From contig NZ_CAJXYK010000004.1 of assembly GCF_913063425.1 (NCBI RefSeq), positions 1 through 64,000 of the forward strand: DNA of 64,000 nt, in the 5' to 3' direction. The position numbers and the translations under genes were made by a program. Shown piece by piece: positions 1 through 64,000 of the stretch (its first letter is position 1; every line of letters begins with the position of its first letter). The DNA comes from an uncultured Thiohalocapsa sp. (GTDB lineage: Bacteria; Pseudomonadota; Gammaproteobacteria; Chromatiales; Chromatiaceae). Below the pieces are notes generated by a model. It saw nothing but the letters and a program-made list of their open reading frames with translations. It was not told where the DNA came from and ran no database searches.

Positions 1-764
1 AAGTCGAAGGACTCCGGCGCCTCCGACTTCCACAGCCGCAGCAGATTCACGTTGCCGACGCCGTAGCCCATGATGGGTGTGTCGTAGGCGACACCGTTCA
101 CCAGCAGGCTCGGCACCCAGCGCCTGCGCAGGGTGCCGTGCTCGTCGGTGTACGCCTCCGTATGGCCGTTGAAGCCCACCGGGAAGGACAGCTTCGGCCG
201 CGGGATCTCCCAGGGGTTGCCGGCGCGCAGCCAGGTGTCGCCGCGCTCGGACTGCCAGCCGTCGACGATGACCTGGTCGAAGATGCCGAATTCGTAGCGG
301 ATGCCGTAGCCGATGGCGGGGATCTGCAGTGTCGCGAGGGAGTCCATGTAGCAGGCGGCGAGCCGGCCGAGACCGCCGTTGCCGAGGCCCGGCTCTTCTT
401 CGGCCTCCACGATGGCTTCGAAATCCAGCCCCAGCTCCTCGCCGGCGGCGCGGGCGGTGTCGGTGATGCCGAGGTTCACCAGGTTGTTCACCAGGTGCGG
501 GCCGAGCAGGAACTCCGCGGACAGGTAGCACACCGTGCGGGCATTGGTCTGCTTGAAGGTCTGCGCCGACCTGATCCAGCGCGCCAGCAGGCGGTCGCGC
601 ACGGTATAGGCGGCGGCCATGTAGAGGTCATTGACGGTGGCGACTTCCAGGAAGCGGCCCTGCAGATAGAACAGGTTGTCCAGATAGGCGCGCTTCAGGT
701 CGTCCTTGCCGAGGCCGGTGCGTGTGCGATGCAGCTCGGTATCGGGCTTGGCGGTGTCGTTCAT
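1..764 (-). CDS. glgP: glycogen/alpha-glucan phosphorylase, N-terminal part (cut by window edge)
   Basis: The frame opens with ATG at 764 and runs off the left edge, giving about 254 of the roughly 800-850 residues usual for the family. Glycogen phosphorylase removes glucose-1-phosphate from alpha-1,4-glucan ends in the cytoplasm using pyridoxal phosphate. The translated part has the family signature around residues 115-135 (E-E-P-G-L-G-N-G-G-L-G-R-L-A-A-C-Y) followed by GYGIRYEFGIF and the substrate-side segment DTWLRAGNPWEIPRP. The PLP lysine lies in the missing C-terminal half. It follows phosphoketolase on the same strand after 113 bases, so the two are probably cotranscribed and could feed glucan carbon into the phosphoketolase bypass (inference). 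Both proteins begin with the similar string M-x-D-T-A-K. Confidence 0.95.
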   Translation of the reverse strand, partial: MNDTAKPDTELHRTRTGLGKDDLKRAYLDNLFYLQGRFLEVATVNDLYMAAAYTVRDRLLARWIRSAQTFKQTNARTVCYLSAEFLLGPHLVNNLVNLGITDTARAAGEELGLDFEAIVEAEEEPGLGNGGLGRLAACYMDSLATLQIPAIGYGIRYEFGIFDQVIVDGWQSERGDTWLRAGNPWEIPRPKLSFPVGFNGHTEAYTDEHGTLRRRWVPSLLVNGVAYDTPIMGYGVGNVNLLRLWKSEAPESFD

Positions 765-877
765 TGCAGTTTCCCTCGCTCAGGCGCTCGCCTGAAGATG
801 ACTCGGTGGTGTGCTTCTTTCGAGCAGGCAGGGGCTCAAGGCTCAGTCCTCAGGGCCAAGTGCCCCTCAGCCCTTGT

Positions 878-3253
878 TCAAAAAGGCCAAGTCCAGTCGT
901 CGTACTCCGGCATGTCGATGCCGTACTCGAAGGCGTAATTGCGCGCATCGATCTGCATGTCGCGGAAGCGCTGCTTGGCGTGCGCGCCGATCACCGCGAG
1001 CCTGGGCACGCGGTCGATGACGTCGATCGCGAGGCTGAAGCGGTCGATCTCGTTCTCGATGGCCAGCTCCAGCGGCGTGTTGATGTTGCCGCGCTCTTTG
1101 TAGCCGCGCACATGGAACTGGGAGTGGTTCGACTGCTTGTAGGTGAGGCGGTGGATGAGCCAGGGATAGCCGTGAAAGTTGAAGATGACCGGCTTGTCCT
1201 CGGTGAAGATGCTGTCGAAGTCGCGGAAGCTGAGCGCGTGCGGACCCTCATGGTGCAGCGTCATCAGGTCCACGACATTGACGAAGCGGATCTTGATGTC
1301 GTCGAACTCGGCTCGGAGCATGGCCGTGGCGGCCAGCGCCTCCTTGGTGGGGATGTCGCCGCAGCCCACCATGACCACGTCCGGCTCATGGCCCTCGTCG
1401 TTGCTGGCCCAGTCCCAGATGCCGACGCCCTTGGTGCAGTGCTTGATGGCGTCCTCCATGCTCAGGTACTGGAGGTGATTCTGCTTGTCGGCGACGATGA
1501 CGTTGATGTAGTTCTTGCTGCGCAGGCAGTGATCGGCCACTGACAGCAGGCAGTTCACGTCCGGCGGGAGGTAGATGCGCGCCACCTCCGGGTTCTTGTT
1601 GACCACCACGTCGAGAAAGCCCGGGTCCTGGTGGGTGAAGCCGTTGTGGTCCTGGCGCCAGACGGTGGACGTGATGAGCAGGTTCAGCGACGCGATGGGC
1701 GCCCGCCAGGGGATCTCGTTGCAGATGGCGAGCCACTTGGCGTGCTGGTTGTACATGCTGTCGATGACGTGGATGAAGGCCTCGTAGCTGGCGAAGAACC
1801 CATGGCGGCCCGTCAGCACATAACCCTCGTACCAGCCCTCCAGGGTGTGCTCCGAGAGCATTTCCATGACCCGGCCGTCCGGTGCCAGCTCGCCGCCGTC
1901 CGCGTCTTCCGGTAAGTACTCCGAGAGCCAGAGCTTCTTTGACACCTCATAGACTGCGTCCAGCTTGTTCGAGGTGTTCTCGTCCGGGCCGAAGATGCGG
2001 AAGTGGTCCTTGTTGTGGCGCATCACCTCGCGCAGCAGGGCGCCCAGGGGCTTGGTGTTCATGGCCCGTACCGTGCCCGGGCGCTCCACCTCGCAGGCGA
2101 ACCGGCGGAAGTCCGGCATGCGCAGCGAGTGGCGCAGCAGCCCGCCGTTGGCGTGGGGGTTGGCGCTCATGCGCAGGCTGCCCATGGGGGCGGCGGCGCG
2201 GATCTCGGGCTTGAGCCTGCCGGTCGCATCGAACAGCTCGTCCGGCTTGTAGCTCCGCATCCAGGCTTCCAGCTGCGCCAGGTGCTCGGGGTTGTTGTGC
2301 AGCCCTGACAGCGGCACCTGATGTGCACGCCAGAAGCCTTCGACTTTGTGGCCGTCAACGTTTTCAGGACCGGTCCAGCCCTTGGGTGTGCGCAGCACAA
2401 TCATGGGCCAGCGATAACGGGAGGCGTGGGCGGCGCCCTTGGCGCGGGCGTCAGCCTGGTACTCCCGGATGCGGGCGCAGCACTCGTCCATGGTGGCCGC
2501 CATCTGCTGGTGCATGGCCATGGGCTCGTCGCCGGCGACGAAATGCGGCTCCCAGCCGTAACCGCGCATCAGCGACGCCAGCTCGTCTTCGGGGATGCGG
2601 GCGAGCAGGGTGGGGTTGTTGATCTTGTAGCCGTTCAGGTGAAGGATCGGCAGCACAGCGCCGTCGCGGGCGGCGTTCAGAAATTTGCTGGAGTGCCAGG
2701 CGGTGGCCAGCGGGCCGGTCTCGGACTCGCCGTCGCCCACGGCCACCACCACCAGCAGCTCCGGGTTGTCGAAGGCGGCGCCGAAGGCATGGCTGATGGA
2801 ATAGCCGAGCTCGCCGCCCTCGTGGATGGAGCCGGGTGTCTCCGGCGTGCAGTGGGAGCCGATGCCGCCCGGGAAGGAGAACTGCTTGAAGAAGGCGCGC
2901 AGACCGTCCTCGTCCTCGGACTTGTTGGGATAGATCTCGGAGTAGGTCCCCTCCAGATAGACCGGCGCCAGCACGCCGGGTGCGCCATGGCCGGGGCCGG
3001 CGAGGAAGATGGCCTCCTGCTGGTGGGCGATGATGATCCGGTTGGTGTGGCAGTACATGAAAGCGAGCCCGGGGCTCGCGCCCCAGTGCCCGAGCAGGCG
3101 CTTCTTGATGTGAGCTTCCTTCAGGGGCTCGCGCAGCAGCGGGTTGTCCAGCAGGTAGATCATGCCGGCAGCGACGTAGTTGCAGGCGCGCCAGTAGGCG
3201 TCCAAGCGCTCAACCTCGGTCTGGCTCAGCGGAACTTTGGCGGTGTCGGTCAT
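878..3253 (-). CDS. xfp: xylulose-5-phosphate/fructose-6-phosphate phosphoketolase
   Basis: The 791-residue protein has the normal length for the family. It is a thiamine-diphosphate enzyme that splits xylulose-5-P (and often fructose-6-P) with phosphate into acetyl phosphate plus glyceraldehyde-3-P (or erythrose-4-P). Visible landmarks are the N-terminal HWGASPGL and GPGHG blocks (residues 56-90), the ThDP/Mg site beginning [12 protein letters not shown] (173 on) with the paired Asn in [12 protein letters not shown], and the C-terminal block with [15 protein letters not shown]. The ATG at 3253 is preceded by a good GGAG ribosome site. Upstream are 124 bases without a gene before the gluQ stop codon, so it may have its own promoter, but I see no strong one. 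Whether it prefers F6P or Xu5P cannot be read from the sequence. Confidence 0.96.
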
Positions 3254-3377
3254 CGGGCTCTCCTCGGCTCGTTTTGGTGGTGCATCCGGTAGGTTACGGC
3301 GCTGGCGTTAAGGGGCGGTGACGGCGGGCGGCCGGTGGTGCGGCTGGTCCGACCATGCAGCCGATCGTCCCCCGTCG

Positions 3378-4301
3378 TCAGCGCTCCGCCGCCTCTACTG
3401 CTGGATGCGTGATGCAACTGGGTATGCGTGTCACGTCCCAAGCATGCACGGCCCATGCCCAGAATGCGGCGACGTCGCCCGGTGGCTCAGGCGGCGGGCA
3501 TTGACCGAGGAAGCGCCAGGCGGCGAGCAGCGCCGGTAGGGGATCGCTGCGCTCCACCGGCAGCGCAGCGAGGGACTTGGAGAGCTTGCGCCCGCTCGCA
3601 TCCAGGGCGAGGGGCAGGTGGGCGTAGGTGGGCTGCGGGAGCCCGAGATGGCGCTGCAGCCGGATCTGTCTCGGCGTGGACAGCAGCAGGTCGGCGCCGC
3701 GCACGACGTCGGTGATGCCCTGGGCCGCGTCGTCCACCACCACCGCGAGCTGATAGGCGTAGAAGCCGTCGGCGCGGCGGAGCACGAAGTCGCCCACGGC
3801 GCGGGCCACGTCCTGCTGCTGCGGGCCATGGACGCGGTCCACGAAGCCGATCTCGGACCCGTCGGCGCGCAGCCGCAGGCTGCGCGGGGCGCGCCCGGCG
3901 GGCAGGCCCCTGCGGCAGGTGCCGGGATAGATGGGGCCTTCCGGGCCGGGCCTGCCGCCGAGCTGGATCTCGCGCCTTGTGCAGCCGCAGGCGTACACCA
4001 GACCCGCCGCACTGAGCCGCTCCAGGGCCGTGACATAGGCCTCGGTGCGTCCGGTCTGGTACCAGACCGAAGCGTCCCAGTGCAGGCCGAAGGCGTCGAG
4101 GCCTCGGAGGATGTCGTCCGCCGCGCCCGGCACCGTGCGCGGGCGGTCGAGGTCTTCCATGCGCACCAGCCACTCGCCCCCGGCCGCCCGCGCATCGGCG
4201 AAACTGCCGACGGCCGCGACGAGCGAGCCGAAGTGCAAGGGGCCGGTGGGGGAAGGGGCGAACCGCCCGCGGCGGCGTGACCCCGGCGGCGCTGCGGTCA
4301 A
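3378..4301 (-). CDS. gluQ: glutamyl-Q tRNA(Asp) synthetase
   Basis: The 307-residue protein is a truncated glutamyl-tRNA synthetase paralogue that ligates glutamate onto the queuosine base of tRNA(Asp); it lacks the anticodon-binding domain. The class I motifs are FAPSPTGPLHFGS (residues 14-26, HIGH equivalent) and KLSKS, and the zinc-site cysteines are in YACGCTRREI and YPGTCRRG. The only available start in the right place is TTG at 4301, because no ATG or GTG lies between the upstream stop and the GRFAPSPTG block; the ribosome site is weak, suggesting coupling to dksA, which ends 90 bases upstream. The dksA-gluQ order is the standard gammaproteobacterial arrangement. Confidence 0.93.
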   Translation of the reverse strand: MTAAPPGSRRRGRFAPSPTGPLHFGSLVAAVGSFADARAAGGEWLVRMEDLDRPRTVPGAADDILRGLDAFGLHWDASVWYQTGRTEAYVTALERLSAAGLVYACGCTRREIQLGGRPGPEGPIYPGTCRRGLPAGRAPRSLRLRADGSEIGFVDRVHGPQQQDVARAVGDFVLRRADGFYAYQLAVVVDDAAQGITDVVRGADLLLSTPRQIRLQRHLGLPQPTYAHLPLALDASGRKLSKSLAALPVERSDPLPALLAAWRFLGQCPPPEPPGDVAAFWAWAVHAWDVTRIPSCITHPAVEAAER

Positions 4302-4391
4302 CGGATGACCCGACGGTGCCCGTCGGACGCTGCTCGGGATGGCGGCGGTCGGGACGGCGGCGTGGCGTCAGACGTGCGCCCGGCCGTGGCC

Positions 4392-4826
4392 TCAGCCGCG
4401 CTGCTTCTCCCGGATCTCGTCGAGGGTCTTGCAGTCGATGCAGAGTGTGGCCGTGGGCCGGGCCTCCAGACGGCGCACGCCGATCTCGACACCGCAGGCC
4501 TCGCAGTAGCCGTACTCGTGCTCGTCGATGCGCTCCAGGGCCTCATCGATCTTCTTGATGAGCTTGCGCTCGCGGTCGCGGGTGCGCAGCTCCAGGCTGA
4601 ACTCCGACTCCTGCGTGGCGCGGTCGTTCGGGTCCGGGAAATTGGTGGCCTCGTCCTGCATGTGGTGGACGGTGCGGTCCACCTCTTCCATCAGTTGGCG
4701 CTTCCATTCCAGCAGCAGCTTGCGGAAGTGCTCCTCCTGCTCGGGACTCATGTAGTCCTCGTCCTTGCCGGCCTCGTAGGGCTCGAATCCGAACGCCTTC
4801 GCGCCTTGTGTGTTCGCCTCGGCCAT
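4392..4826 (-). CDS. dksA: RNA polymerase-binding transcription factor DksA
   Basis: DksA inserts its coiled coil into the RNA polymerase secondary channel and, with ppGpp, controls rRNA, amino-acid and stress promoters. The 144-residue protein keeps the coiled-coil tip with its two acidic residues (Asp65 and Asp68 in NFPDPND) and the C4 zinc finger (Cys108, Cys111, Cys129, Cys132) followed by [10 protein letters not shown]. The frame is open further upstream, but the ATG at 4826 has a GGGAG ribosome site and gives the normal family length, so it is preferred. The gene diverges from the HAD gene at 5060, leaving 233 bases that should hold both promoters. Confidence 0.97.
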
Positions 4827-5059
4827 GGGTGTGCTCCCGCAGACAAAGGGTGGTCGTTGCTGGACCTGCCGCCGGGTATCGGGTCGGGCGGGAGCCCGCG
4901 CGACACGGAGCCCGAGCAGCGCTGAATCCGCGTTTCTACCAGAGACCGTGAGCGGCGGCAACTGGCGCCGCGGGCGCCGCAGTGGCGCCCGACCCGCAGG
5001 ACCGGCGCTGTGCTAGTCTGGAACGCCCTGACGACCCATGCAGCACTGAGGCCGCCGGC

Positions 5060-5881
5060 ATGCCGAAGCTCGAAGCGATTATTTTCGACGTCGACGGGAC
5101 CCTCGCCGACACCGAGCGCGATGGTCATCGCGTTGCCTTCAACGCCGCCTTCGCGGATGCGGGCCTGGACTGGGAGTGGTCCGTTCCCCTCTACGGCGAG
5201 CTGCTGCGTGTCACCGGCGGCAAGGAGCGCATCCGCGCCTACCTGGCCGAGCATCTGCCTGACTTCGCGCCGCCGGAGCCGCTGGATGACTTCGTGCTTG
5301 GGCTGCACAAGCGCAAGACGGCCCACTACACACAGATGATGCGTGCCGGTGCCATCGGGCTCAGGCCAGGTGTGCTGCGGCTGCTGCGCGAGGCCATGGA
5401 CGCTGGTATCAGGCTCGCCATCGCCACCACCACCACGCCGGAGAACGTCGCGGCGCTGCTGTCGGCGGTGCGCGTGCCGGGCCAGTATCCGGCGCTGGAG
5501 CACTGGTTCGAGGTGATCGCCGCCGGTGATGTTGTGCCGGCCAAGAAGCCTGCGCCGGACATCTTCGACCTGGCGCTGGCGGAGCTGGACCTGCCGGCGA
5601 GCGCCTGTGTCGCCGTCGAGGACTCCGACAACGGTGTGCGCTCGGCGCTGGGGGCGGGTCTGCACGCGCTGTTGGTCACGCAGAGCTCCTACACGGCCGA
5701 ACAGCACTTCGACGGTGCGGCCCTGGTGGTGGATGGGCTCGGTGAGCCCGGCCTGCCGTCGCCGCAGGTGGTGGCCGGCGGCTGTGCCGATCCGCTGACG
5801 GCGGCCGTGCAGCGGGCGGGCTGCGTCGATCTCGCCGTGCTGCGGGCATTGCACGGCTGTGTCCAGAGCGCCGTTGGGTAG
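5060..5881 (+). CDS. HAD-superfamily phosphatase, CbbY/beta-phosphoglucomutase-like
   Basis: The 273-residue protein is a subfamily I HAD hydrolase. Motif I is IIFDVDGTLADTE with nucleophile Asp10 and general acid Asp12, motif II is IATTTTPEN, motif III is the Lys in PAKKPAPDIF, and motif IV is VAVEDSDNG. The substitution pattern matches CbbY-type proteins, some of which dephosphorylate the Rubisco inhibitor xylulose-1,5-bisphosphate; no Calvin-cycle gene is in this window, so the substrate is uncertain. The start is taken at ATG 5060, directly before the conserved core; 26 further codons upstream are open but carry no conserved sequence. The C-terminal ~45 residues after the core are unremarkable. 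Confidence 0.88.
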   Translation: MPKLEAIIFDVDGTLADTERDGHRVAFNAAFADAGLDWEWSVPLYGELLRVTGGKERIRAYLAEHLPDFAPPEPLDDFVLGLHKRKTAHYTQMMRAGAIGLRPGVLRLLREAMDAGIRLAIATTTTPENVAALLSAVRVPGQYPALEHWFEVIAAGDVVPAKKPAPDIFDLALAELDLPASACVAVEDSDNGVRSALGAGLHALLVTQSSYTAEQHFDGAALVVDGLGEPGLPSPQVVAGGCADPLTAAVQRAGCVDLAVLRALHGCVQSAVG

Positions 5882-5891
5882 CGAGACCGCC

Positions 5892-7082
5892 ATGCTGGAG
5901 CCCGCCGCCCGCGCGCAGGCCGTCGCGCCCTTCCAGGTCATGGCGATCCTCGGGCGCGCGCAGGCGCTGGAGGCCGAAGGGCGCGATGTCATTCATCTGG
6001 AGGTGGGCGAGCCGCGGTTCCCCATGCCGGAGCCCCTCCTGGACGCGGCGCGGCGCGCGCTCGGGCAAGAGTCCATGGGCTACACTCCGAGCGCGGGGCT
6101 GCCGGCGCTGCGTCGGGCCATCGCCGCGCATTATGCGCGGCAATACGACGTCGAGCTGGAGCCGGCGCGCATCATCGTCACCCCGGGCGGCTCCGGGGCA
6201 CTGCAGCTCGCGCTCGCCGCGGTGCTCGAGGTCGGCGACGGGGTGATGGTCACCGAGCCCGGTTATCCCTGTCACCGGCATATGGCGGCCGTGACCGGCG
6301 GCGTCGTGCATCCGCTGGTGCTCGGCGGGGCGGATGCCTGGTGTCCGACGGCGCAGGCGGTGGCGGCACAATGGCGGCCCGGCACCCGGGCGCTGATGGT
6401 CACCTCGCCCGGGAATCCCACCGGTGCAGTGCTGGCGCCCGCGGCGCTGGCGGAGCTGTCTGCCGCGGTGCGCGCGCGGGCGGCGGCGCTCGTGGTGGAC
6501 GAGACGTATCAGGGGTTGGTCTACGATGCGCCGGATGTCACGGCGCTCGGCTGCGGCGAAGACGGGGTCTTCGTCGTCAACAGCTTCTCCAAGTATTTCG
6601 GCCTGACCGGCTGGCGCTTGGGCTGGCTGGTGGTGCCGCCTGGCTGGTCGCCGGTGGTGGAGCGCCTGGCGCAGAATCTGTTCCTGGCTGCGCCGACGCT
6701 GGCGCAGCATGTGGCGCTCGCGGCCTTCGGCCCCGAGGTGCGCACACTGCTCGAAGAGCGCCGCACCGAGCTGCGGCGCCGGCGGGACCTGCTGGTGGAC
6801 GCGCTGGCGTCCTGCGGCTTCGGGCTGGACGCAGTGCCGCAGGGGGCCTTTTATGTTTATGCGGCCCTGCCGCCGGACGCCCCGGATGCGCCGGCATTTG
6901 CGGCGGCGCTGCTGGAGGACGCCGGCGTCGCGGTCACCCCGGGTGCGGATTTTGGCGGCCCGGATGCGCCGCGCAGGCTACGCTTCGCCTATACCGAGAG
7001 CCTGGACCGTCTCGAGACGGCTGTGGCGCGGTTGCGCGCCGTCATGGGAGCCGAGCGCGACCAGTCGGGCCAAAACGGCTGA
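5892..7082 (+). CDS. pyridoxal-phosphate aminotransferase, class I/II (fold type I)
   Basis: The 396-residue protein has the complete aspartate-aminotransferase fold signature: VTPGGSGALQLAL (phosphate cup), TSPGNPTGAV, VVDETYQGLVYD and the PLP-lysine block NSFSKYFGLTGWRLGW with Lys234. The C-terminal substrate-binding arginine is in RRLRFAYTES. Reports on close relatives cover aspartate, alanine and methionine/aromatic substrates, so the amino acid used cannot be assigned. ATG 5892 is chosen; a GTG at 5859 in the same frame would overlap the preceding HAD gene. The 10-base spacing suggests the two genes are cotranscribed. Confidence 0.9.
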   Translation: MLEPAARAQAVAPFQVMAILGRAQALEAEGRDVIHLEVGEPRFPMPEPLLDAARRALGQESMGYTPSAGLPALRRAIAAHYARQYDVELEPARIIVTPGGSGALQLALAAVLEVGDGVMVTEPGYPCHRHMAAVTGGVVHPLVLGGADAWCPTAQAVAAQWRPGTRALMVTSPGNPTGAVLAPAALAELSAAVRARAAALVVDETYQGLVYDAPDVTALGCGEDGVFVVNSFSKYFGLTGWRLGWLVVPPGWSPVVERLAQNLFLAAPTLAQHVALAAFGPEVRTLLEERRTELRRRRDLLVDALASCGFGLDAVPQGAFYVYAALPPDAPDAPAFAAALLEDAGVAVTPGADFGGPDAPRRLRFAYTESLDRLETAVARLRAVMGAERDQSGQNG

Positions 7083-7358
7083 TCCGTGCGGTACGACCTG
7101 TGACGAGCGTACACCCAAGCGCGGCGAAATCGCCGCCAGGGCCGCCTGATGGCCGGCATCCGTGTCCGACCGGCTGCACCGAAAACGGTGTGAAACAAGC
7201 GCATCGCGGACGAAAACACTCGTTCACTGTGCAATAATCGCGGCGCCGCGGGGATCGGTTGGGCGCAGCGCGCCGGAGACGCCCTGCGCCGGACACCCGG
7301 TCGGTCGGTGGAGCAACCCGGCCGGGCCACCCAATCGGAATGCTGCGAAAGGTTGTCC

Positions 7359-7973
7359 ATGCCCCGATACCTCCTCATATTCGCCGTGGCCGCGGCCCTG
7401 CTCGCGGCCGGCTGTGCCAAACCGCGATTCCCGTTCCTGCCGGAGGCGACCTACCAACTGCGCTATGCGCAGAAGTATAAAATCGGACCCGGTGACTCGG
7501 TGCAGATCTTCGTGTGGCGGTATCCTGAGGTGAGCACGACCGTTCCGGTGCGACCCGATGGCTACATCTCGGCCCCGCTGCTTGAGGACGTGCCCGCAGC
7601 CGGCAAAACCCCCACGGAGCTGGCACGGGATCTCGAGGAGGCGCTCTCGGTCTTCCTGCGGGACCCGTTGGTGACGGTGATCGTGCAGGGCTTCGTCGGC
7701 ATCTACCCGGAGCAGATTCGGGTGCTGGGCGAGGCGACGGAGCCCCGCGCACTCCAATATCGCGACGGCATGACCCTGCTGGACCTGCTGATCGCGGTTG
7801 GTGGGATCACGGAGTTTGCGGACGGCAACCGGGCTGTGCTGGTGCGCTTCGAGAATGGTGAGAAGAGGCAGTACACGGTACGGTTGCGCGACCTCATCGA
7901 AGACGCCGATTTGACCGCCAACGTGGACATGCGCCCCGGGGACATTCTGCTGATCCCGGAATCCTGGTTCTGA
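7359..7973 (+). CDS. polysaccharide export lipoprotein, exosortase-A locus type (Wza/EpsE-like)
   Basis: The 204-residue protein is the outer-membrane export component of the exopolysaccharide machine. It has a lipoprotein signal peptide ending in the lipobox LAAGC (Cys21), a Poly_export domain starting at YKIGPGDSVQIFVWRYPE, and a SLBB-type region (IRVLGEATEPRALQYRDGMTL split over two strands). It is short, as in the PEP-CTERM-associated subfamily, and lacks the long C-terminal barrel-forming part of E. coli Wza. ATG 7359 is preferred over an upstream frame opening at 7308 because it starts the signal peptide and has an AAAGG ribosome site. It is the first gene of the plus-strand locus; the 276 bases upstream should carry the main promoter, though I cannot assign one. 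Confidence 0.92.
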   Translation: MPRYLLIFAVAAALLAAGCAKPRFPFLPEATYQLRYAQKYKIGPGDSVQIFVWRYPEVSTTVPVRPDGYISAPLLEDVPAAGKTPTELARDLEEALSVFLRDPLVTVIVQGFVGIYPEQIRVLGEATEPRALQYRDGMTLLDLLIAVGGITEFADGNRAVLVRFENGEKRQYTVRLRDLIEDADLTANVDMRPGDILLIPESWF

Positions 7974-8019
7974 GCATCGCGGCGCCGGCGCCGCTCACCC
8001 GCGAACTGAAAGCAAACCG

Positions 8020-9609
8020 ATGCAAGACGTCATCCGCTTAGCGATGTTCTACCTCAGTGGTATCTGGCGATACCGCTGGTTCGTACTCATCGTCGCCGCT
8101 ATCGCATCCCCCATCGGCTGGGCCTACGTCGCCTCCCTGCCTGACACCTATCGCTCCAACGCGCGGGTGTATGTGGACACCGACTCGGTGCTGACGCCGC
8201 TGCTGCGGGGCCTCGCCATCAACACCAACGAGTCGCAGCGCGTGCGGATGATGACCAGCGTGCTGTTCGGGCGTGAGAACATGGAGAAGCTTGCCCGCAT
8301 GACGGACATGGACCTGCGAGCAAACACCCCTGAAGAGATGGACGCTCTGATCGGCAGCCTGAAGCGCCGGGTCAAGCTGCGGGCGTCGGCCTCCAACATC
8401 TACCAGATTTCATTCGAGGATCAGTCGCCGGACCTCGCCAAGCGGGTCGTACAGTCGATGCTCACCATCTTCGTGGAATCCAATCTTGGGTCGTCGCGCC
8501 AGGATCAGGACTCGGCGGAGCGGTTTCTGCAGCGAGAGATCAAGGACTACGAGCGGCGTCTGATCGATGCCGAGCGTAAGCTCAAGGAGTTCAAGATGCG
8601 CAATCTCGATCTGCTGTCCGAGAAAGGGAGCTATTATGACAGGCTCAGGCAGTCGAAGCAGGAGCTCATCGGCGCACAGGATCAACTCGCTCTCGCCGAG
8701 AGTCGGCGGGAAGAGATCGCGCAGCAGCTCGAATACATGGAGAGCGAAGGCGCGAGCTTGCCTTACTTCCAGACTTGGCTGGAGGAGTCCTCCAGGGAGA
8801 TCACCAACCCCCTGGATGCCAAGATCGCTGAGATGGAAGGCCAGATCGATGATCTGCTCATCCGCTACACGGAGCGACACCCCGAGGTCATCGCCATGCG
8901 TCGTGCCCTCGTGCGGCTCATCCAGCAGCGGGACGCTCAGCGCGACGACTATGTCGAGGAGCAGCAGAACAACGAAGTGGCTGTCGTCCGCTCGTTGTCC
9001 GAAAGCCCGGTCTATCAGGAAATGCAGCTTCGGCTTGCGAGCGCGGAAACCGAGCTCGCCGCCCGGGAAACCCGGGTAGCCTCACTGCGCGACAAGATCG
9101 AAAAGTTCCAGGCCGCCGTGGATGAGGTACTGCAGATCGAGGCCGAACAGAAGCAGCTGAATCGGGACTATGGCATTCTGAAGGACAACCACCAGACGCT
9201 GTTGCAGCGGCTGGAGCAGGCGCGGCTCACGCGAGAGGTCGATTCCAGCGTCGACACCGTGAAGTTCCGCACCCTGGACCCGCCGAAGGTGCCGAAGCAG
9301 CCCTCGGGCCCAGACCGTGTCGGCATGGCCTCGCAGGTCTTCGGCGGCTCGCTGGTGGCTGGTCTGGGTATCGCGTTCCTGCTTGCGCAACTGCGACCGG
9401 TTTTCTTTGATCGGCGTCAGCTCTCGGAGGTGACGGGCGTGCCAGTGCTGGGCAGCATCAACCTGATCACGGTGCCCCGCCAACGCCTGCGCAAACGCTT
9501 GGCGACGGTTGCCTTCTCGATGTCGCTGTTGCTGCTGATCGCAAGCTACGCCGCAGTGCTCACCGTCTTCTTCCTGGATGTTGACGTGGCTTCGAAGCTG
9601 CCGTTCTGA
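8020..9609 (+). CDS. XrtA-system polysaccharide chain-length determinant (Wzz/GNVR type)
   Basis: The 529-residue inner-membrane protein has a transmembrane helix near residues 18-36, a long periplasmic region with extended coiled coils (about residues 160-400), and a second membrane span near 445-465 followed by a third near 495-520. It belongs to the Wzz/GumC-like chain-length family and lacks a fused kinase; the kinase is the next gene. Such proteins set polymer length and link the Wzy polymerase to the export lipoprotein. Typical elements are the N-terminal YRSNARVYVDTDSVL and the Pro-rich segment TLDPPKVPKQPSGPDR before the second helix. It lies 46 bases downstream of the export gene, in the same direction. 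Confidence 0.92.
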   Translation: MQDVIRLAMFYLSGIWRYRWFVLIVAAIASPIGWAYVASLPDTYRSNARVYVDTDSVLTPLLRGLAINTNESQRVRMMTSVLFGRENMEKLARMTDMDLRANTPEEMDALIGSLKRRVKLRASASNIYQISFEDQSPDLAKRVVQSMLTIFVESNLGSSRQDQDSAERFLQREIKDYERRLIDAERKLKEFKMRNLDLLSEKGSYYDRLRQSKQELIGAQDQLALAESRREEIAQQLEYMESEGASLPYFQTWLEESSREITNPLDAKIAEMEGQIDDLLIRYTERHPEVIAMRRALVRLIQQRDAQRDDYVEEQQNNEVAVVRSLSESPVYQEMQLRLASAETELAARETRVASLRDKIEKFQAAVDEVLQIEAEQKQLNRDYGILKDNHQTLLQRLEQARLTREVDSSVDTVKFRTLDPPKVPKQPSGPDRVGMASQVFGGSLVAGLGIAFLLAQLRPVFFDRRQLSEVTGVPVLGSINLITVPRQRLRKRLATVAFSMSLLLLIASYAAVLTVFFLDVDVASKLPF

Positions 9610-9730
9610 CCCGGATGGATGCGCATCCGGTGATGCCCCGTACTGGCTGCCGCGCCCAGCGATCATCCCCGGCTGTGGCACGCCGTCGCCACGTATCTTT
9701 CGATACGCACACACAGTCTGGAGTCACGTT

Positions 9731-10678
9731 ATGACCACCCAACAGCAGGATGCACCGCAAACCGGCGCCGCAAACCGCTGGATGCGACAGGAAGGCGGGG
9801 GGCTGCCGGTGGATTCGACGAGCCAAGGCGAAACCGCTGTCGAGCAAGACTGGTCGTCGCCAGCGACTGACAATGAGGTCGGCGTGCTTGACACGGGCGA
9901 GGTCATGGTCTTTCCGAAGGAAGACTGGACCAAACGGGAGAAGGCCGAGCACAAGCGAATCGCCGAAGAATTTCGCATGATCAAGCGCCCACTCCTGATG
10001 AACGCCTTCGAGCGCAGGCATGACGGCGAATCACCGTATAATTTGATCATGGTGTCGAGCTCGGTACAAAGCGAGGGCAAAACCTTTGTGTCGCTGAATC
10101 TCGCGGCGTCACTCACGCTTGAGCTGGATTGCTGGGTACTCCTCATCGACGGTGATGTCGCAAAACCGGGCTTGTCCCGCCGGCTCAGTCTCGGGGATGC
10201 ACCGGGGCTGATCGAGCATCTGGACGAGGGCGCCGAACTGTCTCAGCTGATCCGGCAAACCGACATTCCGAAGCTGTCCGTGCTGCCCGCCGGGCAGCGC
10301 CACCGTCAATCCACCGAGCTGCTGGCTAGCCAGAATATGCGACGGCTCCTGCATGACGTGGCGACGCGTTATCCGGACCGCATCGTGTTGTTCGACTCGC
10401 CACCGGTCTTGGCCACGAGCGAGGCTCCGGTGCTCGCGTCACTGATGGGGCAGGTAGTCATCGTCGTGGAGCATGAGGCAACGCCACAGGGGTTGGTCAA
10501 AGAAACCGTCAGCCAGATCGGGCGCACAGACAACGTCTACATGCTCCTCAACAAGTGTAAGAGTACACTCTTCTCCGGAAAGTACGGCTATCAGTACGGC
10601 TATGGCTATGGCTACGGTTATGGCTATGGCTATGGTTACGGCTATGGCGGTGATTACGGGGCGGAGCGCGACGATTGA
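9731..10678 (+). CDS. XrtA-associated tyrosine autokinase with Tyr-Gly-rich tail
   Basis: This 315-residue cytoplasmic BY-kinase autophosphorylates on C-terminal tyrosines and modulates polymer assembly with the Wzz-like partner encoded just upstream. Visible motifs are the Walker A-like loop SSSVQSEGKTFVSLNLA, Walker A' in LLIDGDVAKPGLSRRL, and Walker B in RIVLFDSPPVLAT. The last 35 residues are an almost pure Tyr-Gly run containing 12 tyrosines, followed by an acidic end (AERDD). ATG 9731 is used; the open frame extends upstream to 9578 but that part overlaps the previous gene and is not conserved. The Walker A loop has Gln-Ser-Glu-Gly-Lys where many relatives have Pro-Gly-Glu-Gly-Lys. Confidence 0.92.
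   Translation: MTTQQQDAPQTGAANRWMRQEGGGLPVDSTSQGETAVEQDWSSPATDNEVGVLDTGEVMVFPKEDWTKREKAEHKRIAEEFRMIKRPLLMNAFERRHDGESPYNLIMVSSSVQSEGKTFVSLNLAASLTLELDCWVLLIDGDVAKPGLSRRLSLGDAPGLIEHLDEGAELSQLIRQTDIPKLSVLPAGQRHRQSTELLASQNMRRLLHDVATRYPDRIVLFDSPPVLATSEAPVLASLMGQVVIVVEHEATPQGLVKETVSQIGRTDNVYMLLNKCKSTLFSGKYGYQYGYGYGYGYGYGYGYGYGGDYGAERDD
10583..10658 (+). repeat. 6-bp tandem repeat encoding the Tyr-Gly tail
   Basis: Within the kinase gene, near-identical hexamers of the form TAT-GGC (variants TAC-GGC, TAT-GGT) follow each other for about 76 bases. They encode alternating Tyr and Gly, nine consecutive Tyr-Gly pairs plus flanking ones. Because the unit is a multiple of three, slippage changes the number of phosphorylatable tyrosines without breaking the frame. 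Confidence 0.9.
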
Positions 10679-10684
10679 GGCGGC

Positions 10685-12157
10685 ATGGGCGTGGTGCCGC
10701 GGATGAGCTCGGGGATGCGGCGCGCCTGCTTCATGGGCGCGGTACTGATCCTTGCCGCCGCGGACGCGACGGCGTCCTGGCGCGGCACCGCGGGTGTGCG
10801 CACCAGCGCGATCTTCACCGACAACCTGTTTTTGACCACGGACGACACCGAGTCTGGCAGCGTGCTGCGGGTGCGTCCCTATATCGCCTCGTCACGCGAT
10901 GGGAATCGCGTCGAGGCCCGTTTCAACTACGGTCCGAGCGTGGTCTTCTATCCCGGCCAGTCGGATCTGAACGACATTCGTCACACCCTGAGCGCGCGGC
11001 TGGATTCCGAGCTGATCGAGCGCTATTTTTTCCTTGACATCCGGGCCAATGCCAATCAGGTGTTGATCAACCCACGGGGCAACGCCGGGTTCGACCCGAT
11101 CGCCAATCCGGATGCCTTCACGCAGCAGGCGTCGATCCGGATCATCCCTCGGATCAATGTGCCGGTGATGGATGGCCGGTTCGCTACGGTACGGATACAG
11201 CCCGGGGTGGGTTATGACTTTACGGCTTCGACTGCTGACGACGGTGATGGGCTGCGCACCCCGACACGGGATACGCGTGTCCGGGTGACCAGCGGCCCAA
11301 TGTTCACAACCGTACCTTGGTCGTTGAATTGGCGCAGGAGGCTGTTCGACGCAGATACCGACCAGGGCTTCGGTGAGCTGTACGCTCGGGTCGGATACAT
11401 CTTCAGCCCGCGCTATCGGCTGGATGTCATCCTCGGCTACGATGAGAGTACCGACGCATTCCGTGGCTCTGGTGGCGAGACGAGCGGGAGCAGGTGGGAG
11501 ACCATTTTTCGTTGGACGCCCAACACCCGTGCACGCTTCGCGTTTGGCTTCGGTGAGCGCTATTTCGGCAATGTGTACCGCTTCGATGGCAATTATCGGC
11601 ACAAGCGTTGGGTGTTCCGCAGTCGCTATCGCGTTTCCATCCAGTCGGCGGCCACCGCCCTGCAGGAGCAGCAGGTAGTCCCTATTCGCGATTTGTTCGG
11701 CAACCCGATTCGGGATCCCTTCGACACCGAGGAGGTGCTGACGGCGACGGTGACAACGCCGGTCCTGATCGACGATACTTTCCGGCGCGAGCGCTTCGAC
11801 TTCCAGTCTCTGTATCGCAAGGGCCGGAATACCGCCTCAGCGCGTTGGTTCGTGACCCGGCGCGAGTACGACCAGTCGGATCTCGATACCCTCGACAACC
11901 AGTTCCAGTTCCGCTACTCGCGTCAATTGTCGCGTCGGCTTACGGCGTCGGCTGTGCTGAATCTTTGGGATCACAGCGAGGAAAACGACGCGGCGTTCGA
12001 CTATTTTCAGGAGTCCCTCGATCTTCGAGTGAGCTATCGGCTCGGACCCAAGGCCAGGTTGGGAGCCCGTATCGGACGCGTCAACCGAGACGCCGAACTG
12101 GATGCCGCGGACTTTTCGGAGAATCGGCTGAGCATGGATTTCAGTGTTCGGTTCTGA
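10685..12157 (+). CDS. outer-membrane beta-barrel protein, PEP-CTERM-system associated
   Basis: The 490-residue protein has an N-terminal signal sequence and then alternating short beta strands rich in aromatic and charged residues, ending in Phe (SVRF), as expected for an outer-membrane barrel. Its place between the autokinase and the UDP-GlcNAc epimerase matches an uncharacterised family (TIGR03016 type) found only in exosortase-A loci. Its role is unproven; export pore or surface anchoring of the polysaccharide are reasonable ideas. It starts 6 bases after the kinase stop. Three Met codons near the start (residues 1, 7 and 11) leave the exact start open; GAGG lies before the first. Confidence 0.82.
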   Translation: MGVVPRMSSGMRRACFMGAVLILAAADATASWRGTAGVRTSAIFTDNLFLTTDDTESGSVLRVRPYIASSRDGNRVEARFNYGPSVVFYPGQSDLNDIRHTLSARLDSELIERYFFLDIRANANQVLINPRGNAGFDPIANPDAFTQQASIRIIPRINVPVMDGRFATVRIQPGVGYDFTASTADDGDGLRTPTRDTRVRVTSGPMFTTVPWSLNWRRRLFDADTDQGFGELYARVGYIFSPRYRLDVILGYDESTDAFRGSGGETSGSRWETIFRWTPNTRARFAFGFGERYFGNVYRFDGNYRHKRWVFRSRYRVSIQSAATALQEQQVVPIRDLFGNPIRDPFDTEEVLTATVTTPVLIDDTFRRERFDFQSLYRKGRNTASARWFVTRREYDQSDLDTLDNQFQFRYSRQLSRRLTASAVLNLWDHSEENDAAFDYFQESLDLRVSYRLGPKARLGARIGRVNRDAELDAADFSENRLSMDFSVRF

Positions 12158-12384
12158 CTCGCACGCTCTCTGTCTACACCCGGAGATGATCCTGTGCTTG
12201 CCGCCTGCGGGTCATCTTGTCGCCCAGGCAGCGGCAGGACCCTTGGGAAAACGCCTCATTGCATGGTCATGCCACGCAAGCAGCATGCGTGACCGTCGAG
12301 ACAACCGGGCTTCCGGGCTGCATGGTGACGGCCCGTGAATCCGCGCGTGCACAACGATGATTCACTGAAACCAGGGGCAGCGCG

Positions 12385-13536
12385 ATGACGAAACGCGTGA
12401 TGTGCGTCGTTGGTGCCAGACCAAACTTCATGAAGATCGCCCCGCTGATGCGTCGCCTCCAGGCGTCCGCGTCGCTGGAGCCTTATCTGGTGCACACGGG
12501 ACAGCACTACGACGCCGCCATGAAGGCGGCATTCTTCGACGCGCTGCGAATACCGGAGCCGGACGAAGACCTCGGCGTCGGGTCCGGCACGCACGCGGCG
12601 CAGACCGCAGAGATCATGCGGCGCTTCGAGCCGGTGCTGGACGCGGAGGCACCAGCCGCGGTGCTGGTGGTGGGGGATGTCAATTCCACCATCGCCTGTG
12701 CGTTGGTGGCCGCCAAGAAAGGTGTGCCGGTGGTGCATGTCGAGGCGGGTCTGCGCAGCTTCGACCGCAGCATGCCCGAGGAGATCAACCGGGTGCTGAC
12801 CGATCAGCTGTCGGCTGCGCTCTTCACCACGGAGCGTCGGGCGCTCGACAACCTCGCGCGGGAGGGGGTCGACCCAGACCGCGTTCACTTCGTCGGCAAC
12901 GTCATGATCGATACGCTGATGGATAATCGCGCGCGGGCGCCGAGCGTCGCGCAGGTGCTTGCCGCCGTCAGCTCGCACGAAGCACCGCCGGAGCGCTTCG
13001 GGGTGGTGACCCTGCATCGGCCATCGAACGTGGATGATCCGGCGGTGTTGGAGCGGCTCCTCGCAGTGCTCGCGGAGCTCTCGGGGGAACTGCCGCTGCT
13101 GTTTCCGCTGCACCCGCGCACGGCAGCAAGGCTCGAGGGTGCGGGGCTTCTGGCGCGGGCGCAGGAGGCCGGTACGCTGTTGCCGCCGCTCGACTACCTG
13201 CAGATGCTCGGCCTGCTCCAGAATGCGACAATGGTGCTGACGGATTCGGGCGGCATCCAGGAAGAGACCACAGCGTTGGGCGTCCCTTGCCTGACGTTGC
13301 GTGCCAACACCGAGCGGCCGATCACCGTGGAGCAGGGCACCAACAGCGTCGTCGGGTCCGATCCTGAGCGTATTCTCGCGGCCGCCCGCGGCGTGCTTCG
13401 GGACGGTGGCAAGGCCGGCCGTATCCCGGAGCTTTGGGACGGGCAGGCCGCGGATCGCATTGTTGCCGTGCTTGAGAACTGGCTCGATTCCGCAGTCTCG
13501 CCCACCGCCGGCCCAAGTATCGCCCAGAATTACTGA
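12385..13536 (+). CDS. wecB: UDP-N-acetylglucosamine 2-epimerase (non-hydrolysing)
   Basis: The 383-residue cytoplasmic enzyme interconverts UDP-GlcNAc and UDP-ManNAc, suggesting ManNAc or a derivative in the polysaccharide. Features are the N-terminal VVGARPNFMKIAPLM, HTGQHYD, the block VVHVEAGLRSFDRSMPEEINR, TLHRPSNVDD and the nucleotide-binding LTDSGGIQEETTALGVPCLTLR. Length is normal. It follows a 227-base intergenic stretch after the barrel gene, the largest gap within the locus, at the point where many exosortase-A loci carry an ExeA-like ATPase gene. Confidence 0.95.
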   Translation: MTKRVMCVVGARPNFMKIAPLMRRLQASASLEPYLVHTGQHYDAAMKAAFFDALRIPEPDEDLGVGSGTHAAQTAEIMRRFEPVLDAEAPAAVLVVGDVNSTIACALVAAKKGVPVVHVEAGLRSFDRSMPEEINRVLTDQLSAALFTTERRALDNLAREGVDPDRVHFVGNVMIDTLMDNRARAPSVAQVLAAVSSHEAPPERFGVVTLHRPSNVDDPAVLERLLAVLAELSGELPLLFPLHPRTAARLEGAGLLARAQEAGTLLPPLDYLQMLGLLQNATMVLTDSGGIQEETTALGVPCLTLRANTERPITVEQGTNSVVGSDPERILAAARGVLRDGGKAGRIPELWDGQAADRIVAVLENWLDSAVSPTAGPSIAQNY

Positions 13537-13573
13537 CCGACGCCGGCGCGGCCGGCACCGGAGACGCACCATC

Positions 13574-14545
13574 ATGACGTTGCTCGCAGACGTGTCCACC
13601 CGTGGGGGCCCCGCTGCGCCCCCTGCTCCCAGCCCGGCTGCCGTCAGCAGCACCGCCGTTGCACCGCCGGGCGAAGGCACCGCCAATCCGGTCAACGCCA
13701 TGAGCGTCGATGTCGAGGATTACTTTCAGGTCTCCGCCTTCGAAGGACACATCCGGCGCGAGGACTGGGCGCGCCTGCCCTGTCGCGTAGAGGCCAATGT
13801 AGACCGTATCCTGGCGCTGTTCGACGCGCATGGCATCCGGGCCACCTTCTTCACCCTGGGTTGGGTTGCGGAGCGCTACCCGTCCATGGTTCGGCGCATC
13901 GTCGCCGGCGGGCACGAGCTCGCCAGTCACGGCTACGCGCACGTCCGGGTGACGGCGCTCGACGAGCCTGGCTTTCGCGCGGATCTGACCCGCACCAAGG
14001 CGCTGTTGGAGGACATCGGCGGTACGCAGGTGCTGGGCTACCGCGCGCCGAGCTATTCCATCGGCGCAGGGAATCTCTGGGCCCTGCGGGTGCTGGAGGA
14101 GACCGGCCATCACTACTCGTCGAGTATCTACCCCATCCGCCACGACCTCTACGGCATGCCCGAGGCGCCGCGCTTCTGCTTTCGCCCCGCGGGCTGCGAG
14201 CGCCTGCTGGAAGTGCCGGTGACCACGGTGGCATTCGGCGAGCGCAAGTATCCGTGTGGGGGCGGCGGCTACTTTCGCCTGTTTCCCTACGCCTATTCGC
14301 GCTGGGCGCTGCGGCGTGTGAATCGCCGTGATCGCCAGCCGGCCGTGTTCTATTTCCACCCCTGGGAGATCGACCCGGCGCAGCCCAGGCAACGGGGTAT
14401 CGGCCTGAAGACCCGGGTGCGGCACTATCTGAATCTGCGCCGCATGGAGGTGCGGCTCAACCGGCTCGCCACGGATTTCCGCTGGTCACGGATGGACTGG
14501 GTGTTCCTCCCGGAACAGGCTGAGGAACATGACCGCGCAGCCTGA
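13574..14545 (+). CDS. polysaccharide deacetylase, XrtA-locus type
   Basis: The 323-residue protein is a NodB-fold carbohydrate esterase that removes acetyl groups from the polymer or its precursor. Catalytic elements are the metal-binding MSVDVEDYFQV near residue 44, HELASHGYAHVRV with the two metal histidines, RAPSYSIG, and the late YFHPWEIDP. The first ~40 residues are Ala/Pro-rich and not conserved, so the true start could be the Met of MSVDVED; ATG 13574 is given because it has an adjacent purine-rich leader and does not overlap wecB. Its 3' end overlaps the next gene by 17 bases. Confidence 0.92.
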   Translation: MTLLADVSTRGGPAAPPAPSPAAVSSTAVAPPGEGTANPVNAMSVDVEDYFQVSAFEGHIRREDWARLPCRVEANVDRILALFDAHGIRATFFTLGWVAERYPSMVRRIVAGGHELASHGYAHVRVTALDEPGFRADLTRTKALLEDIGGTQVLGYRAPSYSIGAGNLWALRVLEETGHHYSSSIYPIRHDLYGMPEAPRFCFRPAGCERLLEVPVTTVAFGERKYPCGGGGYFRLFPYAYSRWALRRVNRRDRQPAVFYFHPWEIDPAQPRQRGIGLKTRVRHYLNLRRMEVRLNRLATDFRWSRMDWVFLPEQAEEHDRAA

Positions 14546-15617
14546 ACTGATCCCCGAAGACCTGTCCTGTACGACGCTGTCCACCGACGACCTGCGCGTC
14601 ACAGAGCTGCGCGCTGAGGACCGTGGGGACTGGGATGCCTTCGTCGCCGCCCATCCGGACGGGACGTTCTGCCATCGAAGCGGCTGGTCGGAGGCGGTGG
14701 CGGAGGGGTTGCGCCACACGCCGCATTTCCTGCTGGCCCGGCGCGGCGGGTGCGTGGAGGCGGTCCTGCCGCTCGCCGAGGTCAAGAGCCGGCTCTTCGG
14801 CCACACCCTGGTCTCCACCCCGGGCTGCGTCTATGGTGGTGCGCTCGCCACCAGCGAGGAGGCGCGCCGGGCAGTCACGGCGCGGGCGTGCGAGCTCGCC
14901 GAACGGCTCGGTGTGGATGCACTGGAGCTGCGCAGCGAGCAGCCGACGGAGCCGGACTGGCTCACCAAGGCGGAGCTGTACGTCACCTTCCGCAAGGCCA
15001 TCACCGCAGACGACGACGCCAACCTCAAGGCCATTCCCCGCAAGCAGCGCGCGATGGTGCGTAAGGGCATCAAGGCGGGGCTGGTGGCCGAGCAGACCCG
15101 CGACCTGGAGCGCTTCTACGCCATCTACGCCGAAAGCGTCCGTAACCTCGGCACGCCGGTCTTTCCGCAGCGCTGGTTGGAGGCGCTCCAGCGGGTCTTC
15201 GCCGATCACTGCGAGCTGTCCATCGTCACGCATGCAGGTAAGGACATCGCCGGTGTCATGAGCTTTTTCCATGGCGACACCGTGCTGCCTTACTACGGCG
15301 GCAGCCGCTCCGCCGCGCGCGCACTGTACGGCAACGATTTCATGTACTGGGACCTCATGTCGCGCGCCGCGCAGCGCGGTTACCGTGTCTTCGACTACGG
15401 CCGCAGCAAGCGGGGTACCGGGGCCTTCAGCTTCAAGAAGAACTGGGGCTTCGAGCCGCAGCCGCTCAACTATCAGTACCATCTGGTCAAGAGCCGGGCG
15501 GTGCCCGACGTGAATCCCAGCAACCCGAAGTATCGTTACTTCATCGCCGCCTGGAAGCGCCTGCCCCTCCCCGTCGCGAACCGCATCGGCCCGGTGCTCG
15601 CGCGCAATCTTGCCTGA
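14529..15617 (+). CDS. FemAB/GNAT-like protein, XrtA-locus type
   Basis: The 362-residue protein belongs to the FemAB-like acyltransferase group found in exosortase-A loci. The N-terminal half holds FVAAHPDGTFCHRSGW and the C-terminal half the FemAB core with SFFHGDTVLPYYGGS, ALYGNDFMYWDLM, FDYGRSKRGTGAFSFKKNWG. FemAB proteins transfer amino acids from charged tRNA in peptidoglycan synthesis; here an aminoacyl or acyl modification of the polysaccharide is possible but unproven. The start overlaps the deacetylase end, implying translational coupling. Confidence 0.88.
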   Translation: MTAQPELIPEDLSCTTLSTDDLRVTELRAEDRGDWDAFVAAHPDGTFCHRSGWSEAVAEGLRHTPHFLLARRGGCVEAVLPLAEVKSRLFGHTLVSTPGCVYGGALATSEEARRAVTARACELAERLGVDALELRSEQPTEPDWLTKAELYVTFRKAITADDDANLKAIPRKQRAMVRKGIKAGLVAEQTRDLERFYAIYAESVRNLGTPVFPQRWLEALQRVFADHCELSIVTHAGKDIAGVMSFFHGDTVLPYYGGSRSAARALYGNDFMYWDLMSRAAQRGYRVFDYGRSKRGTGAFSFKKNWGFEPQPLNYQYHLVKSRAVPDVNPSNPKYRYFIAAWKRLPLPVANRIGPVLARNLA

Positions 15618-15631
15618 CGGAGCCGCCGCGC

Positions 15632-16894
15632 ATGCACGCATCGATGTCTGCGGCGGCCAGCCCGGCGTTACGGGATGGTGACGAGGTCCTGCTGCTCTGC
15701 CATCGCATTCCCTATCCGCCGGACAAGGGCGACAAGATTCGATCCTATCGCTGGCTGACGGCGCTGGCGCAGCGTTATCGGGTCCATCTCGGTGCCTTCG
15801 TGGACGACGCGCGGGACTGGGAGCACGCCGAGCCGCTGCGGCGCCTGTGCGACGAGGTCTGTCTGCGCCCTCTGCCGCCGCTGCGGGCACGCCTGCGCGC
15901 CCTGCGCGCCCTGCTCACCGGCGCGCCGCTGACGATCGCCTGCTACCGCGATGCGGCAATGGCCGCCTGGACCCGCGAGCTGCTCGCGCGGCGTCCGGTT
16001 GGCTGCGTCGTTCTGTACTCGTCGGCCATGGCACAATATGCGCAGACGGCTGAAGGGGTACTCCCACGGCACGTGATCGACTATGTCGACGTCGACGCGG
16101 ACAAGTGGCGCCAGTATGCCGAGCGCAGCCGCGCGCCCATGGCCTGGCTGTACGCACGGGAGTCGCGGCGCTTGCTGGCGTACGATGCACAGGCGGCTCA
16201 GGCCGCCTGCGCGAGTCTCTTCGTCTCCTCGCCCGAGGCCGCACTGTTCCGACGCCTGACCGGTGTCACGGCACCGCTGACGGCGTTGCCCAACGGTGTC
16301 GATCACGAATTCTTCGCCCCCGCCACGGGGCGCGGGAATCCGTTCGCCGGCGACCGCCCCGCCATTGTTTTCACGGGCGCGATGGACTACTGGGCGAATG
16401 TGGATGCCGTACGCTGGTTCGCGACCGCAGTCTGGCCCAAGGTGCAGGCTGCGGCACCCGCCGCGCGCTTCTGTGTGGTGGGCGCCCGACCGAGCGGCGA
16501 GGTGCTCGCACTGGCGGGCGACGATATCCTGGTCACTGGCCGCGTGCCGGACGTGCGGCCCTATCTTCAGCACGCCGCCGCCGTGGTGGCGCCGATGCGC
16601 ATTGCCCGGGGTATCCAGAACAAGATCCTGGAGGGAATGGCCATGGCGCGTCCCGTGGTGACCACGACCATGGGTCTTGAGGGGATCGAGGCCGTCGCCG
16701 GGCAGCATCTGCTGGTGGCAGACGAACCGGTGGCGATGGCGGAGCGCATTGCGGCTGTACTGCGCGGCGCCCATGCCGGGCTCGGCCCCGCGGCTCGGGC
16801 GCTCGTGTCCGAGCGCTACAATTGGTCCGCGGCCAAGGCGCGGTTTCTCGACGCAGTGACCGGCGAGAGCGAGCCGGCGCAGGTTGACGCATGA
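15632..16894 (+). CDS. glycosyltransferase, XrtA-system sugar transferase (GT4 type)
   Basis: The 420-residue protein is a GT-B glycosyltransferase of the exosortase-associated subfamily. It begins with the characteristic LLLCHRIPYPPDKGDKIRSY and has VIDYVDVDADKW, SPEAALFRRL, PNGVDHEFF, and the donor-binding C-terminal half with FTGAMDYWANVDAVRWF and APMRIARGIQNKILEGMA. Donor and acceptor sugars are not readable. It overlaps the exosortase gene by 4 bases. Confidence 0.9.
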   Translation: MHASMSAAASPALRDGDEVLLLCHRIPYPPDKGDKIRSYRWLTALAQRYRVHLGAFVDDARDWEHAEPLRRLCDEVCLRPLPPLRARLRALRALLTGAPLTIACYRDAAMAAWTRELLARRPVGCVVLYSSAMAQYAQTAEGVLPRHVIDYVDVDADKWRQYAERSRAPMAWLYARESRRLLAYDAQAAQAACASLFVSSPEAALFRRLTGVTAPLTALPNGVDHEFFAPATGRGNPFAGDRPAIVFTGAMDYWANVDAVRWFATAVWPKVQAAAPAARFCVVGARPSGEVLALAGDDILVTGRVPDVRPYLQHAAAVVAPMRIARGIQNKILEGMAMARPVVTTTMGLEGIEAVAGQHLLVADEPVAMAERIAAVLRGAHAGLGPAARALVSERYNWSAAKARFLDAVTGESEPAQVDA

Positions 16895-18483
16895 CCGACA
16901 TGACAAAGCAGACTTCCGTCCTGGGCACCGCAGGTGCCGCCACCACCCGCGGCTGGCTCGACACCTGGGGGCTTGGGCTCCTGTTGCTGCTGGCTGCCGT
17001 GGCCCTGGTCACGCTGGCTTTCCACCAAACCGCATGGTCCATCGTCTCCATTTGGGAGCGGTCCGAGACCTATGCGCACGGTTACCTCATCGTCCCCATC
17101 AGCCTGTGGCTCGTTTGGGAGAAGCGCGCTGGCCTCAAGCAACTCGCGCCCGAGCCGACAGCGCTGCCGCTGCTGCTGTTCCTGCCGCTGGGCTTCGGCT
17201 GGCTGCTCGGCTATCTGGTGGACACGCTCGTGGTGCAGCAGTACGCCTACGTCGGGCTGCTGGTGGCCTCGATCTGGGCGGTGCTGGGCCATCGCCTGGC
17301 GCGCTACCTGGCCTTCCCGGTCCTGTTCCTGTTCTTCGCCGTGCCGGTGGGCGAGGGCCTGGTCTACCCCATGATGAACTTCACCGCCGACTTCACCGTC
17401 GGCATGCTCAAGCTGACCGGGATCCCGGTCTACCGGGAGGGGACCTTCTTCACCATTCCGAGCGGCCAATGGTCCGTGGTGGAGGCGTGCAGCGGCATGC
17501 GCTATCTGATCGCCTCGGTGACGCTCGGCGTGCTCTTTGCCTATCTCACCTATACGCGGTGGTGGAAGCGGGCACTGTTCGTCCTCTTCTCCATCGTGGT
17601 TCCCATCATTGCCAACGGCTTCCGCGCCTACATGATCGTGATGATCGGCCATCTGAGCGACATGAAGCTCGCGGTGGGCGTGGACCATTTGATCTACGGC
17701 TGGGTCTTCTTCGGGATCATCATCACCATTATGTTCCTGGTGGGCAGCATCTGGCGTGACCCGGCCGCGCCGCTGCCGCAGCCGGCGCCCGGCCGCGTGC
17801 AGCCGATCGATCGCCGGCGGGCCTTGCGACTGTTGTCCGTGATGGCGGTGGCGGCGCTGTTCTGGCCCGCGGCGGCGTGGGCGCTGTCCGACCACGGCGG
17901 CAAAGTGGCACCGGTGGAGGTGCAGGCCCCACGGGCGCCCGGCTGGACGCTCATGCCGGGTGCGGACCTGTGGGATTGGCGACCGCGCGTGGTGGGTACC
18001 GACGGCAGCCTCTATGCCTTCTACGAGGCGGCGGGCGAGGCCGATGCACGGCCCGTGGGCCTCTACCTCGGCATCTATCGCACCCAGCGCCAGGGGGCGG
18101 AGCTGGTCACCTCCGCCAACATGATGATCGAGCAGGAGCACCCGGTCTGGAGCGACACCATGGTGCGCCCGCGCCGCGTGGAGCTCGCCTCGGGTGCGAT
18201 CGGTTTGGAGCAGCACCTGCTGTCATCCCGCCGCGGCGAGCGGCTGTTGATCTGGACCTGGTATCTGGTGGGAGACAGTCACACGGCGAACCCCTACCTC
18301 GCGAAGCTGCTGGAGGCCAAGTCGCGGTTGTTGGGCAACCGCGGCGAAGCGGCGCTGGTGGCGGTGGCGGCACCCTATGATGAGAAGCCGGAGGAGGCGG
18401 CCGCGGTGCTGACGGCCTTCCTCGACAACGTGCTGCCGGCCATCGACGCAGAAGTGTCCCGCTCGCTTGGGACGACGCCCTGA
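16891..18483 (+). CDS. xrtA: exosortase A with fused EpsI domain
   Basis: This 530-residue integral membrane protein is the PEP-CTERM processing enzyme. It has about eight membrane helices in residues 25-290 and the catalytic triad seen in exosortases: Cys200 in VVEACSGMRY, Arg245 in NGFRAYMI and His266 in GVDHLIYGWVFF. From about residue 310 a single membrane span leads into a periplasmic EpsI (DUF3485) domain running to the end, including SANMMIEQEHPVWSD. Exosortases cleave sorted proteins at a C-terminal PEP-CTERM anchor; the matching substrate in this window is at 59003-59716. The EpsI fusion is typical of the XrtA class. Confidence 0.95.
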   Translation: MTDMTKQTSVLGTAGAATTRGWLDTWGLGLLLLLAAVALVTLAFHQTAWSIVSIWERSETYAHGYLIVPISLWLVWEKRAGLKQLAPEPTALPLLLFLPLGFGWLLGYLVDTLVVQQYAYVGLLVASIWAVLGHRLARYLAFPVLFLFFAVPVGEGLVYPMMNFTADFTVGMLKLTGIPVYREGTFFTIPSGQWSVVEACSGMRYLIASVTLGVLFAYLTYTRWWKRALFVLFSIVVPIIANGFRAYMIVMIGHLSDMKLAVGVDHLIYGWVFFGIIITIMFLVGSIWRDPAAPLPQPAPGRVQPIDRRRALRLLSVMAVAALFWPAAAWALSDHGGKVAPVEVQAPRAPGWTLMPGADLWDWRPRVVGTDGSLYAFYEAAGEADARPVGLYLGIYRTQRQGAELVTSANMMIEQEHPVWSDTMVRPRRVELASGAIGLEQHLLSSRRGERLLIWTWYLVGDSHTANPYLAKLLEAKSRLLGNRGEAALVAVAAPYDEKPEEAAAVLTAFLDNVLPAIDAEVSRSLGTTP

Positions 18484-18514
18484 GCCCAGGTCACGACCCC
18501 GTCAGCAACCGGTC

Positions 18515-20446
18515 ATGTGCGGCATCACGGGCATTTTCTGCGCGGAGCCCAGCGCGCCGGTGTCGCCGGAGCTGTTGCGGCGCATGAACGATGCGCAGTC
18601 CCACCGGGGACCGGACCAGCACGGCCTGCATCTGGAGCCCGGCCTCGGCCTCGGCCACCGCCGGCTCTCCATCATCGACCTCTCCGGCGGGCAGCAGCCG
18701 CTGTACAACGAGGACGACAGCGTCGTCGTCGTCTACAACGGCGAGATCTACAACTTTCAGCCGCTGGCCGCCGAGCTCGCCGCCAAAGGCCACCGCTTTC
18801 GAACCCACAGCGACACAGAGGTCATCGTCCACGCCTGGGAGGAGTGGGGTGAGGGCTGTGTGGAGCGGTTTCGCGGCATGTTCGCCTTCGCCCTCTGGGA
18901 CCGCCCGCAGCAGACGCTGTTTCTGGCGCGTGATCGTCTCGGCATCAAGCCGCTGCATTACGCCTGGCTCGACGACGGCAGCCTCGTGCTGGGCTCCGAG
19001 CTGAAGGCATTGCAGCAACACCCGGCGCTGCCGCGGCGCATTGCGCCACAGGCGGTGGAGGACTACTTCGCCTTCGGCTATGTGCCCGAGCCCCGGACCA
19101 TCTTTGCCTGCGTCCAGAAGCTGCCGGCGGGGCATCACCTGACGGTGCGTCGCGGCGCTCCGCGCCCGCAGCCACGACGTTGGTGGGACGTACCCTTCGC
19201 GCCCGTGGCGACGTCCGATCCGGCCGCCGCCGGCGAGGAGCTCCTCGCCCGCCTGCGCGAGGCGGTGCGCCTGCGGCTCATTGCCGAAGTGCCCTTGGGC
19301 GCCTTCCTGTCCGGCGGTGTCGATTCGAGTGCCGTCGTGGCGATGATGGCGCAGATCATGGATACCGACGGCGGCGGGCCCGTCAACACCTGTGCCATCT
19401 CCTTCGGTGATCCGGCCTTCAACGAGTCACGCTATGCCGAGCAGGTGGCGCACCGTTATGCCACCGCCCACCGAACCGAGCGGCTCGACCCCGAGCGTTT
19501 CGATCTGCTGGATACCCTGGCCGCGCTCTACGACGAGCCCTATGCCGACAGCTCGGCGCTGCCCACCTATCTGGTGTGTGCCCTCGCCCGGCGGCAGGTG
19601 ACCGTGGCCCTGTCCGGCGACGGTGGGGATGAGAATCTTGCCGGCTACAAGCGCTATCAGTGGCATCTGGACGAGCAGCGCCTGCGCCGCCTGCTGCCGC
19701 TCGGGGCACGCCGGCGTCTGTTCGGGGCGCTCGGGCACGCCTACCCGCCGCTCTACGGCGCACCGCGCTTTCTGCGCGCGAAGGCGACCTTCCAGGCCAT
19801 GGCCCGGGATGCGGTGAGCGGTTACTTCAATATCATCGCCGTGCTCGATGACAATCTGCGCGAGCGCCTTTACAGTCCCGCCTTCAAGCGCCGGCTCCAG
19901 GGCTATCGCGCCGTGGAGGTGCTGCACCGTCATGCCGCCGCGAGCCCAACGGATCATCCATTGTCGCTGGTGCAGTATCTCGACATGAAGACCTACCTTG
20001 TGGACGACATCCTCACCAAGGTGGACCGCGCCAGCATGGCGCACGCACTGGAGGTGCGGGTACCCCTGCTCGACCACGAGCTGGTGGAATGGATGTCGGG
20101 GCTGCCGCCGGAGCTCAAGCTGAGCGGCGGTGAGGGCAAGCACCTGTTCAAGGCCGCGTTGCGGGCGCATTTGCCGCAGGAGCTGCTGTATCGGCCCAAG
20201 ATGGGCTTTGCGGTGCCGCTGGCGGATTGGTTTCGGGGGCCGCTGCGCGAGCGTGTGCGAAGCGCCCTGCTCGGGCCCCGTCTCGCCGATGCCGGGCTCT
20301 TCGACCACGGCTTCCTCGCCGAGCTGCTGGACACCCACGACACCGGGCGCCGTGATCACAGTGCCGCACTTTGGAGCCTTTTGATGTTCGAGGCCTTTCT
20401 GCGGCGTGAGAGCACCACCGCACCGGCCCGGGCCGAGGCCGCCTGA
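18515..20446 (+). CDS. XrtA-associated amidotransferase (asparagine-synthase family)
   Basis: The 643-residue protein has an N-terminal class II glutamine amidotransferase domain with the nucleophile Cys2 (MCGITGIFC) and a C-terminal asparagine synthase domain with the ATP-pyrophosphatase loop LSGGVDSSAVV and SGDGGDENLAGY. In exosortase-A loci this family replaces true asparagine synthetase and probably amidates a sugar acid or peptide part of the polymer (inference). ATG 18515 is required to place Cys at position 2; the open frame upstream of it is not used. The next gene begins 2 bases after its stop. Confidence 0.93.
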   Translation: MCGITGIFCAEPSAPVSPELLRRMNDAQSHRGPDQHGLHLEPGLGLGHRRLSIIDLSGGQQPLYNEDDSVVVVYNGEIYNFQPLAAELAAKGHRFRTHSDTEVIVHAWEEWGEGCVERFRGMFAFALWDRPQQTLFLARDRLGIKPLHYAWLDDGSLVLGSELKALQQHPALPRRIAPQAVEDYFAFGYVPEPRTIFACVQKLPAGHHLTVRRGAPRPQPRRWWDVPFAPVATSDPAAAGEELLARLREAVRLRLIAEVPLGAFLSGGVDSSAVVAMMAQIMDTDGGGPVNTCAISFGDPAFNESRYAEQVAHRYATAHRTERLDPERFDLLDTLAALYDEPYADSSALPTYLVCALARRQVTVALSGDGGDENLAGYKRYQWHLDEQRLRRLLPLGARRRLFGALGHAYPPLYGAPRFLRAKATFQAMARDAVSGYFNIIAVLDDNLRERLYSPAFKRRLQGYRAVEVLHRHAAASPTDHPLSLVQYLDMKTYLVDDILTKVDRASMAHALEVRVPLLDHELVEWMSGLPPELKLSGGEGKHLFKAALRAHLPQELLYRPKMGFAVPLADWFRGPLRERVRSALLGPRLADAGLFDHGFLAELLDTHDTGRRDHSAALWSLLMFEAFLRRESTTAPARAEAA

Positions 20447-20448
20447 GC

Positions 20449-21708
20449 ATGAAGATTCTGCACATCCTCGACCATTCCATCCCGCTGCACAGCGGTTACA
20501 CCTTCCGCACCCGCGCCATCCTGCGACAACAGGCAGCGCTCGGCTGGGAGACGGTGCAGATCACCTCCGGCAAGCAGGGCACGACCGCGGCGGCCGTGGA
20601 GACCATCGACGGACTGCGGTTTTACCGAACGCCGCCGCCGGCGGGCCTGCCGGGCAGGCTGCCTGTGGTCAACCAATGGCGCATCATCGCGGACCTGGCG
20701 CAACGCCTCGATGCCGCGGTGGCAGCGGAGCAGCCGGACCTGCTGCACGCCCATTCACCGGCGTTGAACGGCCTCGCGGCGCTCGAGGTCGGCCGCCGCC
20801 GGGGCCTGCCGGTGGTCTACGAATGCCGCGCGTTCTGGGAGGATGCCGCCGCTGATCACGGCACCAGCCGTGCGGGCGGACCGCGATATCGGCTCACGCG
20901 CGCCCTGGAGACGCGGGTGTTCCGTCGCGCCGATGCCGTGACCTGCATCTGCGACGGTCTGCGCGCCGACATCGCCGCCCGCGGCATCGCCGCGGAGAAG
21001 CTCACCGTGATCCCCAATGCCGTGGACGCGGAGCGCTTCGTCTTCGGGGTGCCGCGGGACCAAGCCCTGGCGGCGCGGCTCGGCCTTGGTGATGCGCCGG
21101 TGCTGGGGTTCATCGGGTCCTTCTACGCCTACGAAGGCCTGGAGCTCGCCGTCACCGCCATGGCCCGTCTCAAGATGGACGCGTTGTCCGGCGCCGCGCC
21201 ACACCTGCTCCTGGTGGGCGGCGGCCCCCAGGATGCCCGCCTGCGCGCGCTGGCCTCGGAGCTCGGTGTCAGCGACCGGGTGCACTTCACCGGCCGCGTG
21301 CCCCATGACGAAGTACACCGCTGGTACAGTCTCGTGGACATCCTGGTCTACCCGCGCCGGTCCATGCGGCTCACGGAGCTGGTGACGCCCCTGAAGCCGC
21401 TGGAGGCCATGGCACAGGGTAAGCTGGTGCTCGCATCCGATGTGGGCGGGCACCGGGAATTGATCCGCGACGGCAGCAACGGCCGGCTGTTCGCGGCCGG
21501 CGACCCGGACGCCCTCGCCGCGGCAGCGGCGGCGCTGTTGGCGGATCGCAGCGCCTGGCCTGCGCAGCGAGACGCGGGTCGGCGCTTCGTCGAGGAGGAG
21601 CGCACCTGGGCGCGCAGCGTGGCCCGCTACCGGGACGTCTACGCCCGCGTGCTCGGCACGACAGCGGCAGCGGTGGCGGACCTGACCCAGGGCGAGCCGG
21701 TACGCTGA
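20449..21708 (+). CDS. glycosyltransferase, exosortase-A-associated (GT4)
   Basis: The 419-residue GT-B protein starts MKILHILDHSIPLHSGYTFRTR, split by the typical HSGYTFRT element of this locus-specific group. It also has VVYECRAFWEDAA, PNAVDAERF, FIGSFYAYEGLE, VHFTGRVPHDEVHRWY and the donor-site LVTPLKPLEAMAQGK. It likely adds one sugar of the repeat unit. The stop codon overlaps the next start by one base (TGATG). Confidence 0.9.
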   Translation: MKILHILDHSIPLHSGYTFRTRAILRQQAALGWETVQITSGKQGTTAAAVETIDGLRFYRTPPPAGLPGRLPVVNQWRIIADLAQRLDAAVAAEQPDLLHAHSPALNGLAALEVGRRRGLPVVYECRAFWEDAAADHGTSRAGGPRYRLTRALETRVFRRADAVTCICDGLRADIAARGIAAEKLTVIPNAVDAERFVFGVPRDQALAARLGLGDAPVLGFIGSFYAYEGLELAVTAMARLKMDALSGAAPHLLLVGGGPQDARLRALASELGVSDRVHFTGRVPHDEVHRWYSLVDILVYPRRSMRLTELVTPLKPLEAMAQGKLVLASDVGGHRELIRDGSNGRLFAAGDPDALAAAAAALLADRSAWPAQRDAGRRFVEEERTWARSVARYRDVYARVLGTTAAAVADLTQGEPVR

Positions 21709-23099
21709 TGCGGGATCTCTATACCCGCTTTGCGAGCGGCGTCCTGTTTCCGCTGCACGAGCTCGCCAAGGGCCACCGAACCGTCGCCGCCCGACGCGAG
21801 CTGGAGCGGACCCAGTGGCTTGCGCCGGACGACCTCGCCGAGTACCAGTGCCAGCGTCTGGCTCGCTTCATGACCGACGCTTACGCGCGGGTGCCGTACG
21901 TCCGGCGACTGTTCGAGCATCATGGCCTCACGCCCGCCGATGTGCAGGACTTGGATGGCCTGCGGCGCCTGCCGCTGTTGGACAAGCCGAGCATTCGCGC
22001 CCACACCGACGACCTCAAGGCGCGGGATGCCACAGGGCTTGCCCGCTTCAACACCGGCGGCTCCTCGGGCGAGCCCCTGGTGTTCTACATCGGCAAGGAG
22101 CGCGTTGCCCATGACGTCGCCGCCAAATGGCGGGCGACGCGCTGGTGGGGAGTGGACATCGGCGACCGGGAGATCGTCGTCTGGGGCTCTCCCATCGAGC
22201 TCGGTGCCCAAGACCGGGTGCGCGTCCTGCGCGATGCGCTCTTGCGCACCCGCCTGCTTCCAGCCTTCGAGCTCTCGCCCCGGAATCTGGCGCGGTTCAT
22301 CGACGGAATTCGCCGCTTCCGCCCGCGCATGCTCTTCGGCTATCCGTCCTCTTTGGCGTTGATCGCGGCACACGCCGAGCAGTCCGGCGTCCGGCTCGAC
22401 CAATTGGGTACCCGCGTCGCTTTCGTGACCTCAGAGCGGCTGTACGAGCATCAGCGCGAGACCATCGAGCGCGTGTTCGGCTGCCCCGTGGCCAACGGCT
22501 ATGGCGGACGTGACGCCGGCTTCATCGCCCATGCCTGCCCGCAGGGTCGTCTGCACATCACCGCCGAGGACATCATCGTCGAGATTCTCGACGCCAGCGG
22601 CCGCCCCCTGCCGGCCGGGCAGACGGGCGAGATCGTCGTCACCCACCTCGCCACCGCGGATTTCCCGTTCATCCGCTACCGCACGGGGGACGTCGGCGCG
22701 CTGGACCCCGAGCCCTGTCCGTGCGGGCGGAGTCTGCCGGTGCTCGGACGGCTCGAAGGCCGCACGACAGACTTCATCGTCGCCGCAGATGGGACGGTGA
22801 TGCACGGCCTGGCACTGATCTATGTGCTGCGCGACATGCCCGTCATCGACCAATTCAAGATCGTGCAGGAGTCGCTGGCGCGCACGCGGGTGCTCGTGAC
22901 GGCGGCCACAACCTTGCCGGCTGCGACCCGCGCCGAAATCGCCGCCCAGTTCCGCCGTCGCCTGGGCGCCGGTGTGGACATCAGCATCGAGCAGCTGGCG
23001 GCAATCCCACGCGAGCGCTCCGGGAAGTACCGCTATGTGGTCAGCCAGGTACCGGCGCCCGTCGGCGCTCCCACCACCCAGATCACAGAGCAGGCGTGA
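21708..23099 (+). CDS. AMP-forming ligase, CapK/phenylacetate-CoA-ligase-like
   Basis: The 463-residue protein has the ANL-superfamily adenylation core: the P-loop-like FNTGGSSGEPLVFYIG, the mid-domain NGYGGRDAGFIAHAC, the hinge RYRTGDVGALD and the C-terminal lysine loop region RERSGKYRYVV. Such CapK-like proteins are common in capsule and exopolysaccharide loci, where they may activate a carboxylate for transfer to the polymer; the substrate is unknown. It is not the usual exosortase-A acyl-CoA ligase family, which starts differently. It is coupled to the flanking genes by 1-base overlap and a 3-base gap. Confidence 0.85.
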   Translation: MRDLYTRFASGVLFPLHELAKGHRTVAARRELERTQWLAPDDLAEYQCQRLARFMTDAYARVPYVRRLFEHHGLTPADVQDLDGLRRLPLLDKPSIRAHTDDLKARDATGLARFNTGGSSGEPLVFYIGKERVAHDVAAKWRATRWWGVDIGDREIVVWGSPIELGAQDRVRVLRDALLRTRLLPAFELSPRNLARFIDGIRRFRPRMLFGYPSSLALIAAHAEQSGVRLDQLGTRVAFVTSERLYEHQRETIERVFGCPVANGYGGRDAGFIAHACPQGRLHITAEDIIVEILDASGRPLPAGQTGEIVVTHLATADFPFIRYRTGDVGALDPEPCPCGRSLPVLGRLEGRTTDFIVAADGTVMHGLALIYVLRDMPVIDQFKIVQESLARTRVLVTAATTLPAATRAEIAAQFRRRLGAGVDISIEQLAAIPRERSGKYRYVVSQVPAPVGAPTTQITEQA

Positions 23100-23102
23100 G
23101 CC

Positions 23103-24539
23103 ATGGGATTGCGGGATATCGTCCTGCTGGTGACGATCTACGGATCGATCCCATTCATTTATATGAAGCCCTTCGTCGGCGTGCTGGTATGGAACTGGCT
23201 GTCGTTGATGAATCCGCACCGCATCAGCTGGACGCTGACCAACCAGCCCTTCGCCCAGATCATCGCCCTGGCGATGTTGAGCAGCCTGCTGATCGCCCAG
23301 CGTGAGCCCAAGCGCATTCCGGTGACACCGATTACGGTCACCCTAGGCCTGTTCTGGTTCTGGATGCTGCTCACGACTATCTTCAGCCTGTACCCAACCC
23401 TGGCCTGGTGGCAGTGGGACAAGGTGTGGAAGATTATGCTGACGACCTTCGTCGCCATCATGGTGCTGAACTCCAGGGAGCGCATCATTGCGCTCACCGT
23501 CGTCGCGACGCTGTCCATCGGCTATTATGGCTTCAAGGGTGGTCTTTTCACGATTCTCACCGGCGGTGGATACCGGGTGTGGGGGCCGGCCGGCAGCTTC
23601 ATCGGCGGCAACAACGAGATCGGTCTGGCCCTGATCATGACCATACCGCTCTTGGTATTTCTCCACTACATCGTCGAGTATCGCCTGGTCAAGCTCGCAC
23701 TTCTCGCCGGCACCATCCTTTGCGTCTTTGCCGTGTTCGGGACCCAATCGCGGGGTGCTTTTCTCGGCATCACGGCGATGGGCATCTATTTGGCATGGAA
23801 GAGCAAGAACAAAGTCCTCTATCTGCTGCTCGGTGCCGTGCTTGGCCTGGTCGTCTTCAGCTTCATGCCGGACACCTGGCATGAGCGCATGGCCACCATC
23901 ACTGAATACGAAGAAGACTCATCGGCCCAGGGCCGAATCAAGGCCTGGGAAATGGCCTTCAACATGGCCATGGACCGGCCGCTCGGCGGTGGTTACGAGA
24001 CTTTCAAGCCCGGCGCCTACCTGATGTATCTGCCGGAGGTGGGTGCGCGTGGAACCGATGCCCACAGCATCTACTTCGAGACCTTGGGGGAGCACGGTTT
24101 CATCGGTCTGGCGCTGTTCCTGCTGATCGGGCTGTTCAGCCTCATGGCCTGTGGCCGGATCATCCGCAGGACCCGCAGTATTCCGGAGCTGGACTGGATG
24201 AACATGCTCGCGCGCATGATTCAGGTGAGCCTGGTGGGTTATGCCGTGAGCGGACTGTTCCTGGGTCTCGCCTATTTCAATTTCTATTATGCCTTGGTCA
24301 GCATTGTCGTCGGCATGACGACCGTGCTGAAGCAGCATGAGACAGCTGCCGTGGGCGAGGCAACGGCACCGCGCCCGGCACCGACGCCACCCCTGGCGAG
24401 GCCGACACCGCCCGGCCCCCCGCTGCCGGCACCTGCGGCGGCCCGAACGCCGGCGGCTGCGGGCGCCCCAGTGCGGCGCAATCTACCGACCCCCAAAGAG
24501 GCCTGGGCTCTGGGGCGCCAATGGTACGACCGGCTTTGA
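23103..24539 (+). CDS. Wzy/O-antigen-ligase-like protein, exosortase-A system
   Basis: The 478-residue polytopic membrane protein carries the O-antigen ligase (Wzy_C) fold: roughly 11 hydrophobic segments and the large periplasmic loop containing NMAMDRPLGGGYETFKP and GTDAHSIYFETLGEHG, where the conserved Arg/His/Glu residues lie. In exosortase-A loci this family is proposed to ligate the polysaccharide onto protein or polymerise it. The last ~65 residues form a Pro/Ala-rich tail that is probably cytoplasmic and is not part of the family core. Followed by 115 bases without a gene. Confidence 0.9.
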   Translation: MGLRDIVLLVTIYGSIPFIYMKPFVGVLVWNWLSLMNPHRISWTLTNQPFAQIIALAMLSSLLIAQREPKRIPVTPITVTLGLFWFWMLLTTIFSLYPTLAWWQWDKVWKIMLTTFVAIMVLNSRERIIALTVVATLSIGYYGFKGGLFTILTGGGYRVWGPAGSFIGGNNEIGLALIMTIPLLVFLHYIVEYRLVKLALLAGTILCVFAVFGTQSRGAFLGITAMGIYLAWKSKNKVLYLLLGAVLGLVVFSFMPDTWHERMATITEYEEDSSAQGRIKAWEMAFNMAMDRPLGGGYETFKPGAYLMYLPEVGARGTDAHSIYFETLGEHGFIGLALFLLIGLFSLMACGRIIRRTRSIPELDWMNMLARMIQVSLVGYAVSGLFLGLAYFNFYYALVSIVVGMTTVLKQHETAAVGEATAPRPAPTPPLARPTPPGPPLPAPAAARTPAAAGAPVRRNLPTPKEAWALGRQWYDRL

Positions 24540-24654
24540 TGGGCGCCGGGCGCATGGCTCGCCGGCGGCAGGGTTCTGGTGCCCGTGTTCCGGCGCGGGT
24601 GCCGGGCGGCGTCACGCAGCGGTGCCCGTCGCTGTGCGCTCCTGAGGCAGCGCC

Positions 24655-25776
24655 ATGAGCACGGCGGCGCAGCTCGCCGTCGTCGTGCCGACCTTCAACG
24701 AGTCCGCGAACGTCGCCCAGGTCGTCAGCCGCCTCGAGCAGGCCCTCGCCGGTCTGTCCTGGGAGGTCGTATTCGTCGATGACGATTCGCCGGACGGCAC
24801 CGCCGGGGTGGTGCGCGAGCTGGCCGCCCGGGACGCCCGCGTGCGTCTGTTGCACCGGGTGGGGCGGCGCGGGCTCTCCGGCGCCTGCATCGAGGGCATG
24901 CTGGCCACCACGGCGCCCTATGTCGCCGTCATGGACGCCGACCTCCAGCACGACGCGGCGCTGTTGCCGGAGATGCTCCGCACGCTGCGGGAGGCGCCCC
25001 TCGACATCGTCGTCGGCAGCCGCCACGTCGCCGGCGGCAGCCTGGGGGTCTGGGCCGAGGACCGCCAGCTGGCGAGCCGCGTGGCCACCCGGCTGTCGCA
25101 CCTGGTGCTGAAGGCCGACCTCAAAGACCCCATGAGCGGTTTCTTCATGCTCAGGAGGGCGCTCATCGACGAGGTGGTGCGCGAGCTCTCCGGCATCGGC
25201 TTCAAGATCCTGCTCGACATCTTCATCAGTGCGCGTCGTCCGCTGCGGTTCAAGGAGCTGCCCTACACCTTCGGCGTGCGCGTGGCCGGCGACAGCAAGC
25301 TCGACTCGATGGTCGCCACCGAGTACATCCTCATGCTGGTGGACAAGACCATCGGCCGTTACATCCCCACCCGCTTCATCCCCTTTGCGTTCATCGGCGG
25401 GCTCGGCGTCTTCGTGCACATGGGGGTGCTGTGGGCGATGTTCCGGATGCTCGGCACCACCTTCGTCTTGGGTCAGACCGCTGCGACCCTGGTGGCCATG
25501 ACCTTCAATTTCTTCCTGAACAACTTCTTCACTTACCGCGACCGGCGCCTGCGCGGCTGGGGGCTGCTGCGCGGCTGGCTCTCATTCACATTGGCCTGCT
25601 CGGTGGGGGCGGTGGCCAATGTCGGCATTGCGACTTATCTGTTCCATGCCACCCCGTCGGGGGGCGTCTGGTGGGTGGTCTCCGCCACCGCGGGCATCCT
25701 GGTCGGTGCCGTCTGGAACTATGCAGTCACGGCCGTCTACACCTGGAAGCAGCCGACCGCGACGGCGCTGCGCTGA
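24655..25776 (+). CDS. polyprenyl-phosphate glycosyltransferase (GT2) fused to GtrA domain
   Basis: The 373-residue protein has an N-terminal GT2 domain resembling dolichol-phosphate mannosyltransferase (VVPTFNESANV, FVDDDSPDGT, MDADLQHDAALLPEM, GSRHVAGG) and, from about residue 240, a four-helix GtrA membrane domain (RFIPFAFIGGLGVFVHMG, NNFFTYRDRRLRGW). It would charge a lipid carrier with a sugar and help flip it for glycosylation outside the membrane. It is the last gene of the plus-strand carbohydrate run and converges on the next gene with a 17-base gap. Confidence 0.92.
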   Translation: MSTAAQLAVVVPTFNESANVAQVVSRLEQALAGLSWEVVFVDDDSPDGTAGVVRELAARDARVRLLHRVGRRGLSGACIEGMLATTAPYVAVMDADLQHDAALLPEMLRTLREAPLDIVVGSRHVAGGSLGVWAEDRQLASRVATRLSHLVLKADLKDPMSGFFMLRRALIDEVVRELSGIGFKILLDIFISARRPLRFKELPYTFGVRVAGDSKLDSMVATEYILMLVDKTIGRYIPTRFIPFAFIGGLGVFVHMGVLWAMFRMLGTTFVLGQTAATLVAMTFNFFLNNFFTYRDRRLRGWGLLRGWLSFTLACSVGAVANVGIATYLFHATPSGGVWWVVSATAGILVGAVWNYAVTAVYTWKQPTATALR

Positions 25777-25793
25777 CCGCCGACGGGCACCGT

Positions 25794-26690
25794 TCAGCCT
25801 GGTGGCAGCAGGTCCGACGTGAGCTGCCGAAGATCGGTGATGACACGGTCCGGCGCCACCCTGCGCAGGTCCGGGTCGTCCTCGCGCAGGCGCAGTGAGC
25901 GCGCATCGCCGGCGAAGAGTGCCGTCCGGCAGCCGAGCTGCTGCGCTGGGTGGACGTCGTTGCGCATATCGTTACCGAGGTAGAGCACCGCCGTCGGTGC
26001 GATACCGTGGTGTTGCCGAAGCGCGCCGAGCGCGGGCTCGTAGACGGCAATGGACGGCTTCGCCACGCCCTGCCGATACGAGAAGGCGCAGCAGCGCGGA
26101 TCGAAGCCGGCGTCCTCCAGGGGCCGTCCGAGGAAGGCGTGCAGCATCAGCGGGGTGTAGAACTGGGCATTGGAGACGATGCCGAGCACCAGGCCGCGGC
26201 CGGCGAGGGTGCGGATCACGTCCGCGAGCCCGGGCATGGGCCAGACCGGGTTGGTGCGAAGCTCGTACTCCAGGGCGACGCGCCGCGCCAGGGTCTCGTC
26301 CACCGCGACCCCCAAACCCCCAAGCAGGGCTTGCCACAGGGTGACGATGTCCACCTCCGGATGATCGACGCCCATGGCGCGGCGCTGTGCGTGGTCCGCC
26401 TGGATGCGCGCCCGCAGTGCCGCTGGTCCGTCGAAGTCCCGGGGCAGGGCGGCCAGGTCGAGTCCGACGGCGGACCAGGCCTCGGTGAAGGCGCACTGTG
26501 GGCTGTTCGCGGCGCCGATGCCGATGTCGCCGCAGCCCGAGATCACCAGCGTCCCGTAGACATCGAAGAGCACCGCGCGGACCTCGGGCACCGGGTCGGT
26601 GCGGGGCGTGGTCGCGGTCGGCTGCGGCGCGAGCGGCGCCGTGAGCGCGCGAATGCGTGCAATGAGTGCTGGGTCGGCGTCTGTGCGCAT
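25794..26690 (-). CDS. HAD-superfamily hydrolase, FDxYGT type
   Basis: The 298-residue protein has HAD motif I as AVLFDVYGTLV: the nucleophile Asp43 is present but the usual second Asp is Tyr45, as in haloacid-dehalogenase-like members. Motif II is IVSNAQFY, motif III the Lys in GVAKPSIAVYE, motif IV YLGNDMRNDV. It may act as a phosphatase on a sugar phosphate made by the neighbouring glycosyltransferases (inference from context only). The start ATG at 26690 is chosen at MRTDADPALI; sequence further upstream overlaps the adjacent glycosyltransferase. The gene follows that glycosyltransferase by 43 bases on the same strand. Confidence 0.82.
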   Translation of the reverse strand: MRTDADPALIARIRALTAPLAPQPTATTPRTDPVPEVRAVLFDVYGTLVISGCGDIGIGAANSPQCAFTEAWSAVGLDLAALPRDFDGPAALRARIQADHAQRRAMGVDHPEVDIVTLWQALLGGLGVAVDETLARRVALEYELRTNPVWPMPGLADVIRTLAGRGLVLGIVSNAQFYTPLMLHAFLGRPLEDAGFDPRCCAFSYRQGVAKPSIAVYEPALGALRQHHGIAPTAVLYLGNDMRNDVHPAQQLGCRTALFAGDARSLRLREDDPDLRRVAPDRVITDLRQLTSDLLPPG

Positions 26691-26733
26691 GGCTTGGGGT
26701 GGTCGATGGCGGCTGGGATGTGTGCGGGGGTGC

Positions 26734-28209
26734 TCAGCTGCGCAGCAGCCAGAGCCGCTCCGGGGCCAGAAAGCGCGCCAGGAGGGCGCTGCCGTCTGCG
26801 GCGCTGAAGTGGGGCGAAGGCTCGGCTGCGGCCACGGCGGCGTAGATGGCTTCGAGCCGCGCTCCATAGCCCGGCACGGAGTACTGCGCGGCAATGGCGC
26901 TGCGATTGGCGTTGATGAGGTCCGGGTCTGCGGCGACTCTGAGCGACCGGGGGCGGAGCTCAGCGCGGGCGCCGGGGTCTGCGTGCAGGTGGCGGATCAC
27001 CGTCTCCTGGGCCGGCTCGTCCAGACGGCCGAAGTCGATGCGCCGATCCTGTACCGCATGCGCCCAGGCGCGCTCGGCGGCATCCCCGGCCGGGCGGCCG
27101 TAGGCGGCGGCGCGCTCGGTTGCCGCGGTGGCGTAAGCGGCGCGCAGGCGGGTCAGGTCGAGCCAGTCCAGGGGCACCCGGAGTTGCGGGTAGAGGGCGG
27201 GCAAACGCACGCCGGCCGCAGTGAAGTCGGCCGTGATCTCGGGCAGGTCGCGGCCCGCCAGGGGGCGGCCCAGCAGCCAGGGCTCCAGGAAGGCGAGCCC
27301 GAAGCCCTCGGCGATGCTGGTGGTCACCAGCGCATGACTCTCGGCGACGAGCGCGGGAAACGGCCGGTCACCGGCGCCGACCCCGAACGCCATCGGCAGT
27401 CCAAGCTCTGCGGCCAGTGCCACCCAGCGCTGATAGCGCGGCAGCTCCTGGGGGTTCTGTGGCGCCTGGGTGGCGGCGAAGTGGTCCTCCTCTCCCGCCA
27501 CCGCCGCCCACAGCAGGAGCTCGCCCAGGTTCTTGCGGCGGATGGCGCGGGTCGGATAGAGCCAGAGGCGTCGGCCGGCAGCGCGCCGTTGTTGTGCATG
27601 CGCGGGCTCAGCCGACCCGGAATCGGGCGTCGTGCCCACCGCGACGGCATTGGGAAGGGCGTGGAGCTGGGTCTGCGGGACGCCGGCGGCGGCGAGAAAG
27701 TCCTGGTCGCGGCGGTTCAGCGCCGCGTAGTGGATCTGTGGTGCCAGCGGGTAGAGCAGGGCTGACAGCCGTCCGATATCGCCGTCCGCGAGTACCCGAC
27801 GCAGGCGCCCGTAGAGCATGGGACGGCCATCCTCGGCGAAGTCGTGCGGCTGCAGCAGCAGCCGGTGCCCGCCCCGGGCGAGCCGCAGCACCGTGCCCGG
27901 CACCGCCGTGTTCTTGCCGAGGCTGTGGTTATGCACATGCCAGATGTCGGGCAGGTCGCCCAAGGCCTCCCGTGCGGCCTGCACCATGGCCGCCGCGAGC
28001 GCATCGGGCGACTGCGCGGCGCGGCGCTCCTCGTAGGCCAGGCCCGCCAGCACCTGGACGCGCGTGCCCGCCGGCAGCGCTGCCTGGGGCGCCTCGCCGC
28101 TCAGCACCGCCACCTTGGCGCCGCGTGCGAGCAGGGCGGTGCAGGCGTGCTGGATGACCCGGGTAACGCCGCCGGTCTGGAGATGGTAGTGGACGATGCA
28201 GACGCGCAT
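26734..28209 (-). CDS. glycosyltransferase, GT-B fold (GT4-like)
   Basis: The 491-residue protein begins MRVCIVHYHLQTGGVTRVIQH, a typical N-terminal Rossmann start of retaining GT-B enzymes, followed by WHVHNHSLGKN, a linker with PNAVAVG, and the donor-binding half with LYPTRAIRRKNLGELL, TTSIAEGFGLAFLEPWLLGRPL. The last 150 residues are Ala/Arg-rich and less typical. Donor and acceptor are unknown. It forms an apparent two-gene operon with the HAD hydrolase and diverges from the GT4 gene at 28648. Confidence 0.82.
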   Translation of the reverse strand: MRVCIVHYHLQTGGVTRVIQHACTALLARGAKVAVLSGEAPQAALPAGTRVQVLAGLAYEERRAAQSPDALAAAMVQAAREALGDLPDIWHVHNHSLGKNTAVPGTVLRLARGGHRLLLQPHDFAEDGRPMLYGRLRRVLADGDIGRLSALLYPLAPQIHYAALNRRDQDFLAAAGVPQTQLHALPNAVAVGTTPDSGSAEPAHAQQRRAAGRRLWLYPTRAIRRKNLGELLLWAAVAGEEDHFAATQAPQNPQELPRYQRWVALAAELGLPMAFGVGAGDRPFPALVAESHALVTTSIAEGFGLAFLEPWLLGRPLAGRDLPEITADFTAAGVRLPALYPQLRVPLDWLDLTRLRAAYATAATERAAAYGRPAGDAAERAWAHAVQDRRIDFGRLDEPAQETVIRHLHADPGARAELRPRSLRVAADPDLINANRSAIAAQYSVPGYGARLEAIYAAVAAAEPSPHFSAADGSALLARFLAPERLWLLRS

Positions 28210-28647
28210 GGCTGGCTCGCTGCCTTGGCTGAGGCTTGAGTGCTCCCTGCCTGCTGCGCGTGCGCCGCAGTTGGCGATTCAGAGTGCCACACCGCCTGCC
28301 GCCGGGACGGCGCACATGGGCCCCGCCATGGGCACGGGAGCTGCTTGTCTATCGGCGGACTGCGGCGGCCGACTGCGGCGGCCGACTGCGGCGGCCGACT
28401 GCGGCGCGGGTGCCGATGGCATGCCCGGCGGTCGCTGCGCTGTGCCAACGCATCTGCGCTCCGCCAGCGCCCGGCCGCCAGCATCCGGCCGGGGGCGTAT
28501 GACCCGAAGGCCATGGCGCCGCCGCCGCGGCATCGATCGGCGTTGCCGCAGGTGTATTCCCGCCGGCAGGCTGCGGCGGCATTATAGGCGCCGGGCGCCG
28601 GCCTTGGGCAGCGCCGGCGAGCGCGCCAGCCAGCATGTGTCATCCCC
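28210..28647. other. divergent intergenic region with tandem repeat
   Basis: These 438 bases separate two divergent glycosyltransferase genes and should contain both promoters. No reading frame here has a ribosome site or recognisable product. The only clear structure is the 13-bp tandem repeat at 28356-28406. I cannot point to a convincing promoter in either direction. Confidence 0.6.
28356..28406. repeat. 13-bp tandem repeat, about four copies
   Basis: The unit GGCCGACTGCGGC is repeated three times exactly with a partial, slightly changed copy at the left end. Each unit contains the palindromic core GGCC. It lies in the promoter region shared by the divergent glycosyltransferase genes, so copy-number change could affect their expression (inference). 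Confidence 0.9.
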
Positions 28648-29916
28648 ATGAAGCAACCCGAGAACATCGGCTTCGTCTCCACCCGCTTCGCCGGCACCGA
28701 CGGCGTCTCGCTGGAGGCCGCCAAATGGGCCGAGGTCCTCTGGCTCAGCGGTCATGTGAGCTACTGGTACGCCGGCGTGCTGGACCGCGATCCGGCGGTG
28801 AGCCTGTGCGTGCCGGAGGCCTTCTTCGACCACGCCGAAAACGCCTGGATCAACAACCAGCTCTGGGGCCGCACGCGCCGCTCTGCGGATGCGAGCCGGC
28901 GCATCCGTGAGCTGGCGGAGTATCTCAAGTCCACCCTCTACGAGTTCCGCGCCCGCTTCGATCTCGACATCCTGATCATCGAGAATGCGCTGACCATCCC
29001 CATGCACGTGCCGCTCGGGGTGGCCGTCACCGAGTTTCTGCTGGAGACGGGTATGCCGGCCATCGCCCATCACCACGATTTCATGTGGGAGCGCCAGCGC
29101 TTTCAGATCTCGGCGGTGGACGACTACCTGGAGATGGCCTTCCCGCCGCGGGTGCCGCACCTTCAGCACGTGGTCATCAATCAGGCAGCGCGGGAGGAGA
29201 TCGCCTGGCGCAAGGGCCTGCCCAGCATGCTGGTGCCCAACGTCTTCGACTTCGAGAATCCGCCGGGGGAGCCCGACGCCTATGCTGCCGACGTCCGCCA
29301 CGCCCTGGGTCTGCTGGACGACGATCTGCTGATCCTTCAGCCCACGCGCGTTGTGCCGCGTAAGGGCATCGAGCATGCCATCCACCTCATCCGCCGCATG
29401 AAGCTGCCGCGCGCGCATCTGGTGGTGTCACACGACAGCGGTGACGAGGGCCTCGAGTACGGCCGCCAGCTCCAGCAGCTCGCCCGGGACGAGGGTGTTT
29501 CACTCAAATTCTTCGGCGAGCGCATGGCCGACCGCCGCCAGCTGAACCAGGAGGGCCAGAAGGTCTATGTGCTCAGTGATCTTTACCCGCACGCGGACTT
29601 CGTCACCTTCCCGAGCCTCTACGAGGGGTTCGGCAACGCATTGCTGGAGTCCGTCTACTTTCGCACGCCGCTGGTGGTGGGGCGCTACTCGGTCTACCAG
29701 CGCGATATCGAGCCCAAGGGCTTTCGGCTCCCCACCATCGACGGCGTGGTGGATCGGGCCGTGGTGGAGGAGTGCCGGCGCATCATCGAGGACACCGACT
29801 ACCGGCAAGCCCTCACCGAGCACAACTACCGCGTGGCGAGCCGCTTTTTCAGCTACCGGGTGCTGCGCGACAGCCTGTGCAGCATGATCAACAACGTCCG
29901 CAACCTGACGGAGTAG
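28648..29916 (+). CDS. glycosyltransferase family 4 protein
   Basis: The 422-residue GT-B protein begins IGFVSTRFAGTDGVSLEAAKW and has the acceptor-side AHHHDFMWERQRFQ, PNVFDFENPP, LQPTRVVPRKGIEHAI and the donor-side FPSLYEGFGNALLESVYFR with the EX7E-type glutamates. It lies 4 bases before a GH13_18 phosphorylase, a pairing that suggests the two act on the same glucoside. I infer that the product may be a small glycoside such as a glucosylglycerate-type compatible solute, but the sequence alone does not prove it. Confidence 0.85.
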   Translation: MKQPENIGFVSTRFAGTDGVSLEAAKWAEVLWLSGHVSYWYAGVLDRDPAVSLCVPEAFFDHAENAWINNQLWGRTRRSADASRRIRELAEYLKSTLYEFRARFDLDILIIENALTIPMHVPLGVAVTEFLLETGMPAIAHHHDFMWERQRFQISAVDDYLEMAFPPRVPHLQHVVINQAAREEIAWRKGLPSMLVPNVFDFENPPGEPDAYAADVRHALGLLDDDLLILQPTRVVPRKGIEHAIHLIRRMKLPRAHLVVSHDSGDEGLEYGRQLQQLARDEGVSLKFFGERMADRRQLNQEGQKVYVLSDLYPHADFVTFPSLYEGFGNALLESVYFRTPLVVGRYSVYQRDIEPKGFRLPTIDGVVDRAVVEECRRIIEDTDYRQALTEHNYRVASRFFSYRVLRDSLCSMINNVRNLTE

Positions 29917-29920
29917 GCCC

Positions 29921-31720
29921 ATGCGCGTGGTGGACCGTGCCGTCTTCGAGCGCATCCGCGGCCGCCTGGCGCGGCTCTACGGGGAGGCGCAGCTGCCGCG
30001 GCTGCTGCAGCGCCTGGAGCTCCTGGTGGGGCGCTACGGTGTCGGCAGCCATTGCCTGCAGCCGGACGCCCAGCGCGAGCGCTGCCGCGGCTGGGACCAG
30101 CGCGATGCGGTTCTCATCGCCTATGGCGACATGGTCCGCAGCGACGCCGACGCACCGCTGGCTGCACTGCGCAGCTTCCTGGACGAGCGTGTGGGCGATG
30201 CGGTCTCGGCGCTGCATCTGCTGCCCTTCTTCCCGTCCAGCTCCGACGACGGGTTTGCCGTCATCGACTACCGCACCGTGGACCCGGCGCTCGGCACCTG
30301 GGACGACATCGACGCCTTGAGCGAGGACTACCGCCTCGCCACCGACCTGGTCATCAACCATGTCTCGGGGCAGAGCCATTGGTTCCGCGCTTACTGCAAC
30401 GGCATGGCCCCGGAGCGCCATTACTTCATCGAGGTGGACCCGGGCACCGACCTGTCCGCTGTCACCCGCCCGCGCACCTCGCCGCTGCTGCGCGCCGTGC
30501 AGACCCCCTATGGCGAGCGCCACCTCTGGGCCACCTTCAGCCACGACCAGCTGGATGTGGATTTCTCGAATCCGGATGTCCTGTTCGAGTATCTGGACAT
30601 CCTGCTGCTCTACGTCCACCACGGCGCACAGATCATCCGGCTCGATGCCATCGCCTATCTCTGGAAGCGTATCGGCACGCCCTGCATCCACCTGCCGGAG
30701 ACGCACGAGCTGGTGAAGCTGCTGCGGGACCTGCTGGAGATGCTCGCCCCGGGGGTGCTGCTGCTGAGCGAAACCAATGTGCCGCACGCCGAGAACATCA
30801 GCTACTTCGGCGCCGGGGACGAAGCGCACATGGTCTACCAGTTCAGCCTGCCGCCGCTGCTGCTGCACGCGCTGCACACGGGCGACGCCGGCTGTCTCAG
30901 CGCCTGGGCGGCCAACCTGGCACCGCCGCCGCCGGGCTGCACCTTCTTCAACTTCACCGCCTCCCACGACGGCATCGGCGTGCGTCCGCTGGAGGGGCTG
31001 GTGCCGGAGGCGGAGCTCGCCGCCCTGGTGGCCGCCATGGAGCAGCGCGGCGGGCTGGTGAGCCGGCGCAGCAATCCGGACGGCTCGGCGACACCCTACG
31101 AGCTCAACATCACCTGGTTCGACGCCGTCGGCGTGCCCGGCGACCGCGATGCCTCCATCCGGCGCTTTCTCTGCTCCCAGACCATCGCCCTGAGCCTCAA
31201 GGGCATCCCGGGGATCTACTTCAACAGCCTCCTCGGTGCGGACAACGACCTCGCGGCCGTGGAGCAGACCGGCCGTGCGCGCAGCATCAACCGCCGCAAG
31301 TGGACCGCCGCGGAGCTGGACCGCATGCTGGGCGAGACCTCCGGTCATCAGGCGGCGCTGGTGCTGCCCGAGTACCTGCGCCGGCTGCATGTACGCGCCG
31401 CGCAGCCCGCCTTCCACCCGGACGCCGCCCAGCAGGTGCTGGAGCTGCCGAAGGGCCTGTTCGGTGTGCGCCGGGACGACCCGCACACGGGCCAGCGCCT
31501 GTGGATGCTCGCGAACCTCACCGGCCGCAAGGTCGGCTGCGCCCTGAGCCGGCTTGATCGGCACTGGCAGCGCGCGCACTGGCGCGAGCTCATCAGCGCC
31601 TGGGATGCGCCGGGCGCGGCACTCGCGACCCGGCTGGAGCTCGCCCCGCACCAGGTGGTCTGGCTCACGCAGACAGCTCCCGCTCCCGTCGCGGACTCGC
31701 CTCCTGAGCCCGGTGATTGA
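29921..31720 (+). CDS. GH13 subfamily 18 glycoside phosphorylase (sucrose/glucosylglycerate phosphorylase-like)
   Basis: The 599-residue cytoplasmic protein is a (beta/alpha)8 GH13 enzyme using phosphate to split an alpha-glucoside into glucose-1-phosphate and an acceptor. Catalytic residues are visible: nucleophile Asp242 (IIRLDAIAYLWK), acid/base Glu284 (LLSETNVPHAENI) and transition-state Asp350 (NFTASHDGIGV). The sequence around the acid/base (ETNVPHAENISYFG) and the YELNITWFDA block resemble YcjM-type glucosylglycerate phosphorylases more than classical sucrose phosphorylase, which has a different segment there. It is about 80-100 residues longer than Bifidobacterium sucrose phosphorylase. 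The glucose-1-P product would join the glycogen phosphorylase/phosphoketolase pool. Confidence 0.88.
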   Translation: MRVVDRAVFERIRGRLARLYGEAQLPRLLQRLELLVGRYGVGSHCLQPDAQRERCRGWDQRDAVLIAYGDMVRSDADAPLAALRSFLDERVGDAVSALHLLPFFPSSSDDGFAVIDYRTVDPALGTWDDIDALSEDYRLATDLVINHVSGQSHWFRAYCNGMAPERHYFIEVDPGTDLSAVTRPRTSPLLRAVQTPYGERHLWATFSHDQLDVDFSNPDVLFEYLDILLLYVHHGAQIIRLDAIAYLWKRIGTPCIHLPETHELVKLLRDLLEMLAPGVLLLSETNVPHAENISYFGAGDEAHMVYQFSLPPLLLHALHTGDAGCLSAWAANLAPPPPGCTFFNFTASHDGIGVRPLEGLVPEAELAALVAAMEQRGGLVSRRSNPDGSATPYELNITWFDAVGVPGDRDASIRRFLCSQTIALSLKGIPGIYFNSLLGADNDLAAVEQTGRARSINRRKWTAAELDRMLGETSGHQAALVLPEYLRRLHVRAAQPAFHPDAAQQVLELPKGLFGVRRDDPHTGQRLWMLANLTGRKVGCALSRLDRHWQRAHWRELISAWDAPGAALATRLELAPHQVVWLTQTAPAPVADSPPEPGD

Positions 31721-31762
31721 TAGGCTCTGCGCTGTTGCCGTGACCAGCTCCAGAGCCCTGCC

Positions 31763-32350
31763 GTGTCCATCGTCGAACGCCTGCTCCGCCGCCTCGCCGA
31801 CCGCCTGCCCTGCCGCATCATCGACGGCGAGCAGGGCGAGCCCTATCTCGAGCGCTACTACCTCGCCGGCCTGCTGGGCTGGCATGCCTATCTGCACCGC
31901 TTCGTCGACTCGGACCCGGACCGCGGCCTGCACGACCATCCCTGGAGCCGCGCCCTGAGCCTGGTGCTGACGGGGGGCTATGACGAGCAGCGCTTCCAGC
32001 GCCCGCCGGCGGCTGCGGCTGCCGATTCCCCCACGGCCGATCCGCCCCCGGCGGAGCCGCCGATCAGCACCCGCCATATCCGGCCCGGCCGGATCAACCT
32101 GCTGCGCGGTACGGACTATCATCGCGTGGTGCTGCGCGGCGATGTGCCGGCCTGGACGCTCTTCCTGCATGGCCCGCGTGTGAAGGGCTGGGGCTTTCTG
32201 CGGGCAGGGCAGTATCGGGCCATGGCCCGGAGCGCCGCGGACTTTCGCCACCGCGACTGGTGGCGCACCGCGCCCACCGGTGACGCGGTGCGCCGGGCAC
32301 GGAGTGCGGGCGGAGCGGGGTCAGCGAGCGCGGCGGCGCAGCACGAGTGA
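31763..32350 (+). CDS. cupin-like hypothetical protein
   Basis: The 195-residue protein has a small beta-barrel pattern with likely metal ligands: the His pair in RGLHDHPWSRALSLVLTGGY and a second motif around GTDYHRVVL, followed by WTLFLHGPRVKGWGF. This fits a single-domain cupin, but I do not know a function. The segment between the two motifs contains an Ala/Pro-rich insertion and the C-terminus is low-complexity. The start is GTG at 31763, 42 bases after the phosphorylase, in the same direction, suggesting one transcript. Confidence 0.7.
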   Translation: MSIVERLLRRLADRLPCRIIDGEQGEPYLERYYLAGLLGWHAYLHRFVDSDPDRGLHDHPWSRALSLVLTGGYDEQRFQRPPAAAAADSPTADPPPAEPPISTRHIRPGRINLLRGTDYHRVVLRGDVPAWTLFLHGPRVKGWGFLRAGQYRAMARSAADFRHRDWWRTAPTGDAVRRARSAGGAGSASAAAQHE

Positions 32351-32378
32351 TCATCCTCACCACCATCGGAGCTGTCTC

Positions 32379-32678
32379 ATGTTGCCGGCCCCCGTTGCAT
32401 CCCTGCGGCCTGTCACGGTGCTCGCGTCCGTGGCGGGGCTGGCGCTCCTCGCCGGCTGCGGCGGCGGCGCCGACAATGGCCCCCAAGCGTCCGCCGACAG
32501 CCTGCACGTGAGCTGCCTCGCCAAGCCGGACCCCGGCCCCTGCCGGGCCGCCAAGCCGGCCTACTACTACGACTACAAGACCGACAGCTGCCAGCGGTTC
32601 ATCTGGGGCGGCTGCCAGGGCAATGTGCCCTTCGAGACCCTGGAGCAGTGCCTGCGCCTGTGCAAGGGCGGTGGCTGA
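32379..32678 (+). CDS. Kunitz/BPTI-domain lipoprotein
   Basis: The 99-residue protein has a lipoprotein signal with lipobox LLAGC (Cys27), a short linker, and one Kunitz domain at residues 46-95. The six domain cysteines are at 46, 55, 71, 79, 91 and 95: spacings 8, 15, 7, 11, 3, against 8, 15, 7, 12, 3 in bovine pancreatic trypsin inhibitor. The conserved F-x-W/Y-G-G-C is present (RFIWGGC), and the residue after the second cysteine, the P1 inhibitory position, is Arg56, which predicts inhibition of trypsin-like proteases. Kunitz domains are mostly animal and rare in bacteria. ATG 32379 is selected because it starts the signal peptide; it lies 28 bases after the cupin-like gene. Target protease unknown; outer-membrane anchoring is likely since the residue after Cys is Gly, not Asp. 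Confidence 0.85.
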   Translation: MLPAPVASLRPVTVLASVAGLALLAGCGGGADNGPQASADSLHVSCLAKPDPGPCRAAKPAYYYDYKTDSCQRFIWGGCQGNVPFETLEQCLRLCKGGG

Positions 32679-32760
32679 GGGCGGGCGGTGTCCCGACCAG
32701 CCGCGGCGCTGCCGCCGCCGACGGCGCCTCAGCCTGCCGTGCCTGCACTAGACTCCAGAC

Positions 32761-33537
32761 ATGGTCGCCAGGAATGCGCAGAGGCTCAGACGTCCACGTC
32801 CGCCGGCTGCTCGTGCCGCTCGGCTGTGCCTCTGCGCGCTGCTGCTGGCGGCCCCCGCAATCGATGCGCAGACCTGGCGCGGCGCGCTTCAGCGCGGCGG
32901 CGAGATCGTCGTGGATCCGGGTACCCATCGCGCCGTGCGTCAACAGGACGGCGCCACCCATCCGCTCTGGGACGGCGTGCACCAGCTGGAGGACGGCTCC
33001 ACGGTGACCGTGCGCGACGGCGTCGCCGTACCCACCGAGGACATGTACCGCACCTGGCGCGGAAGCGGGCCGCCGGCACCTGTCTATGCGGAGCGCTGGT
33101 GCACGCAGCTGGTGCGCAAGACCTGCGGCTTCGACGATGCCTGCGACACCGGCGCCGCCTGCCTTCAGGCCCGCAGCCTGCGTGCCGATGCCCAGCGCGA
33201 GCGCCGCGAGCTCGGCCTCACACGCGGCCTCGATGCGGGCGCTGATGCGCCCACGGCGAGCGCTGAGCGCTGCCGCCTGGCCCTCGCCGAGCCCGGCTTT
33301 CCCGCCTGCGAGAGCCTCGCCGCGGGCGCTGCCGGGCGCTGCCGGGCGCTGGTGCGCCGCGTCTGTGGCGAGGACGATGCCTGCGCCGACAGCCAGGCCT
33401 GCGATGCCGCCCGTCAACTGTTGGCGCTGGAGACGGAGGAGCGCCTAGCGGCGGCAGACCCGACGGCGCCCTCCGGCACCGGCCACCAGTGCATGGAGGC
33501 CATGCACAACGACTTCTTTACCCCCTGTACCCCCTGA
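32761..33537 (+). CDS. secreted Cys-rich protein with duplicated module, unknown function
   Basis: The 258-residue protein has an Arg-rich N-terminus and hydrophobic segment ending near AIDAQ, consistent with a signal peptide. After a beta-rich region (about 38-100) with a WDGVHQLEDGSTVTVRDG element, it carries two copies of a Cys module at about 112-155 and 195-235: C-x2-L-V-R-x2-C-G-x-D-D-A-C-x4-A-C-x2-A-R. A final Cys pair sits in the last 20 residues (GHQCMEAM, FTPCTP). No known family is recognised. A TAGACT element 8 bases before the ATG at 32761 raises the possibility of a very short leader. It lies 82 bases downstream of the Kunitz gene. Confidence 0.7.
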   Translation: MVARNAQRLRRPRPPAARAARLCLCALLLAAPAIDAQTWRGALQRGGEIVVDPGTHRAVRQQDGATHPLWDGVHQLEDGSTVTVRDGVAVPTEDMYRTWRGSGPPAPVYAERWCTQLVRKTCGFDDACDTGAACLQARSLRADAQRERRELGLTRGLDAGADAPTASAERCRLALAEPGFPACESLAAGAAGRCRALVRRVCGEDDACADSQACDAARQLLALETEERLAAADPTAPSGTGHQCMEAMHNDFFTPCTP

Positions 33538-33608
33538 CGGCGCCCCCTGACGGCGCCCCCTGACGGTGCGACCTGACGGTGCGACCTGACAGCGCGCCCT
33601 GACAGCGG
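33533..33608. repeat. degenerate 13-bp tandem repeat, about six copies
   Basis: Units of the form CCTGACGG(C/T)GC(C/G)(A/C) follow each other from the stop codon of the Cys-rich gene into the intergenic region. The last two copies carry CCTGACAGCGC. The repeat includes the TGA stop of the preceding gene, so the stop codon itself recurs in tandem. Confidence 0.85.
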
Positions 33609-33667
33609 CGGGCGACGACGGCACAATCGGGCTTCCCCTGATCCAGTGCGCACCGTCGAGGCCACCG

Positions 33668-35143
33668 ATGCTGTCCGACCTGCACGACCTGGAGCTGATG
33701 CTGCGCTCCGACACGCCGCTGCTGCTCATCGAGTCCCGGGAGGAGCCCCGTATCCTGGAGCTCTTCACCCGGCTCGGCCTGCGCCTCGGCGAGCCCGTCT
33801 TCCGCTGGACGGTCACCGACGGCCTGCGCCGGGCCGAGTACGACATCCCGCAACCGGCGCTCACGGAGCCCGCGGCGGCGCTCAAGCACATCAAGGCCAC
33901 CACCCAGTCCGGTGTCTACCTGCTGCTCGACTTCCATCCCTTCCTGGACCACCCGCTGCACGTGCGGCTGCTGAAGGAAATCGCCCAGGGCTTCCAGACC
34001 GCGGCCCGACGGCTGGTGCTGGTGAGCCATGCCCTCACCACGCCGGCGGAGCTGAAGCACCTGGCAGCCCGGGTGGAGCTGAGCCTGCCCGACCGCAACC
34101 GCCTGCTGGCGCTGATCCGCGAGGAGGCCCAGGCCTGGCAGCACGCGGCGCCCAATCGCAGCTTCCGCGCCAACCGCAGCGCCGTGGAGCAGCTGGCGCG
34201 CAACCTGCTTGGCGTGACGGAGTCCGACGCCCGCCGGCTCATCCGCAACGCCATCCGCAAGGACGGCGCCATCACCGAGTCCGACGTGAGCGAGGTGACC
34301 CGGGCCAAGTACGAGCTGCTGAGCCCCGACGGCGTCGTCGCCTTCGAGTACGAGACCGCCGGCTTCGGCGACGTGGCCGGGCTCGACAATCTGAAGCGCT
34401 TCCTGGACCGCCGCCGCGAGGTCTTCCTCGACGGTCGTGGCGGCCGGGGCGTGGACCCGCCCAAGGGCATCATGCTGCTCGGCGTGCAGGGCGGCGGCAA
34501 GAGCCTGGCCGCCAAGGCCGTCGCCGGGCGCTTCGGCGTGCCCCTGTTGCGGCTCGACTTCGGTGCGCTGTACAACAAATACATCGGCGAGAGCGAGCGC
34601 AACCTGCGCGAGGCCCTGCGCACCGCCGACCTCATGGCACCCTGCGTGCTCTGGTGTGATGAAATCGAAAAGGGCATTGCCAGCGGTCAGGGCGACGAGG
34701 GCACGCCCAAGCGCCTGCTCGGCAGCCTGCTCACCTGGATGGCGGAGCGCAGCACGGCCGTGTTCCTGGTGGCGACCTCCAACGACATCTCCGGACTGCC
34801 GCCGGAGCTGGTGCGCAAGGGGCGGCTGGATGAGATCTTCTTCGTGGACCTGCCGGATGCGCCCGTGCGCACCGAGATCTTTCGCATCCATCTCGCCCGC
34901 CGCGGGCTGGACCCTGCGGGCTTCGACCTGCGGCAGCTCGCCGCCGCCAGCGACGGCTTCACCGGTGCCGGCATCGAGCAGGCCGTGGTCTCCGCCCTCT
35001 ACGCCGCGGAGGCCGAGGAGCGCGCGCCGGACACCGAGGTGCTCCTGGCCGAGCTTGCCGCCACCCAGCCGCTATCCGTGGTCATGGGCGAGCAGATCGC
35101 GCGGCTGCGGGCCTGGGCGCTGGAGCGGACGGTGCCGGCTTAG
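33668..35143 (+). CDS. AAA ATPase, Ycf46-like
   Basis: The 491-residue protein has an N-terminal Rossmann-like domain (about 1-200) without the P-loop and a C-terminal AAA+ domain: Walker A GVQGGGKS (272-279), Walker B VLWCDEIEKG with Asp331-Glu332, sensor-1 VATSND, and arginine-finger region RKGRLDEIFF. No protease zinc motif is present, so it is not FtsH. Ycf46-type proteins occur in plastids and many bacteria; roles in photosynthesis regulation and stress have been proposed, none firm. The start ATG lies 130 bases after the Cys-rich gene, beyond the tandem repeat. Confidence 0.87.
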   Translation: MLSDLHDLELMLRSDTPLLLIESREEPRILELFTRLGLRLGEPVFRWTVTDGLRRAEYDIPQPALTEPAAALKHIKATTQSGVYLLLDFHPFLDHPLHVRLLKEIAQGFQTAARRLVLVSHALTTPAELKHLAARVELSLPDRNRLLALIREEAQAWQHAAPNRSFRANRSAVEQLARNLLGVTESDARRLIRNAIRKDGAITESDVSEVTRAKYELLSPDGVVAFEYETAGFGDVAGLDNLKRFLDRRREVFLDGRGGRGVDPPKGIMLLGVQGGGKSLAAKAVAGRFGVPLLRLDFGALYNKYIGESERNLREALRTADLMAPCVLWCDEIEKGIASGQGDEGTPKRLLGSLLTWMAERSTAVFLVATSNDISGLPPELVRKGRLDEIFFVDLPDAPVRTEIFRIHLARRGLDPAGFDLRQLAAASDGFTGAGIEQAVVSALYAAEAEERAPDTEVLLAELAATQPLSVVMGEQIARLRAWALERTVPA

Positions 35144-35295
35144 TGGGAGGGGCGAGGCGCGAGGGGCGGCCGGCGGGGTAGGCGTCAGCCGGCGCAATGG
35201 GTGCCTGTGCATCCTTGCGGCGGCGTTTGTTTCACGCAGTCTGGGCTGACACGCGATCGCGTACCGCTGCGGCGGTGTCATGGGAGGTATGAGTC

Positions 35296-36267
35296 ATGTC
35301 GGCTGATCAAAGAAGCGCTTGGGTGTCGCGGGCGTCGCTGGTTGTGTTGCTTTTCGCGCTCCTTTTGGTGGTCCATGCCGCACCGGCGGGGGCGCGGGTG
35401 CTGCGGGTGGGGCCGGAGTCTGAGCTGAAGGTGCCCAGTGCCGCGGCGCGGGTGGCCAAGGACGGCGACACGGTGGAGATCGCGGCGGGTGACTACCGCG
35501 GTGATGTTGCCTCCTGGCGCCAGAACCGGCTCACGCTGCGCGGCGTGGGCGGGCGCCCGCACCTGCGCGCGGCGGGCCGCGCCGCCGAGGGCAAGGCCAT
35601 CTGGGTCATCAAGGGCAACGATGTGCTGGTGGAGAACATCGAGATGTCGGGCACCCGGGTGCCGGGCTTCGCCGGTGCCGGCATCCGCGCCGAGGGGGGC
35701 AAGCTCACACTGCGCAACGTGCACTTCCACCACCATCAGATGGGCATACTCACCAACCACAATCCGCGCGGCGAGCTCGCCATCATCGACTCGGAATTCA
35801 ATCACAACATCGTCGATTACGAGCGCCACGGCCGCCTGGGCCACAACATCTACGTCGGCCGCATCGCGAGCTTCGAGCTCCGCGGCAGCCATGTGCACGG
35901 CGCCGTCACCGGCCACCAGGTGAAGACCAGGGCACGCAAGAACACCATCGTCGGCAACCGCATCGTCGACGGCGACGGCGGCGCCAGCTATCTCATTGAC
36001 CTCGCCGAGGGAGGGGAGTCCATCGTCCGCGACAATCTGCTGCGCAAGAGCGAGCGCGCCGACAACAACGCCGCGATCTCCTATATGCCCGAAGGCGACA
36101 GGTCGCGTCGCGGCACGCTGTTCGTCGGCGGCAACCTGTTCGAGAGCGAGGGCAGTGCGCCCGTGGTCTTCGTGCGCAACCTTGCCGAGAATGTCGAGGC
36201 TGTCCTCAGCAACAACGTGCTGCGCGGCAACGTGACGCCGCTCGAGGGACGCGGGCGGGTGCGCTGA
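35296..36267 (+). CDS. secreted right-handed beta-helix protein
   Basis: The 323-residue protein has a signal peptide (hydrophobic 15-28, cleavage near PAGARV) and then repeated short turns of the parallel beta-helix type, e.g. DTVEIAAGDYRGD, DVLVENIEMSGTRV, KLTLRNVHFHHHQMGI, ELAIIDSEFNHNI and NTIVGNRIVDGDGG. Such folds bind or cut polysaccharides; no catalytic set of a known lyase is evident. The ATG at 35296 has a strong GGGAGGT site six bases upstream. With the exopolysaccharide loci nearby a carbohydrate substrate is plausible. Confidence 0.8.
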   Translation: MSADQRSAWVSRASLVVLLFALLLVVHAAPAGARVLRVGPESELKVPSAAARVAKDGDTVEIAAGDYRGDVASWRQNRLTLRGVGGRPHLRAAGRAAEGKAIWVIKGNDVLVENIEMSGTRVPGFAGAGIRAEGGKLTLRNVHFHHHQMGILTNHNPRGELAIIDSEFNHNIVDYERHGRLGHNIYVGRIASFELRGSHVHGAVTGHQVKTRARKNTIVGNRIVDGDGGASYLIDLAEGGESIVRDNLLRKSERADNNAAISYMPEGDRSRRGTLFVGGNLFESEGSAPVVFVRNLAENVEAVLSNNVLRGNVTPLEGRGRVR

Positions 36268-36388
36268 GCCCGTCGGCCTGCACGCATCGGCGAGCGCACC
36301 TGCGGTCCCCGCGCGCAGTGGGGGTTTAGAATAGGGGGTGCCCGGCGCCAGATAAGGCGCGTTGCGAGTCATCCAGCGCGAGGTCATC

Positions 36389-37381
36389 GTGGAATACAAG
36401 GACTACTACAAGATCCTCGGCGTCGCCCGCGATGCGAGCCAGGACGACATCAAGCGTGCTTATCGCAAGCTCGCGCGCAAGTACCATCCGGACGTGAGCA
36501 AGGAGCCGGATGCGGAGCAGCGCTTCAAGGAGGTCAACGAGGCCAACGAGGTGCTGAAGGACCCGGAGAAGCGCGCCCAGTACGATGCCCTGGGTACCGG
36601 CTGGCACGCCGGCGACGAGTTCCGCCCGCCGCCGGGCTACGGCGCCGCCGGTGGTGACGGCCGCCGCTGGCAGCGTGCCGAGCGCATGTCGCCGGAGGAG
36701 GCGGCGCAGTTCAGCGACTTCTTCTCCAGCATTTTCGGCGATCTCGGTGGCATGGGAGGCGGCGGCATGGGCGGTGATGGTGGCTTCGGCGGTCGTGCGG
36801 GGGGCTTCGCTTCCCGGGGTGCGGACCAGACGGCGCGGGTGCGCATCTCGCTCGAGGACGCCTACCATGGCGCCACCCGCCAGCTTAGCCTGGAGGTGCC
36901 GGAGATCGACGCCAAGGGCCGTATCCAGAGCCGCACCCGCACCTTGAATGTGCGCATCCCCGCCGGTGTCACCGAGGGCCAGCAGATCCGGCTCGCCGGG
37001 CAGGCGGGCGGCGGTGTCGGCGGGGGCGAGGCGGGCGACCTGTACCTTGAGGTGGAATTCGCTCCGCATCCCGTCTTTCGTGCCGAGGGCCGGGACATCC
37101 ATCTGCGCCTGCCCATCGCGCCCTGGGAGGCGGCGCTCGGCGCCACTGTGTCGGTGCCGACGCTCGGCGGCAAGGTGAGCCTCAAGGTGCCGGCGGGCGC
37201 GCAGAGCAATCAGCGCCTGCGGCTCAAGGGCCGCGGGCTGCCCGGCAAGACACCGGGGGATGAGTACGTGCAGCTGGAAATCGTCAATCCGCCGGCGACC
37301 GACGCGGGCGCCCGGGCCGCCTTTGAGGCCCTCGCCGAGCGGTTCAAAGCCTTCAATCCACGCGCCAAGCTGGGGGTCTGA
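36389..37381 (+). CDS. cbpA: curved-DNA-binding/DnaJ-like co-chaperone
   Basis: The 330-residue protein has an N-terminal J domain ([10 protein letters not shown] to about residue 66, with HPD in KYHPDVSKE), a Gly/Met-rich linker (about 85-145), and two C-terminal beta-barrel substrate-binding domains without the DnaJ zinc finger. It stimulates DnaK and in E. coli CbpA also binds curved DNA. GTG 36389 is chosen: it has GAGG at the right distance and gives the usual start; a TTG at 36362 is less likely. cbpM follows after 3 bases. Confidence 0.93.
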
Positions 37382-37384
37382 GCC

Positions 37385-37726
37385 ATGACACAGCCGCAAG
37401 CGGGCATCCAGGGGGAGCTCCTCGACGAGCAGCGCGCGCTTGCCCTCGCCGAGCTCGCGCAGGTCTGCGGCGTGAGCGTCGAGCAGGTGCGCGCCATGGT
37501 GGCGGAGGGCATGCTGCAGCCGCGGGGTGCGGCGCCCGAGCAATGGGTCTTCCGCGCTGTGGAGGTCGTTCGTGTGCGCCGGGCCGTGCGCCTGCAGCGG
37601 GACCTGGAGCTGAACCTGCCCGGGGCCGCACTGGCGCTCGAGCTCATCGACGAGATCGAGCGCTTGCGCTGTCGGGTGACCCGGCTGGAGCAGCATCTCG
37701 GCGCCTGGTCGGACGCCGATGATTGA
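37385..37726 (+). CDS. cbpM: CbpA modulator, MerR-like
   Basis: The 113-residue protein matches CbpM, which binds the J domain of CbpA and restrains its co-chaperone and DNA-binding activity. It has a helix-turn-helix-like N-terminal half (LAELAQVCGVSVEQVRAMV, split at AQVCGVS) and a C-terminal coiled coil with ALELIDEIERLRCRVTRLEQ. Its tight coupling to cbpA supports the assignment. Confidence 0.85.
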   Translation: MTQPQAGIQGELLDEQRALALAELAQVCGVSVEQVRAMVAEGMLQPRGAAPEQWVFRAVEVVRVRRAVRLQRDLELNLPGAALALELIDEIERLRCRVTRLEQHLGAWSDADD

Positions 37727-37750
37727 GCGGGCGAGTTGGGTCGCGCGCGC

Positions 37751-37804
37751 CCTGGGAGACAGGCCACGGCCGTGCCCATTGACGTAATCGGTCGTTCTCC
37801 CAGG
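37751..37804. terminator. long-loop inverted repeat between convergent genes
   Basis: A perfect 9-bp inverted repeat (CCTGGGAGA at 37751-37759, TCTCCCAGG at 37796-37804) encloses 36 bases between the cbpM stop and the convergent sulfatase stop. There is no T-run, so it may be a weak terminator or a protein-binding structure. Confidence 0.35.
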
Positions 37805-37922
37805 AGCTGCGCCGACGACGCCGTGCGCTGCTGGGCTGCCGCCCGCGCTTATCGCGGCAGCGCTGTGCCGCGCGAGCTTCGGAGCTTGACCGCCGGCACT
37901 TGATCCCGGCAGTTGGCCGCTT

Positions 37923-39458
37923 TCACATTGCTGCGCTCTCGGCTTGGGGCGGCGCTTGGGCCCCGCTGGAGGGCGCGGTCTCCGCATAGGTCGCGTATTC
38001 GGACGTGAGCGGGTCCTGGGTTCGGCGCATTTCCGTCAGCATCATGTGCCGATAGCGTTGGACCGTCGTCGGCTCCTGCGCCGAGATTTCATTCAGCGAA
38101 TAGCGGTCTGCGGCGTGGTACAGCTCCTCCGGCTGACGCCGGTGGATCTTGCTCCAAAGGCGTTCGAGGTCAGGGTCGGCGCCTGCGCCGGCTTCGATCG
38201 CACGACCGGTCGGGTTATTGGTCAGGTAGCGCTGGAAGCCTTCGTCGCCTAGTGCCCAGTGGTTATAGATGTAGGAGAATGCGCCGTCGTGCACGGCGCG
38301 CATGGGATACTGGTGCCGATAGGTGAAGGCACGATCGCGCGGCAGATCGGCCGGTGCCTGACGCAACAGGCTGGTCCCGTCGAGTCCCTCCGGTGCGGCT
38401 ATATCGAGCAGATCGAGCACCGTCGGCAGCAGATCGACGGCGCGGACATACTCCGTGGATGCCTTGCCGGCGAGCTCCGGATGACCTGGGTAGGCGATCA
38501 TGAGGCTGGCAAGTGTGGAGTGGCGATAGACATTGCCCTTGCCTAGGGGCATCGCGAGGCCGTTGTCTGTGAGAAAGATGATGAGCGTGTTGTCGGCGTC
38601 GCCGCTCGTCCGCAATTGATCCAAAATGGCCTGAAATGAGCGATCCGCCCGCATACAGGAGGTGTAGTAGCTCGCAAGCTCGGCCCTGACCTCCGGCAGA
38701 TCGTGTAGATAGGGGGGGATGAAAACTGTGTCCGGGTCCACGGCGATTTTGGCATCCGGATGACCGCTGTAGGCGATGTCCGGATACGCAGCTTCGAGCC
38801 CCAAGCCGCGCACGGCGGCGCGTGCCCGCGAATGCAGCCAGGAGCTCCAGGTCCGCTCCTCCGGGCTGCCCGCCCAGGGGCGATGCGGGTCCTCGATGTT
38901 GGCCAGGATGCAGAATGGCCGCTGCTGCGCGTGTGCCGCAGTGATGATCGCCTCGACATGGTGGGCGAAGCGCTCCGGACTCCGGGCGCTCATGAACATG
39001 TTGCGGTCGACGATGTGATCGATTGCATCGTGCCGGGATGGAATCGTATGGCTTAGCTTTCCCATCAGTCCGACGTAGTAGCCGTGCCGGGCGAGTATCT
39101 CCGGCAAGGTTGTTACCCTCGGCTTCAGGCTGCCACCAAAGGTCATTTGGCCGTGTCGGTGCGGAACGCGTCCCGTCAGTATCGAGGTGCGCGACGGAAA
39201 GCACTCGGAAATCAACACATGGCCGTTCAGATAGGTCGTTGCCACATCGGCGAAGGCCTTGAGGTTGGGCATGTAGCCGAGGCCATGATGGCCGAAGATA
39301 TCGTTGGTCATGGCCGACAGGTCATCGACGGTAATGAGGACGACATTCGGCTTCTCCGATCGGCTCCGGACGCGCTTTTCCGCGCTGCTGTTGCGCAAGA
39401 GGCCCACCGATGCAATGCTGCCGGCGAGCAGTTGCGTGAAGCGTCTGCGATCGATCAT
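37923..39458 (-). CDS. formylglycine-dependent sulfatase (Tat-like signal)
   Basis: The 511-residue protein is a type I sulfatase. The maturation motif C-x-P-S-R is present as SECFPSRTSILTGR with Cys86, to be converted to formylglycine; metal ligands are in LITVDDLSA and FLTDNGLAMPLGKGN, and a substrate Lys/His set in LMGKLSH. ATG 39458 is preferred because an AAGGGGAT ribosome site lies just upstream and it starts the twin-arginine-like signal MIDRRRFTQLLAGS; an ATG at 39479 is also in frame. Substrate unknown; sulfated sugars are likely. It follows gatA by about 26 bases on the same strand, an unusual partner, and its codon use looks less GC-biased than its neighbours, hinting at acquisition. 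Confidence 0.88.
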   Translation of the reverse strand: MIDRRRFTQLLAGSIASVGLLRNSSAEKRVRSRSEKPNVVLITVDDLSAMTNDIFGHHGLGYMPNLKAFADVATTYLNGHVLISECFPSRTSILTGRVPHRHGQMTFGGSLKPRVTTLPEILARHGYYVGLMGKLSHTIPSRHDAIDHIVDRNMFMSARSPERFAHHVEAIITAAHAQQRPFCILANIEDPHRPWAGSPEERTWSSWLHSRARAAVRGLGLEAAYPDIAYSGHPDAKIAVDPDTVFIPPYLHDLPEVRAELASYYTSCMRADRSFQAILDQLRTSGDADNTLIIFLTDNGLAMPLGKGNVYRHSTLASLMIAYPGHPELAGKASTEYVRAVDLLPTVLDLLDIAAPEGLDGTSLLRQAPADLPRDRAFTYRHQYPMRAVHDGAFSYIYNHWALGDEGFQRYLTNNPTGRAIEAGAGADPDLERLWSKIHRRQPEELYHAADRYSLNEISAQEPTTVQRYRHMMLTEMRRTQDPLTSEYATYAETAPSSGAQAPPQAESAAM

Positions 39459-39484
39459 CTGATCCCCTTCAGTTGCCATTCTCT

Positions 39485-40972
39485 CTAATCACGCGCTCCC
39501 GTCTCACTGGGCGGGCGTCGTGGGGCAGCCGCTGGAACAGCCCGATGCCAATCCGTCGCCTGCTGCAGCCGGTGGGCGATGTTCAGGAGCCGCCCCTCGG
39601 CGAAGTAGTTGCCGATCATCTGCAGCCCCGCCGGCAGGCCGTCCACCGGCGCCACCGGCACCGAGAGGCCAGGCAGCCCCGCCAGGTTGGTGGCGATGGT
39701 GTAGATGTCGTTCAGGTACATGGCCACCGGGTCGTCGGTCTTGGCGCCGAGCGCAAAGGCCGTGGTGGGGGTGGTGGGGCCCATGATCACGTCCACCTGC
39801 TCGAAGGCGCGGCGGAAGTCGTCGGCGATAAGCTGCCTCAGTTGCTGGGCCTTCAGGTAGTAGGCGTCGTAGTAGCCGGCGGAGAGGGCATAGGTGCCGA
39901 TCATGATGCGCCGCTTGACCTCGGCGCCGAAGCCTTCGGCCCGGCTGCGCTTGTACAGGTCCTCGAGATCCTTCGGCGCCTCGCAGCGGTGGCCGTAGCG
40001 CACGCCGTCGAAGCGCGCGAGGTTGGACGAGCACTCCGCCGGAGCCACCACGTAGTAGACCGGCACCGACAGCGGCGCATTGGGCAGATGCATGTCCACG
40101 AGCGTCGCCCCCTGCCGCTCCAGCTCCGCCAGCGCCGCGCGCACGGATGCCTCGACCCCGGCATCCAGCCCTTCGCCGAAGTACTCCTGCGGCAGACCGA
40201 TGCGCAGCCCTTTGATGTCCTCACCCAGCGTGGCCGCATAGTCCGGCACCGGCGCCTCCGCGCTGGTGGAGTCCCGTGCATCGAAGCCGGCCATGGCCTG
40301 AAGCACCAGCGCCGCGTCCGCCGCCGAGCGTGCCAGCACGCCCGCCTGGTCCAGGCTGGAGGCGAAGGCGATCATGCCGTAGCGCGAGCAGCGCCCATAG
40401 GTGGGCTTGATGCCGGTGATGCCGCAGAAGGCCGCCGGCTGGCGGATGGAGCCGCCGGTGTCCGTGCCGGTGGCGGCGGCGCAGAGGCCCGCGGCCACGG
40501 CCGCCGCCGAGCCGCCGGAGCTGCCGCCGGGCACGCGCCCGGTGTCCCAGGGGTTGCGCACCGGGCCGTACCAGCTGGTCTCGTTGGACGAGCCCATGGC
40601 GAACTCGTCCATGTTGGCCTTGCCGAGCATCACGACGCCGGCGGCCCCGAGCCGCTCGACGACGGTGGCGTCGAAGGGCGGGATGAAGTTGTCCAGCATG
40701 CGCGAGCCGCAGCTGGTGCGCACGCCCTTGGTCAGGAAGATGTCCTTGTGCGCGATGGGGATGCCCGTGAGCGGTCCGCCGGCGCCGGCGGCGATGTGCC
40801 GGTCGGCGGCGTCGGCCACGGCGAGGGCCGTGTCGTGATCCACCGTGATATAGCTGTTGAGCGCCGGGTCCAGGCGCCCGATGCGGTCGAGAAAGTGCGC
40901 GGTGAGCTCGCGGCTGGAGAAGCGCTTCGCGCGCAGGCCCGCGGCGAGGTCGGCGATGGACTGGTCGTGCAT
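39485..40972 (-). CDS. gatA: Asp-tRNA(Asn)/Glu-tRNA(Gln) amidotransferase subunit A
   Basis: The 495-residue amidase generates ammonia from glutamine for transamidation of mischarged Asp-tRNA(Asn) or Glu-tRNA(Gln). The Ser-cisSer-Lys triad is complete: Lys76 ([10 protein letters not shown]), Ser151 (PGGSSGGS) and Ser175 (TDTGGSIR). gatC lies upstream with 75 bases between. The gatB subunit that binds tRNA is not downstream; a sulfatase occupies that position. Confidence 0.96.
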
Positions 40973-41047
40973 GGGTGGTGGCGGCAGGGATGCGGTGGGA
41001 CGGCGCCGGTGGCTGGGTGGGACGACCGGCGGCGGGCTGGCCCGGGG

Positions 41048-41335
41048 CTACTCGATGACCTTGGGTACCAGGTAGAGGCCGTCCTCGGTGGCCGGCGCCA
41101 CCGCCTGGAAGGCCGTGCGCTGGTCCGCTTCGGTGACGGCGTCCGGGCGCAGGCGCTGGGCCATGTGCAGCGGGTGCGCCATGGGCTCCACGCCGGCGGT
41201 GTCCACGGCGCTCATCTGCTCCACCAGCTTGAGGATGTTGGAAAGCTCAGCGGCGTAGGCGTGAAGATCCGCCTCCGCCACCTGGAGCCGCGCGAGGTGC
41301 GCGATCTTGGCGACGTCTTGACTGTCGAGGGCCAT
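41048..41335 (-). CDS. gatC: Asp/Glu-tRNA amidotransferase subunit C
   Basis: The 95-residue protein holds GatA and GatB together. Its typical start is [18 protein letters not shown], followed by the [18 protein letters not shown] linker and the C-terminal [11 protein letters not shown] region. It is first in the minus-strand gatC-gatA-sulfatase run and diverges from mltB at 41546. Confidence 0.95.
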
Positions 41336-41477
41336 GGGGTCGGGTGCTCGGAATGTCGGCGAAAGCGCAACGCTACCATAGGGGCGGCCGGGGGTTAATC
41401 GGAACGCCCGCGGCGCCCCGCGGTGACGGCATGGCGCTGGTGCCGCGGCGGCTGGGATTCTCAGGCAGAAACTGATT

Positions 41478-41504
41478 TTGAAATAGAGACTTCTGGCCTA
41501 TACT
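41478..41504 (+). promoter_or_regulatory. sigma-70-type promoter upstream of mltB
   Basis: In an AT-rich island of the gatC-mltB divergent region, TTGAAA (41478-41483) and TATACT (41499-41504) match the -35 and -10 consensus in 5/6 and 5/6 positions, but the spacer is only 15 bases. Transcription would start near 41511, 35 bases before the mltB ATG. Confidence 0.5.
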
Positions 41505-41545
41505 GGAAGTTGCTTATCAGCCTTTCGCGCCAAGCCGCTCATCGC

Positions 41546-42598
41546 ATGCGATCCACTGCCTCCTCCTTCCTGACGGTTGCCGCGGGCGCGCTCGTGCTCG
41601 CCGCCGCGGGCCTGGACCCGCCGGCGGCGGCGGACGTGCCGGCTGCCTACGCTGCCGGCAGCCGCGCCTTTGTCGCCGACATGGCGGACAGCCTCGGTTA
41701 CGGCCGCGACGAGCTCGCCGCGCTCATGGCCCAGGCCCGCTATCGGCAGGACATCATCGACGCTATGAACCGCCCCTACGAGGCCAAGCCCTGGCGGGAG
41801 TACCGGCAGCTCTTCCTGACCCCGGAGCGCATCGACGGCGGCGTCGCCTTCCTGGGCGAGCATGCGGACCTCTTACGCCGGGTGGAGGCAGCCTACGGCG
41901 TGCCGCCTGAGATCATCACCGCCATCATCGGCATCGAGACCAACTATGGCGGCACCCTCGGCAGCCACCGCGTGCTGGACGCGCTCAGCACCCTGGGCTT
42001 CGCCTATCCGCGGCGGGCGGCGTTCTTCAGCAAGGAGCTGGGTGAGTTCCTGCGGTTGGCGCGGGAGGAGGACGTGGACCCCGTCGCGGCCAAGGGCTCC
42101 TATGCCGGCGCCGTGGGCATGCCGCAGTTCATCCCCTCCAGCTACCGGGCCTATGCCGTTGACTTCGACCAGGACGGTCGCCGCGACCTTTGGGACAGCC
42201 CCGCTGACGTGCTCGGCAGCGTCGGCAATTACCTGGCCCAGCACGGCTGGCGGCGCGGCGGCCCGGTGGCCGCGCCGGCGCTGCTTAAGGCGGGTCCGCC
42301 GGCGGGTGTCCCCGTCGCCGAGAAGCGCCCGGCGCCGCCGGAGCAGACCCTCGCGGCGCTCAACGCAGCGGGCGTTGTGGCAGACACCGCGATGCTCGCC
42401 GCGGCGCCTGCGCCGGACACCCGGGCGGCGCTGCTGGCGCTCGACGGCGACGGCACCGAGTACTGGCTCGGCTTCCAGAACTTCTATGCCATAACCCGCT
42501 ACAACCACAGCAATCTGTATGCAATGGCCGTGCTCGAGCTGAGCCGCGAGATCGCGGCGCGCGCGCAAACGACGGGTGGCGACGATGCGGCCGGCTGA
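41546..42598 (+). CDS. mltB: membrane-bound lytic murein transglycosylase B
   Basis: The 350-residue protein cleaves peptidoglycan with formation of 1,6-anhydro-muramic ends. The catalytic Glu131 is in IIGIETNYGGTLGSH; other family blocks are GSYAGAVGMPQFIPSSY and VGNYLAQHGWRRGG. The N-terminus (RSTASSFLTVAAGALVLAA) is a signal peptide without a lipobox cysteine, so unlike E. coli MltB it may be periplasmic rather than lipid-anchored. ATG 41546 is used; upstream open sequence contains the promoter. The 3' end overlaps rlpA. Confidence 0.93.
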   Translation: MRSTASSFLTVAAGALVLAAAGLDPPAAADVPAAYAAGSRAFVADMADSLGYGRDELAALMAQARYRQDIIDAMNRPYEAKPWREYRQLFLTPERIDGGVAFLGEHADLLRRVEAAYGVPPEIITAIIGIETNYGGTLGSHRVLDALSTLGFAYPRRAAFFSKELGEFLRLAREEDVDPVAAKGSYAGAVGMPQFIPSSYRAYAVDFDQDGRRDLWDSPADVLGSVGNYLAQHGWRRGGPVAAPALLKAGPPAGVPVAEKRPAPPEQTLAALNAAGVVADTAMLAAAPAPDTRAALLALDGDGTEYWLGFQNFYAITRYNHSNLYAMAVLELSREIAARAQTTGGDDAAG

Positions 42599-43634
42599 GG
42601 TGCGCCGGCCCGGTGCGGTCCGGCGCCGCCACGGCGCGCGGTGGCTGCGGTTGCAGGCGCCAGCGCTCCTTTGCGCGCTCGCCGTCGCGCTCCTGCTCGC
42701 CGGCTGCGGCGGCGGCGCTAAGCAGGGCGTCGTCCGCCTCGACGATGTGCCGGGCCCCGAGCCGCGGGTGGAGCCCAAGGCGCGCTACGGCAACATGCAG
42801 TCCTATGTGGTCTTCGGCCGGACCTACTACCCCAAGTCCACCAGCCGCGGCCATGTGGAGCGCGGCATCGCGTCCTGGTACGGGCCCAAGTTCCATGGCC
42901 GCAAGACCTCCAGCGGCGAGCGCTACGACATGCACCAGCTGACGGCGGCCCATAAGACCCTGCCCCTGCCCACCTATGCGCTGGTCACCAACCTGGAGAA
43001 CGGGCGCAACCTGATCGTGCGCATCAATGACCGGGGACCCTTCGTCGGGGATCGCGTCATCGACCTCTCCTACGCCGCGGCCAAGCAGCTCGGCATGGAC
43101 AAGAAGGGCTTGGCGAAGGTCCAGGTGACCTCCATCGACCCCAGGGACCACGACGGCAAGGTGCCGAAGACGCTGCGCGTCGCCAGCGCTGAGCTGGAGC
43201 GCTATCGGGCGCGGCGGGGCGCTGAGACGGCCGACGCCGGTGCTGCCCGCGCCGGGCGCGCGGCGTCTGCGCCAACGCCGGCGGCACGCACCGGGCAGCG
43301 CCGGACCGCCGCGGCCGACCCCGCGCCGCCCGGCTTCTCCCGGGCGGCGGCCCCCACGCGCACGCCCGAGGCCAGACCCGCGGTCACCGGTGGCGGCTGG
43401 TACCTCCAGGTCGGTGCCTTCGGCACCCGCGCCAATGCCGAGCAGATGCGCCGGCGCCTGGGCGGGCAGGTGGCTGCCCCCGTGAGCATCGCCGACACGG
43501 CGGCGGACCCCGACGGCGACGCGGCGCTGTTCCGGGTGCGCGTGGGCCCGGTGGGCGGGCGTGCGGATGCCGAAAGGCTCGCCTCCGAGCTGGCGGCGCT
43601 CGGCATCGGGCCCGCGCTGGTGCTGCCGCGCTGA
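42585..43634 (+). CDS. rlpA: RlpA lipoprotein with SPOR domain
   Basis: The 349-residue protein has a lipobox (LLLAGC), a double-psi beta-barrel lytic transglycosylase domain (GIASWYGPKFHGRKTSSGE, VRINDRGPFVGDRVIDLS), a Pro/Ala-rich linker and a C-terminal SPOR domain (GGWYLQVGAFGTRANAEQ) that binds denuded glycan at septa. RlpA in Pseudomonas cleaves stem-peptide-free glycan strands. ATG 42585 is chosen; a GTG at 42576 is also in frame. It overlaps mltB by 14 bases. Confidence 0.93.
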   Translation: MRPAEVRRPGAVRRRHGARWLRLQAPALLCALAVALLLAGCGGGAKQGVVRLDDVPGPEPRVEPKARYGNMQSYVVFGRTYYPKSTSRGHVERGIASWYGPKFHGRKTSSGERYDMHQLTAAHKTLPLPTYALVTNLENGRNLIVRINDRGPFVGDRVIDLSYAAAKQLGMDKKGLAKVQVTSIDPRDHDGKVPKTLRVASAELERYRARRGAETADAGAARAGRAASAPTPAARTGQRRTAAADPAPPGFSRAAAPTRTPEARPAVTGGGWYLQVGAFGTRANAEQMRRRLGGQVAAPVSIADTAADPDGDAALFRVRVGPVGGRADAERLASELAALGIGPALVLPR

Positions 43635-43710
43635 GGGGCGCCTGCGCGCAGTGGCAGGCCGGGTGACCCGCCTCCCGGCCCACCAGCCGCCCGTCGGTAT
43701 CCCCGCGCCT

Positions 43711-43737
43711 GTGCCGCCCCGGCGGCACGGGTAGAAT
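43711..43737 (+). promoter_or_regulatory. hairpin and candidate -10 element upstream of dacA
   Basis: An 8-bp perfect hairpin (GTGCCGCC / GGCGGCAC with a CC loop, 43711-43728) is followed by TAGAAT at 43732-43737, a reasonable -10 hexamer 50 bases before the dacA ATG. No good -35 is seen. The hairpin could end rlpA transcription and the hexamer start dacA transcription. Confidence 0.35.
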
Positions 43738-43786
43738 GCGGCCGAGATGCGCCCGGGCATCACACGTGCCAGCCAGCCGAGTCGCC

Positions 43787-44995
43787 ATGCTTAACAAGGC
43801 CCGTTTTCATCGTCTCCTCTCAAGTCTTGATCGCCCCCGCCTGCTCCGCATCAGCCTGGCGCTGGTGCTCGCCCTGGCCGTCGGCGTCCTGTCCGCCACC
43901 GTCGCCGCGCAGCCGCCGACCCAGGGTGTGGACATCCCGGACCCGCCCAGCCTGAACGCCCGCGGTTACCTGCTGGTCGACTACGACAGCGGCGCCATCC
44001 TGGCCGAGCACAACGCCGACGAGCCCCTGGAGCCCGCGAGTCTCACCAAGATCATGACCGCCTATGTGGTCTTCCGCGAGCTCGCCGCCGGCAACCTTCA
44101 GCTCGCCGACGAGGCCCTGGTGAGCGAGAAGGCCTGGCGCACCGGCGGCTCCAAGATGTTCATCGAGGTGGGCAAGCGGGTCAGCATCGAAGACCTGCTG
44201 AAGGGCATGATCGTGCAGTCCGGCAACGATGCGAGCGTCGCGCTCGCGGAGCACATCGCCGGCGCCGAGGACAGCTTTGCGGACATGATGAATCGCGAGG
44301 CCGCCCGGCTCGGCATGACCCGGTCCCACTTCGTCAATGCCCCCGGCCTGCCGGACCCCGAGCACTACACGACGCCGCGCGACATCGCCAGGGTGACCGC
44401 CGCCATCGTCCGCGAGTTTCCCGAGTATTACGCCTGGTACTCGCTGCCGAGCTTCACCTACAACGACATCGAGCAGTCCAACCGCAATCGTCTGCTGGCG
44501 CTGGACCCGAGCGTGGACGGCGTCAAGACGGGGCATACCCAGGCCGCCGGCTATTGCCTGGTCACCTCCGCCGAGCGCGACGGGCGCCGGCTCATCTCGG
44601 TCGTGATGGGCACCGCGAGCGACGCGGAGCGCGTCGCCGACAGCCAGGCACTGCTGAACTACGGCTTCAACTTCTTCGAGACGCATCGGCCGTTTCCCGG
44701 CGGCGAGCCGTTGGAGACGCTGCGCGTCTGGGGCGGCGACACGCAAAGGCTGCCGGTGGGACCGGCGCGGGATCTCTACATTACCATCCCGCGCGGACAG
44801 TACCCGGTGCTGAGTGCAGCGCTGAAGCCGGCGGGAGAGATCACCGCGCCCGTAGGCTGGGGCGATGTGGTGGGGGAGATCGTGTTTCGGCTCGACGAGA
44901 CCGAGATCCGCCGCGAGCCCGCCGTGGCGCTGGCGGACGTGGGGCGTGGTAATTTTCTGCAGCGGAGCTGGGACGCGGTGCTGCGGCTCTTCTGA
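43787..44995 (+). CDS. dacA: D-alanyl-D-alanine carboxypeptidase (PBP5/6 family)
   Basis: The 402-residue periplasmic enzyme trims the terminal D-Ala of peptidoglycan pentapeptides. Motifs are SxxK (Ser85-Lys88 in EPASLTKIMTAY), SGN (145-147) and KTG (247-249 in DGVKTGHTQAAG). A signal peptide ends near TVAAQP and the final residues form the amphipathic membrane-anchoring helix (LQRSWDAVLRLF). It sits in the conserved rlpA-dacA-ybeD-lipB order. Confidence 0.95.
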   Translation: MLNKARFHRLLSSLDRPRLLRISLALVLALAVGVLSATVAAQPPTQGVDIPDPPSLNARGYLLVDYDSGAILAEHNADEPLEPASLTKIMTAYVVFRELAAGNLQLADEALVSEKAWRTGGSKMFIEVGKRVSIEDLLKGMIVQSGNDASVALAEHIAGAEDSFADMMNREAARLGMTRSHFVNAPGLPDPEHYTTPRDIARVTAAIVREFPEYYAWYSLPSFTYNDIEQSNRNRLLALDPSVDGVKTGHTQAAGYCLVTSAERDGRRLISVVMGTASDAERVADSQALLNYGFNFFETHRPFPGGEPLETLRVWGGDTQRLPVGPARDLYITIPRGQYPVLSAALKPAGEITAPVGWGDVVGEIVFRLDETEIRREPAVALADVGRGNFLQRSWDAVLRLF

Positions 44996-45094
44996 GCGCT
45001 GCGGTCAGCGCCGGGTCGAGACGGCGCCCCGCCGCCCCAAGCTGTACCGGCACATGAAGCCAGAGACGCCGCACCCAAGTCCCCGAGCATCGCC

Positions 45095-45379
45095 GTGACC
45101 AACCAACAGCCGCAAACCGACGCCGAAACCCTGCTGGAATTCCCGTGCACCTTTCCCATCAAGGCCATGGGCGCCGCCGACACGGACATCGAGGCCGTCG
45201 TGCTGGACATCCTGCACCGCCACGCGCCCGGCTTCGATCCGGACGCCGTCACCACCCGCGCCAGCCGCGGCGGCAAGTGGATCAGCGTCACCGCGCGCAT
45301 CCGGGCGCAGAGCAAGCCGCAGCTGGACGCCATCTACCGCGAGCTGAGCGCCCACGAGCTGGTGGTGTACGCGCTCTGA
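45095..45379 (+). CDS. ybeD: YbeD family protein (DUF493)
   Basis: The 94-residue protein begins at GTG 45095 and has the DUF493 signature [15 protein letters not shown], followed by [13 protein letters not shown] and the end [15 protein letters not shown]. coli YbeD has the same neighbours (dacA upstream, lipB downstream); a role linked to lipoate or allosteric regulation has been suggested but is not settled. Confidence 0.93.
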
Positions 45380-45407
45380 CGCCTCGCCGCACCGGCTCCC
45401 GCGCTCG

Positions 45408-46097
45408 ATGACAGGCACCGATCCGGCGCCGCGCGCCCTGCGGCCCTGCCGCCTGGGGCGTGTCCCCTATCACGACTGCTGGCGCGCCATGCAGCGCTTC
45501 ACCGACGCCCGCACCGCCGCCACGGACGACGCGCTCTGGCTCGCGGAGCATCCCCCCGTGTTCACCCAGGGGCAGGCCGGCCGTGCCGAGCACCTGTTGC
45601 AGCCGGGCGAGATCCCGGTGGTGCAGACGGACCGCGGCGGCCAGGTCACCTATCACGGACCGGGCCAGCGCATTGCCTATGTGCTCGTGGACCTGCGCCG
45701 GCTGAAGCTCGGCGTGCGTCGGTTCGTGGAGGCCTTGGAGGGGGCGGTCATCGATGTGCTCGCGGACTTCGGCGTTGCCGCCGAGGCCCGTGCCGATGCG
45801 CCGGGCGTCTACGTGGCGGGGGCCAAGATCGCCTCCGTGGGACTGCGTGTGCGCCACGGCTGCACCTACCACGGCATCGCGCTGAACCTGGATCTGGACT
45901 TAAGCCCGTTCCGCCGCATCAATCCCTGCGGTTTGACGGGGATCGAGATGACGCGCCTGGTGGACCTGGTGCCGCCGGCTGAGGTTGCTCGCGTGGACAT
46001 GGATGCGCGGCTCGCGGCGGCGGTGGCGGGGCGTCTGGGGCTCAGGCTCAGGGCCGCCGAGGCCGACTGTGCGGGCCGGGCGCTTCAGGCCCCCTGA
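45408..46097 (+). CDS. lipB: octanoyl-[acyl-carrier-protein]:protein octanoyltransferase
   Basis: The 229-residue enzyme moves octanoate from ACP to lipoyl domains of 2-oxo-acid dehydrogenases and the glycine cleavage H protein. Signature blocks are [35 protein letters not shown] with Lys140, and INPCGLTG with the acyl-accepting Cys174. lipA is not in the window: the next gene is convergent. Its stop codon lies inside a palindrome. Confidence 0.96.
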
Positions 46098-46116
46098 TCA
46101 GCCCCGGGCTGATCAG
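46094..46116. terminator. perfect palindrome spanning two convergent stop codons
   Basis: Arms CTGATCAGCCC and GGGCTGATCAG are perfectly complementary around a single central C. The left arm supplies the TGA of lipB (46095-46097) and the right arm the TGA of the DUF58 gene on the other strand (46113-46115). It is suited to act as a bidirectional terminator, although there is no T-run. Confidence 0.6.
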
Positions 46117-47429
46117 AGCATGGCCGAGCGCTTGATGCTGCCGTAGGCGTTCACCAGCGCGGCCGGGAGCTGGTCGGGCCGCAGGTCCAGCACCCGGCAG
46201 CCCAGGTGCTTGAGGCGCTCGTGCTGGCGTGTGCGTGCCTCCAGGTAGCCGTGGATGGCGTGAAAGCGCAGCGCGTCGGCCTGCGTGTGCACGGGGTCCG
46301 CCAGTGCCGCGTCCAGGGCCGCCTCCCGCAGGTTGGCCACCAGCACCAGGTGCTTGCGCCGCAGCACCGAGACGGCACGCAGCAGCTCGGGCTGGTCCTC
46401 GTCGCGGCTGTTGGTGAGGAGCACCACCAGGGCGCGGCGTGGCTGGCGCTGAAGCAGGGTCTGGGCCGCGGCCAGCGGGTCCGCGGCGGCCAGGGACGGC
46501 TGCAGGTCGAAGAGGTTGCGCAGCAGGCGCTGCACCGTATCCGGTGCACGTCGCGGCGGCAGCCAGCGCTCGCCGCCGCCGTAGGCGAGCAGGCCCACGG
46601 CGTCGCCCTGGCGCACCGCCACATAGGCCAACAGCAGCAGGGCGTTCAGGGCCTCGTCCAGGTGCGAGTGACCGGCGCGGTCGCAGTGGCGCATGCGCCG
46701 CCCGCAGTCGAGCAGGAACACCAGCCGCTGGTCGCGCTCGTCCTGATACTCGCGGGCGATGGGCTTGCGCATGCGCGAGGTGGCCTTCCAGTCGATCTGC
46801 CGCAGGCTGTCGCCGCGGCGGTACTCCCGCAACTGGTGGAATTCGGCGCCGATGCCGCGGCGGCGCTGCCGACGCACGCCGAGGCCCGCCAGATGGTCGC
46901 TTGCCGCGAGCAGCGTCCAGTGCCCGATCTCGGCGAAGTTCGGGTAGATGCGCACGGCCTGCGCCGGTCCCGTGCGCCGGCGCCGGCCCCACAGGCCAAG
47001 CGGCGAGTGGAGCCTGAGCTCGCAGCCGGCGAAATGCCGCAGGCCGCGGCTCGGCGCCCGGAGTCGATAGCTGAGCCTTGCGCGGTCGGCGGCTGTCAGG
47101 TCCAGGCGCGCGGGCAGGCCCGAGGTCTCGGCGTCCGGCGGGTGCAGATCGTGCAGATCGAGGCGCAGCCGCCGGGATGCGGCGTTGACCAGCGTCAGGT
47201 CCAGGTCGCACCAGACGCCCTGGGGCAGGATGCCGGCCACCCGGCGCTCGATCCGTGGTACGGGCGTGGCGAGCAGCAGCCACAGATCGGCGCCGGCGAG
47301 CCCCGCCAGCACCACCCCCGTCGCCTGCCAAGCCTGGAGCAGACCGGGCAGCCAGGCGGCGCCGAGGCCGATGGCCGTCCAGGCGCCTGCGGCGAGCAGC
47401 AGGGCCCGGCCGGGGCTCAAGCCGGCCAT
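46113..47429 (-). CDS. DUF58 protein (vWA-like)
   Basis: The 438-residue protein has two N-terminal hydrophobic segments (about 5-25, 35-55), a beta-rich region, and the DUF58 signature GAEFHQLREYRRGDSLRQIDWKATSR split across residues 195-220, followed by a von Willebrand A-like fold with FLLDCGRRMRHCD as the degenerate metal-site region. DUF58 proteins pair with MoxR ATPases; here moxR is the gene upstream, 24 bases away. The partnership suggests chaperoning or assembly of an envelope complex. Confidence 0.88.
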   Translation of the reverse strand: MAGLSPGRALLLAAGAWTAIGLGAAWLPGLLQAWQATGVVLAGLAGADLWLLLATPVPRIERRVAGILPQGVWCDLDLTLVNAASRRLRLDLHDLHPPDAETSGLPARLDLTAADRARLSYRLRAPSRGLRHFAGCELRLHSPLGLWGRRRRTGPAQAVRIYPNFAEIGHWTLLAASDHLAGLGVRRQRRRGIGAEFHQLREYRRGDSLRQIDWKATSRMRKPIAREYQDERDQRLVFLLDCGRRMRHCDRAGHSHLDEALNALLLLAYVAVRQGDAVGLLAYGGGERWLPPRRAPDTVQRLLRNLFDLQPSLAAADPLAAAQTLLQRQPRRALVVLLTNSRDEDQPELLRAVSVLRRKHLVLVANLREAALDAALADPVHTQADALRFHAIHGYLEARTRQHERLKHLGCRVLDLRPDQLPAALVNAYGSIKRSAML

Positions 47430-47453
47430 GGCCGCCTGCGGTGCGGTGCGGCC

Positions 47454-48440
47454 TCAGGCACGCGGGGCATCCACGGCCGCCAGCAGCTCCGCCAGCACGT
47501 CATCCGGCCGCCAGCCCTCGATCTCCAGCTCGGCGCCGAGGCGTACGCGGTGGCGCAGCACCGCCGGGGCCATGGCCTTGACATCGTCCGGGCTCACGTA
47601 GGCGTTGCCGGCGAGCAGCGCGTGGCCGCGCGCCGCCCGCACCAGGGCCACGGCGGCGCGGGTGCCGGCGCCGCTGTCGAGCCCCTGCCAGTCGCGCGTC
47701 GCCCGCACCAGCCGCAGGGCGTAGCCGAGCACCGCATCATCCAGCGTCAGCGCCGCCGCGGCGGCCTGCACCTCCAGCACCTGGGCCGGCGCCATCACTG
47801 CGCTGACGGCGGACAGGTCCAGCCCGTCGCCCACGCGGCCGGCGGTGACGGTGCGCACCACGCTGAGCTCGTCGTCGGCGCCCGGATAGTCGATGTAGGA
47901 TTTGAGCAAAAAGCGGTCCAGCTGCGCCAGCGGCAGGGGATAGGTGCCCTCCTGCTCGATGGGGTTCTGTGTGGCGAGCACCAGGAACGGCGGCGTCAGC
48001 GCCAGTGACTGCCCTTCGATGGTCACCTGCTGCTCCTGCATGGCCTCCAGCATCGCCGCCTGGGTCTTGGCCGGGGCGCGGTTGATCTCGTCACCGAGCA
48101 GCACGTTGCAGAACACCGGGCCGCGGCGGATGTGGAACTGCTCGCTCTGCATGTCGAAGATGGCGTGCCCGGTGATGTCGGCGGGCATCAGGTCCGGCGT
48201 GAACTGCACCCGCGCGAAGCGTCCGCCGAGGGCCTGGGCCAGCGCCCGCACCAGCAGCGTCTTGCCCATGCCGGGCAGCCCCTCCAGCAGCACATGGCCG
48301 GCGGCGGCAAGGGCCACCACCACCTCGCGCACCACCTGCCGCTGGCCCAGCACGGCGCGGTTCACTTGCGCTTCGACCTGGGTCAGGGCGTCGCGGGCGG
48401 CGGCGAGCTGCTCCGCCGGGGGTGGGGTCGCTGTGGTCAT
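47454..48440 (-). CDS. MoxR-family AAA+ ATPase
   Basis: The 328-residue protein has Walker A LLEGLPGMGKT (about 50-60), the MoxR block FTPDLMPADITGH, Walker B NVLLGDEINRAPAKTQ, sensor VLATQNPIEQEGTYPLP and arginine finger LDRFLLK. MoxR ATPases act as chaperones for vWA-domain proteins. ATG 48440 is selected because it overlaps the stop of the DUF4350 gene by 4 bases; an open frame continues upstream without conservation. Confidence 0.93.
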   Translation of the reverse strand: MTTATPPPAEQLAAARDALTQVEAQVNRAVLGQRQVVREVVVALAAAGHVLLEGLPGMGKTLLVRALAQALGGRFARVQFTPDLMPADITGHAIFDMQSEQFHIRRGPVFCNVLLGDEINRAPAKTQAAMLEAMQEQQVTIEGQSLALTPPFLVLATQNPIEQEGTYPLPLAQLDRFLLKSYIDYPGADDELSVVRTVTAGRVGDGLDLSAVSAVMAPAQVLEVQAAAAALTLDDAVLGYALRLVRATRDWQGLDSGAGTRAAVALVRAARGHALLAGNAYVSPDDVKAMAPAVLRHRVRLGAELEIEGWRPDDVLAELLAAVDAPRA

Positions 48441-49654
48441 GGGGTGATGCGTGCGTGCTTGCTTGTCGGTGTATGCGGGGGCGCGGTGCCGGCGGCCGGC
48501 GGCCGCGCCCGGGCCAGGCGCTGCAGCGTCGCGGTGACGTGCAGGAGTCCCGCCGTGTCGCCCACCGGGCCGTAGAGCGCCGCCTGCACCTGGGCCGCCT
48601 TGAGCCCGGTCCGGGCGGCGATACGCTCCGCCCGACCGGCCGCGTCGAGCTGCTTCAGCTGCGGGTGCCGCCCGAGCCAGCGGCGCTCCAGCCGGCGCCG
48701 GGTCTGGGCCACAAGCAGCCCACCGCGCCCGTGGCGCCAGCCGAAGTCGCCCGCCGCCTGCAGGTGCTCCAGCAGATCGCGTCGGCCGGTGTCGGGTGCC
48801 GGCAGCAGTGGGCCGAGGCGCCGGCCCAGGTGCCACAGCAGCAGCACCAGCAGCAGCGCCGCGGAGACGACGGCCGCCGGGGCGGTGCGCCACAGCAGGG
48901 CGGGCAGCGACGGCACCGAGACATCGTGCAGCAGCCGGACGGCGTCGCGGTTCGCGGTGAGCAGTGCCAGCGCCAGGGCGTGGTCATGCGCGCCGATGCC
49001 GGTGTTGCGCAGCCACTCGGTGTCGCTCACCACGATCAGCCGGCCGGCGCCCACGGCGTAGATGATGAGCCTTGCCCGGCCGTCGGCGCTGGCCTCGCCC
49101 ACGGCGCGGCCGTGGCGGTCTTCCAGGTACCAGGTGGGCTCGAAGGCGATGCGCAGGGGCTGCGACTGGTCCGGCAGCCGCAGCTCGGCGACGACTTCAT
49201 CGGTGCTTGCCGCCGCGGCATCGCGCCGCAGCACGGCGCCGAAGCGGGTCAGAAACTGTGTCTCCTGCGACCTGTCCGCGTCGCCGTCGAGATGCACCGC
49301 CTCCACCAGCAGGTGCCCGCCGGCGCTGAGCCATGCGTGCAGTCGCTCGCGGCGGGCCGCGTTCAGCACCGGCAGGCCATCGATGATGATCATGTCCGCG
49401 GCGCCCGGCAGTTGGCGCAGCAGCGTGCGGCCCTGGTCGCTGCGGGCATCGACGCCGCTTGCGGTCAGGAAGCGCTCGGCGGCCAGGAAGGGATTGGCAC
49501 GGGCCTGCGCCGAGGCGCCCGTCGGGACCTCACGCACCCGGCGCTCGAAGTGCTCCGTGAACCAGAGCCAGCCGCCGAGGGCGAGCACGGCCCCGACCAC
49601 CCAGAGCACCCAGGCGGCACCGCTGGAGGCCCGGTGGCGACGGGGCTCAGCCAC
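48437..49654 (-). CDS. DUF4350 membrane protein
   Basis: The 405-residue protein has an N-terminal helix (about 12-33), a periplasmic DUF4350 domain (FLTASGVDARSDQG, MIIIDGLPVLNAARRERL, GRLIVVSDTEWLRN) resembling a class I glutamine-amidotransferase-like fold, and a second helix near 255-280 followed by a cytoplasmic tail. It overlaps both neighbours, showing tight coupling in the MoxR operon. Function unknown. Confidence 0.82.
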   Translation of the reverse strand: MAEPRRHRASSGAAWVLWVVGAVLALGGWLWFTEHFERRVREVPTGASAQARANPFLAAERFLTASGVDARSDQGRTLLRQLPGAADMIIIDGLPVLNAARRERLHAWLSAGGHLLVEAVHLDGDADRSQETQFLTRFGAVLRRDAAAASTDEVVAELRLPDQSQPLRIAFEPTWYLEDRHGRAVGEASADGRARLIIYAVGAGRLIVVSDTEWLRNTGIGAHDHALALALLTANRDAVRLLHDVSVPSLPALLWRTAPAAVVSAALLLVLLLWHLGRRLGPLLPAPDTGRRDLLEHLQAAGDFGWRHGRGGLLVAQTRRRLERRWLGRHPQLKQLDAAGRAERIAARTGLKAAQVQAALYGPVGDTAGLLHVTATLQRLARARPPAAGTAPPHTPTSKHARITP

Positions 49655-51095
49655 GGCCGCCCGCCGGCGCGAAGGTGTCCTGATCCTGGAGCAGCGCGGT
49701 GACCGCGGCGGGCTCGAGCGGCCGGTGCCCGTAGGCCACCGCCTGCCAGGCGCCCACCACTTGCTCCAGGTAGGCCAGCCGTCGCGGCTCGCCGAGCCTG
49801 CGTGCCGCGCGCAGGCAGTCCTGCTCGGTGGCGCTGTCCGGCAGCTCCACGCCCGCGGCGCGCAGGTGGCGCAGCTGCTCGCGGTAGAGCAGGGCCAGGG
49901 CGGCGCGGACGTCGCCCGCGGCGAGCAGCCGCCGCACTGCCGCCGGCAGGTCCGCGGGCGGCGGCCCGGCGTCTGCCTCCGCAGGCGCGACCTGCGCGCC
50001 CGGCTGCTCCGCCGGCGCGCTGTGCTGTCGGCGCCCTGCGGCCAGGTCCCGGACCAGGGGCAGGGCCAGCAGGGCCAGGGCCACGGCAGCGGCGATGAGC
50101 AGCAGCCATTTCATGCCTTCCGCCAGCGCCTGGATGAGCCAGGCGGGCAACTGCGCCTGCACCCGCGGCTCGTCCGGCTGCGCGTCGTCATCCCCCACAT
50201 AGACCCAGACCTGTGCCTCCCGGGTACCGCCGAAGTCCGGGTGGGCCAGGACGGCCTCGATGCGCGCTTCGGCCTCGTCGCTGGTCATGGTCGTCGCCGT
50301 GCCGGAGGCCGGCAGCAGCACCGCCAGCAGCAGTACGGCGGTGCTGCCGGGCCGCAGGCGGCCCGTGCGGCGTGTGGCCCGGGCACGGCGGAAGGCCAGC
50401 TCCAGGTCCCAGGCCTCCAGCTCCGTGCGCCGGCCGAGATACAGCGCAAAGCCCGCAGCGACGTAGCAGGGCGCGATGACGGACATGGCGAGCACCATGC
50501 CCAGGCTCGCGATCCAATAGGGTGCGGAGCCGGTGTCGAAGATGGCCGCTTCCAGGTCCGGCGTGGGCAGCCCCTCCGGCACCAGGAAGGCGAGCAGCAG
50601 CAGCCCCGAGAGCCAGAGGATGGCCTCCAGGTGGACGCAGACCAGGGTGAGCCAGCCGGCGGCGCCGGTGCGCAGCACCCGCAGCCGCTGCCCGCGGGCG
50701 CCGCCGCGGGGGGCCTCCAGCAGGGTCACGGCCATGTTGAAGCTGCGCCCCATGCCGATGCGCCGCCACAGGAGCTGCGGCCACAGCCGCGGCGGCAGGG
50801 CCCGCGGCAGGCTGCGGGCCGCGGCGGGCAGGGCGAGCTGCTCGCCGAACAGCGCGCGGCTCAGCCAGTGGAGCGGCAGCGCCTCGAAGGCGGGCTTGCA
50901 CCACCACACCAGCAGCAGCCACAGGTCCGGATGGCGGTGCAGCGGGACGAGCGCCGCCAGCGCCAGCGGCGCAGCGGTGAGCCACCAGCACAGCCACAGG
51001 GGCAGGAACCAGGTGCGCGCCAGCGCGAAGCCCAGGTCGATGCTCTCCCAGGGGCTGCGGGGGCGTGCCGTGGCGGTCATGCGGCTCAGGTCCAT
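49647..51095 (-). CDS. DUF4129-containing membrane protein
   Basis: The 482-residue protein has about six hydrophobic segments spread over residues 25-330 and a C-terminal DUF4129 domain (LYREQLRHLRAAGVELPDSATEQDCLR, in two halves, ending near YGHRP). The start at 51095 overlaps the previous gene's end by 10 bases; ATG 51080 is an alternative. Function is unknown; DUF4129 is often encoded with MoxR and DUF58. Confidence 0.8.
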   Translation of the reverse strand: MDLSRMTATARPRSPWESIDLGFALARTWFLPLWLCWWLTAAPLALAALVPLHRHPDLWLLLVWWCKPAFEALPLHWLSRALFGEQLALPAAARSLPRALPPRLWPQLLWRRIGMGRSFNMAVTLLEAPRGGARGQRLRVLRTGAAGWLTLVCVHLEAILWLSGLLLLAFLVPEGLPTPDLEAAIFDTGSAPYWIASLGMVLAMSVIAPCYVAAGFALYLGRRTELEAWDLELAFRRARATRRTGRLRPGSTAVLLLAVLLPASGTATTMTSDEAEARIEAVLAHPDFGGTREAQVWVYVGDDDAQPDEPRVQAQLPAWLIQALAEGMKWLLLIAAAVALALLALPLVRDLAAGRRQHSAPAEQPGAQVAPAEADAGPPPADLPAAVRRLLAAGDVRAALALLYREQLRHLRAAGVELPDSATEQDCLRAARRLGEPRRLAYLEQVVGAWQAVAYGHRPLEPAAVTALLQDQDTFAPAGGRG

Positions 51096-52177
51096 GGCCG
51101 GGCTCCGGTGGCGTGTGCCTGCCGCGGGCGCTGGCTTTGCGCCTGCTGTACGCGACCGGGCTGCGCCGCCGCGCGCTGCCAAGGGTCGTGTTTGTCAGGC
51201 GCTGCCGTGCCGCGCCCGGCGAGCAGCAGATAGGCGCCCACCAGCAGCCAGCCGGCCGCGCCGACGCCGTACTTCACCGCCGGCGGCACCCCGGCGGTGG
51301 CGGACCAGAAGGCCTCCACCACCGCCGCCAGCACCAGCAGCGCCATGGCCCCCAGCACCAGCGGCACCGCCTCCGCGGCACGCACGCGCAGGGCCGCGCT
51401 GCGGGTGCGGCGGCCGGGTGCCAGCAGGGCGCTGCCGAGCAGCAGCCCGGCGGTGCCGGCGACGGCGATGCCGGTGAGCTCCAGGCTGCTGTGACCGCTG
51501 ACGAAGGACCAGAAGGGCGTGCCGAAGCCGAGCTGGGTCAGGTGCCCGGCCACGGCGCCGATGACGAGCCCGTTCATCACCAGCACGAAGCCGCTGCCCG
51601 CGCCGGCAAGCAGGCCCCAGGCGAAGGTGCGCAGGGCAATGCCGACATTGTTCCAGACATAGAACCCGAACATCTTCACGTCCTCGTCCGCCTGGCGGGC
51701 GGGGGTGCGGCCGGGCTTGTCGTTGGTGGGGTCGTACATGGACTCGTACTGCGCCACCTGCTCGCCGTCGAGCAGGCTGTGGATCAGCGTCGGGTCAGCG
51801 GCGCAGGCGAGGCCCATGGCGAGCATGGGGCCGAAGAAGAGCGCACTGGCGAGCCAGAACAGCCCGGCATGGCGGCGCAGGGCCTGCGGAAAGCCGCGGG
51901 CGGCGAAATCCACCAGCAGGCGCGGCCAGTGCGGGCGCGGGCGATAGAGCTGACGGTAGCCGCGGCGCACGAGCGTGTGCAGCCGGGACACGAGCCCGGG
52001 GCTGTAGCCGCGCGCGCGGGCTATGGCGTAATGGCCGCTCACGGCGCGCAGCAGCCGGGGCAGCCGCTGCACCGGTACGGCCGGGCCCGGCGGGCGCCGC
52101 GCCTCCAGCGCCGCCAGCAGTGTCTCCAGGCGGCGCCAGGTGCCGGCGTGGGTCGCCTCGAAGACCTGTTGTCTCAT
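51086..52177 (-). CDS. SpoIIM-like stage II sporulation protein M family
   Basis: The 363-residue integral membrane protein has several helices after residue 90 (LFWLASALFFGPMLAMGLA, VGIALRTFAWGLLAGAGSG, FVSGHSSLELTGIAVAGTAG), matching the SpoIIM/DUF95 family. The gene name does not imply sporulation here; the family is widespread beside MoxR-DUF58 in Gram-negatives. ATG 52177 overlaps the RDD gene's stop by four bases. Confidence 0.85.
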   Translation of the reverse strand: MRQQVFEATHAGTWRRLETLLAALEARRPPGPAVPVQRLPRLLRAVSGHYAIARARGYSPGLVSRLHTLVRRGYRQLYRPRPHWPRLLVDFAARGFPQALRRHAGLFWLASALFFGPMLAMGLACAADPTLIHSLLDGEQVAQYESMYDPTNDKPGRTPARQADEDVKMFGFYVWNNVGIALRTFAWGLLAGAGSGFVLVMNGLVIGAVAGHLTQLGFGTPFWSFVSGHSSLELTGIAVAGTAGLLLGSALLAPGRRTRSAALRVRAAEAVPLVLGAMALLVLAAVVEAFWSATAGVPPAVKYGVGAAGWLLVGAYLLLAGRGTAAPDKHDPWQRAAAQPGRVQQAQSQRPRQAHATGARPWT

Positions 52178-52986
52178 GGCGCGCGCTCGCCCGCGGCGGT
52201 GCTGGCGGCGGTGCTGGCGCCGGCCGGCGCAGCCTGCGGCGCGGTTGCGGCAGCCGGCGGCGTGTCCACCGCCGACTTGCCGCGGCTGATCCAGTTGGCG
52301 ACGCCGAGCAGCGTCGCCGCGGGATCGGCGTCCGCTGTGGCTCGGGTGTCGAAGCCGGCCAGGGCCGCGAGCTCGGCACGTCGGGCCGGTGACAGCCGCG
52401 GGCTGCGCTCGGCGAAGGCGAGCACAGCCTGCTGCGTGGCCAGGTCCAGCGGCACCGGCGGTGGCAGCGGCGGATGGGCCGGCAATGTCGCCGGCAGCGG
52501 CGGCTCGCGGTGGATCACCAGGGTCCCGGCGGCGAGGTCGCCGAGCCGGCGGAAGTCCCGGTCCACCAGGCAGGCCACCAGTCCGACGCCATAGAGCACC
52601 GGCAGAAAGTCCACGCCCCGCAGCAGGTTGCGGAGCAGCGATGCGGACGGCGCCACCGGGGTGCCGTCGGCGTGGACCACCAGGAGCCCCATGGCCCGCT
52701 TGCCGGGCGTGGCGCCGCGGTGCAGCTCGAAGAACACCGGATAGAGCCACTCCAGCAGAAACAGCGCGAGCAGCAGCAGGCCGGTGCCGATGCCGGCGAG
52801 GCCGGCGAGCGGTGTCAGGGCCAGATAGACGCCGCCGCGAATGGCGAGATCGATACCGAAGGCGAGCGCACGGGGCACGGGCCCGGCGAGGCGGAGCGTG
52901 ATCTCGACGCCTTCCGGGGTCTCGCGGCGGCGCAGCGTGTCAATGGCGCCCCCCGCGGCCTGGTCCTCGACCTCCGGCTCCGTCAT
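52174..52986 (-). CDS. RDD-family membrane protein
   Basis: The 270-residue protein has the RDD hallmarks: about three helices in residues 40-165, with GIDLAIRGGVYLALTPLAG, the FELHRGATPGKRAMGLLVV motif and FLPVLYGVGLVACLVDRDFRRLGD. Some RDD proteins are sodium/proton antiporters, others of unknown role. It is the first gene of the minus-strand MoxR operon; 20 bases separate it from the chorismate-lyase-like gene. Confidence 0.85.
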   Translation of the reverse strand: MTEPEVEDQAAGGAIDTLRRRETPEGVEITLRLAGPVPRALAFGIDLAIRGGVYLALTPLAGLAGIGTGLLLLALFLLEWLYPVFFELHRGATPGKRAMGLLVVHADGTPVAPSASLLRNLLRGVDFLPVLYGVGLVACLVDRDFRRLGDLAAGTLVIHREPPLPATLPAHPPLPPPVPLDLATQQAVLAFAERSPRLSPARRAELAALAGFDTRATADADPAATLLGVANWISRGKSAVDTPPAAATAPQAAPAGASTAASTAAGERAP

Positions 52987-53006
52987 GCCTGCTTCCGGCT
53001 GCGGCC

Positions 53007-53591
53007 TCAGCGGTACAGCGGCAGCGGGAAGGTCTCGGTGATGAGGATCACCGGCTCGCCCGCGATGATGATGCGATAGGTGCGGAACACCGCCTTATCG
53101 GCGTCGCTGTCCGGCTCGATGCCGACCTCCAGCACCTCCCGGTAGCTCTCCAGCCCGCTGTCGCGGATGAGTGCGCCGATGCCGATCTCGCGGTCGATGA
53201 GCCGTCTGCGGAACTGGGCCGGGATGAGCCCGGTGCGGATCACGGAGAAGGCATTGGCGAAGGCCTTGCCGCTGTGCGCCCCGCGCAGCCGGGCACGGCG
53301 CACCATAATGCGCTCGCCGCGCTCGATGTGGACCCAGGGGATGTCGTCGGCGGCCTCGACGAACTCCTGGCGCAGGGTGTCCACCACCACCGGCTCCCAG
53401 AAATAGGCCTCGATGATCTTGGTGACCGTGCCGTCCGTCACCAGCAGCGCCCGCAGGAAGGGCGGCAGGCTCGCGATGGCCACGGGCTCCCCCGTGTCGC
53501 TCTGGATGGTGCCGTTGTGCACGAAGCCCTCGCAGCGGAACGGATTCGGGCCCGTGTGCGGCAGGGTTCTGCGATAGTAGCGCTCGACCAT
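53007..53591 (-). CDS. chorismate-lyase-like protein (UbiC/DUF98 type)
   Basis: The 194-residue protein has the UbiC-like alpha/beta fold pattern: LPPFLRALLVTDGTVTKIIEAYF, VHIERGERIMVRRARL, and the C-terminal YRIIIAGEPVILITETFPLPLY. It resembles DUF98 chorismate pyruvate-lyase relatives that supply 4-hydroxybenzoate, for ubiquinone or pigment synthesis. The expected Arg and Glu ligands (RRA, TETFP) are present, but activity is inferred. No ubiA is next to it. Confidence 0.75.
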   Translation of the reverse strand: MVERYYRRTLPHTGPNPFRCEGFVHNGTIQSDTGEPVAIASLPPFLRALLVTDGTVTKIIEAYFWEPVVVDTLRQEFVEAADDIPWVHIERGERIMVRRARLRGAHSGKAFANAFSVIRTGLIPAQFRRRLIDREIGIGALIRDSGLESYREVLEVGIEPDSDADKAVFRTYRIIIAGEPVILITETFPLPLYR

Positions 53592-53604
53592 GGCGCGGCA
53601 GTGC

Positions 53605-54186
53605 TCAGGGCAATTTCATGATGAACAACACCCGGGTGCTCGGCGGCAGATGCTGACTGCGGTCGGTGGCCAGGTCCAGGCGATGCCGGTGCTGATCGTC
53701 CGGCAGGTGCTTGAGCGGACCGTGCCCGGTGGGTGTGTGGCGGTTGCGCAGCACCGGCGCCTCGCTCTCGCCGCGCACGCGGTGGTCGTGGTCGCGGCTG
53801 CCGAGGCGCTGGCCCACCGCCAGTGGGTCTGTGGTGCCGAGCAGCATGCGCCCGCGCAGGTCCGGTGTGCCCCTGGTGCCGTCGCAGATGGCCCAGCCGC
53901 GCTCGGCGAGCCAGTCGCGCAGCGCAGCATCGCTGCCCGTGAAGCCGCTCCCTGCGGGCACGAAGGCGATGATGCTGCCGGCGGGCAGGGTCGTTGGCGC
54001 CGGTGTCGTGGCCGCACGCGCTGGGGTCGGTGAGGGTGCATCCGCGCCCGCCGCTTCAAGCGGCTGCGCCGCCGCGCTGCCCCAGCCGGCGAGGCCGGCC
54101 GTGAGCAACAACGGCGCCGCAACGACTCGTGTGCGGCGTCGGACCCGCGAGCGCCGCCGCTGCCGGGTGGTCAGTACGCCTTGCAT
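53605..54186 (-). CDS. secreted protein with phage tail-collar-like domain
   Basis: The 193-residue protein has an Arg-rich N-terminus and signal peptide (VVAAPLLLTAGLAGWGSAAA), an Ala/Pro/Thr-rich linker, and from about residue 65 a collar-like domain: LPAGSIIAFVPAGSGF, RGWAICDGTRGTPDLRGRMLLG, then a His/Asp-rich end with GSRDHDHRV and LPPSTRVLFIMKLP. This pattern is that of phage tail-collar domains, but no phage gene is near and the signal peptide points to export. ATG 54186 avoids overlap with trmH; upstream Met codons are in frame. Confidence 0.7.
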   Translation of the reverse strand: MQGVLTTRQRRRSRVRRRTRVVAAPLLLTAGLAGWGSAAAQPLEAAGADAPSPTPARAATTPAPTTLPAGSIIAFVPAGSGFTGSDAALRDWLAERGWAICDGTRGTPDLRGRMLLGTTDPLAVGQRLGSRDHDHRVRGESEAPVLRNRHTPTGHGPLKHLPDDQHRHRLDLATDRSQHLPPSTRVLFIMKLP

Positions 54187-54253
54187 GGAAGGGGATGGCA
54201 GTGTCAAGCCGGTCTGGGTGCCGCGAGCGGGGTTGAGGATTGGGGAGTATGAC

Positions 54254-54778
54254 ATGAGCAGAAAGCGCAGCCGGCTCGACGCGCACGCGCGCTTCGAGCG
54301 CGAGCGCCGGCGCAACCTGCTGGCGCAGCCCGGCCCCGGCGAGTTGATCCTGGTGCTGGATCATCTCAAGCCCGGGTTCAATGTGGCAAAGATCTTCCGC
54401 TCCGCACAGGCCTTCGGTGTGCGCGAGATCCACCTGATCGACATCGGCCCCTTCGATCCGGCACCCGCCAAAGGCGCTCTGCGGGCGGTGCCGGCGCGGT
54501 TCTTCGCCGGTCTCGACGAGAGCCTGCGTCGGCTGCGGGCCGATGATTATTGCGCATTTCGGCTGCTCGCCGACGGCGGCGAGGCCATGCAGCGCGCCCG
54601 CCTGCCAGGGCGGTCGGCCTTTGTGCTCGGGCACGAGGAATTCGGCTTGAGTGCGGCGGCTGCCGATCTGCCGGCGCTCAGCATCGTACACCCTGGGGCA
54701 ATGCAGAGCCTCAACGTCAGTGTGGCCGCGAGCATTGCGATGTACGAGTATTGCCGACAACATCCGGGGCCTGACTGA
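54254..54778 (+). CDS. SpoU/TrmH-family RNA 2'-O-methyltransferase
   Basis: The 174-residue protein has the SPOUT knot motifs NVAKIFRSAQAFGV (motif 1 Arg), FVLGHEEFGLS (motif 2) and HPGAMQSLNVSVAASIAMYEY (motif 3). It methylates a 2'-OH in tRNA or rRNA using S-adenosylmethionine; the exact target is not readable because the short form lacks an N-terminal substrate domain. ATG 54254 is the first Met in the conserved frame. Confidence 0.9.
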   Translation: MSRKRSRLDAHARFERERRRNLLAQPGPGELILVLDHLKPGFNVAKIFRSAQAFGVREIHLIDIGPFDPAPAKGALRAVPARFFAGLDESLRRLRADDYCAFRLLADGGEAMQRARLPGRSAFVLGHEEFGLSAAAADLPALSIVHPGAMQSLNVSVAASIAMYEYCRQHPGPD

Positions 54779-54979
54779 GTGGGTGTTGCAGGTAAGCGAC
54801 AGAGTCCGTGGTATCGAGGCACACGGCACCATCGGGACTCCCCCGGTGCGCTCATGCAAGCAGCGCAATCCACCGGTGCATCGGAGTTTCGGCGGCTCTT
54901 TGGCCGGACGTTGTTGCGACACGACGCTGTTCGATTCTGCTAACATTCGCCGCCGAGGGTTCGGACCGGCCCTTGTCCT

Positions 54980-55008
54980 GTGATATAAATCAAATTGCCG
55001 ATCGGCAA
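54980..55008 (+). promoter_or_regulatory. FNR-like site and palindrome upstream of lpp
   Basis: GTGATATAAATCAA (54980-54993) matches the FNR/Dnr consensus TTGAT-N4-ATCAA in nine of ten positions. It is followed at once by the perfect palindrome TTGCCGATCGGCAA (54995-55008), about 20 bases before the lpp start. If both are operators, lpp transcription could respond to oxygen or redox state; the position so near the start codon favours repression rather than classical activation. Confidence 0.35.
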
Positions 55009-55028
55009 CCTCAAACGGAGAAACCGCT

Positions 55029-55226
55029 ATGACCAAGAACGTCAAGCTTGCGTCCCTGTCCGCCGCTGCCCTGCTGAGCGCGTCGCTGCTCGGCGGCTGC
55101 GCCACCGACCAGGAGGCCCGTGACATGGCTCAGGCAGCCATGGACGCCGCCAACGCCGCTCAGGCCTGCTGCGAGGCCAACGAGGAGCGCATCAACCGCA
55201 TGTATCAGCGTGTCATGGCCAAGTAA
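55029..55226 (+). CDS. Lpp/OprI-type alanine-zipper lipoprotein
   Basis: The 65-residue protein has a lipobox LLGGC (Cys24), then a short heptad-repeat segment rich in Ala (MAQAAMDAANAAQACCEANE) and ends YQRVMAK. Size, lipobox, alanine zipper and C-terminal Lys match major outer-membrane lipoproteins such as E. coli Lpp and Pseudomonas OprI. The final Lys is the residue that Lpp uses to bind peptidoglycan. Two adjacent Cys (46-47) inside the zipper are unusual. CGGAG lies 9 bases upstream of the ATG. Confidence 0.85.
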   Translation: MTKNVKLASLSAAALLSASLLGGCATDQEARDMAQAAMDAANAAQACCEANEERINRMYQRVMAK

Positions 55227-55246
55227 GCAGTCGCTGCTTGGTCTCG

Positions 55247-55283
55247 GTGCCGGCCGTCTGCGAAAGCGGTGGACGGTCGGCAC
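55247..55283 (+). terminator. hairpin downstream of lpp
   Basis: GTGCCGGCCGTC (55247-55258) pairs with GACGGTCGGCAC (55272-55283) with one G-T mismatch and a 13-base loop. It is 20 bases after the lpp stop. There is no T-run, so it may stabilise the mRNA end rather than terminate alone. Confidence 0.5.
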
Positions 55284-55583
55284 CCGTAAACGCGCTTCAC
55301 CGACTGAGCCCATCCTCCAAACCCATCTTCCCCGGGGACTCATCTCCCCCCTCCGACTGGCACCCCCCCTGGGACTGTTCCGCCAGAGCCGGCGCCGCAT
55401 CCTTCCCGGCTGCCGCAGCCTTCAGCCAGCCCAGTCCTCCGGCGCCTGTCCGCCGCGGGAATCGATCCAGACTCGCGCCCCCAGCCTTGATCCGCCCGCG
55501 CCGAGCCCCGCCGCCCCAAAACACCCCCGCCAACCCCCCCCGAAGTCGCTCGTTCTTACAGCACGCGGCCCTTTGCATCACTC

Positions 55584-55653
55584 CGGCCATCTTGGCCGCT
55601 GACTGGGCAGCCAGGCCATCCTGGCCTGAGTCATTCAGGGCTGGAGGCCCTGA
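55584..55653. repeat. array of three short hairpins
   Basis: Three perfect inverted repeats follow each other: CGGCCA-TCT-TGGCCG (55584-55598), CAGGCCA-TCC-TGGCCTG (55612-55628) and TCAGGGC-TGGAG-GCCCTGA (55635-55653). The first two share the same core. They may form a stable RNA structure or be a REP-like remnant. Confidence 0.6.
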
Positions 55654-55690
55654 CTACGGAGGGCACGCCCGCGCTAAGGACGGAGTCGTG

Positions 55691-55725
55691 GTCAAGGCCC
55701 GGCACGCAATGTCGCCGGCCTTGAC
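55691..55725 (-). terminator. hairpin downstream of the L,D-transpeptidase
   Basis: GTCAAGGCC (55691-55699) and GGCCTTGAC (55717-55725) form a 9-bp stem with a 17-base loop, eight bases beyond the transpeptidase stop codon on the minus strand. No T-run follows. Confidence 0.45.
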
Positions 55726-55732
55726 GCCTGTG

Positions 55733-56701
55733 TCAGAACACCGAGTCCAGCCGGTGCCAGCTCTCTGCGCCCTGGCGCACACCCACCAGACGCGGCAGGC
55801 CCGAGTTGTCCTGAAGCGTGCGGCGTACCTCGTTCCAGTCCACGGTGACGTCACCGGCGTTGGCGTACTTGGACGGGATCACCGCCTGCGGCGATGCTGC
55901 CGACTGCCCATCCAGAAGGTTGACCTCCAGGAACAGCTGATCGCCGCGCCACCCGACCTTGTACGGCTGGTCCACGATGCGCACCTGCGTGCCCGTCTTC
56001 ACCTTGGGAAACAGGGCCTCGATGTCCTCCGGGTACATGCGCGTGCAGCCGGAGCTCACCGGCATGCCGACCCCCCAGGGCTTGTTAGTGCCATGGATCA
56101 GGTAGCTCGGGTTGCTGAGGCGCATGGCGTAGGCGCCGAGCGGGTTGTCCGGGCCCGCGGGCACCACGGCCGGCAGGGTCTCGCCGCGCTTTTCGTACTC
56201 GCGTCGAATGGACGCGGGCGGCGTCCAGGTGGGGTCCTTGATCTTCTCGATGACGGAATAAGTACCCACCGGCGTCTCCCAGCCTTCCCGGCCGATGCCC
56301 ACGGAGAACACCTCCACCTCCGTCGGCGAGTGGTAGTAATAGAGCCGCTTCTCGGCGAGGTTCATCACCAAGCCATCGCGCGGGGCGTCCGGCAGCACGT
56401 GGAAGTCCGGCACCAGCACGTCCTGATTGTCGCCCGGAACCCACATATCCACGCTCGGGTTCGCCTGCTTCATCTCGTCGTAGCCGGAGCCGTAGAAGCG
56501 GCCGATGTCGAGCAGCGTGTGCTCGGCGTCGGTCTTTACATAGAAGGGCGTGCCGATGACACTGTCGCCCTCGTTGATGCGGTAGGTTTCGGCGTTGGCC
56601 GCCGTCGGCAGGGCCGCCGCCGCAGCCAGTGCTGCTGCCAATGTGGTCGCCGGCAGGGCGTTCAGCACGGCAGTGCCCAGCGTTCCTTTACGATCAAGCA
56701 T
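55733..56701 (-). CDS. L,D-transpeptidase (ErfK/YbiS type)
   Basis: The 322-residue periplasmic protein has a signal peptide (to about residue 37), a LysM-like region (YRINEGDSVIGTPFYV to about 98) and the YkuD catalytic domain: LIHGTNKPWGVGMPVSSGCTRMYP carries His203, Cys219 and Arg221. ErfK/YbiS/YcfS homologues link the C-terminal Lys of Lpp to diaminopimelate in peptidoglycan; a Lys-terminated lipoprotein is encoded 500 bases away, supporting that role. ATG 56701 has a GGAGAG ribosome site. Only 32 bases separate its start from the divergent EF-G gene. Confidence 0.92.
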   Translation of the reverse strand: MLDRKGTLGTAVLNALPATTLAAALAAAAALPTAANAETYRINEGDSVIGTPFYVKTDAEHTLLDIGRFYGSGYDEMKQANPSVDMWVPGDNQDVLVPDFHVLPDAPRDGLVMNLAEKRLYYYHSPTEVEVFSVGIGREGWETPVGTYSVIEKIKDPTWTPPASIRREYEKRGETLPAVVPAGPDNPLGAYAMRLSNPSYLIHGTNKPWGVGMPVSSGCTRMYPEDIEALFPKVKTGTQVRIVDQPYKVGWRGDQLFLEVNLLDGQSAASPQAVIPSKYANAGDVTVDWNEVRRTLQDNSGLPRLVGVRQGAESWHRLDSVF

Positions 56702-56733
56702 TCGAGCTCTCCGTTGGGTTTCGTCAAAAGTCG

Positions 56734-58848
56734 ATGAGCCGCCATTCGCACGCCAAGCCCGGGTCCAAGCCGGGCGGCAGCCCCACAAAACTGTCTGCCG
56801 TGCGCAACATCGGTGTCGCCGCGCACGTGGATGCCGGCAAGACCACCCTCACCGAGCGCATGCTCTTCTACACCGGCGCCTCGCACAAGATCGGCGAGGT
56901 GCACGACGGCGCCGCCCACATGGACTGGATGGCGGAGGAGCAGCAGCACGGCATCACCATCACCGCCGCCGTCACCAAGGCGCCCTGGCGGGAGCATACG
57001 CTGCAGGTGGTCGACACCCCAGGTCACGTGGATTTTACCATCGAGGTGGAGCGCTCCATGCGCGTGCTCGATGGGGTAATCATCGTGCTCGACGGCGTGC
57101 GCGGGGTGGAGCCGCAGACCGAGACGGTCTGGCGCCAGCGCTGCCGCTTCGGCCTGCCGGTGCTCTTCTTCGTCAACAAGATGGACCGGCCCGGGGCGGA
57201 TTTCGAGCGTTGCCTCAAGGCCATCGCCGCCAAGCTCGACGTGACCCCGGTGGCCCTTACGGTGCCGGTCTTCGATAACCGGGGCAACGAGGAGCATGCG
57301 GTGGTGCATCTGCTGCACCGCACCCTGGTCCGCTTCGGCGGCGAGCAGGGAGAAGCGCTCACCACCGAGCCCTGCCCCGAGCACCTCTGGGCGCGCTGCG
57401 CCGGCCTGCACGAGACCCTGCTGCTCGCCGCTGCCGATGTGGACGAGACGCTGGCAGACCAAGTGCTTGCGGGCGAAGAGCCGGATACGGCGCAGGTCAC
57501 CGCCGCGCTGCGCAAGGGCACCCTCGAGGGGCGCATTTTCCCGTGTCTCGGCGGCAGTGCGCTGCGCAACATCGGCGTGCAGCCGCTGCTGGACGCCGCC
57601 GTGGACCTGCTGCCGGCACCGCTGGACCGCCCGCCGGCGCTGGCCAGGCTGCCGGAGGGTGGTACGGAAGAGGTCGTCCTTGGCCCCGATGGCCCCCTCG
57701 CGGCCCTGGTGTTCAAGGTGCAGCTCTGGGACGGGCGCCGGCACTGCTTCGTGCGCGTCTACCGCAACCGGCTGCTGCCCGGGGATCGCGTCAGCTTCGT
57801 GGGCGCCGACGGCCAGACGGTCAGCGAGCACGTGGCCCGCATCTTCGACACTGACGCCGGGCGCAAGCAGCGCCTGGACGTCGCCGAGCCCGGCCAGATC
57901 GTGCTCCTTGCGGGGCTTAGGCACGCCGGCACCGGCGACACCCTCTGCGACCCCGACCACCTGCTGCTGCTGGAGCGCATCGATGCCCGCCAGCCGGTGC
58001 TGAGCCTCGCCATCGAGCCCGGCGCCGGCACCGACGAGGAAAAGCTGCTGGAGGCGCTGGACAAGGTCACCCAGGAGGACCCGACGCTGGCCGTCGCCGA
58101 GGACCCGGACACGGGCCAGCGTTTGCTGCGCGGCATGGGCGAGCTGCACTTGCAGATCGTGCTGGAGCGCCTGGCGCGGGAATTCGGCGTCGCCGTGCGC
58201 AGCGGCAAGCCCGCGGTGGCGGTGCGCGAGAGCATCACCGCCGATGCCGAGGTGGCGTTCACCTATACCCGCCCGCCCAGCCCGGACGGCAAACAGCCGG
58301 AGCTGGCGGCGGGTGCCCGCGTGCAGGTGCAGCCCGCCGCCCGCGGTGCCGGCAACCGCCTGGAGCTGGCGCCCAGTGTGCTGCCGGACGGCACCGAGCT
58401 GTCCCCGGATCAACTCGACGCCTTGCGCCGCGGGCTCACCCAGGGCCTCGCCGCCGGCCCCGGGCAGGCGGCACCCGTGGAGGACGTCAAGGTGACGCTG
58501 GCGGCGGTGGAGCTGTTCGGCACCCAAAGCACACCCGATGCCCTGGCCGCCGCCGCCGCCCGCGCCCTGGCCAAGGTCCTGTCTGCCGCCGGGCCCTGCC
58601 TCTTGCAGCCGGTGATGCGGGTGGAGGTGGTGGTGCCCGACGAGAACCTCGGCACCGTCCTCGGCGACCTCCAGCAGCGCCAGTCCGTCATCCAGGCCAC
58701 GGATTCCAGCGACGGCACCGCGACCATCACCTGCGAGGTGGCCCTCGCCGAGTTGCTCGGCTATGCCACGGAGTTGCGCAGCCTGACCCACGGTCGCGGG
58801 CAGTTCAGCATGCAGTTTGTGCGGTTCGATGAGGTGGGCAGCGGTTAG
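56734..58848 (+). CDS. fusA2: elongation factor G-like translation GTPase (EF-G paralogue)
   Basis: The 704-residue protein is a full-length EF-G homologue with P-loop AAHVDAGKTTLTE (30-37), switch II VVDTPGHVDFT and NKMD, then domains II-V including GMGELHLQIVLERLAREF and the C-terminal LGTVLGDLQQRQSVIQ. It is not in a str operon (no rpsL, rpsG or tuf nearby), so it is probably a second EF-G, a class that may act in ribosome recycling or stress. It is not close enough to TetM to propose drug resistance. Start ATG 56734 has a weak ribosome site. Confidence 0.85.
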   Translation: MSRHSHAKPGSKPGGSPTKLSAVRNIGVAAHVDAGKTTLTERMLFYTGASHKIGEVHDGAAHMDWMAEEQQHGITITAAVTKAPWREHTLQVVDTPGHVDFTIEVERSMRVLDGVIIVLDGVRGVEPQTETVWRQRCRFGLPVLFFVNKMDRPGADFERCLKAIAAKLDVTPVALTVPVFDNRGNEEHAVVHLLHRTLVRFGGEQGEALTTEPCPEHLWARCAGLHETLLLAAADVDETLADQVLAGEEPDTAQVTAALRKGTLEGRIFPCLGGSALRNIGVQPLLDAAVDLLPAPLDRPPALARLPEGGTEEVVLGPDGPLAALVFKVQLWDGRRHCFVRVYRNRLLPGDRVSFVGADGQTVSEHVARIFDTDAGRKQRLDVAEPGQIVLLAGLRHAGTGDTLCDPDHLLLLERIDARQPVLSLAIEPGAGTDEEKLLEALDKVTQEDPTLAVAEDPDTGQRLLRGMGELHLQIVLERLAREFGVAVRSGKPAVAVRESITADAEVAFTYTRPPSPDGKQPELAAGARVQVQPAARGAGNRLELAPSVLPDGTELSPDQLDALRRGLTQGLAAGPGQAAPVEDVKVTLAAVELFGTQSTPDALAAAAARALAKVLSAAGPCLLQPVMRVEVVVPDENLGTVLGDLQQRQSVIQATDSSDGTATITCEVALAELLGYATELRSLTHGRGQFSMQFVRFDEVGSG

Positions 58849-58911
58849 TGCTGCGGTCGGCGCTCGCGGATGACGCTTGCGGCATGGCGTCGAGACGGGT
58901 GGACAAGGTGC

Positions 58912-58941
58912 AAAAAAAAGGCTCGTCGAGCGACGAACCTT
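58912..58941 (-). terminator. Rho-independent terminator of the PEP-CTERM gene
   Basis: Arms of 11 bases (58918-58928 and 58931-58941, one mismatch, 2-base loop) form a stem that on the minus strand is followed by eight T (58919 to 58912). It lies about 60 bases beyond the PEP-CTERM protein's stop codon and is the clearest intrinsic terminator in the window. Confidence 0.8.
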
Positions 58942-59002
58942 GTGTTTGCGCACGGGCACCACGGGGGTGCCCTGCCCAGATTGGGGGCGCAGCAGGCGCG
59001 TG

Positions 59003-59716
59003 TTACGCGACCCGCTTCCGCCGCCGCAGGCCGAGACCGGCCAAGCCCAGCCCCAGCAGCGCCAGGGTGCCCGGCACAGGCACGGGACGCGGGCGGGTTT
59101 CGACCAGATCGATGGTCGCATCGTAGGCGTTCGGGCCGGTCACGCTCATCTGGATGACGTCCACCGTCGTGAAGACGGCGGGGTCGGAGAAGCTCGCGAA
59201 CGGGATGAAGAAATCGTCGCCTTCAGAGCCGTTCGGGAAGCTGACAGACTCGGTGGACGAGCCGTTGACGGTGAAAGTGATGTCCAGCTCGTTGTCGATG
59301 GGCTCCGGAATACCCAGGAAGAAGCCGGTGGCGAGACCGCCATTGGTGAGGTCCAGGCCGCCCAGCGTGCCGCCGCCGTCCCAGGTGAGGGTGGCTGTGC
59401 CGGCGGCGGAGCTGGAGTTCGAGACCTGGAAATAGCCGGTAGAGGCCGAGACCGTGGCCGAAATCTCATCGGCGCCGTTGCCCGAGTTCGGGATGGTCAG
59501 TTCAGTGTCGCGGACGCCGCCGATGACGTCAGATGTGCTCAAGCCAGGCTGGTTGGTCGGGTTGTTGAGGTCGCTGCCGTCGCCGAAGGCGCGGATGGTC
59601 GAGCTGCCGAAGTAGGGGCCGACGTCGAAATTGTCGATGGTGACGGCATGTGCAAGGCCGCCGAGCAGCAGCAGGCCGGAAAAGCCGGCAGCCTGAGCCA
59701 GGTATTTTTGCGTCAT
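59003..59716 (-). CDS. PEP-CTERM sorting-domain protein
   Basis: The 237-residue secreted protein has an N-terminal signal peptide (AAGFSGLLLLGGLAHA), a beta-rich, Ser/Thr/Gly/Asn-rich body with few cysteines, and a C-terminal sorting signal: VPVPGTLALLGLGLAGLGL followed by RRRKRVA. The motif is a variant in which the central Glu of Pro-Glu-Pro is Val. XrtA (16891-18483) is the obvious processing enzyme; the released protein would go to the cell surface or matrix. An AGGGGA ribosome site precedes the ATG. Confidence 0.92.
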   Translation of the reverse strand: MTQKYLAQAAGFSGLLLLGGLAHAVTIDNFDVGPYFGSSTIRAFGDGSDLNNPTNQPGLSTSDVIGGVRDTELTIPNSGNGADEISATVSASTGYFQVSNSSSAAGTATLTWDGGGTLGGLDLTNGGLATGFFLGIPEPIDNELDITFTVNGSSTESVSFPNGSEGDDFFIPFASFSDPAVFTTVDVIQMSVTGPNAYDATIDLVETRPRPVPVPGTLALLGLGLAGLGLRRRKRVA

Positions 59717-60452
59717 GTTGAAAGTTCCCCTGTCTTGGGTTTTGTGGTCGCTTGCTATGAGCCTGGAAGTGCAATGGGGCCGGGACCCCCTAGGTCAGGG
59801 TTTTTGCCCTTCGCCTGATAGTAGCAATGCTGATGCCATGCGGCATAACCTACTGTCTTTAGTGGAGAAGAAACTGGTAATATGATAAGTGAATCCCTCA
59901 TTTAAGCAAAACTGTAAAGAACTGCTACCACGGGCAAGCCCCAGACTCCTGGATAACGCACCGCAGCGCGAAGCCGGGGCTGCACGACAGCCCGGGCAGA
60001 CACATGGATCTGCAAACGAAGCATCTGAGAAACAAAGGCTTACTGAGCGTATTGCGGGGTTGCCTCAGCTCTTGTGGGCGTCAGGACTTTTTACACTTCG
60101 GCGGCTGGATTGGTCGCTGGACAGAGAAAAGCTTGACCATGCGCGGGCTTGCCAGCGCCTGCGCTGCGGTGACCGCGACTCGCCTGATCGTCAGGTGTCC
60201 GCATGCGGTTTTGGTGTCGCCTCAGCGGCGCTTCGCCGGGTCCAGCGGCGGCTGCCGGGCGCTCTGTGGCTGGTTCCGACCCTGTTGGGCGAAGCCTCGG
60301 GGCCGGACAGTGTCCCTCTGGCCGCGCTTGGTCTTTGTCTGCGACACCGGGCGACCCCTGAGGTCTGACCATCTGATCAGGTGCTCATTGTAGGAGCGCA
60401 TCGGGTAACATGCGGACGCTAGTCGCCACACTGCCTTAGCGGACGCCAAACC
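59717..60452. other. intergenic region upstream of PEP-CTERM gene and prsT
   Basis: These 736 bases contain the PEP-CTERM gene leader, its sigma-54-type promoter (59823-59838) and an AT-rich stretch near 59840-59930. Open frames on both strands around 59889-60393 have no ribosome sites, no recognisable product and an odd amino-acid mix, so I do not call a gene. No clear promoter for prsT is seen. Confidence 0.6.
59823..59838 (-). promoter_or_regulatory. sigma-54 (RpoN) promoter of the PEP-CTERM gene
   Basis: On the minus strand the sequence is TGGCATCAGCATTGCT: GG and GC exactly 10 bases apart, with the TGGCAY-N5-TTGC[AT] consensus complete. It sits about 107 bases before the PEP-CTERM start codon. 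PEP-CTERM systems are commonly controlled by the PrsK/PrsR two-component pair and RpoN, so the site agrees with the biology; those regulators are not in this window. Confidence 0.75.
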
Positions 60453-63200
60453 ATGCGTATACCGGCAAGCTTTCTCGTCGCCGCGTTGACCAGCGCCGGA
60501 CCCGCCGCCGCGGACGGCCTTGCCGACGCCGATCAGGCATGGCGGGAAGGGCAACTCCAGGAGTCGGTCGTGACGCTCAAGGCGCTGCTCCGCGAGGAGC
60601 CGAACAGCCTCGACGCGCGGCTGTTGTTGGCAAGGGTTTACCTGGATCTGCGCCAGGGGGCGGCGGCCGAGCAGGCGCTCAATCGGGTTCTGGGTGACGG
60701 TGCGAGCCAGCCGGCCGTCGCGTCGCTGACGGCGCGGGCGTTGCTGCTGCAACGCGCCTTCGGCAGGGCGCTGGACGCCCTTGACATCGAGAGCGAAGCC
60801 GCCAGCGCGGGAGACCGCGCTGAGCGGCTCGCCCTGCGCGCGCAAGCGTATCGTGGCATGGACGATCTGGAGCAGGCCCAGATCGCCGTGGACAAGGCCC
60901 TTCAGCTCGCCCCGGACAGCACCGAGGCGTTGATCGAGCGCGCTCGACAGGAGGTCGCACTGAAGGCGCCCGAGCGTGCGCGAGAGACCCTCGATCAGGC
61001 GCTGAAGATTGCACCTGACGCCGCACCCGTGCTGGTCGCCGCCGCCGAGCTGGCGGTGACGGAGCGCCGCTTCGAGGACGCCGAGCGCTGGCTCACGCAT
61101 GCGCTCATCAGTACCCGCGCCCGCTGGTGGGCCTATTACCTGCGCGCCTTGAGCCGCATCGAGCAGGGTGAGCTGGACGCCGCCCGTATGGACCTGGACG
61201 CAGGTCGCGCGCAGTACCCCGGTTTTCTCGGCTTCGATTATGCGGCGGCGCGCCTCGCCCTCCAGGCAGGAGACGTCCGGGCGGCGCTCTCCGACGTGGA
61301 GCGCTTCCTCAAGGCCAACCCCACGGAGCCCGCTGCCAACCTGGTCGCGGCCCGCGCCGCGCTCATGAGCGGGCAACTGGAGCGTGCACGCATCTATGTG
61401 GACGCCCATCTGAGCGTGGTGTCCGATTCCCGCCAAGGCATACTGTTGTCGGCGCAGATCGCAGCCGCCACGGGGGACATGGAGACGGCCGAGCGTATCC
61501 TCGCGCCGCTGCTGGCCGAGCCCGAGGCGGCTGCCGATGCGCAGCGCGCGCTCGGCGCCATAAGGCTGTCACAGGGGGATGGAGCGGGCGCGGTGGAAGC
61601 GCTGCGCGCCGCGGTGCAGCTGCTGCCGGACGACGCGGGTCTGCGCGTGCAGCTGGCACGGGCCCTGATGCAGACCGGTGACACCACCGCCGCGGGCCGC
61701 GCACTGGATGCCGCGCTGACAACCGAGCCGCAGCACGCGCCGGCGCTGCTGGAGCGGGTGCGCCTGGCCGCGCAAACGGGTGACACCGACGCCGTGGTGG
61801 AGACCGCCGAGACCTTCCTGCGCCTGCACCCGGACAGCCCCACGGCGTTGACCGCCGCGGCGGCGGCGCGCGCGCGAAGCGGCGATACGCAGGGGGCGCG
61901 CGCTGCCCTCGAGCAGGCGCTGTCCATTGACCCTGGGTTCGTCGAGGCCGGCATGAACCTCGCGCGGCTGGAGCTCGCCGCCGGCGATGTGCAGGCGGCG
62001 CGCGAGCGCCACGAGGCACTGCTCACGCAGGCGCCTGGCAACGTGGAGGTGATCGCAGCGCTGGCGCAGCTCGACATTGCGGCGGGTGACAAGCAGGCCG
62101 CCATCAGTCGTCTGGAAGCGGCACTCGCCGAAGCGCCGGACTCCCTCGTCCTGCGGCGCAACCTGGCCCGTGGCTACCAAAGCCTGGGGCGCCTGGACGA
62201 CGCGGTGGCCTTGCTGCGGGCCTTGCCGCCGTCGGTGCGGGTGACCGACGACCTGCTGCGGGAGCGGGCCGCCGCGGAGCTGCGCAGCGGCGATCTCGAC
62301 GCCGCAATCCTGACCTATGAATCCCTGGTCCAGGCGGCGCCCACCGATGCTGCGGCGCGCTATCAGTTGGCGGCGGTGCTGGCAGAGTCCGGCAAGCCTG
62401 CCACGGCGGCGGATGCGCTGCTGCGGGCCTTTGAGCTGGACCCCGGGCACGCCGCGGTGAGCGAGGTCATTGGCAGGGTTCTGGAGAGCACCAACGACGG
62501 CGATGCGCGGGAGCGGCTCCTGGACAGCCTTGCGCGCAGCGGCGGCAATGCGGCGGTGGTGCGCCTGTTCCGTGCCCGGCACCTGCGTGAGCTGGGTGAT
62601 GTCGCGGCAGCGCGGGAGCTGCTCGATGAGCTGGATGCGACAGCCGTGGATGAGCGCCGCTTCGTTGAAGTACTGGTGCGTGAGCAGAAGGGGGTGGGTC
62701 GCACCGAAGCGGCCGTTGGCACCGCCCGCGCATGGCTGGCCGATCAACCCGAGGATGTGGTCATGCGGCGGCGCCTCGCGCAGCTCCTTGCCGAGCAGGG
62801 CGACACTGACGCCGCCGTCACCGCCTACCAGGCCGTGCTCGAGCGCGCGCCGCAGGATGCGACCGCGCTCAACAATCTGGCATTCCTGCTGCTGGAGACG
62901 GCGCCGGAGCAGGCGCTCACGCTCGCGCAGCGTGCGCGGGCTGCGGCGCCCAATTCACCCGCCGTCGTCGACACTCTGGGTGTGGCGCAGCTCGCCACCG
63001 GGCGCACCGAGGCCGCCGTGGAGACGCTCAGCGCCGCCCATGAGCAGATGCCGAACAACCTGGATGTGACCCTGCATTACGCCCGGGCGCTGACGGCGGC
63101 CGGGCGCCGGGCCGAGGCGCGGCAGCTGCTCCTGCCCATCGCCGACAAATCGTTCTCCGGCGCCGAAGAGGTCCAGCAGCTGCTGCGTACGCTGAACTAG
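60453..63200 (+). CDS. prsT: PEP-CTERM-system TPR-repeat protein PrsT
   Basis: The 915-residue protein is almost entirely tetratricopeptide repeats (roughly two dozen 34-residue units, e.g. LVQAAPTDAAARYQLAAVLAES and VLERAPQDATALNNLAFLLLE), the layout of the giant TPR protein of exosortase-A systems. It begins with a short signal peptide (RIPASFLVAALTSAGPAAADG) without the lipobox cysteine that most PrsT proteins have, so it may be a soluble periplasmic form. It probably scaffolds the export or sorting complex. It lies 35 kb from the main locus, next to the PEP-CTERM gene. Confidence 0.9.
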   Translation: MRIPASFLVAALTSAGPAAADGLADADQAWREGQLQESVVTLKALLREEPNSLDARLLLARVYLDLRQGAAAEQALNRVLGDGASQPAVASLTARALLLQRAFGRALDALDIESEAASAGDRAERLALRAQAYRGMDDLEQAQIAVDKALQLAPDSTEALIERARQEVALKAPERARETLDQALKIAPDAAPVLVAAAELAVTERRFEDAERWLTHALISTRARWWAYYLRALSRIEQGELDAARMDLDAGRAQYPGFLGFDYAAARLALQAGDVRAALSDVERFLKANPTEPAANLVAARAALMSGQLERARIYVDAHLSVVSDSRQGILLSAQIAAATGDMETAERILAPLLAEPEAAADAQRALGAIRLSQGDGAGAVEALRAAVQLLPDDAGLRVQLARALMQTGDTTAAGRALDAALTTEPQHAPALLERVRLAAQTGDTDAVVETAETFLRLHPDSPTALTAAAAARARSGDTQGARAALEQALSIDPGFVEAGMNLARLELAAGDVQAARERHEALLTQAPGNVEVIAALAQLDIAAGDKQAAISRLEAALAEAPDSLVLRRNLARGYQSLGRLDDAVALLRALPPSVRVTDDLLRERAAAELRSGDLDAAILTYESLVQAAPTDAAARYQLAAVLAESGKPATAADALLRAFELDPGHAAVSEVIGRVLESTNDGDARERLLDSLARSGGNAAVVRLFRARHLRELGDVAAARELLDELDATAVDERRFVEVLVREQKGVGRTEAAVGTARAWLADQPEDVVMRRRLAQLLAEQGDTDAAVTAYQAVLERAPQDATALNNLAFLLLETAPEQALTLAQRARAAAPNSPAVVDTLGVAQLATGRTEAAVETLSAAHEQMPNNLDVTLHYARALTAAGRRAEARQLLLPIADKSFSGAEEVQQLLRTLN

Positions 63201-63302
63201 GCAACGACCGTGGCGATGGGGGCCGGCTCCGGGCAGGGCCGGGAGGCACCCCCACCGAGGCCAAGCGGCACCAGGCGTCGTCGGGTCGAGCCCGACTGCC
63301 GT

Positions 63303-63311
63303 TGCTATACT
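63303..63311 (+). promoter_or_regulatory. extended -10 promoter upstream of the Uma2 gene
   Basis: TGCTATACT is an extended -10 (TGn-TATACT) without a good -35. Transcription would begin near 63318, about 35 bases before the ATG of the broken Uma2 gene. Confidence 0.45.
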
Positions 63312-63352
63312 GCGGCAGCAGTGTACTGCCATTGGAGCTCGGAGCCAGTGCC

Positions 63353-64000
63353 ATGCAGCCGAATGCGATCCCCGTCGAGCACGATGCCGCGCCGCGCGGT
63401 TGGCGCGAGGTGCCGGTGCGGCGGCCGGACGGCTCGCTCGACTATCGCGAGGCGCCGCTGCCGCCGGACGCCTTTCTCGACCCGCACTAGGGCGACTACT
63501 TGATCCAGGGGACGGAGCACGCCTTTTGCGTCACTGACCTGGCCGTGCGCCTCCGTCGTCACTTCCGCAATGATCCAACGCGGGCCGTCTACAGCGATGT
63601 CAAAATCAAATGGGGCAGTCCGGGTCTCAAGGAGCCGGCCCCGGACATCGCCGTCATCCCGGACATTCGCGACCGCGACCGCCCGCGCCAAGCCTTCCAT
63701 GTACCCGTGGACGGCACGGGCCCGAGCCTGGTCATCGAGGTGGTCTCGCCCTATCAGGACGGCGATGAGACCGACAAGGTCGAGATCTACCGTCGTGCCG
63801 GCGTTGCCGAATACCTGATCGTCAAGACCTTCGAGCCGCTGCGCGTGGTCAACTATTCCATCCAAGGCTACCGTCTGGTCGAGGGCGGCTATCGCCCGCT
63901 TCGCCCCGATGCCCGCGGCCGGCTGCGGAGCTTTACGACCGGACTCGACTTTGCCACCGCGCCGGGCCACCGCGGCGTGGTCATCGTCGATGCCGCCACC
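63353..64000 (+). pseudogene. Uma2-family (DUF820) restriction-endonuclease-fold protein, interrupted
   Basis: ATG 63353 begins MQPNAIPVEHDAAPRGWREV and runs to DAFLDPH, then an in-frame TAG (63488-63490), after which the same frame continues without a stop to the window end with GDYLIQGTEHAFCVTDL, then the PD-(D/E)XK core PDIAVIPDI, LVIEVVSPYQDGDETDKV, RAGVAEYLIVKTF. Uma2/DUF820 proteins have the restriction-endonuclease fold and are often mobile, with unclear function. The TAG replaces a residue in the conserved D-P-x-x-G-D region; a single base change (for example from GAG or CAG) explains it. The 3' end lies beyond the window. Confidence 0.8.

Follow-up and report, generated by a model that had tools for sequence, protein, structure and literature searches.

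A conserved family of lipid-anchored Kunitz domains in purple sulfur bacteria and its predicted role against foreign proteases

Kunitz inhibitors are usually presented to students as proteins of animals. What is a gene for such a domain doing in a bacterium, is the encoded protein an inhibitor at all, and if so, whose proteases might it inhibit? These questions are raised by a short gene in a stretch of 64,000 nucleotides (the window) from an uncultured Thiohalocapsa sp. (Chromatiaceae), in which a preliminary description had recognised a lipobox followed by a putative Kunitz domain. Our best answer, to which we assign a probability of about 0.52, is that the protein is a single-domain Kunitz inhibitor, lipid-anchored in the outer membrane and predicted to act by the standard mechanism on foreign trypsin-like proteases, much as ecotin does.

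The window protein and its predicted fold

Translation of the gene (Table 1) bore out what had been noticed by eye: the LAGC lipobox, six cysteines (residues 46, 55, 71, 79, 91 and 95) spaced 8-15-7-11-3, a core that reads F74-I-W-G-G-C79, and an arginine, Arg56, directly adjoining the second cysteine, Cys55. The canonical GPCRA site and the Gly-Gly pair of the reactive region are both present. The Kunitz identity was borne out as well, far beyond chance: PF00014 (Kunitz_BPTI), the only Pfam profile to reach E <= 0.001, matches with E 1.4e-15 and 57.6 bits against a curated cut-off of 21, and a search of the PDB brings up 116 distinct sequences at E <= 0.001. There is no second PF00014 match in the 5.9-Mb genome.

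Table 1. Features of the Kunitz lipoprotein gene, in window coordinates.
Feature	Position	Strand	Remarks
Kunitz lipoprotein gene, 99 residues	32379..32678	+	Stop codon included; translation and Pfam
GGAG, likely ribosome-binding site	32368..32371	+	7 bases 5' of the ATG; sequence seen, role inferred
Signal peptide with lipobox	32379..32459	+	LAGC at residues 24-27, with lipidation predicted at Cys27; position +2 is Gly28
18-residue linker from Cys27 to the domain	32460..32513	+	Low pLDDT at residues 28-36
Kunitz domain, residues 46-95	32514..32663	+	Pfam, AlphaFold2, Foldseek, VIA-align
Reactive-site P1 residue Arg56 (Pro54 at P3, Ala57 at P1')	32544..32546	+	Translation and family alignment
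C4-C5 loop QGNVPFETLEQ, 11 residues	32616..32648	+	Animal domains have one residue more

The AlphaFold2 model, built with 37 sequences as input, predicts a BPTI-type fold. Its pLDDT averages 72.6 over the whole chain, reaches about 91-92 in each block of ten residues from 51 to 90 and is low in the signal peptide and linker, and BPTI-like elements are present in the domain. Foldseek relates the model to TFPI, BPTI and other solved Kunitz domains with a probability of 1.00. VIA-align gives Z >= 8 for 54 of 291 chains, with a best Z of 8.9 both for TFPI domain 2 (rmsd 1.3 over 57 residues) and for calcicludine. Such matches to a predicted model are evidence of fold and not of activity; several of them are animal toxins with the same fold.

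Where would the protein reside? Lipoproteins are sorted by the residue at position +2, and Asp there marks those not destined for the outer membrane. The window protein reads LAGC-G, a lipobox free of Asp at +2, and because of this glycine, sorting to the outer membrane is likely. Of the outer-membrane anchor claimed in the preliminary description, the lipid anchor itself is supported, and the outer membrane is its likely site by the general rule. A permissive pattern finds a lipobox-like match upstream of the Kunitz domain in 64 of the 65 proteins compared, none with Asp at +2. Exposure on the cell surface would be a further step, and a lipoprotein held in the inner leaflet would reach foreign proteases only after the membrane had been breached, which counts against our best reading.

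A bacterial family with a shorter loop

The window gene is one of many. PF00014 matched in 62 of the 210 genomes and 17 of the 61 genera of the window's order, once per genome; the carriers include complete and type-strain genomes and nine of the ten Thiohalocapsa genomes. Farther afield, in samples that are partial draws and remain, like all genomes sampled, within the window's own phylum, the class yielded 4 positive genomes out of 369 and the phylum 3 out of 398, each figure including the window's own genome. One outlier from these broad samples led to a second gammaproteobacterial family (that of G750), in which 38 of 46 genomes have the gene and all ten loci read (L141, L145-L153) combine a lipobox-like motif with Arg or Lys at P1; the family of another outlier has one carrier among three genomes. 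The earlier statement that bacterial examples are few thus holds for the class- and phylum-wide samples, but not for two gammaproteobacterial groups in which the gene is common. A scan with a single pattern yielded 39 named loci, of which 35 belong to Chromatiaceae genera or to 'Chromatiaceae bacterium', three to 'Gammaproteobacteria bacterium' and one to Competibacteraceae; because that pattern was derived from this very family, the scan favours it. Two non-Chromatiaceae Kunitz lipoproteins (L099, L100) are extended far beyond the domain at the C terminus, to total lengths of 233 and 244 residues. The conserved Kunitz family in these bacteria is real; its function is a prediction.

Most carriers in the order are phototrophs, with reaction-centre genes in 54 of 61 of them compared with 22 of 143 non-carriers; these counts ignore kinship and come from a 204-genome sample leaving out G060. 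Among the carriers without such genes are G216, G218 (Candidatus Thiosymbion oneisti) and G219 ('Chromatiaceae bacterium').

What distinguishes the bacterial domains is a single loop. The spacing 8-15-7-11-3 recurs in all 65 domains compared (the window's, 61 from further order members and three from class members), allowing for one in which Cys14 and Cys38 are both replaced, and again at 11 further loci, of which ten belong to the second family and the last to a different class within the phylum. Relative to BPTI, with 8-15-7-12-3, the cysteine order and four spacings are the same, whereas the C4-C5 segment has 11 residues rather than 12. The preliminary description had flagged such a shorter loop, and the comparison upholds it: 76 of 76 bacterial domains have 11 residues, as against none of nine animal domains, all of which have one more just before the conserved Phe. 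The extra animal residue falls where BPTI has Asn43-Asn44; in 72 of the 76 bacterial domains (61 of 65 and 11 of 11) the Asn43 loop of the animal domains gives way to a Pro-Phe pair ahead of the helix. Since the short segment is found in every bacterial domain compared, we regard it as a shared bacterial hallmark. The PROSITE pattern PS00280, which we take to be F-x(3)-G-C-x(6)-[FY]-x(5)-C, would miss the window protein, because by eye x(5) replaces x(6). We treat a C4-C5 length of 12 as typical of Kunitz domains, not as defining them. Loss of the Asn43 position could weaken the fold or the loop, a point against an inhibitor. In Chromatium okenii DSM 169 (L068/L124) Gly and Arg take the places of Cys14 and Cys38, a double loss that fits the BPTI disulfide pattern.

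The surroundings of the gene vary. No neighbour is constant across the 65 loci; an operon partner was rejected for this reason, and we therefore draw no function from context. Just upstream in the window lies a gene for a cupin-like protein (31763-32350; PHROG cysteine dioxygenase, E 9.6e-33; no Pfam or NCBIfam match), which occurs in 34 of 204 order genomes, some of them devoid of Kunitz, is missing from Kunitz genomes such as G004, and was found in none of five Kunitz-lacking genomes checked. Positions 26734-31720 hold two glycosyltransferases and a GH13 enzyme, possibly of glycosylglycerate solute metabolism; one glycosyltransferase resembles mannosylglucosylglycerate synthase and the GH13 enzyme sucrose phosphorylase, both under their NCBIfam cut-offs, and a GT-GH13 pair lies 5' of the Kunitz gene at 15 of 65 loci, including those of Halochromatium and Thiosymbion. 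A rubrerythrin-like gene, named by eye, precedes it at 18 of 65. Directly downstream (32761-33537) a secreted-looking protein of 258 residues with many cysteines and no Pfam match is encoded, with relatives in 10 of 65 neighbourhoods. The Kunitz gene had no matches in plasmids, phages or viral contigs, and a mobile origin was rejected on that ground.

Reactive site and candidate targets

Is the fold still used for inhibition? Arg56 had been read as a trypsin-type P1 residue, and the relatives lend it company: P1 is basic in 38 of 62 order members (Arg 34, Lys 4) and not basic in the other 24 (Ala 6, Ser 6, Gly 5, His 3, Asp 2, Pro 2). The remainder of the site changes with it. Pro at P3 accompanies a basic P1 in 28 of 38 cases but another P1 in 3 of 24, and Gly36-Gly37 in 32 of 38 versus 5 of 24, although these counts are not independent of descent. 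The full canonical set is present in 25 of 62; in Thiohalocapsa, P1 is Arg in eight of nine and Gly-Gly is found in nine of nine.

The domain as a whole evolves slowly, with dN/dS within five genera of 0.20, 0.21, 0.16, 0.10 and 0.06, and is therefore under purifying selection. Against this background the reactive loops outpace other non-Cys positions in five of six genera in a position-shuffle test (Thiocapsa P 0.011, Halochromatium 0.020, Thiodictyon <0.0002, Marichromatium 0.021, Chromatium 0.044). Compared with other surface positions, which were picked by the exposure of residues in BPTI, the excess stays below P 0.05 in three of six (Thiocapsa 0.044, Halochromatium 0.088, Thiodictyon 0.0006, Marichromatium 0.045, Chromatium 0.11); both tests use pairwise sums without a tree. 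Thiohalocapsa shows no loop excess in this test (P 0.64 against non-Cys and 0.86 against surface positions). The trypsin-type loop is thus conserved in Thiohalocapsa, and elsewhere appears retargeted or degenerate.

Such variation invites the idea that the fold has become a binding or structural module and has ceased to inhibit proteases, which we consider unlikely. It would account for the 24 of 62 members without a basic P1, for the Chromatium okenii member without Cys14 and Cys38, and for reactive loops that are more variable than the rest (mean entropy 2.16 versus 1.54 bits among order members) while the far end of the hairpin is near-invariant (Asp65 in 62 of 62, Tyr66 in 61 of 62), as is Phe85 (62 of 62). 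Those conserved residues may, however, be structural, because domain 3 of SmCI also reads YYYDY; moreover, P1, P3 and Gly36-37 vary together, and the canonical loop is kept in Thiohalocapsa.

If the window protein does inhibit, it might restrain an endogenous envelope protease, for example one of the HtrA/DegP-like S1C type or another serine protease. We rate this as rather improbable. An outer-membrane lipoprotein would face the periplasm, and PF00089 matches in the HtrA range are found in 203 of 204 order genomes, yet most genomes with such matches have no Kunitz gene. No protease was noticed among the profiled neighbours in the window or, by eye, in the 30 largest neighbour clusters. The window's own genome has five PF00089 matches, the best at 2.3e-20 and in the range typical of most order genomes, and none that qualifies as a strong chymotrypsin-type (S1A) trypsin, defined by E < 1e-28, a threshold chosen after the score gap had been seen. 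Although ten phototroph genomes combine Kunitz with strong S1A, these are ten of 54 phototroph carriers, as opposed to 14 of 22 phototroph non-carriers (Fisher 2.7e-4, uncorrected for kinship; six of the 14 belong to one genus). This contrast leans against an S1A target of the cell's own. The sole Thiohalocapsa genome without Kunitz (G006) has a strong S1A match, and in two carriers both genes share a contig, about 18 kb apart in G150 and about 49 kb in G097. Four strong-S1A proteins were profiled and their Trypsin domains confirmed; two of the four are large and have a further trypsin-like domain. L155 and L156, from Chromatiaceae without Kunitz, are 853 and 868 residues long and have two trypsin-type domains and an InlB-like repeat.

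Ecotin offers a precedent for sparing the cell's own enzymes. It is periplasmic and not lipidated, and its sequence is unrelated to that of the Kunitz protein. According to PMC7773321, ecotins inhibit foreign serine proteases but not DegP/HtrA, which speaks against an endogenous HtrA target here, though ecotin has another fold; we propose the same role, an envelope inhibitor acting on foreign S1 proteases, for the Kunitz protein. Its profile (PF03974) has no match in the window's own genome, and the window protein is not an ecotin. Across the order ecotin occurs in nine of 204 genomes, none a Kunitz carrier, a non-overlap that may be due to chance given so few ecotin genomes. Taken together, the evidence leans moderately towards foreign over own proteases, with both inhibition and target being what we infer.

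How might an inhibitor of foreign proteases operate from the outer membrane? We envision that Lol sorts the lipoprotein there and that the rigid loop around Cys55-Arg56 would mimic a substrate, insert into the active site of a trypsin-like S1 protease and remain there, by the standard mechanism as in BPTI. The targets would be foreign, from predators, grazers or competitors, or from the host in the case of symbiotic relatives, and the protein would do the work of ecotin in lipidated form. The loop may have been retargeted or lost in several groups, among them those of Halochromatium and Thiodictyon. Bacterial Kunitz domains with Arg at P1 are described in PMC11511053 as inhibiting factors Xa and XIa at nM Ki, and those with Leu at P1 as inhibiting elastase; the Acinetobacter protein concerned (F6W77) is described there as secreted, with five Kunitz domains and from a pathogen, whereas the window protein is a single-domain lipoprotein. 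Vampirococcus lugosii preys on Halochromatium according to PMC8080830; that its proteases are Kunitz targets is speculation, and Halochromatium itself has a non-basic P1. The probable role of the bacterial Kunitz lipoprotein would thus be to protect the envelope against proteases from outside the cell.

Origin and meaning of the bacterial Kunitz domains

Kunitz domains are chiefly animal. The window protein shares with the animal family (PF00014; MEROPS I2; BPTI, TFPI, SmCI) the six cysteines, the predicted fold, the GPC-R-A site and the F-x-[WY]-G-G-C core, but differs in its shorter C4-C5 segment with the Asn43 position lost, and in being a bacterial, single-domain, single-copy lipoprotein. 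A recent transfer from an animal host, as PMC11511053 suggests for its own Acinetobacter protein, or eukaryotic contamination of the assembly is very improbable, given carriage by 62 of 210 order genomes, conserved bacterial neighbours, a bacterial lipobox, the one-residue deletion present in all 76 bacterial and none of the nine animal domains and the want of plasmid, phage or viral-contig matches, even though a tree places rows of Chromatiaceae next to SmCI domain 3 on a branch that is not firm. That tree, of 74 domains over 47 columns, has 4 firm inner branches out of 71 and cannot decide between one and several bacterial origins.

The fold is known and the mechanism likely known; the structural hallmark, lipoprotein setting and distribution of bacterial Kunitz domains are, as far as we found, unpublished, as the open-access literature yielded none of them and nothing linking Kunitz with Chromatiaceae or with Thiosymbion, and a term search of the Chromatium okenii genome paper found no mention of Kunitz. 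It is tempting, if doubtful as one joint claim, to suppose that Bacteria have an old Kunitz branch of their own, marked by the Asn43 deletion, which in purple sulfur bacteria became a surface anti-protease with a reactive loop diversifying against predators such as Vampirococcus.

A lipid-anchored, chromosomal Kunitz protein that occurs family-wide, in free-living phototrophs as well as in symbionts of nematodes (Candidatus Thiosymbion), and that has one structural hallmark throughout, points to a separate history of the lineage in bacteria. The bacterial domains are a natural record of how the fold accommodates the missing Asn43 position, and whether the protein helps to defend its bearers against bacterial predators or grazers becomes testable.
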